From the NCBI GenBank assembly GCA_947034885.2, contig OX344749.2:26055501-26119500 (forward strand): DNA of 64,000 bases, in the 5' to 3' direction. The position numbers and the translations under genes were made by a program. The notes beneath the pieces are model-generated. The model saw only the letters and a program-made list of their open reading frames with translations, had not been told where the DNA came from and made no database searches. This document shows, one piece after another, positions 1-64,000 of the stretch. The number at the start of each line of letters is the position of its first letter. Positions within the stretch are counted from its first letter, which is position 1. The DNA comes from Thuidium tamariscinum. Lineage: Eukaryota; Streptophyta; Bryopsida; Hypnales; Thuidiaceae.

Positions 1-600
1 GTGCCACCATGGCCACCAGAATCGAAGGCGCGGAACAAATCCTACAAGAAAGTTAGCTTGACATACCTGAAAGGATGAAGCTACAAGAGACGCACCACAA
101 CGCTGATTGCAACAACTCAAGAGCTGCAAATTACTCTAAGTTTGAGTGAAAAAAACAGGGATTGAGTCAAGTTGGTGAAGGGAAGAGAAGATGGATGGGA
201 GGGAGTGGGATCCGGTGAGATCATGGCGGAGTGATCTGAGTCGTTGCAGCGAGCAGCGCATCGGAGGCGCTGCAGCGGCTGCAGCGTCTCATCCACAGAA
301 TGGGTGCGTGTGGGAGGGGCCACTGACTGGATGGCGATATTCTAGATCGCCGTCAAGGGCCGCTCAGTTCCTGGCTGTGGAGTTCGAAGGGCGTCCTCAA
401 TGCACTCCAAAAGTTGCCCTGCCAGTGCAAAGTGCATTGGTATCTGTGATTTGTCAACACCACTATAATTTTTGCCTTGTAGAATGTGCAGCTGATTTTC
501 TTTGACCAACTGATGTAATTTGTGTTTTCTTGTCCCTATTCAAAGTACTTTTGAATGTACTTTTAACAATAAAAATTACAAGTACTAATTGCACAACAAT
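1..600. other. GC-richer block at left edge, nature unknown
   Basis: The first ~420 bases are clearly less AT-rich than the rest, with CpG dinucleotides and repeated CTGCAG/GCAGCG words. An open frame exists on each strand (191-505 plus; 117-323 minus). The minus-strand one resembles a pyrimidine-rich leader with short coding potential, but I recognise no protein. It could be the 5' end of a neighbouring minus-strand gene, a transposon end or a gene fragment. Positions 600-919 are plain AT-rich DNA. Confidence 0.25.
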
Positions 601-919
601 GAGAAGTTTGAGTTGTATTTGTTGAGGCAAATTTTAGAGCACATGGAGGATGATTGTAGGAATCATTTCACTATCATCCCAACACTACAATCACTCACCT
701 TTCTTTTCCATTTGTAGATGTAGCTCTTGTAGCCTAGTCTTAATGCATCTCTAAAGAACATTTCTAGTGGTCTACTAGGAGTTTATATAAGTTCCTATTA
801 TCATCATTAAAATTTATAATTGAGCATAAGTATTATATTATTAAAAAATTATTATTACTTCTTACTAATAGATTAAAGAGGATTTTAATGCCCTTAGCAT
901 GCATTTTCTAAACATTGTA

Positions 920-2210
920 TGTCACACCCCTATCTCTAAGGGTTGCCCAAAGTGCCTTAGTGAGCAAGGGGGACCTTGGGGGGACCTCCCAAGCCTTGCA
1001 ATAGACTAAGATGGGAAGAATGAGAGACTCCAAATCAAATAGGGTGCAATAGCACCCTAGATATAATGAATTTGGGCATGTGTGATACATGTTTGAAAAG
1101 CCCTTGAGTAGACACTTCCAACCGTCCAAAGAATGGGTGATTTGGACTTGGGAGCTAGAAGTTATGGTCGTTCAAAGTTGACTATGTCCCAAGACATATG
1201 AGGGCTAGGTGTGAGGGGTTCTCAATGAATCTCACAAGGACGTATGGCATGTATCATATCATTAGAAAGCTACAAACACAAGTAACTTAGAATGAAAAGA
1301 ATTACGAGGTTTCAAGTTATGAGCTTAAAGTTATGGCCAAAAAATGAGCCATGGTGAAGGCATGATACCTCTCCTGGTTGTCCCGAATCTTTGGAGGGTC
1401 ATATTTTTGTGAGGGCTTGTCCAAATGGGACGAGTGAAGAATCCATCGGCATCTACTTGTTGCTTAGATGTCCAAAATGGGATCGCATGTGAGATTTGTA
1501 GCTCTGAGAGAAAAGTTACGCCGTTTGGAAGTTTGGGAGTCCAAATAGTGAGGTAATTTGATGTTTTGAGTTGAAAATGGGTGGTCTTCCAAAACCCAAA
1601 GGGTGTTTGAGGTGTTCCTTCACCATACAAGGGGGGAACCCAAAACCATAGAGAGTAATATAGGAAGGGTTGGTCTTTCTCTTCTCTCCTTCTTGGAGCC
1701 TTGGTAAGTGTTAGTGACTTAAGGTTGGTGATGCAACTTTACCACCACTCCAAGGCACCATGGGACATTTATTTAGTGTAGGTGTCCAATTGCATCGGTT
1801 GGGTGGAGTTCTATTCCTTGCTAAGCCTTCCTCATGGTGTCATGAGTTTGTAATGAGTCCCAATTAGCATTGAAAGGAAAGTAGCAAATGCCAAAAGGGC
1901 TAGTATGGAGTGGAGTGATACTCAAGGGGCAGTTAGGACTATAGTGTGTAGTGCTGTTATAAATCTTTGTACATTATGGTGGAAGTTCTGCCCCCATGTC
2001 ACCAAATGATGTGCTCGGTGTCACAAAGGAAGTGTGTACTAGTAGTCTCAATGACTAAGACTTAATAGAGTGAGTTGGAAATACAGACTAATGCTATGTA
2101 TACTTGGCTTATGTAGTGTTAGGCAGTTGGTGATCCAAGTGATGCTGTAAGCGGGTTGTAGTGAACCATTGAGTAGTTTGGTACTGTAAGGTGTCAGTTG
2201 GATCACAACA
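920..2210. mobile_element. Solo LTR (1291 bp) with 5-bp target duplication
   Basis: Begins TGTCACACCCC and ends ATCACAACA, the TG...CA ends of an LTR. It is flanked directly by TTGTA at 915-919 and 2211-2215. Composition is less AT-rich than its surroundings. No internal retrotransposon genes or second LTR are nearby, so this fits an LTR left after recombination between the two LTRs. Superfamily (Gypsy or Copia) cannot be told from the LTR. Confidence 0.66.
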
Positions 2211-2215
2211 TTGTA

Positions 2216-5200
2216 TGAATAATTTATGAATTTTCAAAGTATTTTTTTCTAAAGGTATCAAAAAACAACAATAAATTCTCAAAGACTTTTTAAAAATCAT
2301 TAGATGGTTTTTGAGGCTTTCCAAATAGTGCAAGTTCTTAGACTAAAATAAATCTCTAAGAAATTTGTAAACTCTATCATATAAACAATCTGACATAGTT
2401 AAGAGATTGTCATGTTAAATAATATTAATTAATAAAAAAATTTAATCAAAATTTTAAAATTTTAAAAATAATTTTTTTTTCAATTTTTCAATTTTTTTTC
2501 AATTTTTTGAAAAATAATTATTTTTAAAAACTAATATTTTGACAAACAATAATTGTTTTACAATATAGAAAACAAGAAGGGAATATTTCCAAAACATTCT
2601 ACTAGAAGCTTGAAAAACATCTAATGTTTTGTTTTTTAAACAATATTTGAAAAATATATATTGCTTTTATAGTTCAAAAATAGGTGTTGCATTTTGGACA
2701 ATGTTGATTTTAGATATACACACTATAATTATACAAAAATATAGTGTTTAAAATTAAGAGTAGATCACCTATGTGTCCAAACCAATACGATTCATTATTT
2801 TAACTTCCTAGGTGATTATAAGAAAGACTAGTCCTATTTGGCATTACAATTGGAATGTCGGAGTTGTTATTAGCTGTAAGTTTTGGAGCACGAAGCCAAT
2901 TGACTTGAAATTCTTATTGAAGATGACTAACTTGATAGTTATGAGATTCCTTATTTTATTGAAATATTTAAAAAATATTTTTTTATTAAATTTCAATTTG
3001 GCTAATTTGTCACACTTTGGGGTTTAGAGGGTTTTAGTATTATAGAGTACCTCAAATTTATAATGCAGACTTAAAATTTGTAGGGGCTATTTCCACAGTA
3101 GAAAGGCACATGCCTACCAAAAAGAAAGTAAAAAAAAAAAAAAGCATTACTTTATGTCCTCCATGTTCATGTAAATAGGGCATTTTGCACACGCAATTCT
3201 GAATATTGATAATGGTTTCAAGATCATTCTTTTGGTGAAATCTTGCTTCTGTGAAGTCTTCCAAAATTTACAATTTTTAATTTCTATGAAAAATAATTCC
3301 CTATTTTTTACAAATTTAAACACCAAAATACCAATTTTCATAAAAAATTTCACCTTTCTAGTTCACCAAGTTAGAAAATTTTCCTATATTTTTCCTTCTT
3401 AGAATACTTTTTTCTTAGAGATGCATACATTAAATATATTTTTTATGTATTTTAAAATTTTTTTTTCTAATTTTAAAGTACTTCCAAAAAACCATGAGTA
3501 CTATAAAAAATGCTACATAAATTGGTTGGTCTTTCTTGCAATGACTCTCCAATTTAACTTAAAGTCTCTTGGTGTGTAAGAGCACGAAGAATCTCATCAT
3601 TTTCATTGTACTATTTTTTTAGTACAATAATATAATGGATCTACTAGAAGTTGTTTTTAATTCCAAATATTGAACCTACTTCACAAAAACAAATGCAAGG
3701 TGGATGGATAGCAACTCAATGGAAATTCTCTAAATGAATCCACTCTTATCTTTGATCCAACTTCTCAAATATGAAAACATTACTCTTTGGAGAATCACAA
3801 AGAATGTAAAACCCTTGGAAATCCTTGACTTAACATGAGGAAGTAATAGGTTCATGATAGGAAACTCTTCCAACCATGATTATACAAGCTTCCCCAGTAG
3901 GCATTAAAGAGCCTCTGGCCTCACACTACAAAAAAAAACTAAAATCTTGAGAATTTGACAATGATTTGGAAACCTCGTAGCTTACAATCTATAAAAGAGT
4001 TTTTTATATAGTATCATCGCAATTATAATGGACTAAGAACCTTCTTTATCCATTAATTGAAGATGAATTTTAATGATATGCCTTGAGGACCAAAAGTCAT
4101 TATTAGGAATCCTAAAGAGGGATTTCCTTTCCTTATTTTTGTATCCTACTTTGAAGGCCCCCTAAATTTTATTTGAGGAATTGAGGTGAATTTAATTGAA
4201 GATGCTAAAAATGCTCTAAGCTTACATTAATAGAAGAACTATCTAAATTCATTCATTTGTACAAATAAAAATGAATTGAGTCAAAATTACAATTAGATAT
4301 ATCACCAATTTTATTCAAAAATCATATAATTGAGAATTTTTTTGTAATTTGCATGTATGGATTTGTATAATTAAAACTTGAAAAATATTTATAGTATTGT
4401 ATAGTACAGAGTACAAAGTGTACATAGTGCATCTTTGAATAGTATTTTGAAAGACTCACCAAGGCTCAAATTACTTTACATTTGTTGTACCATGATTCTG
4501 TGACTTTACAACATTCCATACCATTTATTGTCATATTAGGAATGCTTCAATAGACTTTATAATATGATAATTGGCAATAGAAAAGAGGGATCAAGAAAGG
4601 TAGACAGAACACATTTTTAGATGATTATTATGCATATTTCTACCTCACATGTCTACTTCCTTGGCTTTTAATGAGAAAGGGGTTTTTGAGCAATACTTTA
4701 TTTTAAAGCAATACAATTTCCTTGAAGGACTATTAGGCAATGTATTCCCCTATTTTTAGTAGATGAAATTACTAATTTGCAATATATTTTCTAAAGACAA
4801 TTTTATACTTTTGTAGATGAATAATTTAAGTTTAATCCACACTTTGGACATGTCATTCATTCACATAGATGTAAACAATTACAATGCTCCAACAAATTCA
4901 TTTGGATAGGGAAGAACCCTAAACCCAACAAATTTTTAATTCCAAATAGGATATGAGACATAAATGCAATGTATTATTACTACAATCCTCAAAATATGTA
5001 AACAATGTACCTAAACTATCATATGAAACTATAAAAAGTCTAAACATACACTAAAAGAATTAGAAAGAAAGAAATCCAATCCTTCAATTTTACTCTCAAT
5101 ATTCATCCAAAGTTCAAATCCAAGGAAATATGAGTCTTTTCTACAATTAGATGTTGAATAAAGAAGATGCAAACTAAAAAAATTAAATTTAGTAGTAAGG

Positions 5201-5832
5201 GCAATGCAACACTAGGAGCTATATACATTAAGAAAACCACCAATTGGTTGTAATGTTTGAAAAATAACCATCAAAAGAATCCTTCAAATTTTTTATTTTG
5301 TTTTTGTTGATCAAACATGAATGTTTTGTGACAACAATAAAGGAGTGTAATTTATGGTGTGTGCAAAGCAAAAAGAAAATCAACAAGTTTTAGGGTTTAT
5401 TGGCATGATTTTTCTTTAAGAATTTCTACAAATTGCATACTTCATTAGTCACATATGTAATCTATTGTTTAATTCATGAATTTTAGTTTTGTAATATACA
5501 ACTCTTCTTTAGAACAAGTAGGTGGTTGGAAAATTAAATTAAAATGACCCTCCCAAACTTGCCTATTGAATCAAGCCTATGAGGTTTTCAAATATCTTGG
5601 GGAGATTTTTTATAGATTTTGATATACTATGAGGAGATTTTGATAAATTTTATTTTAAGAATTATTCATGGTATTGAAAACAAACTTGAGGATAAAAACA
5701 AAAAATTCTAAGAAGAGTATTGGGTCAAATTTAGTCATAATGATTTTAGATGAACAGCATGAATGGAACAAGACAACCATCTATAGTTGACAATCAAAAT
5801 TTAACCTGGAAGATGTTTGGAATATAGTAAAT
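2216..5832. other. Upstream AT-rich DNA before HAP2
   Basis: About 3.6 kb between the solo LTR and the HAP2 start codon. Many homopolymer A and T runs. I see no supported gene, RNA or clear transposon. The HAP2 promoter and any 5' UTR should lie toward the right end, but no TATA box or other site stands out from the AT-rich background. Confidence 0.4.
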
Positions 5833-6042
5833 ATGTTCACAAATAAAAATATAGTAATTTCTATATGGTGGTGGCTATTGATTTTATTGTATGAATTTAT
5901 TTATGTGGGTGCATTTGGCATACTTGCAAAGAGTGATATAATGAAATGTGAAAGATATACTTCATCAACAGATTCCAAATCTTCAATTAGGAATTGCAAG
6001 AATAAAATATTAACAACACTTACCATCACAAATGAGAATCGG
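5833..6042 (+). CDS. HAP2: HAP2 exon 1: signal peptide and first Cys pair
   Basis: Residues 1-70. A Lys-containing N-terminus is followed by a hydrophobic run (WWWLLILLYEFIYVGAFG), a plausible signal peptide cleaved near residue 28. Then comes ILAKSDIMKCE, which matches the conserved start of mature HAP2, with Cys39 and Cys55 at the family spacing. An in-frame TGA lies about 45 bases upstream of the ATG and no other ATG intervenes. Donor is CGG|gtaaat, phase 0. A 5' UTR exon further upstream cannot be excluded. Confidence 0.82.
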
Positions 6043-6597
6043 GTAAATCTTCTAAAATTTTAAGAAAACATTTTAAAGTTTGTAAAATAACTTTTGCAAT
6101 GAAAAATACACTACAAATTTGTTATATGCCTTACCAATTTTGACAATTAGGTGCTAACAATTAATAGGACCATATAATAATATGATGATAACCATAACAT
6201 CTTTTGTGAATATATTTTAAGAACTTTAGATACTTGTTTTTTAATAAGGTTGTTGAAGTATATGCAATAGTAATATTGATGATATTGTAGGAGCCATCTG
6301 GAGAACTTCGCTTTACAAACTGGAATGTTAAGACTGCAAATGGAACAGACTTGCAATTGCGATTTGGTATGAAAGTGACAATTACAAAAGGCTTGACTTG
6401 GAACCAATATCCTCTTGACAAACTACAATTTTTTAATTATAAACCATTTGAATTACTTGTATATACAAAAAGTGACAAATGCCAAGATGATCCGAAACAA
6501 AATGATGTTACTTGCAATTGGTACTATTTTAACTATCTTTTCTTTCACAAAGTAATGTTTGAATTCAAGAAATAAATTCAAATTTATTCATCATATC

Positions 6598-6636
<39 letters not shown>

Positions 6637-9600
6637 GCCAAATTTTAGAAAACTATCTATACTTATTACTTTTGTGAGAATAAAATAAACTTATATCCTA
6701 TATTGAGGCTATTTTTCATTTATAAAAAAAACATTTTTTACCTACTAAAATACTTAGAATTAAGCAATAAATGTCAATGTATATTTTACAATCCTATGAA
6801 TTTATGGTTCTTTAGGGCTTATAACAATGTCAACAACAATTGGATAAGAATTGAAAATAGCCAGGTATTTATTAATATTTAATTTTTTTCAAATATTTCT
6901 ATCTGTAATATGTTCATCAATGAATTATAATAAGATATATCAAAATTCACGTAACAATATAAGATTACTATGCTATCTATTAAAGGGAAATCTAATATTA
7001 TATTTTGGTTGAGACTAGATATAAAGTACTTTTAGGAGGGAAGTTCAATTTCAATGAATTATAAATTTCATTTTTAGAGATTAATCCAATTTTTGAATCT
7101 TGATGTTAATTTGTTCAAATATACCTAGAAAATTTGGAGTAAAATCAACTATTTAGATTGAAATATTTCATTGCCTTAGCTTCAAATTCTTTGAAATTTG
7201 TAGAAATTTCTTTTAGTGTACCAAATTTTCTTGATTCTCCTAAGGATAATCTTTTTTTTAATACTTTTTTGTGGAGAATTTGGAGATTAAAAATTGTTTT
7301 TCTCTGTGACAAGCACATTTTGACAATTTCAACTAAGCTTAGTCACTACGCTCTAAAAAAATGGAATGATTCAATCTTGATGAAACTTTGTGAAGTGTTC
7401 CCCTAGTATTGAAAATTATTTTTAAAATTCCAATCCTTTGTTAAGTTGTATAACAAATGTAGAAGCTCAAATGCATTTTTGTAAGAAGATTATTTTTTTG
7501 CCATTGGGTAGCCAAACTTTCATAGGCACTTAAAGATAATGATTTTAGAGTTTAAAAAAATCTTTTGAAAACTCTAATAATTATAAAAATAGAATTTTTA
7601 TCAGCATTTAGACTTCAAACTTTAAACTATTGCCTTTAAAACTTGAAAGTAAATTGAATGCTACATTAAACATTGCAAAGAATGTAAATCCAAATATTGA
7701 AAGATTGAATACTTCCATATACCTTAACTAATATTTCTAAGGTAAGAAATATATTGGTTTCTTCAAAATTTGATAGAAATATATTGTTAGAGAACAAAAT
7801 ATGTTAATTTATCGAATGAACATCAAATTTCTAGCAAACCTTGAAGTAGTCAATATTCTTTTAACTTTATTAGCTACTACAACAATATGTATAGGATTTA
7901 GGATGTAAAAAGACCAATGCCAACATTTATTTTGTATATTTAAAATGATTTTTATTATTATAATTCCAATTCATTCAAGTTCCAATTCCATTTGAATTTT
8001 GAATTTGATTTTAACTATTTTAAATGTTGGAATTGAGATGTTTTATGGGCATATAAAATGCATTCAAAGAATTATAGATGATCTAAAAACTCAAGTAGAA
8101 TAGACTTGAAATGTCTTCCTAAATTGATATTATATGCTAATTTTAAATAAACAATAAGATATCTATATGAAGGTTCTTTGAAAAGGTTTGGATCTACTAA
8201 AAAGTCACCAAATTTGGTTTAAGGCTATTACATTTTTTTTAAATTCCAATTTCAAAATATTTTTCCCAAAACTCTAGAAATAATAATTATAATTTGAAGA
8301 ATGAATTTAAAAAAAAATTTAATTGGAATTTTTAATTTTTGGATTTATTTTTAAAAATTCAAAAATAGAAAAATTTATTCAAATTCAATTATTTTAATTA
8401 TTCATTGCCTTTAAATTAAACAAATCGGCTTATATAATAAATAAATAATTCTTAGAATTTATTGTACATACATAATCTAGTGGCATACTTATAGAAAACT
8501 AATCATCATGCCTATGAGCCATTGGAATAGAGGGTTGCTATTATGTGAGCCTAAGATTGTGAGCCTAGAAGCCTTAAAGAATATTTACCTATGGTATAAG
8601 TGTCTTTAATAAAAAATCTTTCTATTATTATAGTATATTTATATTATAGATATTATAGATATTTTTATTATAAGCACCTTCAAAGGTTATAGTATATATA
8701 CTCATATACATACTCAAGGCTCACATTCTCACATTTTCATACTCACATACTAGCAGTGTTGGTGATGAGAGAAGGTAACTAAGTTACATGACTTGCTCAT
8801 GAATATGTGTAAAAGAGCCTTCAATGTAAATTGATTTCATACAATCATGCATTGTTGTCACTCCCCTACAAATACAAGTTTGAGAAGAATAAAATGTGAT
8901 ATAGGTCAAACATTGAACTAGGATCCCAATAAAAGACAATATTTTATAAATTCATAAAGAGAGAAAATAAATTCAAATTCATTTTCTTCAAATTGGCATA
9001 AAATAAGAGATTATTTGTTTTGTGTTTCATACTTAATGCAACCATTGAAGTGTGAAACGCAAAACAAATAATCTCTTATTTTATGCCAATCTCACCTTCA
9101 ATGGTTGCTCACATAATAGCAACCCTCCTCTTATCACGCATTTTTCATTTCAATATGTTTGCTCTTAATTAGTGAAACTATTCTATTGAAATATCTCTAT
9201 ACACGATGTCGACTATCATGACCATGTGGCATATCCTTGCGGTGTGGTAATATTTTTAATGCAATAGAATGTTTGTCACAAAGACATTTTTATAGACACT
9301 AGAAGACATTCATCCACATTCGCTTTTGCAACCTTGTGTGTGATTGCCCAAATTCTTATCTATGAAATTGGTCTCCCTTGTGTTGTGTCTATAAATTTTA
9401 TTTACTAAAGCAAGTTAATTTGGTCATTGACTAATTCATTATTGAGTATGTAGAAACAATCTTTGATTCCTTATTTACCTAAATTTAAGTTAGAATTTCA
9501 GTCTTTTATAAAGAGGGGATAAATTTTGTTTTGTTTTCTTGGAGGTGCAATTGTTTTTGAATCCTTTATTTGTTGCTAAGAGTTGCAAAAGTTGAACCTA

Positions 9601-12600
9601 AAGCTAATCTTGAGAAGAAGACATTCAAGCAAATGTGATAAGATTGCATCATAATAAATCTTCTTGCCATTCTAAATAAACACTACTTGAATAAAAATTC
9701 TATTGCAAAATAGAATAAAATTAGGAAACACATGGAAGGTGAAATTTCATGATTTTTAGTATTAATAGCTCTAATTTGTTAAGGCTTAGGGTGGACTTCT
9801 ATATATAAAAATTGGCTAAACTTTCCTAACAAGACAAAAGATATCCAAAATTCTACATGGAAGTGTGCAATATTTGTAAGGAGGGAGTTGAAATTGTTGG
9901 CCATCAAAATTATAGGGAGAAGTTCATAAAAAAAGCAAAAAACAACAACTCTCTAACATCTAAAAAAGTAAACTTTTGAATTTGAATTTGAACTTGTTGA
10001 TTGCTTTTAGCTTGATAACAAGACAAAACTACTCCTACAATGTTATTTTAATCTAACCATATAGAATTGTAAATATTAATGGTGGTGGTCATCAAAATAA
10101 TTCAAATTCTAAGAAACTTAAAAATTGTTTTTCACTTTCAAGGCAAGGAAGTTTGCCCTTAAATCCTATATTTGTTATACCATCCAAAAGGTCAAATATG
10201 TATACTTTAACTAATAATTTTGACCTTCTATATTCTAAAAGCATCTATTACATTCAAAATCTTTAAAATTGATCTGTCAATCTATAAAGCCTCTTTGTAT
10301 GTATAAATACACATGACTCAAGGTAGGGATTTTGCTGTAAATGTGGAAATCCATCGTGGTTTTCACACAATGGAATAAAATCTTATTCATATCGAGGTGG
10401 AGCTCCAATGATGTGTAATATATCTTAAATCTTTTCACTTATAGTCATCATTAAAAACTATCTAATATAATATTTATTATTTCATATGTAGAATGAAGTG
10501 GGGACATAAAAATACTTGGGCATACAAAGTATTGTTTATAGAATTAGAGTTTCATTTATTAAAATACTAAATCATTATTACTATTAGGATGTGTACTTTT
10601 AAAGAATATGGACCCCATAACCAAGGTAATCACCAAAACTATTTCAAATATTGAACCATTGGGTGCATTCTTTTCTTTTATAATAAACAATGACAATCAC
10701 ATCATCTATCAAAAGCTTTTTAGCATCAATGTCCTTCAAGGTTAGATACTCAATGGAGCCTTACTTACCTAGATTTTTTCAAAAAAGGACAAAGTTCTTG
10801 ATTTGAGGCTACGATATCAAAGAAAATTGTAAGTTAAAAACCTTTTAAAGGCTTTGTAGTCAAGTCTTGGTGTTAATATTGAAAGCCACTTCATACAAAG
10901 CCTCAAGTGAAAAACAAACAAAAATTTAAAAACTAAAACTTTGTGAGTGAAAATTTAAAAAACAATGGCTTCCATCCTAAACCCTTTAGATTTGTGATAC
11001 ATGAGAGAATTTCAAAGGCTTCCAAACATTACAAAAATATGAAATCACTGGCATATTTTGTGAAATGTTCACCTTGGATAATTTAGAACACATAATGTTT
11101 ACTAATTTTATGTTGGAATAAAACTAATGAGAAACTTAATTCAATTATCACTTACAACCCCCTTAAGATTATAGTGTATCTAAATTTTCAAAAATTGTAA
11201 ATATTTATTTTGAATGAAAATTTGAAGAATAGTTTAGGAAAAAATTCTAATAAAAAATTCTAAATTATAACTTATGGATTACATTGATATTATTGGATAT
11301 ATTGATTCAACTTATGAGCATTCATCAATAAATTTGAAACCAAGTACCTAGAGAATGACTAATGGAAATTTGAACAAGTTTTTAATATATCAATTTTTAA
11401 AAAATTCAATGAAAGTTGAATAGAAGTTGTGGACATGTACTCCCTATACTTGAATATAACTATTTTTTTTAATCAAGTGCATGAATCAAAATTTTAAAAA
11501 TGTGGGCAATTCATGCAATTTAACAATCGTTTTCCTATACTCCACATCTACTTTTCAAATTTGGTGGGTATGTAATCAACTTAATGTAGTATGCAACTAT
11601 CAAGCAAACTCCTTTATAGTGCAAAAATCTGTGCAAAAATCTCATTCTAGAAAGAATCAAAGTACGTCTATTAATCATATTGATCTCACAACATATTCAG
11701 AGTAACAATCAAATCTTAGTTTAAGGTTTAAAAAGATATAATATTATTAATATGTGCTTGATAAAAATTGAAAAAAATAAATCTCTAAAGATCCATACAT
11801 TGTTAGTTATTTATAGGAAGTAGATATCCTATGTGGCTACAATTTATTATTGGTAGAGTCCATTTAAATGTATGCTTTGTGAATAAGTAAAATAAAATAT
11901 ATAATTTTTTTCTCTTGATTTATCTTAAATTAAGTAGAATTTTTTTGTGTGCATATATATGTAAATATGTGCCATGCCTTATGAGTACGATTATGCAAGG
12001 AAAGGGTTGTATATATAGGAATATCCCAAATATTTGTCTTAGGAAATATAGAATACTAGAGAAAATTATGAAAGTTTTAGTATTACCCATTACTACAAGC
12101 ACTTTTGAAAAAAATTAATTGATTTGTAATAAGTAATCAATAATCATATCAATTTTAATTATGAAAATGACCTAAGAAATTTTTTTATCATAAAATGATA
12201 ATGATTTGAAAATACCAACTAAAGTAGTGGATGATCACATATCATAGCTTGATTGATTCATTTGATTGTGTAAAAAATATAAACAAAAAATACTTATAAA
12301 TTTCATTCATAAGCTCCCATTTCATCATTTAGGACTCATTTTTTTTTAATTTCCAAAATTTAATGTGGAAAATAGTACAAAAAGCCCAAAAAAGAGTATA
12401 AAACTCAAAATAGGTATGTTACATGCCAAGCAATATTTGGTCATATTTTATGTAATTTTACCCAATTAGTTTGAAATCCAATCCATAAATAAGTTGAAAA
12501 CCACCAAAACACAAATAATATCCACCTTAATAGAATTATCAAAAATAGCCCTAGTTATTGTACATGTGATGGATTTGGCTAAAATTAATCAAACAAAATT

Positions 12601-15600
12601 TGGTGAGAATTCTAGAGCCTAGTTTCAAGGATAGGTTTGAAGTTCTCCAATTGATTCCCACTTTTTGTAAAAAAAATCAATTCTTAGCTCGGAGATTGAA
12701 AAAGTTATAATGAACCAATGAAGGGAATCTACAGTAAAAATATAGTATTTTAAGGTTGAAATCATACTTTGAATTCAACTACAAAGTTGCTTTGCCAAGA
12801 TTCTTCTTCGTGTAAAAAATTCCTTGAAATCTAATATTTGAAGAATAGCGCAGGATTTTTTCTTCTTTGACAATTGTGTAGAGTCTAGAGATGGGCTTAT
12901 ATATATTTTGTAAAATTTTATGGGAGGTTCAACAAAAAATTTTGAAATTTTTTGATATTCAAAATATATATACCCAGTTTTTGTACAATCAACGGCTTTA
13001 ACTTCCAACAAGAAATTCATTAGAAATTACCTAGGTTGCAGTAAAATCTCACTAAAAATTCAAGTGTTTTTTTAATGTTAAAAATATTCTTTAACAATTT
13101 TCATGAAATTTTGATAACCAAAAGTACCTGAATTGACAAGATTCTCTAAGTACATACAAAATCAAAGATTACGATGGGGTTTGACTAGCATTTGGGATCA
13201 TGTAGAAGTGGAATGAGGTCAAAATCAGTTTCTTTTTTACTCCTTCATACCTACTAAAGATCCTAGGCTAATTACTTTTATTAGAAAAGTCAACTTTCAA
13301 AAATAGATTTTCACCTTTTTGGGTCGTTAAGTTGGTGCTAGGATTTGTTAAACTTTTAGTGTAGAAGAAAAAATGAAAGGGCTTTGGGTGAGTTAGAAAT
13401 GGCCTTCCGGAGCCAATGTTGCGATCCATTTGTGATTTGGAGTTCATTTCTAAAAGTTAGAAAAAGGAGTAGCCTAAAAAATCAAAATTAGTAGGATAAA
13501 GATGAAAAATCCTAAGTAATTAGTTTTTTATGAACAAATGAGAGGAGGTTGGTGCACTTGGAAGGATATAAAGGGCACTACTTTACCTTTCAAAACACCC
13601 CTTGATACATCTTTGAACCCTTTGTTAAAGTTTTAGTTTATTTAGTTGGATTTTTGGCAATTGCAAGTTAAATTGCCAAATTTGTGTATTGTAGGAGCAT
13701 TTAGCTCTATTGTCATTGTTTTTCAAGCTCTCTTTCTTGCACTTGTTTTAACTTATTGTACTAATTTTGTTGAAGTTTTGTTGAAGTTTAACTGTTGTAC
13801 TAATCTTAGAATTATCTTCCACTATACCTTGGTGATGTCACTTTGGAGGGCTTCTAGTTTATGTTTGTGAAATATCTAACCTTCTAAGTGCAAATTCCTT
13901 AATAAAAAACTCCTCTAAAATTTGTGTGTAGAAATACAAACTTGTTGTATTTTGTTCTTGAACTAACAAGTGATTGTACTAACCTCCCTACTTTAACAGG
14001 TTTTGTATGATTTTTTAATAAGATAACTTTATTGGAATTGTCTTGTATTCTCATGGTTTTGTTAAATATGGTAGAGTTTTGATCTTAAGTTCTAGAATTT
14101 CTTTAGTATTTTCTTCAAAATTTTAGAGATGGTGAAGCTTTGACTTTGTGAGTTATATAAGTCAAGTATTTTGTCCAAAATTTTAATAGGCAAAATTTTG
14201 AACCTCCCATGTTAATATACTAATAACCTAAATTTAATATATATCAAAGTTGATTCCAAGATTAATTCCAAAGCAAAAAAAACAACCAAAATAGAATACC
14301 CAATCTTTAATTTCCAAATTTATTAGGTAGCCTTGAAGTCGCCATACCAAATCAAATTTAAGTAAAGACATCAAGTCTCAAGAGCAAGGTTCCAAGACTC
14401 AAGAGTGAGGTCCAAAAATTGACGTTGAGCTCCTATATGCGGTAGTTATAAGTTGTAACTTGCTTATAAATGTTGGGATTTTGTTTCAAAAGTCTCATTT
14501 AAAAATCTAAGTACTACTAGTTTAATTTCTAAATCTAGGTAGATTGGAGTTAGAATATTCAAAAGCAATGCAAAAAATCTTATAAAAATACATATTAGTA
14601 AGAATTACAAGAAGAAGGTAAAAGTAGAAGAGAGAAATAGAATAGAAAGAGTAGACAATTAACAATACAATAGAAGAAGCAACCTCTCAAAGCACTCACC
14701 TCTTCAAACTCCAAGTAGATCAAATTCAAAACTCAAAATTGCAAGTCAATAGAGGAAGTATTTATTTGGTAGTTGAAGAAAACTTAGAAGCTAATAGGAT
14801 TTAGAAGGAAATCTTAGAAATACGTTTCAACCCATTAACCACTTTGATAGAACAATAATTGAATAGGACAAAAGACAGGGAGTTCAATAGTCAATTATTG
14901 TTTAGAAATTTGGAACCTTGAAGAATATTATCCTACCAAAGGTCAACCTTAAGAAAACAATATGTAGATTAAAGTAGTAGTAAAGTAAAAGAGAGAAGAA
15001 AAAAATAAAAATGTAGTCATGGGAGTTCCCAAATTTTTATTTTTGACCCTACTTTAAGCCGTGAGAAAAATTACTAAACAACATTAGATTACAACAAATG
15101 ATAGGAAATTTGAAGGAGTGGTTGATGATCTATTGGCTACAACTCAAACCGAGGTAAAATTATAATTTGTATCATTTCTTTTTTATACTAAAAAATTACA
15201 ATGTATATCAATTAGCTGAATTAGAATTTTAAATCAAAGCATTTAAACTAAATTCATTTAAAATTTTAGATTCATAAGCTTTAAAAATAGGCCTCAGAAT
15301 TTTCACAATACACTTAAAACAAGTAAGATAAGAGTAGATGAAGTTTAAAGTCTAGGTTCAATGAAGAATAGTTAGAAATTGAAACTTTAGAAGAAGCTGA
15401 GAGAATTTGAAAGAGGTCAAAATTTAGAGTTCACTAGTGAAAGAAAAACTTAAATTTAAATTGTAGATTGGAAGAAAAACATGGATGAAGTTTATTGAAC
15501 CAATTAGCAGTCAAACTTCATCCGTCCATAACTTCTAGTAGAAAAGTCAACTTAGGAAGTGTTATATCAATTTAGAAATTTAGAATTAGCACCTACAAAA

Positions 15601-18600
15601 AGAAGATATAAATTTGATAAAAATAAATAAATAATTAAAAGTGTTCCCAAATGTTAAGAACTTAGAATTAGTCTCAATCAAAAACTTGGAAATAAGTTAC
15701 GATGAGGTAGTTAATGGTAGAAGCTTGTAGAACAAGTTAAGTAGAATTTGTAGGTGTCTCACACTCAGGAAAAGATTGAAAAGTGTGGAAGTTATAGAAG
15801 GATGAGGTCTTAGGCTAGATTTGGATGAAAAGTTAGACAAATTAGTCAATCCAAACCAAACTTAGGTTCTACATAGAGGTGAATATTTATAATTCTCATT
15901 CAAAAATTTTAGTCATTTTGGATTAAAAAACTAGTAGGAATCTGCAAATGAAATTTTGTTAACCTTATTAAGGGCAAAACTTCATCCACCTATAACTTAG
16001 GCTAGGAAAATTGATTTAGATTGAATTTTGTATTTTTTAAAAAGGACAAAAAACTATCTACAAGATGGTGATCTTAATTTTTGTCTAACTTCTTTCATGC
16101 AAAAAACCACAGTAGATTATTATATTTTATTAAAACCTATAATGTATATAATATACCCATGGTTTTAGTCATTTTTTGCAACTTTGAGTAAACTTAAGCA
16201 CATAGAAAGATCCATTTCTTAGAATACACTATGAACCAACGCCTAAACCCTCATTAGCAAAACAACACCTAATTGAACAAAAAATTTGGTTGTATTAAAC
16301 TATTTACTATAGGTGGGTAAGTAATTGCTTACAATCCTGTACAAATTTTGAGTCTCAATTATTGAATTTTTTACACTGCTACAAAATTGCTCTTTATAGG
16401 CCTATCTTGTTTAGGCTTTATAAGAAACTGTTAGTAACAGGGCTTTTTTTTCTGGCGAAATTTCGCCAGTTTGTCAGAATTCTGACCACTATTGGTTAGT
16501 CCCTCCACAATCTGGCCACTGCAGTGAGGCCAGCAGAGGGGACACTGGTCCAAAAAAAAAGCCCTGGTTAGTAAACATGGCTCTTAACCCATTAAGGACC
16601 AAGTCGATGACTAGTTGATGACTCTAGGTGAAAATGACAGGTTTTCATTAGTAGTCACTTCAGCTGCTAATGAAAACATGTCATTTTCAACCAAATATTC
16701 ATTTGCAGTCATCAACCTCGTCCTTAATAGGTTAAATTTCAAATTCATCATCTATTAGTCAGCAATTCTCAATATGATAATAAAACAAGTCTTGACTTTA
16801 TGACCTATTAACCTCACTTTATTACAAAGACACAAAATGGGGCTAAGCAATGACCGTATGACCCACATTGTTCACAACAATAAAATTTATAAAGGAACGA
16901 AAAGTCACAAGCTACAATACACAAGTCTTCAAAGCTTCTTCTATTCAAATTTTTACTGTTGAGTTAAACTTTGAATTAGTGCAATCATTGCTCTAAGAGT
17001 CCAAATGAAATGAATGATAACTTTTTGAAAAGTTAATGTAATCTTCTATTTATTCTTTAAATTTCAAATAATTTTAATATTTTTTTCAATTTTTATAACC
17101 TCCCAAAATTTTGGTCTTTAGAATTGAGGACAATAGACACTCTATTTAACTTGTCACTCACAAACCACTCATATAAATTCCAAATAAGACAAATGATAGC
17201 TTGAAATAAAAGCTAAAAATATTTTTTACACTCTTTCAATATTTCATTGCAAACAAAAAATTTGTCAAAAATGTGCCCTAATCCTTCAAGAATTATATAT
17301 ATGTTATAATAATAAGAATTGCACTAAATTTTCAAATTTTTCATTTTTAATGGTTGGTCAAAGTCTCAACCCTTTCTCAAAGGAGTAACAAACTTTGAGT
17401 TAGCACAACTCTTGAATGCCAAATATAATTCAATCAAGTAGAATTTCTTTTAAAGTACAACACCATGATACACAATTTCTCAAATTTTCATTATAAATTT
17501 CTATATACATAAAAATATATCTCTTTTTAGATGTTTGGTTCATTCCAAACAACAATGACACTATTAGAAAATCATAGCTAAAACAACAAAAAATCAAGTG
17601 ATTTTTGTTGTTTAGAGCACTGGAATGACTATTTTCATTGATTTTTACACTTTTTGTAAATATCAACAAAAAGCGACCAACTTTTTGTTGATTTGAATAG
17701 TGCTGTAACCAAATCAACAAACTCTTGTTCAATTCAACCTTTTTTGGAATCTTTTTGGAATCTTTTTGGAATCTTTTTAGAATCTTTTGGAATCTTTAAA
17801 ATCTTTAAGTTCAACTTATTACTTATTATAAGGTTTTGAAAGAATCTGGATTTTTTTGATGCTTCTACTATTATATAAGACAAAATTGGCACATTGATGT
17901 CAAGTAATTAATTAACCCTTAAGGCCTTGAGGCATAATTTCAATATGTTTTCTACTTTTGGATAGCTAGGCCATTTATAATATAATATTTGTTGAATATG
18001 ATTCTTGAAAATTCTTGCTAACAATGTGTTTTAGTATTGACTTAAAGCCTAAAAAATTTCAAACTAATCCAAATTGCGATTAAAAGTTATATTATAAAAG
18101 GTCATTTTTTGAGAATGGGCAGTTTAGACAATGATGGCAAATAGATTTAATTGGTTTGAAATTCTTTTTACACACTTTCAATTACATTGTTAATAAAATC
18201 TCTATTGTTAAAAAATATATAAGTATACAATTATTCTTTAAATTCTAATGTATTTTATACTCATTTTTAACAATGTTGAATATAAAAAGATGAAGATTAG
18301 CAATGGACATTCTTGCATAAAATCTTAAATAGAAAAATTTGAGTCATTCGTTTTTGAAATTGGACTTTTGATGCTAAAATTACATTTCAAAAAACACTTT
18401 AAAAAATATATGTACTATCAAAAGTAGTAACTTGATAACTTTTACTTTAACTTCAAAATATCAAATTTTTTGTTGAGGAATGAAAACGCCACAATTTCAA
18501 TTCTAAGTGTAATGATATTTTTTTAAACTTCATCTTTTAAAATTTAGTGTTTTTCAATTCAGCAGACTTTGGGGGTCATTTTGGTATAGTAGAATAGCCT

Positions 18601-21600
18601 TATTCAAAAAACTTTGAACTAAAAAAAGTTGTCAAATGAAGCTAACTTTACTTCTAAAAATCGGTTTGTGATTTGAAGCCTCCAATAAAAAGACATGGGC
18701 AAAAATCAGAGGATGTTTGAAAATGTCAAAAAAAATGTTTCTCAAACATCCTCTCTGATTTTTGCCCATAACTTTTGATTGGAGGCTTCAAATCACAAAC
18801 AGATTTTTGGAGGTGAAATTTAGCTTCATTTGAAAACTTTTCTTACTTTAAGGCTTTTGTAAAAAGTTATTCTACTATGCCAAAACAGACTCCAAAGTCT
18901 ACTGAATTGAAAAGTACCAAAGTATAAACGGATAAGTAGGAAAAAATTCCTTCTCTAAACATGTAAATTCATTGTTGGTGTATTGGTTGGGTCCTTAGGA
19001 TGTTAAGTATGAGGTCATAGGTTCAAATCTGGTTGGTGACAAGTGTTAGGCCATATCACCATGGACTACCCTAGATTTTTGGACAGTAAAAAAATTGGTT
19101 TCTTATTGCCCTTTAATTATGGGCTATAGAAAAAAATTTGATCTTATTAAAAAAAATATGACCAAAACAATAGATTTCACTTGAATTTTGGCCAAAATGG
19201 TTTCTTATTGCCCTTTAATTATGGGCTATAGAAAAAAATTTGATCTTATTAAAAAAAATATGACCAAAACAATAGATTTCACTTGAATTTTGGCCAAAAT
19301 GGTTTCTTATTGCCCTTTAATTATGGGCTATAGAAAAAAATTTGATCTTATTAAAAAAAATATGACCAAAACAATAGATTTCACTTGAATTTTGGCCAAA
19401 ACAACACATCCAAAACAACATACATGATCAACAGATTTCAATTGAAATTTTGTTGTTTTGGTCACAAAATTTCTAGTAATGCATGTGAGAAGGAAGTAGA
19501 AGAATCCCTTCTTTATCCTCCACCTTATATTCAACTCCAATTATACAAGGAAATGAACTTTAGCCTATAATTTGTCAATAAGGCTACCTCAACACCCATT
19601 GATCATCAATTTTGACCCCACCATTAACTTCCTATTCAACCTTTGCAGGCTTAATGCCCCAAAGTTCAATTAGAAGGTAAACTATCTCCATTTTCTCTTC
19701 CTAGAACTTCAACACATAAGATAATTTCTTATAACACTACCAAAACATAAAATCAAAATAATAAGGACCTAATATGACTAATAGACTTAAAAAATAGAGT
19801 TTCAAGGTGAACATCACTTTGTCCTAAAAAATTTGAAGATGTATTTAATAGTAGCAACAATATAATTTGCACAATTAGCTTTGATTAAAAAATTTAGCAA
19901 GCCTTCCAATCAATGTTGATGGCTACAGCTTCCTTCAATGAGCCTAACTATACAATAATTTTTCTCTTTATTAAAACCCTCAAAACACCCTTTAAATGTT
20001 ATTTTTCCACTATCGAGCTCAGTACATCTAACCTACAACAAAATCACCAATGTTTGAGTGTTACTTTCACATTACAAGAGAAATGGGCCCTAATCTATAG
20101 AAATTTTGACTAAACAGTGTCTAAAATGACAGCTACATGTCCAAAATGACAGTTACAACTTGTGAAATTTTATTTTTTGTCAATGCAGTCAATATTGCAA
20201 TGTTTGTCAAATTCTTCTCAATTTCTCAATCAATTTTGACAAACAAGGTTAATGTCTTCCTTGAAATCCAACAAATTTTTGTATACAATTTTTATTTTAG
20301 ATACAAAATGATGTAGCTATCATTTACTAACTCTATAAGGAATTATACCTCATTGCAATCTTTAACCATTCACTATCAACACCTTAACATTATTTGTCTT
20401 TAAGGGAAAGAAGCTCCCTCTATATATGTGGAGTGGTAGGGGGTCGACCAACCCATATGGGATATATAAATTCTTAAAGCTGTGAGAGCTCATAGTTAAG
20501 TTGAAAACTCGAAATTTTGTATTAAAATCAAGATTTTAGACCTCATTTAAGCATAGTAAAATATATTTTTTCAAAAATATCTGAACTAAGACTAGTTAAA
20601 ATATGAATTGGAGTTTCATTTCCAAAAATCCGTTTGACATTTCAAGTTTTCAATCAAAAGCTATGAACATATTTCAAAGAGGAAGTTTCAAAAAATATAA
20701 CAAGAACAATTTCAAACACCTCTTTGAAATGTCATAACTTTTGATTGAAAACTTGAAATGTCAAAAGAATTTTTGGATGCAAAACTTGAGTTGATTTTCT
20801 AAGTGAGGTTAATTCAAGTTTTTATGAAAAAACACATTCTTTTATGCCTAAGTGAGGTCTAAAGCCCTATTTTCAACACAATTCCTATTTCTAACTTAAT
20901 GTGTTAACCCCTAAACGCCCAAGGGGGGGTATGGCCTGAGAAGTGGCTTAAGATTGCCTTTTCCTTGTAAGAGAGCCCAAAAAATTTTAAACATTTTTTT
21001 CAAAAATACAACCGTTGGATCTTCTATACATTGTACTTCTCATCATTCCCTGAAAATTTCAGATGATTTGACCATATGGATCTTCTGCAAAGTCATTTTG
21101 AAGTTTTATTTTGGCCCATTTTCTTGCAATTCAATGATGACCACCTTGCACTCCAGGATCAATAACTTCTACAATTTTTTTCAATTGCTAGTATTTTTGG
21201 ACTGACACTTAATGCATGAAGTCATGAATGTCTACACATCTTATAGAAAGCAGTCCATTGCATTTACAATTTTACATGGGGCTTGCATAGCCAAAGCCCC
21301 AGATTGCTCAATGCAAATTCACTAGTTCATTTTCAAAATCAGCCCCTAACTCCAATATTGGGCCAAGCTTGAATCTAGCTTGCTACTCTCACTTGGAGAG
21401 GCTTGTACCAACATCCCCCCACACATCTGAAGCTTCTCCTTCACTCCTCCCAACCTCACCTCACACACTCCCCCAACTACGCACTGCCAACCCTACCATC
21501 TGCTGCTCATGAGAAGCTCACCAAGCCATTTTCAAAATAGAAACAGACCATTCAAAAAAACTACTGCCCCTTCCTTGTTTCCCCTTTCTTGCGGCTCCTC

Positions 21601-24600
21601 CCTAGCCACTTTCCAAAACTTGTGCCCCCCTCCAAAGAACTGCATGCAATAGTCCTCATGTTATTTTCTATGAACCTTCTACTGTAGCATAGTATTAGGC
21701 TGGAAGATTACAAAAAAACTTGTAAAAAGAGTGTAAAAAGGCCTTAAAAAACCCCTAGCAAGAGCAATATGAAAAATGCCAACAAAAAAATGAGTAGAAT
21801 AAGGAAATTCAAATAGAATGAACTCACCTAGAATGTGCCGGTAGGGTGGTGCATTCTCATGTAGCACCCACGGGTGTAGCACATCCATTGAAAAGAGTAT
21901 AGTGCACAAAAAATATTAGTTCTTTTCTTACATACAACGCATCGACGACGCAATCGACTTCTTTGAAGGCAATGAATTTGGGGCATATCCTCATGTAATA
22001 ATGAAATGGTTGCTTTTTGTCCTGCCTAAGTCTTCGTCAATGCCTTGCACACTATTGCAACTATGAAGTTGAAATGTGTAAGACACTCTTTTTCCCGACC
22101 TTTTTCCCTCAAAATCTCCTTGTGGATAATCCACATGTTTACAACACTTGTGGCAATGAGGAAGTAAAAAAGACGGTGCCACCATTTATGGGACCTCACT
22201 TGGCAAGAATACAAGACACAAAATTGGTCTGCCACATCAACCCCTTGCATGAAAATAGTGTATTCAAGATGAATTGGGGATGTCTTGATTTTTTGAATTT
22301 TTCCACCTACTCAGTATGGAACTTCAACCACTTCACATGGAAAAGATAGGGGCAATGCACTACACTAAAAATGGTAAATAGTGTTGGTTGATAAATAGTG
22401 TTGGACCTTTTTTTACCTCTAACACTATTTTCCAAGTCATGTGTAAATAGTGTTGGCTATTAACTTATGTCGTCAAAATCTATCCCTTCCCTGCAAAACT
22501 GCATTTGGGGCCTCCCACAAATAAAATTTGGTCCTTCCTTACAGAACTGCGTTTTTGGCCTCCCATAATTAAATTTGGTCCTTCCTTAAAAGACTACATT
22601 TTTGGCCTTTTAGAATAAAAATCTGGCCCTTCCTTGGGAAACTATGTTTTAAGCTTTTTCTTTGCAAATCTGCGTTTTTGGCTCCTTGTTTGCAATCTGA
22701 ATTTTTAGCTCCTTACCTATAAAAGTCCATTTTTGGTTTGCAACTTATACATACACTATGAAAAATTTCAGCATTTCAGCATTTTATTGTCTATTTCAGC
22801 ATTTCAGCATTCCAGCATTTCAGTATTTATTTTAGCATTTCAGTCCAGCAGTCTAGCAATCCAGCAATCCAACATTTCAGTCTAGAAATTCAGCAAGTTA
22901 GCATTTCAGTCTAACACTAAATACACTCTTTGTCAGACTGCTGAAATGACCATAAAGCTGAAATAGTGTTAGAATGGGTTAATAATGATCTAACACTAAC
23001 CTTGCAAATCACAATTAGTGTTAGCTCGGCTAATTAGTGTTGCCAACACTATTTACCATTTTTAGTGTAGTGGATAATAGAAGCACCGGTTTCTTATACA
23101 TCCACATGATGCCACATATCTTCTTAGAGTCACAGATTGCCCACTCTAAACTTCCTTGTGTTGACTTCTTGAATGTTTTTTGGTCCTTCATAAAATCCGG
23201 AAATCCTATATGGTTGCTTCAAAGTGTGCTCGTGGCATATTTACCCCTTTGTTCCAAATCACAAAATAACTCTTCACTTGTAAAGAAATTGTCCATCACT
23301 ACTACATGTCTTTGACCTTCCAACCCTATAAGCAGTGCCTCAACTACCCTTTAGCCCATGTTTGGTTCTCTTTTCTTAGATTTAGGGGCCCCCATGTTTT
23401 TGATTGATGTTCCACAATAAACATCAAAATTACTAACAAAAGAGTTATAGAATCCGCGAGGCACCAAATCTTGATCCCCACTTCTTGGGCTTCTTGGGCA
23501 TGTATTGTTGTACGGGGCAATATATCCCTTTATATTGAACCATCATCTCATCGATGGTGATTTTCTCTCCATTATTCTACAAGGCCTTGCAATGGTCATG
23601 CAATTCATCCAACAACCACCTCACTTTATTGACTTTGTCATAGGTCGGAGATTTACGGTCCACATGAATCGAAGAGGGGTTCGTGATGTGAATGCACTTT
23701 GATAACAATAAGAATCTACTTCGTGATAGAAGTTGAGATATAATAGGGCAATGAAGAAATGGCTCGGACTTCGACCAATATATGCGTATGTTAGGAAGTT
23801 TCTTCAATCCCATGTATAAAGAAATAGCAAAAAACACCTTCAATTCACCAACTTCCATCGATTTCCATGTAGGGTCACCATGAGTGTATATTCCATAATC
23901 ATTGGGGCCCACCGCATTTTCAATCCTACGTTTCACTATTTTCAATTCCTCGGTTGCATATCTATTTGTTTTCGCACATATTCGTCTCAACGTTTGAATT
24001 GACCAAAATAGGCCAAATAATTGAAGAAGTGAAGCGATCCAATCCCACTTTTGGGTCAAACTAGGAGATGGACCAAGAAAAGGGTTTTTTGGTGGGCTAA
24101 AAGTCATGTACCTCTTGTTCCATGCGGCCATGGCATAGTCCTCTCTAATGTTCTCAATTCCTTTTGCTCCAAATGGGAAACTCCTACCATGACGTCTACC
24201 GTGCCCTCTGCTTCTACGGTTGAGACCTGCCACGTTCACTATAGCAAGGTCCCCAACAACTCCCCTTCCTGCCGCAAGATCTTCAACATCGCCCCTCCCT
24301 GCCGCAAGCCCAATGTTCACTGACCGCATTCTCCGCTTTACACCATGTCCACTTTTGGCTTCCATTCTCCCTTTGTCGGGATTACCTTCTCTCCTGAGTC
24401 CCAACCTCCTCCACTGCTTGATTATTTTTTGTACATTGGCGACCAAGGCCTCCGGACTCTCTTGTTGCTGCTCTCATATGTGGTCGAAACAGTGCTTGTA
24501 AGGGGAGGGAGTTTGTACCAGCATCCTCGGTGAAGTTCGTAGAGGAAGGACTGTAGGAGGTAGAGGGTGCATAGGAGGTATCCGCTAAGTTCTAGTAATC

Positions 24601-27600
24601 ATCATCATCATCACCTTCTTCTTCGTCGTCAAAGTCTTCAGAGTCTTGGCTGTGGTCACTTTCACTTGACAAGAACTCATCGCTCTCTTCACTGTCACAA
24701 GACGATCCCCTGCAACCTTCACAGTCCTTGTTTTTACTTTCTAAATTACAAATGGCTTCTTCGTCACACAATATGTTGTGCACATTGGATTTTTTCATCG
24801 CAATTGTGGTTTTATTTTTAAGAACAACAAAGTACATTTCCTCCTTTGTCACCTCATGAAGGTACGAGTACGTAGCAAGTCCTAGACTGAAGTTGTTGTA
24901 ATCCTCATCATCTTCGTTGTTGTTGCATTTGTTCTCGTCATGAAGGCAAGAATGTGGTATTTGCAATGGTATTGGAAACGACAACAATGCTCTGTCAACC
25001 TTATCCTCCATTGCTTCTTGTAAACTTGCACAGGCTCCAAGTTGCTTAGAGTTTGTCATCCCGTCAATTCAAAGCATTGATCTACCACTTTGAAGTGGTA
25101 GCGTAACAACTTCGGGACTTGCAGTGGGTTGCCACTTCCTCATGGGTACCAAAGTCAGGGGGTCCGTTGATTACCTCTTCGCGTGGGCACTTGGAGCCTA
25201 CACCGATTTGCAAGGGTGGAGTGAATTGCTTCAAGTAATGAGGCAAAACCATACCTTGAACTTCAGTGTAATGTAGAAGTAGTTGGGGGGAGAAACATAC
25301 CTGATCCGTTGTTGGGAGCTTGTACGTTGTTTGCGGCTCCTTTGTTCCCCGTCTTGATTGATTCATCGCTATTGATGCTCCATTGGTCTGTTTCAATATA
25401 TTCGCAATTTAGGAAATATTGATTAGGCATTTATCAGAATAAGATAAAGTAGGGGCAAAAATTTGTTGAGCTATGAACTTGTGGTTGCGTAGAAGGGGGC
25501 GTCGTGATTGCTTGCTATAGCTGGATCAAGTTTAGGGTTTTTGCCCCTTTTGCCCACACTCCTTTGCCGTCTTACATTGCCAATCCAGGTTAGTATCCCC
25601 TAGCACTATCGCTGAATTTGGAGAAGAAACAGTTTCAGTGACGGCCGAACCTGTCTGTGGGTTGGTCATCACGTTTTTTATTTCAACCGCTTCTTCAGCC
25701 AATGTTAGTTTCTTGTAATTTTCTATGTCATTTTTGCTTGCAGTGAAGGTGTTAGGTTCACGAATGAGGAATTCAAGAAAGAGCTCGGAATGAGAGGAAG
25801 AAAAATAGGGTGTAGAATCTTACCGTACTAGGGGCTTTGTTTTTTCTTTTGCCTTATTTGATGATTTCAACTTGTCCACTCTATTTGCGCTGTTGTTGTG
25901 TCTTGGGCTACAAGATCTGAAGTCACTGCACTCCTTTGTTGACATTATTTCCTTCGATTTCTACTGAACTGGTGTCGACCAAACTTGCTTCCGCCATTGC
26001 TAAGGCGTTTGTAATGACAGGCGCTCCTTTTGCCGTGCTTGATTTTTTTGATGTGTATTGTGTTTTCTTTGCTTGCAATGAAGGTTTAAGGTTTAGGAAA
26101 TTCAATTCATGAGGGAGCAAGGAATGACAAAAAAAAATAGGATGTCAAATTTAACCTATACTAGGGACTTCGTTCTTCTTTTTTCCTCCTAGCAAGTTGG
26201 TAATTTCAACTTGGCCACTCTTTTTCTATTGTTGCTATGTTTCATGATGCAGGATTGACGCCGCTCTACTCTTGTGCTGACGTAGTTTCCTTCGCTTGCA
26301 ATGTTGTTGGTGTCGATTGGTCCTACTCTAGCTGTTCTAAGGACGTTTGTGGTGTGAACCGCTCCTTCAACCATGCTTAATTTCTTACTTTGTATTGTGT
26401 TGTAATTGCCTACAACAAGGTTTTAGATTCATGAAACCAAAATAGTTGAGAGAGCAAGGAATGAAAAACTCCCAAAAATTGGGTGTAGAATCTTACATGT
26501 ATCGTCGTTGGGAGGACTTCATTGTTGTTTGCTCTTCTCAATAGCTTCTTGGATTCGATTTGTTCGCGGTCACTACATTGTTGTTGTGTCTCGGAATGCA
26601 GTAGTTGTTGTCGATGTAGTCTTGTATTCACGTTCTTTTCTTCGCTGGAGAGGTTGATGACATCATTGGTTGCATCAAGAAAAATCACAAGTTGGAGCTG
26701 CTTATACTCCTCATCGCTGAACCCAAAACCATCTCCTTCAAGGCGTCATGAAGGACCCCATTCTAGAATAGCAGTAGCATTGCGGTAGTAAAGTTACTGA
26801 TAGTTCTTGTTGGTTGGATGCTTGGGAAGTATCCTACTCTTAGTAAATCTTGGTTTGGAAGCTAAAAATCATTTGTCCATGTAGAGAAGAAACAACTCTA
26901 CTTGAGCTTGTAGGGCACCATGGTGATCAGTAGCCCACTAGCAAATGACTTCAGCAACTACAGTAAGAGCAAGAGGAATGGGGAAAGATGGAAAGGAATC
27001 CATATTGAAAGGTTGGTTCTGTTGAATGTGTAGTGGCCATGTGATTTGATTTGTTATCAACCCTTTATTATCTTCTACATGAATTGAATGAAAAAGTGCA
27101 TTGATTTTTGTAGATTCTTTTCTTATGTGGTGTAGGTTGTGAAGGAAGCCTTGTCAATGAAAATCACTACTTCAAGCTTGGGAATTGTAGACATTTGATT
27201 GATACCCTTAGTTGTAGCATCTTAGCAATGAATGCAGAGAAAATGATTACATACTTGAATGCAAAATGCTTTCAATTATGCTTATAGATTTGGATATCTT
27301 GTGAGCTCTGAACTTAGATTCAATGAGAATATGAGAGTGAGAATGTTTAACTGGTTATTGAAGGGGAAACATCTTTTCAGATAATTTAGAATATTTTTAG
27401 TTAGTATAGTATTTTAAAGTATTGCAATTCCAATTTTGTTAGTTATGGTGGCAAATTTTGGTATCTCACAAGTTGGGAATTTGATTTGGGACGGATTGTT
27501 TTGAATTGTATAGTTGAAGGCTCCTTTCAGCTGAACCCTACACCCAACGACCTTAACTGACTCTGTATTTTTTTGGTTGATTTTAGTCTGCCATATATCT

Positions 27601-30600
27601 GTTGAACCTGCCAACTCTACTACCTTAGAAGTTATTTCTAGTCAAAGTCTGTGAAACATGAGTACTCAGATCGGGCCCTAGTCCTTTTGAAATGGACATG
27701 CCCTGCCGAAAAAAATGGACAGCAACCTCTTTTTTTCCAGCACCGTGTGGCTAGATTGCACCATTTCAAATTAAATGTCTTTTTTTTGCCATAAAGTTTC
27801 TAGTTCTCTTTAAAATATGGATGAAGTTGCCAAATTTGGATGAAGAAGTATATGAATATGACAAAAAATTGTTTTTAAGTCCAAAAGATGGATGAATGTA
27901 AAAATACAATGCTTCACCAAATTTGAAGTGATTGCCATCTTGGCACTTTCTCAAAAAGTAAAAAAAAAGGGCTGATGGGAACTCATTCAAAATTGCACGT
28001 GGCAAGTTATCACTGGTTTTTTATCACGACCATCAAAATTTTGAAGCTTCAAACTGTACCTTCAATTTTCACAGATTTAAATGAAGGGCATTCTAAGCAT
28101 TTTTTTTCATTAGTTTTACATCATAAAGTATAGTAATTCTTTCCAAGAACCTACCAAAAAATTTTGGTGCAAATTTTTTTAGTTTATAGAGCTCTAGCAG
28201 CCTAAACAACTAGGGTAGCGACCACAAAATGGTCACTCAAGCGTTTAGGGGTTAAGTTAAAAATAGGAATTGTGTTGAAAGTAGGACTTTAGACCTCATT
28301 TAGGCATAGAAGAATGTGTTTTTTCAAGAAAACTTGAACTAACCTCACTTAGAAAATCAACTCAAGTTTTTCATTCAAAAATTCTTTTGACATTTCAAGT
28401 TTCCAATCAAAAGTTATGAAATTTCAAAGAGGTGTTTGAAATTGTTCTTGTTATATTTTTTGAAACTTCCTCTTCGAAATTTGTCCATAACTTTTGATTG
28501 GAAACTTGAAATGTCAAACGAATTTTTGGGATTGAAACTCCAATTCATATTTTAACTAGTCTTAGTTCAAATGTTTTTGAAAAAATACATTTTACTATGC
28601 TTAAATGAGGTCTGAAATGTTGGTTTTAATACAAAATTTTGAGTTTTCAACTTAACTATGAGCTCTCACAACTTTGAGAATTTATATATCCCATATGGAT
28701 TGCTCGACCTCCTACCTCCGTATGTGTATATAAAGAGCTTTACTTCTCCATTCATTTTACAAAATACAAATGATTCATAGAATAAAACAATTAAGTGAAT
28801 AAATTCATTCCATGATCTTAATTTGTTTTGGTCAACATTCTTGAAAGTTGATAAAAAAAACTTTAAATTTTAACCATCCAAAAGCATTTCATCTAAAAAT
28901 TTGTCATTTTGTAATTCATCTAAAAAAATTTCATCTAATTCTTTTTCTAGCCATTATTTCAACTATTTTATTAAATCTTTAGAAAATAATTTTTTGGAAT
29001 AAGTGACGTGGAAAAAAAATCCATGGTGGCAATGAAAAAAATCCACCGTAGCAAAGGAGTGAGAGGAAGACTTTTTGACGTGTATCTTTGTCCAAACTGA
29101 CAACCGAATTGACAGAATTCTGTCAAAAAAGTGTCCGAAACAAGTACTCCTAATCTACAACAGAGCTGACGGAATTCTATCAAAATTATTGTCAAATAAG
29201 ACGAAGTTTCCCTTATAGTGTTAAGATTCTCATGTCATCTTTATTCCACACAAGGTTACATTGGTAGATGAGAAGGTCTAGCTTTATCCCACAGATATTC
29301 ATGCATTAGTGGCAAAAGAGGTTGATCTTGGTAGTTGCAATAGAGAAAACATCCAAAATTGGTCTTTTAAAACTCAACAACAACATGATATTAAAAATTC
29401 AAAATATCACTTCAAATTAATGAAGCTATGAAGTGGTTCTCTTTTCTTAATAAATGGCCAGTGCCTTTGTAAGAAGGTGCCACCTTGAAGCCATTTAAAT
29501 GATGTCATCTTCCTTTCTATTATTTAATATTATTTAATATTATTATTATCATTATTATCATCATCATCATCATCGTCAAAATTCAAAATATTGTTACATA
29601 TTGTACACATGTATAATGCAACAATGTGCTTGCCATGGGGCTCTCTTTTTGGCCTAGCTTATAAACTTCCAAGTTAGACTCCCTTGACATACAAACAAGG
29701 AGATGCTCTAACCAACCTAATGAAGTTCTAATCTCAATTATTAGAAAAGTTTATCATAGGTTGATGAAAGACTCCAATGGGTGGTTTTTAAGATGTGTGT
29801 ATAAGGCAATTGGCATATAAACATCAAAACTTTGGAGTGCAAAAAATTTAACTTCAAAGGGTTCAAAGCTTAAAATTTTTAATGTTTTAGTGAAAAGAAA
29901 CAATTTTCTTTCTTTGAATTCTAATATCTTGCAATGTAAATGGTCAAAGTTTTCAAGCTATAATATGTGTATTGAATAGACATTTTGAAGCTTCAAGCAA
30001 AACTTTAAAATCATAAACTACTCATCACAATTGTTGAATTTATACCTTATACAACAATAGACAATAAGTTGATTCATATCCAATATTATAGAGGCAATTC
30101 TTAATAAATTTGATTCAATTAATATTGAATATATATAAAATAAGCAAGATTTTATAAGTCATTTCCATTTTTCTAATACAATATTTTTAACTAATGAAAA
30201 AATATTTTTTTCACATAAAATACTATTAATTTTATTTAAACTTTTATTGAATTACACATAGTAAAATTTGTGAGTACAAAATAACAATGTGAATTTAACA
30301 ACAATGTATTCTAATTCTAAATCATATTAATTTTTGAATTTTTTTTTGGAAACATATATTTTTAAAATTTTTACAAATATAAATAAATGAATAATTTTTT
30401 ATGTATGACATAATAATAAGTAGGAAATTTAGATTGAAATCATACAAAGGTTGTAGTAAACCTTTGTTTATGCTGCTTCTTTAAAATTCAAAGATATTAA
30501 TTTCTTTTTCCAGATTTGTAATTCATCAATTATTTCAACTTTTTAATATTTAAATGGAAATACTTCTGCAGGTGATAATAAGTTGGAAATGAATCGTAGG

Positions 30601-33600
30601 CAATCTGCATCTTGTTTACGATTTGATCCTTTGTGGTGCGTCTATCACATTATATATATGGGTGAAAGAAGTTTGGATATTTGTTTATTACATTTATTAT
30701 TATTTATTATACTTTATAATTTTCATCATTAAATTTTTAAAAAAAACAAGGTTACAATTACAAATTGAAATCAATTAGGAGACTAATTATTATGAGTATT
30801 CTTGGGTGTTTTTCTTAGGATTATGTCATAAATCTCTACAATTTTGAGGCTATAGGTGACATTCTTTGTACCCATCAAACACTCTCAAATAAAAGTAATT
30901 TACGAAGATGATTTGTGTCGATTGAAATTTTGAATCCATTTAATTTAAAGACATTAGAATTTTAATCAAATCAAAAACTTTGGACATCACTAAAATACAC
31001 AAATTTTGTATGTAATTGTGAATACAATGATATTTAGCTCTATAAGTATAATTTGAATTCACCTAGAGTTTTGAAACAATTGAAATCTTAAAATGTCATA
31101 TAGATTAAAAAAAATAAACTACAAATCCCAAAAACATATTGATATTTATGTCCTAATAAAGTTTGTATACTATATCCTATTAAGAAAATGTTTATATAGA
31201 TAAATCTAATCAACTACTATTTTTATGATTCAAAACTAGTAATTGAAATCAATCATAGAATTTCTTAAATTAAAATTCTTTGAAATAAAATGTTGATTTA
31301 CACTTTTTGTATCCTATTAAAAAATTAAAAAATCATTTAGAAAACTTAAAATATTCAAATGATTATATATCACTTTAAGAATCTAAAGTATATGAAAAAG
31401 TGAAAGAGATTGAAATTTTGAATAAATTTAGATTCTGTTGTACTTACAAGGTGAAGAATTTGTAAATTTGTGAATGAAAATTATAAATATCTTATGTATT
31501 ATAGGCTTACATCTTTCTTGAAAAACAAGAATCGAAGTTGAAAATTTGTTTATCAATTTGAGTATAATTAAACTTTCAATGTTGTTTGTAATTTTTTTTA
31601 TCAAAATTTTTTACTCTTCATTTTTAAAACTTTAATCTTAATATAGAATCAATTTAATAAAAAAAAATCCATCATATTTTAATTTATAACTAATGTTGAT
31701 GGTGTATACTTATTATTATTATCATAGATTTTTATATATGCTTAAATCCCTTAAGTTCCTTGACTATACTTACTCTAAAAACAACATTTCTAGTACCAAT
31801 TTCAATTTCTTATTAAACATTTTTTGAGATTTATAATCTTAAGATCTTTTAGAAAATTTATTTGAGAACATGGAAAAAAATTTCAGATTTTTCCACCATA
31901 TAGATTGCTAGATATCAGCATTTGAATGCTCAAAAATAATTTTTTTCACCCTGAGGAAAACAGGGTAGCTGCACTTTAGCAGGCAACAATCATGTGAGAA
32001 ATGGTCCAAAATTCTTGTTCTTATTTGTATTCATTGTTGAAGCCAAGTAGGATACTTACTTAAAAAATTTCAAATTATTTTGAATTGTACAACATATAGG
32101 AAAAAAAAGTAAGTAGAAAGAAGTAGCAAATGATTTAAAATACAAAATTGTTAAAAATTTATATATGGAATCAAAAAATATAAATCCAAATGGTTGGAAT
32201 GTTTTAATAAAAAATATATACTAAGATTTATTTTTTTTCAAAAAGTATTGAAAATTGAGTAAAACAAATGACTTCAAAGTTTATTTTAGAGTAGAGAATC
32301 CATAACTGCCCACAAACAAAAACTCCTCATAACTTTTGACTCATTGATCAAAATGGAATGGCTAAAATATTATTACACATACATTACCAAAGAAAATCAA
32401 TTTCAAATTATATTTTTTGAAAAAAGTGATTTTTTCCAATCTGCCCGAATTCCCCATTTACGAAAAAACAAACATATTAGGCCATAACTTTTGACTCATA
32501 TTTCTAATGTCTTGATTTTGTACTCAAGAAAGATATTTTTCATCCCCACCTTCTATTTAAATTTTGCCCAAAAATATGGAAATCTCTAATCACACATACT
32601 TGTTCAAAATTGTTATATTGCCAAATTTAGTAGGCTAGTCCTTTAGGATTAAAAGATATCAATATTTTAAAATTTTAAAATTTTTAATTAATTTTTTAAA
32701 TAATTATTTACATAATATATAAAATATTGATACAAATAATTATGGATTTTTCTACTCCTTTAATTTATTGTTTATTATTTCAAATTTTATACTAATTTTT
32801 GTTACAAGAAATTGAAATTGTTCTTCAAGTAAATTTAGGAAAGAAGATAAGTAAAGAACTTTCAATTTTCTTATGATTGTCAAATCCTATATTGGAGTTT
32901 TCTAATGGTTGATATCTTTATCCTAAAATTAATTAGGTATTTTGGATTTACAATACGGGAACCAAGTATGCAATTTAAAATTATCATTAGTTTTTCATAT
33001 GAAGTAAGAAATGACGATTTTACTGGCAAAAAACCTCCTCCAGGCCAAGTAATTATTTCATTTGATTATTACTTTGATGTATTTAGAAAAGATAAGTGTG
33101 AAGATAAGAAATAAATATTTTATTCTACAATACAACTAATTTTTATCCATTAGTAGTAAATTTCATAAAAAAATTCTTGATCATTTGTATAAAAAAATTA
33201 TTTTATTTAATCAAATTTGTCTTTATGATAAAATGAAACTACTAATAAATAGAATGTTCTACAAATTAAAATTTAGAATAGTTTATTGTCATACTAATGT
33301 AGTATGAGGCAATTATTGCTTCTTTTGAGCTCATTGTCATTGTCATTGTCATTGTCATTGTGTGACAAACTATCACAATGAACTGAAAATTTTTAATTAT
33401 TTCCATTCCACCCCCCAATCTGATTTAAATATGGAAATTTTAAATTTAAATTTTTTTAAATTGTGGGCCCCGTCACACTCACCCCCTCTTATAATTTTGA
33501 GAGGGTGGGCCTCTATACAATCAGTATGAGATAAGAAAATAGCATTCATATTTGTATTATTGTATTTGTATTTGTATTTGTATTTAGTATCTATATCCAT

Positions 33601-34540
33601 ATCTAATTTCAATATCCATATTCAGTATGTATATTGAGTATCCATATTCATGTAATCATATTTAGTATCTGAACTCAATATATATATCCGACAGCTGTTG
33701 ATTTTTCTTAGAGGGGGTGGAATTTTTTTAATTTCAAATCCAATGGCTCTCAATTTTCCGATGAATGGGGGGGGGGGGGGGGAGCATGGAAATTAAAAAC
33801 AGGTTGTGTTGCCTCTTTTTGACACATTATTGTTATTGTCACATTAAATGTCATAGTGATTTGGTAACATTTCTATCTTCTTTTACTTGAATGAAGTAAT
33901 ATCTCTAAAAGAAAATCCTATTTAGTAAAATGATTTCTTAAAGCATATGTACCTTCTTAAAGACACATAAAAAAACATTGAGAACCATATGTATTCTAAA
34001 AAATTATTGACTTGAAACTATATGAAAGGACATTATTTATTTATGATAATTATATTAAAATAGTAGATTTTTATATCAAATGGGAGATAGGAGATGAAGA
34101 AATTGTAAAAATTATACAAAATATATTAAAAATTTTAACCATTATTTATTTGATTCTTTATATGGATTGTATTTTTAAAGAAAAAAAAAATGCTATATTT
34201 AATAGTAGGATATTTGTAAATGCTTCAAGGCCCAAACAACAATATTAATTTGGACTTATTCTGTCAATTTGGTTGTGACAATTTAGAGTTTCAAACAATT
34301 TTTGCTGATTTTTTTGTCAATTTGGACTTGTCAACTTAGATAGTATTTTCTTGTAGTTACAGTAGTATTGAAATTATATTATCAAAGGAAGTTTGAATTG
34401 TAGTTATTTGAGATTATGCTGTGAAGAGTGGAATTATCACTATTCACAACATAATTCAGTTGTCTTGTATGAGACACATATATTTCTATTAAATTGTATT
34501 TTTCTACTTGAGATCATTTTGTTTTTGTTTTCTTCTTTAC

Positions 34541-34585
<45 letters not shown>

Positions 34586-37500
34586 AAACTAGAAAAGAGT
34601 ATCTAAGTCTTTGCCTTGAAGTTATAAAAAATTTAGAAATAAATTTTGTTTTAGTATATTGTTAAGCACTTATGTGTACAATATCCAATATTTAAAACAA
34701 ATGTTATACATACCAATATTATTAAGATACAACACAATACCTAAAAATTAGTTTCAGCGTTTTCTACCATATAACTAATTGAAGTTAGAAAAATTATGAG
34801 ATTGGCATATTCTTTAAAATGAAAAAGCATTGTGTTTTTTTGAGATTATTTTCTTAAAGAAACAACATTGTAATAATTTTGACATATGTTTTTAGAAATA
34901 TTTTTTGATCTTGACCACTGGAAATGGTATTTAGTACTTTATTACTAAATACCAACTTCTTTCAAGTTAAAAATTAAAATTATTTTAGTTTTAGAGAATA
35001 AATCTTATTGCCATTTACTATGTTATTTTCTTCATTTTATTTATATTTTGACTTATTTCTAATTTTTTTAATTAAAATAGAAAACAATATTTTTTTCAAA
35101 TTAAATGGTAAAATTTACTCTATTGGTGCAGTGCGGAGTTGAATGCTTGATTTCTTTTATGTTGCAATTCATCATCTACAACTTCTCACTCCTTGCCTTA
35201 TACTCTTCTAAAATCAAACTTTCTCTACATGAGCTTCTAGTTAGACTCTTTATACATTGAACTATAATTTTCTTAAAACCTAGCCTATGTTTTAAAGATT
35301 AACACCATATAAGGATTATGTTGATCTATCCAAAACATATTTTTTGAGTTTCAATAGCCTTTAAAAAATTAAATAGTAACCACAAAATGGTGGTTTAGAT
35401 CTTTAAGAGCTTTGTTGAATAAGTATGGGCCAAAATTTACTAGAGTTAGTATTGAAAGAAAGCACACAATTTCACTTCATGAATTTAGATATAGTCCAAA
35501 GGATAATAGGCATAAATTAAGCAATAGAGAATATCCATGAATTTTATAATATTTGTCCTTAGGAAAAGATTCAAAATAATTTTAAAGTAATTTATAATTT
35601 TATAATTTCATATTTTTCCTATTAAATTTTTTCATTACATCTCCTACTTCATTCACTTCTTTAATGTGTAAATGTATAAATTTGAAACAAAAATACCACT
35701 CCCTCTATTTTTGAATAATACCAATGTCTCTTTTGTGTTCAAATAAAAACTTAAAGAAAACCAAAGGGATTAATTTTTGTCTCTAATATATTATACCTTT
35801 ACAAGATGAAAGGAGTTTTAGGATATTAAAAAAATAAAATAATAAAAATGCTGGCACAAATGTTTTATTTCAATTATTTTGTTGGCATAACATTTTTGGG
35901 AATATGTATGCCATTTGTGTGCAAAATGTTTAGGACAACAAGAAAAACATATAACTATATTGTACTAAAGTACTTCTATACTTGTAAGTTTGAAATTTTC
36001 TATAGTAATTTTTTTTAATGGTTATCACCAAATCATTCTTTATGTCAAGATTTGTTGACAAGACTCTACTATTAGCCAAAATATGCTATCAACTTTATCA
36101 ATAAATATATTCTTATTTTGTAAATATTATATTATAATTTCATTGAACTAACTAGGCAAATATCTTTGATGATTGGATTTCTAAAGATCTTTAGTACTTA
36201 GAGCCTATAGAAGTTTCAAGAATTTATACAAAATTTTAAATAAACTGAACTAAAATATCATTTAGTCAACTAATTCACATTTGTATTTATGAGTTTTTTA
36301 GAGAACTCCTTAATAACTGTAAGACTAGAGACCTTAAACAACAAAACAAGTCTTTTCATCAAATTCTCAAAATAAGATCTTACTTTCAAATGAACCAACA
36401 AAAAATGTTTTTTTTTTAATCTTGAATACATTGATTATATATTTGGAAGATGGGTTAGAACATCAATATCGTTCAAGCTCAACTCTAATTTTTACATTGT
36501 GTATTTCTTTTTTGTCTCCTATTCTTAAATGTCTTCTATAATCAATGGAGTACATCCTATCATTCAAAAGTAATTAAAATTCTAAATGAGTTCAAAATTT
36601 AAATCAATTATAGAAATGAAAGTATTAAATAATAATTACCGAGATTGGAATTGGGATGGATTCATCTAACTTTGAAAATTGCATGAGAAATAAATTGAAC
36701 TATATGTCTATATCTTGTAACTCTAATTGCAATCTTGCAAATTCAATTAAACATTCAATTTCATAGCCTTCATGATAGTAATAAAGTTTAGTAGTTTTTT
36801 ATAATCTTTCTTGTAACTAAAAGTATAAACTCCATATTAATTGACATTTTGTTTATATAGAACAATCCTTTTGTAACAACAAACTATTTACTACAAAACG
36901 ATTCATTTTTTAATTCATAATTATATAAAATTTTGTTTCATAATGATATAACATTAAATTTTGTTAAATCAATATCATTGTAGTCAAGGTATTTTTAGTT
37001 TCTTCATTAAGCCATTCAAAATTGATTTTAATTGTAAATTACAAAATATATATAATAATGAAGTGTTTTTGTCTTTCCAACCTCATTTTCCAAACTAAAT
37101 AAGATTAGTAATTTTTATATATAGTACAATTATTATACCTTTTATTTTATTTTATAATTGACATTTTATTATTGAAATACTTAAGTCAATCTGAAAATAA
37201 ATTTTATTATATTGTCGTCTATGCTTGAAGGAATTATTGATTATATCACCATCAAGAAGAGAAGTTGTAAGTAAAGATGGAATGTGCCTAGTGGCACTTG
37301 CAGGAGATTTTTTAAATTATAAATCATTTCCTCAACTTTCATCCTTGTTCTTGATTCAACCGCCAGCAAGTGAGGTTCTTAATAGTTATAATATTTTTAA
37401 AGATAAGAAATACAACTATACAAGTAGTTTGGGATTATTTTGATAAATACATGATAATTTCCAAGGTAGTATACCAAATTTATTTATTTTTTTAAATTAT

Positions 37501-40500
37501 TTTTAAAAATTCCATAATTTATTTAAGATTACATAACTTCTACTTATGCAATTAAAACAAGCAAGAAGGGAGAAAAACCTAATTACCATTATTCAAGCCA
37601 ACAATCACTCTAGATTCATATATTTCACAATTCTTCAAGGTATATTGAATACCTTGTATAGGAATTTTAAAACTTACTATAGCAGAATTTCATCATGCAA
37701 ATTTTTGGAAACTATTCAATTTTTAAATAGTTTAATTGTGCAATGTTGTAGGCACCTTTTCTAAAATCATGTATATTCAAAGGCATACTTAGTTGACTTG
37801 TAGCATACAATGGAAAATAAATGTGACTTCATCCCAATTTGATAGCAAGGAAGGAATGTGAACTTAGTAGAGTGCATTAGTAAAGGTGGGGTCAAATAAA
37901 TTTACAAACAAATGGCCATATTTAGAGACAAATGCATTGATATTCAATAGCTACATACATTGAGTCATTGACCTTTTACACTAATTCTACAATTCTCTTT
38001 CAATATTTCTAGCACTAAACCTTTCCAACTTCTATTTATAACACCTCAATAAACATAATTATTCAACATAATTGGGCTTGTTAGATATATAATTTTTGTG
38101 CTTTCCTATTTCATTCAACCATTACTTACAAGTAGACCATTTGCTATAAACTATTTTTGAAAATAAATCAACCAACATAACAAGCTTGGCCCTAAAGAGT
38201 TAAAATCCACTACTAAATTTTTATAAGAAGATCTTTAAAGAATACAAAATTTAGTTTTGCAATATGCACATATTATTAATTTTTTAAAATAAAATCAAGT
38301 GTGAATATTTTTAGCAATTAATATCTAAATGATGATTTTAATGATTAGTCAAATGATCATTTAATCATTTATAATCTATAAAATATGATTATAGAAGAAG
38401 CTAGTTGATTGCAAAATCAAGACATACATTACAATAAAGATCAATGTTGGAAAGGGATTTTTTTGCTAATCCAAATGATACCAATTCAAAGATAATTAAA
38501 AAGAATTAAAAAAAACATTTCCTTCTCTTTTAAGGAAAAAACACGTCAAAATTATAGAGGCATTTTTTTACTTGTGGTATTATAAATAACCATATATGGG
38601 TGATTGCAAGAAACACTTCATGTTTTTGGTTCAAAAACGCGATTGCTAGCTACATGATTGGCAATATATGCGTAATATTTGCAATACAACATGTCAACAC
38701 TACACCTGCAAATTTGAACTCTTGATTTTAGGTACTTGCACATCTAGATTGTTAGTCAATACTATGAAGTACTATAGACTACTATAAAGTACTAATGTGG
38801 CCATTGGTAGCAAAAAATAGAAAAAAGGACTTGTGGACCTTTTTGTTTTTAGTAATTCAAATAAAATTCAAAAAATTATTTAAAAAAAATTATTTTTCTA
38901 AACAAGATTGTGCTCACATTGCAATTAAAAAGTTTCTCTAAGAAATTTTTTCCCTCTTTATAGCCTTTGGGCAAAAGAAGGTCATATTGACCCCATCTGC
39001 GTAATAAATATGTTGCTATTTTCATAAAAACTCATCATAAATCCTTGTAACGTTAAGAGACTTCCAACTTGTCCAATTTATGGCTTCAAATTTGGATTAT
39101 GGGTCAAAAATAGGACTAAACTCCCCCCAAATGGCCAAGGTAGACAATAGACACCTAATTGGGGGTAGGTTAAAAATAGTAAACTTATTTTTTTGTTTTT
39201 AAAAAATTACCCAATATCTAAAACTTTTGTGTGCACCTTCATTCCAAATTTAAGACCAACAAACAAAAGGTGCAAAAATTATGAGCAAAAAACTACCTGT
39301 TAGAGGTCAAGGGGATAAAAAAAGGACAAGTGTTTTTTGCAATCACCCATATATATATAACCTATTCAACATCAAATAATATTCATCAAAATTACATCAC
39401 ATGGTGTATCCTAAGACATTAAGTTTATAATATATCCTATAATTGTAAGGATTATTTTTTCTTAATTTTTAATCTTAAAAACTTAAAGACAAATACAGTA
39501 GAATGAAATGTCCTTTGAAATCAAAATTAGAAAGTTAAAACTTCAAAATATCTAAAAATATGAACTACACGTGTTTTTTGGGAAAAGTTCAATGTTACAA
39601 AAATGATTTGAGTTGCAATTAAATCAATTTAAGTTATATATTTTATGTGAAATTAGTTTTTATGACAAAATATTTTATACTTCTAAGTTTTTAATTCTCT
39701 TCAATTTTATTTTTATATTTTTAAGCCTTCAAAATCATTATGAATACAAGATTTTTGGTTAAATTTTCAAGAGTCATGTCTTGTACTAAGTTTTTAAATT
39801 TTGTGAAGACAAAATAATTTTTTTTTTTTACATAATCTTAGTATATGATGAATTCTCAACCAAGAACTTGTATTTGACTTTTAAGACATGAAATTTGTAT
39901 AAAAGACTCTCTAATAGAAAAATATGCTAGTAATTATATTTTTAGGATCTTTCTAAATATCATTTAATATCATTTAAAGAATTTTTTTGAAAAAGATCCA
40001 TTACTGAGCATCAAATGCAAACAAACAATAAGGTGGTAGTTTTCTTGTGTTTGCACTTTAATCATCAAATTACTTTCTAATATTTTAATTAAAAAATCAC
40101 CTATATTTATGTTTCTATGCAACATTGAAAAAATATTGAGACTATAATTTTGAAACATCTAAAAATAAAATGATTTTCTTTGTAATTAGTTGTGGATCAA
40201 GATATAGACTTGATTAATTGCTTTCAAGAACGTCATTGGTGTGTGGGATTGCATTCTTTTATTAGACAATGCACTAAGCTATGCCGAAATCAAGAAACAA
40301 TGGATGATCTTAAGAAGTAATCTTTTTACTCTTGATGGAAATGAGTGCAATAAAATAGGTGTTAGTTATTCAGGCTTTCGAAATCAACCTGGACAAAAAT
40401 GCACTGAACCTCAAAATACTTGCTTGGCTTCACAGATTAAAGATTATTGGGATGTAAGTATTTTTCAATTAAATTTGTATTTTTATATACAATATTTTTC

Positions 40501-41918
40501 TAATTCTAAGAAAATGATGCTTTTACAATAGTAATTTTAATGATTATTACAGATATGAATGTATATATATAGAGAGAGAATTTTTAAGGATTTAAAGGTT
40601 TTTTCTTACAAGAGTTTTTAATACCTATAATGTTCATTTCTAGTATTGAAGAATACATTACTTTCAAACAATCATTTAAGAAAAAAATTGAAAATGACAA
40701 GTGAGAAATGTTATTTTATTTCAAAATATCTAGCATTTACATTTTTAACATTGAAATTAGTTTGTATTCTTGCAAACCAAGTTTTATATATTCTTGATGA
40801 GGGTTGCTATTATGTGAGCATAAAAGTGTGAGCCTATGAGCCTAGAAGACTATACATCTATGATATAAGTGTCTATACTATAGTAACCTTTTATGTTAAT
40901 AGTGTATATATGCTATAAGCACCTATATTATAGGTGTTTATGTTATAAACACCTTCAAATGGTTGCATATACATACTTATCTATATGCTCAAGGCTCACA
41001 TGCTCACACTTTCATGCTCACATACTAGCACCGTTGTATTCTTGATGATGTATACTAGTTTAACTTCTAAAACATAAGGTATGGTCAATTTTTTTTTAAA
41101 AAGAAGATGTATTAAAAAGTGCAATTTTGAATGATAATTTAGTAGTGTGTCTAGTGATTTGCATCAAAAGTTGTAATTAGATAGTTTGATTTCTATTGCA
41201 TCAACAATAATTTACCATTTAATTTTGAAAAATTATTTGAAGCATATTTCTACTTACTGTACTTAGTAGTATTCAATATTCATTTTCAATATTTTCAATA
41301 TTTTTTTTGGAATGTATGTTTAAAATTTAAAATATGAATATTAGAAATATCATTATCATATTTCTAAAGCAAGAGTATTTTCAAAGGTCATTTTTGGTCC
41401 TATTGAACTGAATAAGGTAGTTGTTTAAGTAGACAAACTTATATACATCCTATCTAAGAATGTTTTTCAATCTTCATTTTTAAATCTATTGTGAACAAGA
41501 ACTTAAGAACTAATACACGTTTTTAATAAATGGAATGATAGAAGAAACAAGTCTTTGGATATGTGGAATATGCTAAAATACTTAATCATCCAAAATTAAA
41601 TTACATGTCTCTAAGAAATTAGAATATCATTAGTTTGACTTATGAAGATTCAATATTGTAGTAGATAATATCTCATCTTTCCAATCATACTCTTTGAATG
41701 ATATATGCCCACATCAATTTACCAATAAATTTTAAATTACTATGGTTTATAATATTAATTTTCAATGCTCTTTTTGTTTGAAAATAATGATGTGTTATTG
41801 AATATTTATGGATTTAGAAAAAATACCAAGAAATTTTATCTTCAATGCAATTAAGTATATCAAAGAGAGCATTTTACTACTACTAATAAATACTCTTAAA
41901 TAAAATTAGAATCTCTCC

Positions 41919-41992
<74 letters not shown>

Positions 41993-44900
41993 TTGTATAT
42001 TTTGAACCTTATAATGTATATAAAATTGTGAAATTCAGAGAGAATTAATTGAATTGAGTCACAACACTCCAAAAGCATCAGCCATAGTCTATGGTGATAT
42101 AGATGTAAAAGTAGATGTACATATCTATCAACTTAATAAATTTACAAATACTTCTAGTTTGTATTTCAAATACTGTTTAAAAAAAATTTGGAGATGAAAA
42201 TATAAAAATTTATATCTATAAAGAAAGAAATTAAAAAAAAAATTTATGTACATTGTCTCATCTACATTTACACTCTTAGATTGGTTGTATTATATTTCAT
42301 TTGTTTTACAATAGTCACAAAATTTTCCTTTATACTTAAAAATAATAGAAATAGAAATATTTTTAAGACATGTTTATTAATCATTGAAAAAATTATATGA
42401 ACCATATATACATTGCAGAGTTTTGGTGATGATGCAAATAGACAAGTGTTTGGAATAGTAGTTAATGAAGTTATGACTTCAGTTGTAACAATTGAAGTTG
42501 AAGCTAGTGGAGTGGAGTTTGTAGTTAATCGGTAAGAAACTCTAGTGCTTATTATTTGTTCTTTTTTATTAAATAAAGATTTTTGTTGTACAAAATGAAT
42601 TTGTGTCCTTGATATCCTTCCAAAGCATGTATGAATAAAATCTTTCTTTTAAATTATGATATTAAAAACAAATGAATCCTCAAGAAAATTCTTTTTGGTA
42701 AATAACAAAAAAAACTCCTTGTTAAAAAAAATTGGTACAAATTTAAATCAAGATATCATATTGTATTTTTGTAGATTCAAATGTCTTGTTGTCAACTTCA
42801 TATTAACTTCTAAATCACTTGGGACAACATGGTCAAATGTTATAAAATATTTGACCTTTTAAGTTCTACTAGTGAAAAATTTCACCAAAATATTGATTCA
42901 TTTTTACAAAAAAAAAATCAACATACTTAATTTCAAAAAAATGTTGTCATTACAATTTGAACAATTTCTATCTTTAAGAAATTGTGACATTTCACTTGTG
43001 TTTTATATTTATTAATAATCATATGAAACTTTAAAAAATTTAGATATTAAAATAATTGATTTTTATTTTTTATTTAAAAAAATAAAAAATAAAAAATTGA
43101 AAATCACCTTTAGATTATCATTTTCAATTGATCTACTTTTTTTCAAAAGAACCTATTAAAAATATATAGAGAAATTTTTATTGAAAGATGATGTTCACTA
43201 TTTCTTTCAATAGATATTGAGATAATACTTTACAAATAAAAATTCTTTATAAAATCATAAGTATTAATATAGAAATTAAAATTCACTCTTGTAAAATATA
43301 AGCATCTAACCCTTAAATTTTTCATCAACCATAATATGGTCAATTTGTTTTTGGGACAACCATTTCTACACTTAGCAATGTAAAAAGTCACTTACTCTTG
43401 GGATCACTCTCAAGAAAATAAAGTTAGCTATAAAATAGTGTATTTAGATCTAAGAAAAGATTCATTATTGAATTCATAAAAGTATCCAAAGTGTGGGAGG
43501 TCTATAGGGAGAGTCAAAAAGTCATTGAATGGGAAACTCTAGCCAATGAAGTGGAGGCATGTATCTTTGAATTTTTACCTCTTTTTGGTTTATATCTAAG
43601 AATAACTGTTAGAAATTTAGAATACACATCTTGTACTTGAATAGGAGTTGTTTTTCAAATTTCTTTTTTGTAATGTGTATCTTCACTTGTGTTTTTCACT
43701 CTTCCATATTTAATCTTGAAATTTGACTCCAAATTTGTAACGACAATAAAGTAACCACCATTGCAAGACCATTTTTTCACTCATTTTTTAACCTAAAAAT
43801 TCAAGTCTTGTTTCCATGCTTGTGGGACTTAGTTACCTAGTGAACCAATAGAGGACGCCAATTTTCTAAAATGTTATGTGTCCAAAAGAGCTAGTCAAAG
43901 TACAATTTTAGTTATACAAAAATATGGATTTTTTTAAATTACCCTTTTCTTTTATGTCATAATCTTACAATTTATTAGTTGGATTGAAACCAAATTAAGT
44001 AGTGATAATAAACAATTGGCTTCTACAAAATCAAGATCCAAAATACCTTGAAAGTTGTTAGAAGTTTAAAGGCTAAATAAGAGCATTTATTTCTTTGAAA
44101 ATTGCAGTCAAAGTTAATTCAATTAACACAAGTCAAAGTAATTTTTTATATTACTTCTCTTTATTGAAACAAAACAATTTGTGAGTCTTGCACTACATCA
44201 ATTAAGTTGTGTAATTATTTCTATTTATCTAATGTTTTGTAGCCCCAATACAAGGGATACAAATTTGTATTTGCTATTGAAAGGTTTTATATTATAAATA
44301 GAAGATTACTTTATTTTTGTAAAATTTATTTATTTATTTTATCTAAGTATCCTAGTTTTCTTTTTTAGTAGTAGAAAATGTGTTTTTATTTTATGACCTT
44401 GAGTATAATGATCATTAATTAATGGATCACCTAAAACAGATCACCAGGTAAAATTTTGAGTTCTACTGCTCCAACATTTGAAGCGTCTACACGATATGGA
44501 CATATGGATGTTGTTATGCAAAATACAGGAACTATACCATCAGAGTATAGAGTGCGGGTACTTCTAATAATATTTATTGTAGTTGTTGATTATACTTGAT
44601 ATATATAATGAAATGATGAAATCACAAAATCTCAATATGAATCTAGTTATTTAATATATAATTTACAATACACCTAATTGTGCATGTGTTTGTACATCAA
44701 GTGTTATGGAAAACATTGCTACATTTCACAATTATGATTTAAAAAAATTTACTATTCATTTTATTTATAAATTTTTAGTCAAAATATAATATGAATTTGG
44801 CTAATTATTTTATTAAATAAAATATGAAACTCTAAAAATATTATTCGAGATACATTTGTCTTGATTTTTTTGTTTCCAATACTAGTTTTATGGTCATTTA

Positions 44901-47900
44901 GTCAAATGACAACCCTAGAAATTTTATTATTATAGTTTATATTGCATCTTATATCAATTATTATAAAAAAAAATATTAAAAGAATTATCAAATTCCAATA
45001 AAGATCCATAATAATGCATTTTCTTAGCTCATAAAACTAAAAAATTAAAATATGTAATTATATTCTATACTTTCAAAGGATATAGTAGACTTCAATAATT
45101 TAGTTGATAAAAAAATTAGATTCATTACAAATGTAATTTATTTTTGAAAATAATAAATAATTAATTTTATTTAAGAAAAAAATTCCAAATTTAATTTTGG
45201 ACTGCATAGTTTTAATTTATTATCTGACATCATTTTTAAAATTGATTCGTATGTAAAGTATATATTTTTAAGATCAAAGTCTTTTAATAAAGATAGATAA
45301 TATTAAATAAAATCATTAAATAAAATATATTAGAATTCTATCAATGAAACTTATAAAGCAATCTTATAATGCAATGGGCTTGTCCCATTTTTAAAAAAAT
45401 AAAATAAAATTCATAAAGTAGTCTATCTTTTAAATCTCCTTTCTAAAAATGATCAAAAATCTAATACTTGTTAAATTTATAATCATACATATTAATCAAA
45501 ATGTCTACTTAATTATTTAACTAAAAATAATAATAAATTAGTTTCAATGAAAATTATACTAATATTATATATTTTTTATTTTTTATTTAATTTAATTTTT
45601 GAAATTATAAAACAATTCAAATGTCAATTTTTGAATGTAATTATAGGTTCGTGATTGCTCTAGTGGCATAATTGATCCAGAGGTGAGCAATTTCTTACAT
45701 TCAAGTTGATAAATCTATTATCTTATATAAGATTAAAAATATTTGTAGTAGTAGAGAGAATGATGCATGTGAAATTGAAACAAACTACAATTAATGTTTT
45801 GTTTTATTTTTCAAAAATATCATATTTAATAAAGCATGAACATAAATAAATTTAAAACCACTCATTTTATATAAAATAATGCCTAATTGCTAAGAAGAAA
45901 AGACAGAAAGTTACCAAGTTGTTATTTAAGAGAAGGAAATAAAAATTGAATCCAAAGACAAAATTATCTATTTGAACCTTTTCAACAATGATCTCATGTT
46001 TTTCAATTGAAGTTTCAACATATTTAAGACCAATAAGTTTTAACCTTAATGTTTATTCCTCTTACTACAAAGAAATAATTTTGATGTCAAGCGTTTTATT
46101 CTATGATATCTTCTTATATTGCTAGTCCAAGTATTTCAAACAATACTCATTGTTTGAATAGTTGGTTCAATAATTGGACTCTCAAAGTCAAAACTTGCAA
46201 TTAAATTTTTTTTTCCTAAGCTAGTCAAGTTGATCATTTGATTTAGTGATATATGGAAAGATTAATTTAAATAGACATAAGTATGTATGAAACCAAGTTG
46301 GCTAGCAAATTTGATAATTGCCTTGTAAGAATTGAAAAGTCAATTTGGTAGAAATTGTTGTCAACTACGATACGTTATTTAGGAAATTTTGTAGGCCGTT
46401 TAGAAGACACATACTAATTACTAAGTAGTATGAATTTAGGAATCAAGGCCATTGGTGTTGTGTAATTTCATGTATTTATAGTAAAATTTTGCTGAAAATT
46501 GCCTTAAAGGTCATTACTTAAAATCTTATATCTAGGACTATCCCTTTCTCTTATAGTGTTTTGTGTGGATTTACTTAATTTTGGTTTCTTATTAAAATTG
46601 AGGATTCAAATGGTTGATGCTCATTTTTATTTCATTGTTTTCTTCTTCAAATGAAGTTACTTTTTGTACTTCTATTTTGTGATAAGTTCTATATGAATGG
46701 TACATTTGATAGAAAGGACTTAAAGTGTAAAATTTTACTTATAGAATTGTTTAGGCTTCACATCTACCTAGGTTGGATCTACCTGTTCTTGGACAATTTT
46801 AGGACCCTATTGTAATACTTAGAGTTAGAAGGCTTCTACTTTTCTAAATTCTAAAAGCTAAAGAAAAATGACTTAAAATCCTTGCTCTACATTATACATT
46901 TACGTGACAACGTTTTCACTGTAGACATGCAAGTTTTTATTCAAGTAGAAAACTTTCAAAAAACTCCTACATTCACTATTACTGAAACCTTATAATTTTC
47001 ATTTGTTAGTTGCTTAATTACAATTTTGTTTTTTTATCTTCATCTATTATTAAAAAGAAGTGGTTCAAGATTATGCAATTATTCCTTAGTGTTCAATTCC
47101 AAAATTACCTATGCACTTCTATAAGCAAAAATGGCAAAATTGCATTATAAGATAGGTGAAATTGGCCTTGGACAATTAGAGGTTAAACCTAAAATTTTAT
47201 GAGCTCTTAGATCTTGAAGATGGGGAAAAAAATTCAGGCTCAAATTTTATGTATATACTTGATGTGGAGGTGGTAAAAAGATCATCTGAAATCACAATTT
47301 TTTTTCAACAATCATTCATTTCCATTTGAAATTATTAGCCCCAATGAGATCATTTTCATCAATTTTTTCGGTCACGATGCAAATTACTTTAAAGGGGATA
47401 ATATTTTTGTATAATTGAATTTAGTTTTTAATCCTACTTAATAATTATCAAGAAAAACACTTTTACAAAGAAAGTAACTTTTAATTCTTATTACTTTACT
47501 TTTGACAGTTTTACGAAAATGTTGTAGAGTCCTCCAATAAATGTACAAGATGGATACATATCATTTATAAAGTATATCATTTGACAATCTGTTCCACGAT
47601 TTTGAACAAACTCAATTCAATTAGAATTAGATCATCAAAAGATGTTGAAAAATGTATCTCTCTCTAGATACATAGATACATATGTGAAGTTAAATGTATA
47701 GTGGGAGGCCCTCTTATGAGGGCTTCCCGTGGTGTGAGGGGCTCCCGCTGCGTAAAGCAGTCGGGATTACAGCTCTTGGCACTTGTTATAGTGCCAGGCA
47801 CTAAAACAAGTGCCAGAAGTTGTAATTTCGACTGGAGATGCTTTGTGCTTTATAATTTGAATCTTTTTGTATTAGAAATGGGTTATAGAGTGCTTTACAC

Positions 47901-50383
47901 AATTGTAAACTTACGATATAAGTTAAAGCATTTGCATTTTGAAGGAGAAACAATTGACAGTAGCACCAGGAGCTATTGTCCCACTTGTGTTTCAACTTGA
48001 AACAACTGATTTTAATGCAGATCAGCGAAGTTGCACAGGTTTGTAAAAATTATTGGACCCACCGACAAATGTTTGGCTTGAACAAAAATGAAGAAAATAT
48101 CTGACATTGCCAATGACTAATCTTAAATCCTTAGTCTTCAATTTTCCCATTATGATTTGTTTCTTTTAAACTCTTTGATTTATACACAATTATAGTTCAT
48201 TTTACTTTTTTTTGACACACTAATTAACTTATCATACACTTGTGTTAAGCTGACAGTGGACCTGCTGGATTCTTTTGCAAATATCATTGGCAATTCAAGA
48301 TGTGATTTTCAGACATCAGCCACAGATTTCCAAGCAGGAGCTCAGGTCTTTCCAACACTCCTTTGCCATAACATTATTTAGCAATGATAACTAGGATTCT
48401 TTGGGGTTTTCATATTTTCTTATTGGCAAGTGAAAGGAGGTTCCAATGCACCAAAGAACACAACATTTAGATGATGTATGCAAAAGTTATGAAGGAACAA
48501 AGTTTTGGTTCTAAAACCATTTTTTCCATGAAAGTACATTTAATTGACTTTGGAGATACACATAGTGAAGATGGTGGTTTAGGGTCAATGGTGCATTTTG
48601 GGGGGTCCACTTTAGCAATGGTAGCTAGGAGTCTTTGGGATTCATGCAACTTAAAAAAAGAATTTCACATTTTACTACAATATTGAGAAAGAAATTGGTA
48701 AAGAAAACCATTGAAAAGAATATTGACAATGCAAAATGCTCATAACATTGTTTACCAACAAAGCAAGGTCCTTCATGCATCCTTAAAAAAGTGTCTTGTA
48801 TAGTGAATAAAACTATTACTTATAGGTTTCTTTAGCCAACCTCAATCTTTGAACTAATTGAAAGCCCATTTTTGGCATCAAGGGAGGTACAATACCTTTC
48901 TAGCATATGGAGGACCATATGTGTTATGCTACTTCATTACACATATTTTTAGAGAAATTTGGCAATTAGGTAATTGTAAAAAGAATTTACCAATATTGTG
49001 TTGGATAATATAGTAATTGAGTACTATAAGTTTTTCAATTAAAAAGATATATATATAATTTGTATTTTTAGAAAATGTTTTAATCATAGGAGTTTACAAT
49101 GACCCTTTTTGATGAAATGATTGGTTATACAAAATCAGCTACAATTATTCTTTCAAACATTTGACAGTTAGATTTTTACTCTTTGTTTTTTTAATGTATT
49201 TTCAAATTTTTAGAGTCTAATTCTCTTTAATTATTGATATGATAGACGTGAACAATGTAAAATTTTTTTAATACTTATTCTTAGTGCCAATGCTTTTCTT
49301 TTTTCATTGATTCCAACCGTTGGCTCTATAATGCCAATTGCCAAATGATTTCAAAATTTCACACGCATATACAAAAATAAATAAATAAATATATATATAT
49401 ATATATATATATTTATTTATTTATTTTTGTATATGCGTGTGAAATTTTGAAATCATTTGGTGCCCTTAGCAGTTAGCATCCCAAAAAATCATAATTGCTG
49501 CCTAGTTGCATTTTCTTAATGACCAACTATGATCCCAAAAGAAAAGTCACACTCTTGTCTCTCCCTCTCCCTCCCCTCCCTTGGCACATAAAAAAGAAAA
49601 TTGTTGATTAATTTTGGAAAAAAAACAAGAATCCTCTTCCCTTGCTATTGATCAAAATACAATATGTACACATAAACATACAAATATAGATATGTGCATA
49701 CATATAAATATACATACAACTACAACTATAGATATCAAGATAGAATATGGCTATGGCTATCAAAATACAACACAAATACAAAAGCATTTACGGTCCATAT
49801 TGTTTGATCTTGTGATTTTGTTTTGAAACTACATGAGGAGATTGGAACCTCTAAGGAATTAAATTTTGATTTTCTTTTGTAAATTGGTTGTGGTTCCAAG
49901 TGCATTGTTTCACTATGCACTCACAATTGGTAGTAGCTACCAATTTTGATTTTTTGAGTTACAAATAAGGTGTAAAATATTTAATTACTATCAATTTCCT
50001 ATAATATGTAGCAAGGTTTAAGTCTACACTATACTTGCTAAAAAAACTAGATACCTTTTCAAATTGTAATCAAGCATTGAATGCTCCAAAGTCCTTGGCA
50101 CTCTCTTAACAATGGGCTTTGTTGAGTGACATCTATTACCTCTTCCCTAGTAGTGAAGGTTGCTATTATGTGAACTTAGGAACATGAGCCTATGAGCGTA
50201 AAAGAGACGGTTGCTATTATATAAGCTTAGAAGTAAAAATCCATGAGCCTAGAAGCTTATACACCTATGATATAAGTGCCTATATTATAGTAACCTTCTA
50301 TGATAATAATGCATACATACTATAAGTACCTATAGTATAGGTGTTTATGTTATAAACACCTTCAATGGTTGCATGATATTTAC

Positions 50384-50431
<48 letters not shown>

Positions 50432-50887
50432 TCAAGGGTCACATGCTCACACTTTCACATACTAGCATTGTTGCCTATATTATAGGTGTTTATGTTATAA
50501 GCGCCTTCAATGGTTGTAGCATATCTTCTTAATTTTATGCTTTAGGAATCTAGGCTAATATTCTTGCATTTTTTGCTCAAATACTAGCATATTTACCCAG
50601 CAGTTTCTCAAATTGGATGATGTATGATGACTAAAAGCATGTGACACTTGATCATTTGTTAGGAATGGTAAGAAACTAATCCCATTCTAGTTAGAGTGAC
50701 ATGGCCTCTAAATTATAGAGTTGTTCTACTAAACATGGCAACATATGGGCTCATGAGCTAGTATGCATCCAATAAGTAGATTCTTAGAATGTATCTTGAT
50801 TATTTAGAATAAGGCAACTTCTAATACATTGATGCATGCTCAATTGATTATTAAATCTCTTTGCAACATTATTTATTAGACGTTGCA

Positions 50888-50927
<40 letters not shown>

Positions 50928-53900
50928 TTCATATTGCATTAAATTATGATGGTGCCATTGGGATCAAGTGGTACTACAAGAATTCAATTGACGAGGGCAC
51001 CTTAAATATTATTGTACATTCAATGGAGATTTGTGCACATCATCTTTGATGAGCAAGGCACTTTTTTTTTCATTTTTTATGAAACATAATAGTGTCGATA
51101 TATAATGTTATAGAGGGGTTCCAAATTTCAACAATTATTCACATATTGGATAGGAAACATTACATTAGTACATATAGCATGTCCATAATTCTATTTTCAT
51201 CCACAATCTAGGAATTCCATCCAATGTTTTTTTAATTTGAAATTTTTAGGCAAAAAAATTTATGGTTTGTTGCCATTTTTTAGCCAAATAATTTTGTTTC
51301 AGGGCAATCTATCACTATAATGCCAAAAAAAGCCTAATTGATAACATGTAGGATATGCATGCCCAACCTAAAATGGAGAATTGTCTTTGAATTTATTTAT
51401 ATTATAGTTACCTTTGTTGATATTAAAAGCACTTGCAAAGCCATACCATTTTCAAAAGCACTCCAAATGTTGAGGTTTTACTCCCTTCAAGGTTTGCAAT
51501 CACCATGTAATATCTTTTTTAAATTTACTCTCAAATATTTCCAATTGATGTAAAACTCTCCTAAATTTCTAAAAAACACAAATGGCCAAATGGATTCCTT
51601 TGACCATTATGTGTTAACTTCTTTGAATATATCTACCTAAAATTTAAAGTGAAAACATTCACACTCATTGAAACTTGAAAGATTTCTATTAGAAATATCC
51701 TTCAAGTCTAACTTAAATATTCAACTTGTGTTTTTTCTTCAACCATCAATAAATAAATATAATTGAAAATAAATAGAATACATTCCACCATTTTCAACTA
51801 ATTGCACCCTTTTGAACTCAAATTTTTATGAATTCCATAATTCATTAAAAAGATATAGAGGTTTTAAGAATTTAAGTTGATCATGAGCTTATACAACTTT
51901 GAATTTTTTTGAAAACAAACCAAAACAAACCAAAACAAACCTTATTAAATTAGTCACACCCTTGAAAATCCAAATGACCATTCACTTTCAAAGATCTTCT
52001 AAAGTATTGAAGTCTTTTTTAATCAATTTGTAAGGGAAAAAAAAAATTGAATAAAACAAAGCATGAAACTCATAGGTTCTATTGACTTGAATTTGGAAAT
52101 ACATGTATTTGTGTAGCATTGTCTATGTGTGTATATAAATTAAAACAAAGCTTGATGCAATGCCACAATACTAAGATAGTTCCATCATCTTGCGAGGTTT
52201 CAATGAGAAATGTTTATATGTTGTTAAGATTTAGTAAGAACAAATGAATAAATTTTCATGTAGATGTAAATGTGACAAATGAAATTGTGTAATAATTTGC
52301 ATTTAATATAATACATATGAATATTACAATTCTATTTGTACATCATTCAATAAATCTTTGTGTAGATTAAAAAAAAATTCATATGGTCTATAACAAATTT
52401 CTAATTATTCGGGCATTTTTATTTTCAAGGGTTAAGATAATTCTTACTTTCAAAGTAAATTATATGTTATAATGAACTCCATAAAGTCTAATCTTAGGAG
52501 TTTTAAAGTACTTATATCTAAATTCTATAATTATAAAGTGGAAAGAACAAATTCATTTATAACTATATTATCATTTTGTTTAAATAATAAAATCTTTTGA
52601 CATACAAAGATGAGATATAAGGTGAATTTTGTTAAAATGGCGATATTCCATTGGTTTGACACTTTTGACAGTTCAAACCACATAGTCTGAATTCTACACC
52701 TGTAATAGATTTCTGATATCTTTACATATTATAGATGTCCAAAATGTTTCAGACCACACAGTTTGAAATCTAAACCTGTCATAGATTTTGGAAATCTATA
52801 TGTGTCCTAGATGTCCAAAAATCTATACTTGTCTTTGATACCATTTTTGAGTTCAGACTACATGGTCATTTGGAATACCGCCATTTTAACCAAATTCACC
52901 ATATATTTAGAAAACATGATAATAATGAATGATATTATGTATTATTTTGTATAAAAATGTTGTCTTATGTATTTATTTTGCATGTAATCATACTCAGAGT
53001 GGAGAAATTAAAGATCCAACGCCATTGAGCAACTACACTGACAGTTGGAGTTTTACTAATCCAAAAACTTGGTTTAAAGGAATTAGTAACTTCCTTGGAG
53101 GCATTGGAAGCTCAATTAGACATGCTTTTGGATCTTGCGGGTATGTTCTTTATAACATCAACATGTTTTATATATAAAAAAATGTATGATATATTCAAAT
53201 ATCAACTTTTATATAAAATGCATTATTGAATGAAGATTTTATTTATTTATTTAATAATAAATATTTCCACATACTTTTAACAAAGATACATATAGTTCTT
53301 GATTTTTTTAGAAATAGTGAAAAATATCCTAAATATTATGTTCTTGATTTAAACTATAAATAAATAAATTTCATATTTGAACTTATAACTATATTTCAAT
53401 GACTATCAAAATTTAGAAAAAAAATTCAATATAATTTCAACAATTACACTTATCATTGAATTCTTTTTCAATTCTATATTAAATATATAGATTCAAATAT
53501 GAAATTGCATTTCAAAAAATAAATAAATTACTTTTAAGAAAATTTCTATTTTACAAATTTTCTTGAATAATAAAAAAATTAGAAAATTTTGATTTTCTTT
53601 TCAGATCCTTATAAAATGTTGATTACTTTAAGGAAATGCATAAAATTAGAAAAATAGACTTTATAATAATAACTTTGTAGAGACCATTGCATACAAGGTC
53701 TTTGAAGAATGTTTTTCATATTCAAAATAATTATTTTAATGATTATGTAAAAATAATAGTCTTCATTATTATCAAAATATATCTACTATAACATATTAAT
53801 TGACTTTCTAATGTACACTGTTATTGATTAAATTTTTTTTTAAATAATAATAATTACACATAAATAATTAAATTCATTATGAAAATTTTATTTGCAGACA

Positions 53901-56900
53901 ATGTAGTTTTTTTAATATACTATGTTCTATTCGAAGACTATGTTGGTCAAATTTGGTTCGAATAATAGGAATTGTCTTATTGATTGTTGGAGGTACTATA
54001 TTGTACAACCTTGGCAATTTTGATTGTACAATATTTAGAAATAAAAAATTTATATATTTTATCTTATAGATTCTTCTTCTTATTATTATTAAAACATAAA
54101 CTTTTCATAAAAAAATCATCACTAATTTCTATGCGCTATATATGTGTCCATGTCAAATTGACATTTCATGCATGAGAGAGTTGATGAGACGCATTATTAG
54201 AAAGATCTAAATAATGAAGGGTGCACCAATTTTGTTTGCAAAGTTGAGCTTATCTCAAACAAATGAGAGTTCCTAAATTCACTAAAGCATTTTCACACGA
54301 GGGAATGTAGTAGAGCTTAATATTCACTTTATTTATTTTTAATAGTGAATTTCAGAGTTGGCATTGTTATCAAGTATTTTATACCACTTCAATCTACTTA
54401 AGAAGAATGTTTTGTAGTTTTTTCCTAATTTCTCTTATGTTTTAAAAAAGCATAAACATTAGTGACTTTTTATCAAAAATCATAAGAAAATAGGAAATTT
54501 TGGAAGAAAGATATTTACTTTCAAAAATTAATTCAATCTTCTCCTTTTTGTGGCACAAGTCCATGTAGCGTATTAAACAATGAAGAAGGGTGCTTTTGTC
54601 CTTACATTTACAAAACAATGAAAGAGGAAGTTCTTTCATCATATAAAGATACAAAGATTTTTTTTTCAATAATGTGTGATAGTAATTAGAGGTATTTTCC
54701 ATTGCATTGGTATATATCAATATATGGCCTTCACATTTCCATGTTGGAATTGACTTTCTTTGAATTTTAAGCACATTGTCTTTATTTTTATCAAAAACTT
54801 TCAACATTACTTTAATTTTCACTAAATTTTGTCCTAGCATGAATACAAACATTTCTAATTTCTCACTACAATATGTGCAAGTGAAACATGGTGTGCATAG
54901 ACAAGAGAAATGACAATGTTCATATAGATCTTTTTGTCAAACATTTTCCAAGTATGAATACCTTAGATTCACTTATAGTGATGATTGATGGCCAATTTTG
55001 GTTAAATTTTTCAATCATTTAAAGACAAAGAATATTTTTCTATGGGTCAATGTATATGTGTCTATTTGAATCCTAAGTTAGAATCTAACCATTGCACGTG
55101 TTTGAAACTAGAGCTTTAAGCCTTTAATCATAATTAGAGAAATGGGATTCAAATGAAAAGAAAATGAACATAAATTTTCTTGGTTTTCTTTGTAGGTTAG
55201 GAATATTTAGTTTGGATGTCATTTGAAGACATCTATAATGATTTTTTCTTATTCAAATGAAATTTTCTTAAAATTACACTTAGTTGCCCCAAATTTTCTA
55301 ATATTAAACAAATTTTTTTGTTAGCTAAAAATTTTGGACAGAAAAAAAAAATTTCCTCCATTGTTTGAATTTTTTGGGCATTGGCACAACCAATCCATTG
55401 TCATTACAGCCAAGTTTGAACCCAAGGCCTAGAAACTACAAACAATGAGTCCCAACCACTGCTAAGAACATCTCTACCGTTGCTCTCTATGAAACTCACT
55501 TTGGCTATTTGGCCAGGTGGTAGGAGTATAAATGCATGCCCCACCGCAGGTATGGCCAGGTTGAATAACAGACTGGCCCCGGCCAAATTTAGAATTGAGA
55601 CGGTGAAGTGGCGAGTGTTGGGCACGGCACGCTATGAGATTTGGTATTGTTCACTAGGTACGGGCAACACACTTTTTTGCAGTTATGAACTTATGATGAC
55701 CAAGTGCTTCCCCCAAATAAAAACAAACCGAATTTAATATTTTAAAAATCAAGAAAAAGTCCTCAAATACAATGAGGATCAGCCAAATGAATCCACTTGG
55801 GCCAATCCTAGTCACCCCACTTTACAACTGACAAGGTAGGCGAAGCAACTTTTTGAGATGTCGAGCCTGTTCACCATTGCGTTTGCTTATTTGAGCCATG
55901 CGGTGGGGCAAGTAATCCTCGTACACTCAGGCCGCCTTCTACCACCACAACATCCATTTCCTGGCCGGGTCTCTTGGCAGGTCCAACGGTAGGGATGCTC
56001 TAACACCATGCTTCAAAAATCCTACTTTACATTGACAAGTACAATGGAGTACGACATTGAAATGTTTTCATTCAAACAACCATATCATGAGCATCAATGG
56101 ATAAAGTCCAAAAGTGCATGTGCAAAAGTTATGTGCAACATATTGCATACTACCATGCAAGTTTGACAAGAAATTAGTTTCAAAGTAGCCATGTCTAAAA
56201 CTTCATTTTAATCACTTTGATTTAGAATTACTTAATCTTTTGTCAATTTTTTTAAAAAAGTCTAAAAATACTTTTTTTGCCTTGGCATGTTGGTATACAT
56301 CATGTCAAACTATTATATACAAAAATTGAAGGAAATTCATGTTTACAAAATCTAAAAGATCAACAATTTGATAAACATGCAAATGATATTGGTTCAATTT
56401 TATGAATGTTCATGTAATTTTGGCAATTTTTAGTTTTTTGATGACTTTCTTTAAGATAGCTCAAATTTTTTTGAATTTTTTTAGTCAATTATGTGTAGCA
56501 TATCTCTAGTATTTGTACAAAAAAAATTGAACCTAAAATTGCATTATATAATTGTAAAATATGTAATAAACTCATTGCTCAATTCAACAAACATTTCAAA
56601 TGCAAGGGCATTAAGATATAACAATGGTCCATGTTGCAATCTATATTCTCTCTACAATGGCTTATGCAATCTCATGCTCTCAATTCCTGAAAATAATTCC
56701 ATACGGACCTACCCCCCTTCCACCCCCTACTTAATTTAATTAATTAAAATTGATTACCTCCCACTCCTCCCCACCCACTGATCCACTGCCTACTTGTAAT
56801 TTTAAAAACCATTTAATTTGACAATCAATATAGGACAATCTTGCTTCCCATATCTTATATCTTATATTTTGTATTTTATATCCATATTTGCTCCCATATC

Positions 56901-59900
56901 TATATTCACTATTCACTATTCATACCATATCAAGCATTTGCATCTTTTTTTGGTATTGTAGATAGATAGGTAGATAGGTAGATAGGTAAATACATAGATA
57001 GCTAGGTAGGTAGGTAGTTAGGTAGGTAGATAGGTAGATAGATAGCTAGTTAGGTAGGTAGATAGGTAGATAGATAGAGTATTCATATAATATTCATATT
57101 CATATTCTAAATTTGTATTTGGATGGCTTAGATTAAATCTCATAGAGATCAATGGCTTGTGATTTTTTGAAAAATTCATGGCATTTTGGAAGGGGAGCAT
57201 TTTAAAATAAATCAACAACCTATGATTTTTGAGGGGAGGGGAAAACTAACCAGGAAGTGGTGCTATTTTTTCAGCACATAGTTGTGTATGGCAATTATTG
57301 ACACTTTTTAGTACATCGTGATAGACAATGTATTGAAACAAAATGGAATCAACTAAATTAAATTTCATCAATGGAGGGTACACTTGGCATGTCTTCACAG
57401 GCCTAAAAATTTAAAATTTTTCACTCCCCTCCTTCTCCCCCTCCCCCTCCCCCTCCCCCCTCCCCCCTTTGTAATTTCCAGAAAGTAATTTAATTGATAA
57501 ACAATATTGAACAATTCATCTTGTATCCAATATTTGTATCTGGTATTCTACCCATATTTGTATCCATACCCATATCCAATATCTGATATTTTATCCATAT
57601 TTGCACCTATACCCATATCTTATATTCATATCTGATACTCTTATCTATGTCCATACTTGTATCTAGTATTCACTTATAGATATAGTATCTAAGGCTTTAT
57701 GTAGTCTATGAATTATGGCCTTAGATATTTTGGAAAATTGTTAGGATGTGAAATAAAGCATAAATTTTTTACAAATCATCTTGTTTTTAATTCCTAGAGG
57801 ACTAAATTGCATTTTTGGCAACACAAAGATATTAAGTAGCTCAGTACAAATGAAATTTCCAATTTCTTTCTTCAAAATTTTCATACAGCATGTAGCCACA
57901 GTATTCCTTTAAGATCCAATCATTTTTTCAAGTTTTAACTACATGATTAAAATGTTATTGTATGATATGTAGTTTTTTTTCTTCTAAATTCGGCACTCTT
58001 TGGTTTTAGGTAAATTAAAAAATTCACTTTTAAAAAAAAAAGTTTTGAATTTTTCTTTCAAGATTTATATTTAAGTGGAAAACTTTGAATCATTCCATAG
58101 AATTTTTTTCATACAATCTAGTGTGTCCTATGCCATTGCCACAATATAGAAAAATAAAAATAAAAATATTTTTTAATTCATGACAAATTTGAAATTAAAT
58201 CATTTTCACATTGTAGGTCTAAATGCCATGAAGCAAAGTGTGCACTTCTCCTTGCAAAGAGCTTTAGAGTGGTGCCATGAACAATGTTGGATGCTATAGG
58301 ATTTTTTAAATGCCAATGTATCAAATAAAACAAAACAAACAACTTATCTTAAAATATCAACTAATGTGTCTTGTGCCATCATTGTGATGACTAAAATAAA
58401 TTAGAAGTAATTTTTCCATTTTTAGTTTTTACAAACTTTGAAATTCAATATCTTTTATACATGAAGGAGAATAGAAGGCTATGGTATGGTTAGTAGTTGT
58501 GTTATTGATGCAAATAAAAATTGTATGAATAAAGGAGTGCAATCATGGCTTTATTTTGTGGCATTTGGATAGGTAATGTGAAATTATGGTTTTCTAGGAA
58601 TAAAAAATAGTTAAATTCAATTTTTGAATCCATAAAAACTTCAAAATTAAACAACTAAATAAAGCGCTACAAGATAAAGTCCATACATCCCTACTTGCAA
58701 AGGTAGTACAAAGAAAACAAAACAAAACAATCTTAACCCCTTAATCTGTAAAGGACCATCTTGCTAAATTTGGCAACATAGCGACTTCGGACAAGTACGT
58801 ATCATTGGAGATTTCCATATTTTAGGCCCAAATTTTAATAAAATGTAGGCACAAGAAATATCTTTCATGTGTCATTAGGAGGGATTTGAGGGCTCCAAAG
58901 GGCCGTTTCAGGAATGGTGTGGGGAACGGCTAGCCGTTGTCAGGCCATCATTTCTAAGAAATTAAAAATAATAATAATAAATTTGGATCTTGAAATATGA
59001 AAAAAATTCAAAAAAAAATTCAAAAAAAGAAGTTAATGATATGGCAGTTGCTCGACCACGTAGGATTCCTACAGAACTGCGTTCCCGCGGTAGATTACAC
59101 AATTTTGGGCTGTGGGAACTTACGGGCTCCTAGAGCCCTCAAATTTCTCCTAATGACTAAAATTCAAGACATTCGAAAATACAAGTCAAAAGTTATGGCC
59201 TAATATGGTTTGTTTTTTTGTAATTGGGCAGTTTGGGCAGATTAGAAAAAAAAAATTTCAAAAAAAAAAATTTGAAATTAGTTTTCTTCATTTACATATG
59301 CATAGAAAGCTTTGAAGTTTGAACCATTCCATTTTGATGAATGAGTCAAAAGTTATGAGGTTTTTTTTGTTTGCGGGCAATTATAGATTCTCTACTCTAA
59401 AATAAACTTAAAAGTCTTTTATTTTATTCAATTTTCAATATTTTTTGAAAAAAAAATTAAATCATAGGATGTATATTGTTTATTACAACATTGCAACCAT
59501 TCGGATTGCCATTTTTCAATTTCATAAATAAATTCTTAACAACTTTGCATTTTGAATCATTTGCTACATCTTTTTACTTACAATTTTTTTCCTATGTGTT
59601 GTACAATTCTAAACAACTTGAAATTTTTTAGGCAAGTACCTTATTTGTCCTCAATAATGAATCCCAAACGGCACAACCATTTTGGACCATTTTCATATGC
59701 TTTTTGCCTTCTACAGTGTAGTTGCCCTATTTTGTGCAGGGTGAATTTTTTTTTGAGCATTCGAGCACAAATATCTTGCAATCTACATGATGAAAAACTT
59801 TGATATTTTTTTTCACATGTTCAAAAAACAATTTACTAAAAGATCCTATGACCACAAATCTCAAAAAATGTTTAAAAAAAATTGGTATTGGTATTGGAAA

Positions 59901-62900
59901 TGGTTGTTTTTGACTGTTTTTGGTATAAATATAGTCAAAGAACTTAAAGGGTTAAGATTTTTGTCTATGTTTTCACCAAAAATGCTTCAAAATTGTCTTT
60001 TCTAGTACATGTATCAAATTTTAAAAGAAGAAGAAAATTTGGACTCATGTAATCATAGCATGTTGTAGTAATCTAATTTGAAAAAATGCAAAAAAATTTC
60101 AAAGATTTCTACCACATGAATTGTAAGATATTAGAATTTGAATTGACACAATACGTCCAGAAGTAGCAATAACCTCCTCATTTTCCATTAGTTCCCCCCC
60201 TCTTTCTCAAATCACAAGTCATTGATATTTTTTTAAATGCTTCCCCTCCAAAATACTATCAATTTCTCAAAAAATCACAAGCTGTTGATCTTTGTGAGAT
60301 TTAATCTAAGCTGTCCAAATACAAATTTAAAATATGGATATGAATATTGTATGAATACAAAATATGGATATGGTACCAATTATGGATATCAATATTTGAT
60401 ATGGTATAAGTGTTGAGTAGTGAATATGGATACCAAGATGAATATAGGAGCGGATACAAATATAGGATATTGGATTTCAAATGGTCTAATATTGATTGTC
60501 AAGTTAATTAGATTTTCAAAATTACAAGTAAGACAGGGAAGGAGGGGAGGAAATTAATTTTAATTAATTAGGTTTCTTAAAACTCGAGGGGATTTGGGGG
60601 GATATTATTATTTTGTTTAAGAAAATTTTAAGTTTTAATTTTTTTTGGGTGCATTCTAATACAAAAATACAATGCACAATCCACCCAAAAGTGGAATTCA
60701 CTACCACCAACAAAAGTTCATTTTTTGGCCTTACAAAATATATGGCAGCTATACTTTACAAGGTTACATTTTAGAATTGTATAACATATAAGAAAAAATA
60801 GTAAACAAAAAGAAGTATAAAATGAATTAAAATACTAAATGGTTAAGAATTTAGTTATGGAATTGAACAATGTCAATTCCAATGGTTGCAATGTTGTAAT
60901 AAATAGTCTACATCAAATATTTTCATTTTTTTCAAAAATATTGAAAATTGAACTAAACAAAAAACCTCAAGGTTAATTTTAGAATAGAGATTTTGTAATT
61001 GCCTACAAACTAAAATTCCTTGTAACTTTCATCCTATCAGTCAAAATGGAATGATTCAAAGTTTTTCATATATATATATATATATAAATCCAAAAAATAG
61101 TTTCAAAATTTTAATTCTTAGAAAATATTTCTTAAAGATTTTTTTTGGATTTCTTAGTCTTCCCTCAACAATAAAAATCACATATCATAAAATAGCTTTC
61201 TAACCATGTAGTGAAAAGTCATGAAGATAGTTGTGTTGGTTAAAGCTACTCTTTGGGCACATATTGTATAAAAATTTCAAAAAATAAAAATAAAATTTTG
61301 TTTGTAGTGAGCTACCTAGAATTGCTATATTTCCAAAAACATTGTTTGGTCCTTTAGAAGTTAAGGTATAGAAAATGGAGATGTGATCCAACTATCCTAT
61401 TTATTACAAAACTAGAAAAAATATTTTTGCCAATTCAAACACTCATATCTTGCAATCCATATGGTAGAAATTTCTAAAGTTTTTTCCATGTCTTTTCAAA
61501 CCAAATTGCTACAAGATCCTATAATTACATTGTACCAAAATAACTTTTACTCTAAAATTTGATACTTGTAATAGAAATGGTAGTTTTAGAGTACTTTTGA
61601 TAAAAGTATACACAACAAACTTCAAAGATTAAATGTGATTTGATGCATGAAGGTAACTTTCCATATCATTATATACAATGCATTAATCTACTCCATTTTC
61701 ATCAAGTACATATAAAAATAATATTTAAAATATTTTTATTTTTATTTTTGTAAATTGATGACTCATGAATGCTTTCATAATGGGCATTGGAAATGTGTAG
61801 TTTCAAGTTGGAATGCTAGGGGTTTAAATTTTCTATAAATCAATGTCATTATATTCCATATAATTAACTCAATAATCGTAATAATAGCATTTATATCCCA
61901 ATGAAATTTTATGAATTTGTTATAGAATACATGTACACAACATATGTAAATATTTTGCAAAGATTACAAAAATATTTTGAATTATTCAAAAATATGTTAA
62001 ACAGATTTTAAAGATTCTAAAAAGATACAATATGTTGTACAATTTCAAATCAACGATGCTTACCCTAGTGTGTGAGCATGAACATGTGAGCATGTGAGCT
62101 TCTAATATGTATTTAAGTAGATATACTACCACCTTTGAAGGTGTTTGTAGTAAGAATACCTATAATATAGGTACCTATAGTATAAACAAACTCTTATCAT
62201 AGAAGGTTTCTATAGTATAAGCACCTATACTATAGATGCATCATCTTTGAGGCTCATAAGTTCGCACTTCTATGCTCACATACTAGCAACCGTGAATTTC
62301 AAATAATTTCAAATTTTTTAGACAAGTACCCTACTTGACCTCAACATTCAACAATGATGCAATGACAATGAATCCAAAGAGCACTACTAATTTGCACCAT
62401 TTCTCATATAATTGTCACCTTCACCTTCTAAAGTGCAGCTATTGTATTTTTTACAAGGTAGAAAAAATGATTTTTGCGCATTCAAACCCTAATATTTTGC
62501 AATTTGCACGGTAGAAAACTTTATGAAATTTTTTCCACATGATTTCATGATTTCAATCTAGTTTATTACAAGATCCAACAATTACAAATCTCAAAAAATA
62601 TTTTTTTTTCAAAATTTTATATAAGTACTAGAAATGGAAATTTTCTATTATTTTTGAAGTAAATGTAATCAAAGAACTTAAGGGGTAAAGATGAAAAAAA
62701 ATGTTCCAAAGAAAATCATAAATAAAAGGCCAAAAAATATTAAGTAGTACAATTCATTGTTGCAATTATCCAAAATAAGATAATGAGGTCTAAAGGTGAT
62801 TTCAAAGTAGATTTAAATATTGATTTTTGCATAGCATATGGATAAAATTATAAAATGATGAAACTAATATAGTATTTGCAAATTCCATAAAGTCTTTCAT

Positions 62901-64000
62901 ATAGGCAACTTTCAATTTTAGGGATTTTTAATAGTCCCTTTGCCATATTTATACATAAACACATTCAATTTTATTATTATTATTATCATTTTATTTTAAA
63001 ATTTTATTATAGATGTACATTACTTTATATTTAATTGATAATTGATGTAAAGAAAAATTATTGAATTTTTTTCAAAGATCTAATTATTTAAAATATGTAA
63101 TTTATTAAAGTTCAAAAATTTAAAATTTGATGGTTCAAATTTTTTTAAATTAATTATAAAATATGAATTTAATTTTATATCATAAAATTATAAATTATAA
63201 AAAACATCCATTATTAATGATTAAATTTCATGTAAAAAATATCAATGTATAATAATAGTCCTATTTGGTGTGAAAAACGTAAACTACACATGAGGCATTG
63301 TGTGGTCATATATTGTAAATATGTGCATTTATATTTTATGATGAAAACATTTGATGAAAAAACTCTAAATTTTGATGAAAAAAATGTTTCATAATTTTAA
63401 TATTGTATAGTTTGTTAACTATTTGTTTTAACCTTAAAAATATTATATATTATAATTAAGTAATTATTTTGAATTATGCAGGAATTTTTGTACTAGGATT
63501 TTTCAACAAATATGGATTTCTATTGAAAATATTTCAACCATCAATATTCCAGAAAATTGGGCCTTCATGTCAAAAAGGGTGTGCTTCAATATTAGGGTTG
63601 CTAAAGAAAGTTGGTGCCTTTGCAAAGATGTCAAAGAATAATAAAATTGAACTAGAAAAAACTAGTGATACTTTGAAGAAAGCAACTGAAAAAACCCTTT
63701 CCATTAAACAAAACTTTTTTGGTTTGGGTGAAAAAGTTGCTTCTAAATTCAAAGGTGAATTAAAAAAATCCATTGGTAAAATTAAAGGTGTTAAAGATCA
63801 CATTAAGAAAGGAGTCAAAGGATATAAGGAAAATTTAATTGATGGGAATGGTGACTTTGGTGGTATAGAGGACTTTGGCACAATTGAAAGTATGAAAAGT
63901 CAATTCAATGAACAAGAAATGGAAGATGAAGCACAAATTGATCATGGAAGAGAAGAATTTAAGGATGAAGAAGAATATGAAGAAGACTATGTAGACGATG
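5833..64000 (+). CDS. HAP2: HAP2/GCS1 gamete fusogen, 17-exon gene, 3' end beyond the window
   Basis: Encodes the single-pass membrane fusogen that merges gamete plasma membranes, acting on the male or minus gamete. Coding exons, assigned by reading frame, GT-AG boundaries and family alignment: 5833-6042, 6291-6520, 6816-6864, 10327-10414, 30572-30635, 32937-33048, 37231-37374, 40229-40453, 42039-42104, 42419-42531, 44440-44557, 45647-45682, 47945-48038, 48257-48345, 52998-53140, 53898-53992, 63482 to beyond 64000. All junction phases agree and no stop interrupts about 798 codons. Order: signal peptide (about 1-28), Cys-rich ectodomain, the family signature TLDGNECNKIGVSYSGF (333-349), a membrane span at about 613-633, then a long charged tail. 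Family members also share the CC-x-C cluster (166-169) and the CLRF motif (207-210), both present. Odd points are the intron sizes (up to 20 kb) and a Lys-rich then acidic tail rather than the His/Arg-rich tail of angiosperms. Start is the first ATG after an in-frame stop. Confidence 0.93.
6291..6520 (+). CDS. HAP2: HAP2 exon 2: N-terminal ectodomain
   Basis: Residues 71-146 plus two bases of codon 147. Acceptor is ttgtag|GAG and donor AATTG|gtacta. The segment VTITKGLTWNQYPL followed by FFNYKPFEL aligns with the conserved block just before the first cysteine cluster in plant HAP2, and it carries Cys134 and Cys145. Phase in is 0; phase out is 2. Confidence 0.9.
6601..6633. repeat. (AT)n microsatellite in HAP2 intron 2
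   Basis: Uninterrupted AT dinucleotide run about 33 bases long, 80 bases after exon 2. Confidence 0.95.
6816..6864 (+). CDS. HAP2: HAP2 exon 3 (49 bp)
   Basis: Completes Trp147 and encodes AYNNVNNNWIRIENSQ (148-163). Acceptor is ctttag|GGC and donor CAG|gtattt. It is short but in phase on both sides, and it fills the position expected immediately before the CC-x-C motif, including the Gln that precedes it in the family. Confidence 0.75.
8531..8762. mobile_element. MITE, 'TGCTA' family copy 1
   Basis: Left end GGGTTGCTATTATGTGAGC; right end complementary to TGCTAGTATGTGAG. Between them are AT-rich repeats of the form TATTATAGATATTATA and the shared internal phrase GCACCTTCAA. The same ends recur at about 40.8, 50.2 and 62.1 kb. 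No target duplication is clear at this copy. Confidence 0.7.
8993..9089. repeat. 37-bp-stem hairpin
   Basis: TTGGCATAAAATAAGAGATT and its continuation to 9029 pair with 9053-9089 with only one or two mismatches, leaving a loop of about 23 bases. It could be a tiny foldback MITE or a small-RNA precursor; the sequence alone does not decide. Confidence 0.85.
10327..10414 (+). CDS. HAP2: HAP2 exon 4: CC-x-C cysteine cluster
   Basis: Residues 164-192 plus one base. Begins GFCCKCG, the counterpart of the conserved CC-x-CG cluster, and ends PMM followed by a split Cys codon. Acceptor is ggtag|GGA. The donor TGT|gtaata (phase 1) was preferred over an earlier gtggag donor in the same phase because it preserves the conserved Cys193. 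An intron of about 3.5 kb precedes it and one of about 20 kb follows. Confidence 0.75.
16438..16566. mobile_element. hAT-type MITE, 129 bp
   Basis: Ends CAGGGCTTTTTTTTCTGG and (reverse complement of right end) CAGGGCTTTTTTTTTGG, with the CAGGG start typical of hAT elements. Flanked by a perfect 8-bp direct repeat GTTAGTAA at 16430-16437 and 16567-16574, the hAT target-duplication length. Too short to encode transposase. Confidence 0.88.
16588..16731. mobile_element. piggyBac-type MITE, 144 bp, TTAA-flanked
   Basis: TTAA at 16584-16587 and 16732-16735 flanks ends CCCATTAAGGAC and CCTATTAAGGAC (reverse complement). The two halves are largely complementary, including TGAAAATGACA and TTTTCATTAG, so it forms a near-full-length hairpin. 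TTAA duplication and CCC/CCT termini fit piggyBac. It lies 21 bp from the hAT MITE. Confidence 0.72.
17740..17803. repeat. 11-bp tandem repeat
   Basis: About five to six copies of CTTTTTGGAAT, slightly degenerate to the right. Confidence 0.85.
18546..18917. repeat. Foldback (self-complementary) element, ~370 bp
   Basis: The left half (from TTTTCAATTCAGCAGACTTT) is the reverse complement of the right half (to GTCTACTGAATTGAAAA) along nearly the whole length, around a short spacer near 18730-18745. It contains the word CATAACTTTTGATTG, which recurs in the palindrome at 20.4-20.9 kb. No coding capacity; no clear target duplication found. Confidence 0.88.
18972..19160 (+). mobile_element. tRNA-derived SINE head
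   Basis: TGGTGTATTGG at 18976-18986 fits a Pol III A box and GGTTCAAATCT at 19020-19030 fits a B box, about 34 bases apart as in tRNA-derived SINEs. The A-rich tail region merges into a tandem array. Family and exact ends are not determined. Confidence 0.5.
19097..19401. repeat. Tandem array, 3 x 102 bp
   Basis: Three copies starting at 19097, 19199 and 19301 with GGTTTCTTATTGCCC and ending GGCCAAAA, apparently identical. The unit contains the SINE-tail-like sequence just upstream, so the array probably arose by duplicating it. Near identity implies recent expansion or gene conversion. Confidence 0.95.
20410..20899. repeat. Left arm of ~1-kb palindrome interrupted by piggyBac
   Basis: About 490 bases that recur in inverted orientation at 28252-28745 with high similarity, e.g. 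CCCATATGGGATATATAAAT against its complement on the right. The arm itself is an inverted repeat: 20537-20600 (GACCTCATTTAAGCATAG...) is complementary to 20810-20870 (...TATGCCTAAGTGAGGTC) around a centre near 20700. Confidence 0.9.
21991..25059 (-). pseudogene. piggyBac transposase (DDE_Tnp_1_7-like), broken
   Basis: Reading leftward: an acidic N-terminal segment (24592-25059, with DDEEEGDDDDDY), then the core at 23577-24446 with TNRYATEEL, MGLKKLPNIRIYWSK and YDKVNKVRWLLDEL. Next are TIDEMMVQYKG and QYMPKKPKKWG (about 23490-23560), VVVMDNFFTS (about 23276-23305), then, across the CACTA-like insertion, MQGVDVADQ and SHKWWHRLF (about 22160-22250). These carry the three catalytic Asp. Breaks are a TAG after HCKAL, a one-base shift after RFGAS, TAA after PNMG, TGA where the family has Arg in YAT.T.R.N, and the 715-bp insertion. 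The N-terminal segment may belong to a separate exon. Confidence 0.88.
22358..23072. mobile_element. CACTA-like non-autonomous element inside the transposase
   Basis: Inverted ends CACTACACTAAAAATGGTAA and continuing to AAATAGTGTTGG, near-perfect at both sides. The subterminal zones repeat AAATAGTGTTGG in both orientations, as CACTA elements do. The middle has about four ~70-bp repeats built on TTTGGTCCTTCC (22480-22740) and an array of CATTTCAGCA units (about 22760-22915). No coding. Removing it restores the piggyBac reading order. An obvious 3-bp target duplication was not found. Confidence 0.85.
25785..26790 (-). repeat. Three degenerate ~335-bp tandem repeats in piggyBac 5' region
   Basis: Units begin near 25785, 26118 and 26457 with a GGAATGA...AAAAA.AGGGTGT word and share the phrases TTGCTTGCAATG and TGTATTGTGTTG. 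On the minus strand each contains a short open stretch with related peptides (for example IASEGNYVSTRV and VEIEGNNVNKGV). This suggests duplicated coding-like modules. Function unknown. Confidence 0.6.
28252..28745. repeat. Right arm of ~1-kb palindrome interrupted by piggyBac
   Basis: Reverse complement of 20410-20899. Begins with the TTAA shared with the piggyBac end, then GTTAAAAATAGGAATTGTG. The left counterpart has TTAATGTGTTAA at this point, so the uninterrupted palindrome centre was TTAA-TGTG-TTAA. Like the left arm it is internally self-complementary around about 28450. Confidence 0.9.
30572..30635 (+). CDS. HAP2: HAP2 exon 5: CLRF motif (64 bp)
   Basis: Residues 193 (completed) to 213 plus two bases of Trp214. 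Contains SASCLRFDPLW, equivalent to the family's HCLRF...W segment. Acceptor is ctgcag|GTG; donor TTTGTG|gtgcgt. Read-through past the donor gives GERSL, which superficially resembles the next family block, but no donor there joins the following exon in frame. Confidence 0.84.
30636..32936 (+). other. HAP2 intron 5 (2.3 kb)
   Basis: AT-rich. Positions 31880-32680 hold copy A of a dispersed repeat family (see 58735-59860). Nothing else supported. Confidence 0.7.
31880..32680 (+). repeat. Dispersed repeat family X, copy A
   Basis: About 800 bases recurring in inverted orientation at 58735-59860 and in part at 60640-61400 and 61430-62700. Diagnostic words are CATAACTTTTGACTC, TATGGAAATCTC and AAGTAGGATACTTACTTAAA. 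No coding. Both ends are uncertain; possibly a decayed non-autonomous transposon. Confidence 0.7.
32937..33048 (+). CDS. HAP2: HAP2 exon 6: ectodomain beta region
   Basis: Residues 214 (completed) to 251, WYFGFTIREPSMQFKIIISF onward, aligning without gaps to the family block that follows CLRF...W. Acceptor is aattag|GTA; donor GGCCAA|gtaatt, phase 0. Translation continues open for another 22 codons past the donor to a TAA, so intron retention would truncate the protein here. Confidence 0.84.
33330..33800. repeat. Low-complexity composite: (ATTGTC)n, TTTGTA words, G17 tract
   Basis: CATTGT hexamers at about 33330-33361, TATTTG hexamers at about 33555-33585, TATCCATATT words at 33590-33690 and an uninterrupted G run of about 16-17 at 33766-33782. 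Left part GGCAATTATTG and right part complementary to TGTTGCC suggest a degenerate transposon around it. Confidence 0.6.
34541..34586. repeat. (TAG)n microsatellite
   Basis: About 15 uninterrupted TAG/GTA triplets. Confidence 0.97.
37231..37374 (+). CDS. HAP2: HAP2 exon 7: ectodomain
   Basis: Residues 252-299, 48 whole codons. ELLIISPSRREVV and LVALAGDFLNYKSFP align with the conserved 'V.L.GDF..Y...P' region of plant HAP2. Acceptor is cttgaag|GAA; donor GAG|gttctt. Phase 0 at both ends, so the exon is skippable without a frameshift. Confidence 0.9.
37375..40228 (+). other. HAP2 intron 7 (2.9 kb)
   Basis: Contains a ~750-bp terminal-inverted-repeat element (38598-39348). The flanking intron sequence is AT-rich without other supported features. 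Confidence 0.7.
38598..39348. mobile_element. Non-autonomous DNA transposon with GGGTGATTGCAA ends
   Basis: Left end GGGTGATTGCAAGAAACACT; right end complementary to GGGTGATTGCAAAAAACACT. Both sides are bordered by ATATAT, so a TA target duplication is possible but cannot be resolved. No coding capacity in the 751 bp. Superfamily uncertain (Tc1/mariner-like if TA is the true duplication). Confidence 0.7.
40229..40453 (+). CDS. HAP2: HAP2 exon 8: HAP2-GCS1 signature domain
   Basis: Residues 300-374. Contains TLDGNECNKIGVSYSGF and the Cys-rich stretch with Cys357 and Cys364 and the motif CLASQIKDYW, the most conserved part of the family (the HAP2-GCS1 domain). Acceptor is ttcaag|AAC; donor GAT|gtaagt, a near-consensus site. 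The Cys357-Cys364 interval (TEPQNT) differs from the angiosperm form, and the following QIKDYW recalls algal or protist proteins. Confidence 0.97.
40801..41036. mobile_element. MITE, 'TGCTA' family copy 2, with 12-bp direct repeat
   Basis: GGGTTGCTATTATGTGAGC at the left and CTCACATACTAGCACCGTTG at the right form imperfect inverted ends. Flanked by TATTCTTGATGA at 40789-40800 and 41037-41048, a target duplication of 9-12 bases depending on the true ends. That length suggests a Mutator-like origin. This is the best-bounded copy in the window. Confidence 0.82.
41922..41992. repeat. (AT)n(GT)n microsatellite
   Basis: About 60 bases of AT followed by six GT units, ending about 50 bases before exon 9. 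Confidence 0.96.
42039..42104 (+). CDS. HAP2: HAP2 exon 9 (66 bp, phase 0-0)
   Basis: Residues 375-396. Acceptor is attcag|AGA and donor GAT|gtaaaa. Needed because the family has about 25-30 residues between the signature domain and the next block. Similarity is weak (NTP...VYGD), so the call rests mainly on open frame, phase agreement and position. It lies about 55 bases after a long AT/GT microsatellite. Confidence 0.65.
42105..42418 (+). other. HAP2 intron 9 (314 bp)
   Basis: Short AT-rich intron with nothing recognisable. Confidence 0.65.
42419..42531 (+). CDS. HAP2: HAP2 exon 10
   Basis: Residues 397-433 plus two bases of Arg434. The sequence FGIVVNEVMTSVVTIEVEA aligns with the family segment after the signature domain (F.IGV.E...... 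IE..A). Acceptor is ttgcag|AGT; donor ATCG|gtaaga. Confidence 0.91.
42532..44439 (+). other. HAP2 intron 10 (1.9 kb)
   Basis: AT-rich. I see no repeat ends, coding stretch or RNA gene that can be supported. Confidence 0.6.
44440..44557 (+). CDS. HAP2: HAP2 exon 11: RSPGKI block
   Basis: Residues 434 (completed) to 473. RSPGKILSSTAPTFEA and VVMQNTG match the conserved 'RSPGKI....PTFEA......V...NTG' block almost residue for residue. Acceptor is aaacag|ATC; donor CGG|gtactt, phase 0. Confidence 0.95.
44558..45646 (+). other. HAP2 intron 11 (1.1 kb)
   Basis: Very AT-rich, featureless to the eye. Confidence 0.6.
45647..45682 (+). CDS. HAP2: HAP2 exon 12, 36-bp micro-exon
   Basis: Twelve codons, VRDCSSGIIDPE (474-485), matching the conserved '..DCS.G.....E' motif. 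Acceptor is attatag|GTT; donor GAG|gtgagc. Whole-codon length and phase 0-0 mean that skipping would remove one conserved Cys (Cys477) without shifting the frame. Confidence 0.87.
45683..47944 (+). other. HAP2 intron 12 (2.3 kb)
   Basis: Mostly AT-rich DNA. The only standout is the GC-rich hairpin island at 47703-47818. Confidence 0.65.
47703..47818. repeat. GC-rich island of three consecutive hairpins
   Basis: GGGAGGCCCTC/GAGGGCTTCCC (47703-47728), TCCCGCTGC/GCAGTCGGGA (47743-47766) and GGCACTTGTTATAGTGCC/GGCACTAAAACAAGTGCC (47778-47814) are each self-complementary. The third is nearly perfect with a one-base loop. It is sharply GC-richer than the intron. It could be a small MITE or a structured RNA. 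Confidence 0.75.
47945..48038 (+). CDS. HAP2: HAP2 exon 13
   Basis: Residues 486-516 plus one base. EKQLTVAPGAIVPLVFQLET then DQRSCT aligns with the family segment that ends in a conserved Cys-Thr (Cys515). Acceptor is tttgaag|GAG; donor ACAG|gtttgt. It follows a GC-rich hairpin island by about 125 bases. Confidence 0.9.
48257..48345 (+). CDS. HAP2: HAP2 exon 14
   Basis: Residues 517 (completed) to 546. DLLDSFANIIGNSRCDFQTS matches the family's 'C....L.DS.......RC.F.T.AT' block, including Cys532. The acceptor ctgacag|TGG was chosen over an upstream ttaag because only this one keeps frame after exon 13. Donor is CTCAG|gtcttt. Confidence 0.87.
49341..49460. repeat. Perfect 120-bp palindrome
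   Basis: Bases 49341-49400 are the exact reverse complement of 49401-49460 with no spacer. Arms run CCAAATGATTTCAAAATTTC, then ACACGCATATAC, then (AAAT)n and (AT)n at the centre. The word ATGCCAATTGCCAAATG lies just outside the left arm. Confidence 0.97.
50157..50473. mobile_element. MITE, 'TGCTA' family copy 3, with internal duplication
   Basis: GGTTGCTATTATGTGAAC at the left is followed 60 bases later by a second GGTTGCTATTATATAAGC, so the left end is duplicated or one copy lies in another. The right end is CACTTTCACATACTAGCA. An (AT)n run of about 40 bases (50390-50431) has expanded inside it. Confidence 0.75.
50888..50927. repeat. (TAT)n microsatellite
   Basis: About 13 TAT triplets. 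Confidence 0.95.
52621..52900. mobile_element. Small TIR element, 280 bp
   Basis: Inverted ends GGTGAATTTTGTTAAAATGG and GGTGAATTTGGTTAAAATGG continue into GCGATATTCCA and GCGGTATTCCA, giving ~31-bp inverted repeats. The interior repeats phrases such as AGATGTCCAAAA and CAGACCACA. No clear target duplication; superfamily unassigned. It ends 97 bases before exon 15. Confidence 0.8.
52998..53140 (+). CDS. HAP2: HAP2 exon 15: membrane-proximal ectodomain
   Basis: Residues 547-593 plus two bases of Gly594. Carries the stem region before the membrane, with an amphipathic stretch (WFKGISNFLGGIGSSI) and Cys593, which begins the C-x2-C-type cluster shared with exon 16. Acceptor is actcag|AGT; donor TGCGG|gtatgt. 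Confidence 0.9.
53141..53897 (+). other. HAP2 intron 15 (757 bp)
   Basis: AT-rich intron with nothing recognisable. Confidence 0.65.
53898..53992 (+). CDS. HAP2: HAP2 exon 16: juxtamembrane cysteines and transmembrane start
   Basis: Residues 594 (completed) to 625. Contains Cys596, Cys603 and Cys609, the membrane-proximal cysteines typical of the family, then LVRIIGIVLLIVG, the first half of the transmembrane helix. Acceptor is tttgcag|ACA; donor GGAG|gtacta. The helix is split across a 9.5-kb intron. Confidence 0.9.
55380..55462 (-). mobile_element. tRNA-derived SINE head (minus strand)
   Basis: Read on the minus strand: TAGCAGTGGTTGGGACTC (A-box-like) and GGGTTCAAACTTGG (B box, about 55411-55424), spaced as in tRNA-derived SINEs. 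Its 5' side abuts the PIF/Harbinger element at 55463, which probably inserted into or beside it. Confidence 0.5.
55466..56000. mobile_element. PIF/Harbinger-type MITE, 535 bp
   Basis: Ends GAACATCTCTACCGTTG and GAGCATCCCTACCGTTG (reverse complement), flanked by TAA at 55463-55465 and 56001-56003, the three-base duplication typical of PIF/Harbinger. Inner parts are also complementary (GGTGGTAGG...GCCCCACCGCA against TGCGGTGGGGC...CTACCACC), so it folds into a long hairpin. GC-richer than the surrounding intron. No transposase. Confidence 0.85.
56840..57700. repeat. Minisatellite-like TATCCATATTTG words, (GATA/GGTA)n and CCT-rich tract
   Basis: TATCCATATTTG-type words at 56845-56935 and 57530-57690, GATA/GGTA tetranucleotides at 56960-57078 and a pyrimidine tract of CCCCCT units at 57421-57472. 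The same word set reappears inverted at 60315-60470, flanked by similar G-rich or C-rich sequence, so this is probably a decayed repeat family with two or more copies. Confidence 0.65.
58735..59860 (-). repeat. Dispersed repeat family X, copy B (inverted), with insertion
   Basis: Reverse complement of copy A at 31880-32680, e.g. AGTCAAAAGTTATG and TTCAATTTTCAATATTTTTT. The alignment is interrupted by 287 bases at 58871-59157, absent from copy A, that have their own inverted ends. Confidence 0.72.
58871..59157. mobile_element. Small TIR element inserted in family X copy B, 287 bp
   Basis: Ends GTCATTAGGAGGGATTTGAG and GTCATTAGGAGAAATTTGAG (reverse complement), continuing GGCTC. Copy A of the surrounding repeat lacks it, which acts as an empty-site control: ATATCTTTC...AATTCAAGACATT is continuous there in slightly diverged form. 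GC-richer core (CTCGACCACGTAGG, GTTCCCGCGG). Target duplication unclear. Confidence 0.8.
60315..60600. repeat. Inverted relative of the 56.8-57.7 kb repeat
   Basis: ATATGGATATGAATATTG-type words, then GGGGAGG tracts and TTAATTAATT, matching in reverse complement the region around 56.7-57.0 kb. Confidence 0.6.
60640..61400 (+). repeat. Dispersed repeat family X, copy C
   Basis: Same orientation as copy A. Shares TAAATGGTTAAGAATTTA-type and CAAAAATATTGAAAATTGA words and the GTCAAAATGGAATGATTC segment. Confidence 0.6.
61430..62700 (-). repeat. Dispersed repeat family X, copy D (inverted, interrupted)
   Basis: Segments at 61430-61640 and 62300-62680 share TCTTGCAAT.CA.ATG.TAGAAA and GACAAGTACCCTACTTGACC with the other copies in inverted orientation. 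TGCTA MITE copy 4 lies between the segments. Confidence 0.55.
62063..62292. mobile_element. MITE, 'TGCTA' family copy 4
   Basis: CTAGTGTGTGAGCATG at the left and CTCACATACTAGCAACCG at the right, with the internal phrases GAAGGTGTTTG and TATAGTATAAGCACC shared with the other copies in reverse orientation. Confidence 0.7.
63482..64000 (+). CDS. HAP2: HAP2 exon 17: end of membrane helix and charged cytoplasmic tail (runs off window)
   Basis: Starts at residue 626 (completed) with GIFVLGFFNKYG, finishing the membrane span. The tail then has two phases: a Lys-rich part with repeated KG/GK steps (about residues 655-745), then a strongly acidic Glu/Asp-rich stretch to the window edge. No stop is reached. 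Angiosperm HAP2 tails are His/Arg-rich, so the positive charge is kept but the composition differs. Acceptor is attatgcag|GAA. Confidence 0.9.

Follow-up and report, generated by a model that had tools for sequence, protein, structure and literature searches.

A 7,344-bp piggyBac-type element lies at the centre of a palindrome of about 1 kb in the window, the whole 64,000-nt stretch of DNA analysed here; this is ordinary nesting. Very probably a palindromic CACTA-type host was present first, and piggyBac then entered it by a normal TTAA-specific insertion at a central TTAA. Judged by sequence, the palindrome arms are the middle of the CACTA-type element and not piggyBac ends. The order of events and the absence of targeting we infer as follows. 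A multi-copy, non-autonomous CACTA-type element with a ~1-kb palindromic middle and a 4-nt spacer between TTAAs would have inserted first; piggyBac would then have entered one of the two central TTAAs, duplicating it, and would afterwards have decayed and taken up further inserts. The central position would most likely be chance, aided by the host's own TTAA content.

Anatomy of the palindrome and the piggyBac element

The preliminary description held that the flanks outside both TTAA sites are inverted copies of each other over about 490 bp, and inverted-repeat analysis bears this out: the left arm (20411–20899, plus strand) and its inverted copy, the right arm (28252–28740, minus strand), are 489 nt each, 91% complementary and separated by 7,352 nt. 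Each arm is itself an inverted repeat, with ungapped half-arms of 149–150 nt (75–78% identity) lying 65–67 nt apart. The nested palindromes had been put at about 340 bp, which is too low; in gapped alignment they are imperfect and span ~400 bp, at 20496–20899 and 28251–28656 (72.5–73.1%). Removal of piggyBac leaves the expected centre, TTAA-TGTG-TTAA, and the joined flanks read CTAACTTAATGTGTTAAGTTAAAAATAGG. The central spacer (20900–20903, plus strand) is TGTG in the window and CACA in the centres of other copies. The two arms of the window are sister sequences in a tree (support 97/94), which fits with a single host copy. In some host copies the two arms appear homogenised.

The piggyBac element itself (20908–28251, minus strand), delimited by reading its ends and the TTAA and by Pfam, carries the 11-bp inverted repeat CCCCTAAACGC at either end and is flanked by TTAA duplications at 20904–20907 and 28252–28255 (read on the plus strand). 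Its transposase gene is disrupted. Two separate pieces on the minus strand exceed the Pfam cut-off for DDE_Tnp_1_7, one at 23577–24473 (profile positions 4–120, E 5.4e-21) and one at 22026–22310 (positions 293–349, E 4.5e-7), and between them lies an insert at 22355–23075 with 33-nt inverted ends (CACTACACTAAAAATGG..., 97%). A high-copy repeat of ~250 bp at 27723–27978 has 39 other scored genomic matches (84–94%) and swamped a genome query with the right end of piggyBac. The TTAA target duplication, the CCC-starting ends and the match to PF13843 are those of the piggyBac superfamily, whereas the length of 7.3 kb, the disrupted transposase and the nested inserts set the window element apart. 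TTAA followed by the end motif occurs 6,010 times genome-wide, against 27 for the reversed control; if each copy has two such ends, copies sharing the motif would number about 3,000.

Elsewhere in the window, an exon at 40214–40528 matches HAP2, and Rfam and tRNA searches gave no matches. In two scans of viral contigs (16- and 15-base patterns; 16 contigs) the arms and piggyBac matched short stretches only, at E 0.019 or worse.

The CACTA-type host

Homology between genomic copies continues beyond both arms to sharp limits at 20070 and 29220, an observation that the preliminary description had missed. Fuzzy matching and this homology edge define a non-autonomous CACTA-type element at 20070–29220, ~1.8 kb without piggyBac, with ends CATTACAAGAGAAATGGGCCC (left) and CACTATAAGGGAAACT (right, minus strand). 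The two outer flanks differ. The A-type flank (20070–20410, plus strand), found in the left half only, aligns with 18 other fetched A-type loci, mostly to a common edge; the B-type flank (28741–29220, minus strand), found in the right half only, aligns with 10 other fetched B-type loci. Host ends have the form CACTACAAGGGAAA, and 18 A-type and 11 B-type ends with a CACTA start were identified; they are decayed in some copies, including at the left end in the window. Across the 363-Mb genome there are 325 arm ends and 235 left (A) ends, with none in the reversed control for either. The predicted fold of a natural empty palindrome copy is 58 SD lower than the average for 20 shuffled sequences, and together with the arm-end counts this excludes a chance origin of the arms.

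Target site duplications of 3 bp are present in three of the five two-armed copies in which both ends were read (TAA, TTA and AAA in L024, L033 and L046). The other two, L023 and L029, have no matching duplication, and the host copy in the window has no clean one (TCA or TTT versus TTA); these cases count against the CACTA-host explanation. The ends and the duplications nevertheless resemble those of small non-autonomous CACTA (En/Spm) elements. The host differs from these in having no visible transposase and in its ~1-kb interior palindrome with nested imperfect palindromes, which is more foldback-like. Its long complementary arms are predicted to form one hairpin, as in foldback or long-inverted-repeat elements, but they are internal rather than terminal.

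Empty palindromes and the origin of the arms

The centre region was read at 68 loci, comprising 28 from a set of 39 and 40 further centres. The latter came from 66 exact arm ends; the remaining 26 lie in known loci of the 39-set, in two facing pairs (C1:26051173 and C6:27247054) or in C10:13251241, which was left out. The pair at C1:26051173–26051222, identified by pattern only, is the nearest listed and lies ~4.3 kb to the left of the window. Twenty-five of the 39 loci have a single arm (18 read, seven by position only; the centre of C1:24323043 was later read as L072). The centre 12-mer TTAATGTGTTAA was useless alone as a marker, with 109 matches against 312 in the reversed control.

Empty two-armed palindromes, for which the preliminary description had proposed a search, were found at eight of the 39 loci and at nine of the 40 further centres. 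In addition, the three other long-spaced pairs of piggyBac ends all lack an arm in the ~600 bp flanking each side. The two results together support the entry of piggyBac into a palindrome that was already present. They bear equally on the other reading offered earlier, in which the arms belong to the piggyBac unit as very long outer inverted repeats and travel together with it. The arms do directly flank both ends of piggyBac, but they have a CACTA-type outer context of their own, and a piggyBac-type end stands at the centre in only two of the 68 loci (the window and C6:1241195) and is absent from the other 66; this reading is hardly credible.

Long palindromes are known to disturb library preparation and read trimming. 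An assembly error, with the palindrome or the half-elements described below arising from misjoined or trimmed reads, would agree with this trouble and with the way in which the halves stop a few nucleotides from the centre, as trimmed reads would. However, whole palindromes and two piggyBac-split copies all exist, the fetched loci L017–L069 are free of N, and deletions that start at the centre rejoin at varied points within the host element, all of which makes such an error very improbable.

Insertion at the palindrome centre

Insertion guided by a hairpin or cruciform, as raised in the preliminary description, would require the palindrome to extrude so that its loop exposes a single-stranded TTAA preferred by piggyBac. 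This is plausible because the TTAA target is described as unpaired in a structure of the piggyBac strand-transfer complex (PMC7351741). In an empty copy, parts of both central TTAAs fall within the predicted 9-nt loop, and the deletions fixed at the centre suggest that the palindrome does fold. A junction search at one TTAA in the host A flank gave nothing below three mismatches and 10 pattern matches at three (reversed control 0). There is also a second, separate piggyBac-type centre insertion, a 655-bp element at C6:1241195 (in L110).

The counts favour this idea less. The host contains 22 TTAA sites, 13 of them in the palindrome, and the central pair makes up two. Two junction searches found two centre insertions, against 325 arm ends and ~3,000 piggyBac copies, where 0.24–0.79 would be expected by chance (P for at least two, 0.02–0.19); the centre-junction search gave 48 matches at two or three mismatches (reversed control 34), of which two were read. 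With the window set aside there is one insertion (P 0.21–0.55). The second insertion, and the excess of two over the expected number, tell against chance placement; even so, the insertion in the window looks accidental, and hairpin targeting is unlikely.

Half-elements ending at the palindrome centre

Many host copies are half-elements: they extend from one CACTA end and break off at the palindrome centre, no more than ~10 nt away from it. Such halves make up 25 of the 39 loci (18 were read) and 18 of the 40 further centres. Other copies have deletions that start at the centre. Both forms fit hairpin-capped ends opened at the tip. In such a process, one side of the host element would break and be resected, and the leftover strand would fold back to form a hairpin-capped end. 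Opening of the cap near its tip and joining elsewhere would leave a half-element ending at the centre, and such halves would thereby come to outnumber every other form of copy that has one intact arm. The exposed tip might now and then be used by piggyBac as a target. Tentatively, then, the palindrome may fold in living cells, with its tip a recurrent point of processing that yields centre-ended halves and occasionally also a piggyBac target; we hold this possible, at somewhat less than even odds.

In E. coli, cap replication at an interrupted 246-bp palindrome is described as yielding inverted duplications (PMC3315005). The course set out there—a side break, degradation to the palindrome and a fold-back cap—resembles the one-sided loss ending at the centre seen here, which differs in being drawn from copies that stand in the genome of a eukaryote. 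Abortive gap repair likewise generates deletion derivatives of DNA transposons, but those described in PMC2213677 are internal deletions, whereas most host derivatives read lack one end, and they share one fixed endpoint at the palindrome centre.

Two other origins of the halves are not supported, although the first is conceivable. If they had transposed as separate units, a clean 3-bp duplication would be looked for, and none stands out. The triplet to the left of the CACTA end reappears no more than 3 nt from the right border in seven of 18 halves (shuffled mean 3.7, P 0.04), and the same test shifted along the right flank gives 0–6. Searching 1.5 kb for a far end of CACTA type, with at most three mismatches allowed over 14 bases, gave nothing in 16 of the 18; the search reached 7.4–7.5 kb for L028, L034, L036 and L042. 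L030 has one three-mismatch far site and L042 has two far sites, one of them a one-mismatch end 141 bp beyond the centre, while L035 gave just a short motif with the triplet after it. As for palindromes split by larger insertions, the second arm is absent within 1.5 kb in all 18 halves, and within ~7.5 kb in the four followed further. The centre of L070 reads TTAACCCTGG, a candidate further TTAA insert; the ~8.1 kb beyond it (L111) contain no second arm and no inverted copy of the TTAACCCTGG end. Among the available sequences, a paralogous empty-site test for the halves gave no match that spans a junction. In one case only, L030, a left-flank repeat (window positions 1400–2203) extends as far as the CACTA end and is not picked up again on the opposite side.

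Implications

The nesting is ordinary, yet it answers the question posed by the preliminary description and reveals a natural experiment: one ~1-kb palindrome is represented by hundreds of arm ends in a single genome, and many of those read are cut at the centre. Hairpin-capped ends have been studied with engineered palindromes. The host family offers a genome-wide test of piggyBac preference for unpaired TTAA in vivo. The centre-fixed deletions are of greater interest than the nesting and merit following, since centre-ended transposon copies could reveal, from standing sequence, where hairpin tips open and how they are joined in a eukaryote.

The palindrome and its piggyBac element

The piggyBac element (20908-28251; 7,344 bp; ends CCCCTAAACGC) is bordered by TTAA copies at 20904-20907 and 28252-28255. 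The sequences outside these sites are inverted copies of each other, as the preliminary description had claimed; the arms, at 20411-20899 and 28252-28740, measure 489 nt each and are 91% complementary, or 90% over 508 columns when aligned with gaps. Its further claims, that each arm is itself palindromic and that removal of the element leaves a TTAA-TGTG-TTAA centre, also hold: a weaker palindrome lies within each arm (20496-20899 and 28251-28656; 72.5-73.1% in gapped comparison), and the joined flanks read AACTTAATGTGTTAAGTT. The transposase gene is disrupted. Two minus-strand pieces of it match Pfam DDE_Tnp_1_7, and between them lies an insert bounded by 33-nt inverted repeats (CACTACACTAAAAATGG...). 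The element also contains a ~250-bp repeat (27723-27978; 39 other scored genomic matches at 84-94%) and, upstream of the minus-strand transposase pieces, a degenerate tandem duplication (25671-26670; 61-65%).

The host element

The genome comprises 363 Mb in 19 contigs, with the window at C1:26055501-26119500. A search with the left arm as query returned 2,122 first-look candidates. Grouped by position, the 40 that were scored make up 39 loci. Besides the window, these are 8 two-armed palindromes, 2 two-armed copies with partial loss of the centre, 3 copies in which the second arm is a stub of 38, 42 or 104 bp, and 25 one-armed loci. A 23-base arm-end pattern has 325 matches genome-wide at up to 2 mismatches (reversed control, 0). 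Outside the arms too the copies are alike, with two kinds of flank: the A type, whose edge in the window is 20070, and the B type, whose edge is 29220. Both outer edges are CACTA-type ends (CACTACAAGGGAAA...). The A-end has 235 genome-wide matches at up to 3 mismatches (reversed control, 0). The triplets outside both ends agree in three of the five two-armed copies with both ends read (TAA, TTA and AAA, at L024, L033 and L046); a matching 3-bp triplet was not seen outside the ends of L023, L029 or the window copy. On sequence grounds, the shared flanks with CACTA-type ends, the agreeing triplets and the 235 A-ends identify the palindrome as the middle part of a non-autonomous CACTA-type element of ~1.8 kb (1,803 bp without piggyBac).

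Structure prediction folds a naturally empty copy into a single long hairpin (z -58 relative to 20 shuffled sequences). In three of five two-armed copies (the window, L023 and L024; not L033 or L046) the copy's own two arms are sister sequences, a relationship which points to exchange between the arms of one palindrome. Related units also lie nearby. One without piggyBac (18493-18969), 1.4 kb left of the left arm, is 77% self-complementary and 66-69% similar to the arms, and no CACTACAAGGGAAA-type end within 2 mismatches was found near it. About 4.3 kb left of the window, facing arm ends 4 nt apart (C1:26051173-26051222) mark, by pattern match, an empty palindrome of the same family. At a further locus (C10:8440504), the copy seems to lack its second inner palindrome unit and its spacer, the first arm's TTAA running directly into the outer flank.

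Order and site of insertion

TTAA followed by this piggyBac's end motif has 6,010 genomic matches at up to 1 mismatch (reversed control, 27), and thus about 3,000 copies exist if every copy has two such ends. Three other facing end pairs, 5-11 kb apart and each assumed from the spacing to be one element, are flanked by TTAA on either side, and the adjoining ~600 bp contain no palindrome arm. Empty palindromes, whose existence the preliminary description had envisaged, are present (the 8 two-armed copies among 39 loci). Both results count against its alternative that the arms are long outer repeats of piggyBac, and from sequence they place the insertion of piggyBac in an already present host copy.

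It had also been proposed that a hairpin or cruciform may have guided the insertion to the palindrome centre. Two junction patterns were searched genome-wide. Arm-TTAA-end gave 6 matches (reversed control, 0), that of the window being the sole real one; the other five, with 3 mismatches each, had no arm when read, bar chance-size 18-nt matches. Arm-TTAA-N4-TTAA-end gave 48 matches (reversed control, 34), of which two are exact, the window and C6:1241195, and 46 are pattern matches only, with 2 or 3 mismatches. At C6:1241195 a separate 655-bp piggyBac-type element (L110:912-1566) lies at the centre of a B-type copy whose second arm is gone after about 6 nt. With an estimated 3.4-4.1 million TTAA sites genome-wide and 325-450 central ones (our estimate from the arm-end count), 0.24-0.79 centre insertions are expected by chance versus 2 found; P is 0.02-0.19 for at least two, and 0.21-0.55 for at least one besides the window. 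For one A-flank TTAA there were 10 junction matches at 3 mismatches (pattern only) and none below 3 (reversed control, 0). These counts cover this end motif, and insertions with other end variants would escape them. Centre targeting is therefore neither shown nor excluded; it is kept plausible by a published structure in which the TTAA target is unpaired (PMC7351741).

Copies ending at the palindrome centre

Of the 25 one-armed loci in the first sample (the 39 loci above), 18 were read. Each begins at a CACTA end (A-type in 12, B-type in 6) and breaks off at the palindrome centre. The second arm is absent within 1.5 kb in all of these half-elements, and within about 7.5 kb in the four followed further. 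The second sample comprises 40 of 66 exact arm ends, regrouped from an automatic 25/6/9 sorting with the help of later matches. In 9 cases both arms are present, 18 are halves that depart from the element at the centre, 10 have a deletion which starts at the centre and rejoins within the element, 2 have a partial second arm, and one is the C6 piggyBac case. One of the deletions (L072) rests on a 24-nt match only; it belongs to both samples, as a single-arm locus that was not among the 18 read in the first. Both samples favour a complete first arm and are uninformative on breaks within it; given an intact first arm, the next breakpoint lies within ~12 nt of the centre in 28/30 cases in the second sample and 18/21 in the first (18 halves read plus 3 stubs). 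If breakpoints were spread evenly over the ~960 nt that remain, about 1% would be that near.

Past the first arm's TTAA, 3-8 nt exactly matching the expected centre are retained in 23/36 halves, whether the spacer is TGTG or CACA. Chance matches may inflate such counts by about one base, and those for L026, L030, L031 and L035, where the arm end has changed bases, were read by eye. In the half-element at C5:8217150-8217645, an apparent end of a further CACTA-like family lies 141 bp past the centre, perhaps in a chimeric element.

The best-fitting account of the halves would begin with a break to one side of the palindrome, followed by degradation. The surviving strand would then fold back into a hairpin-capped end, the cap would be opened near its tip, and the opened end would join either some other DNA or what is left of the other half. 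The same hairpin-capped-end pathway has been argued to act on an interrupted palindrome of 246 bp in E. coli (PMC3315005), and the few bases retained past the centre agree with off-centre opening or short fill-in. In a rival account, repair synthesis would stop once the new strand had folded back upon itself at the centre; such abortive gap repair has been invoked for plant elements (PMC2213677). Halves might instead transpose as units: border triplets match in 7/18 halves against a shuffled mean of 3.7 (P 0.04), a weak excess, whereas the same test elsewhere along the flank gives 0-6 matches. Assembly error is a further, unlikely explanation of the halves. At one locus, L030, the left-side repeat does not continue on the right side, which suggests in-place loss there.

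Other features of the window

A perfect 120-bp palindrome (49341-49460) has 60-nt arms at 100%, no spacer and an AT-repeat core. Tandem units about 102 bp apart (19003-19401), three at 99% and an older one at 79-86%, contain GGTTCAAATC, which resembles a tRNA-type B box. An exon of the gamete fusion protein HAP2/GCS1 lies at 40214-40528 (Pfam E 2e-19; PDB 7s0k E 3.1e-13). G+C is 43% in the first 2 kb (1-2203) versus about 28% in the 2 kb that follow. A repeat at 1666-2203 is present in L030 too (72%).

Significance

In the openly licensed literature, searched on adjoining topics only, no report was found of a transposon family with copies ending at the centre of a palindrome. Taken as first described, the nesting combines known kinds: a piggyBac inserted into a CACTA-type element whose internal palindrome is unusually large.
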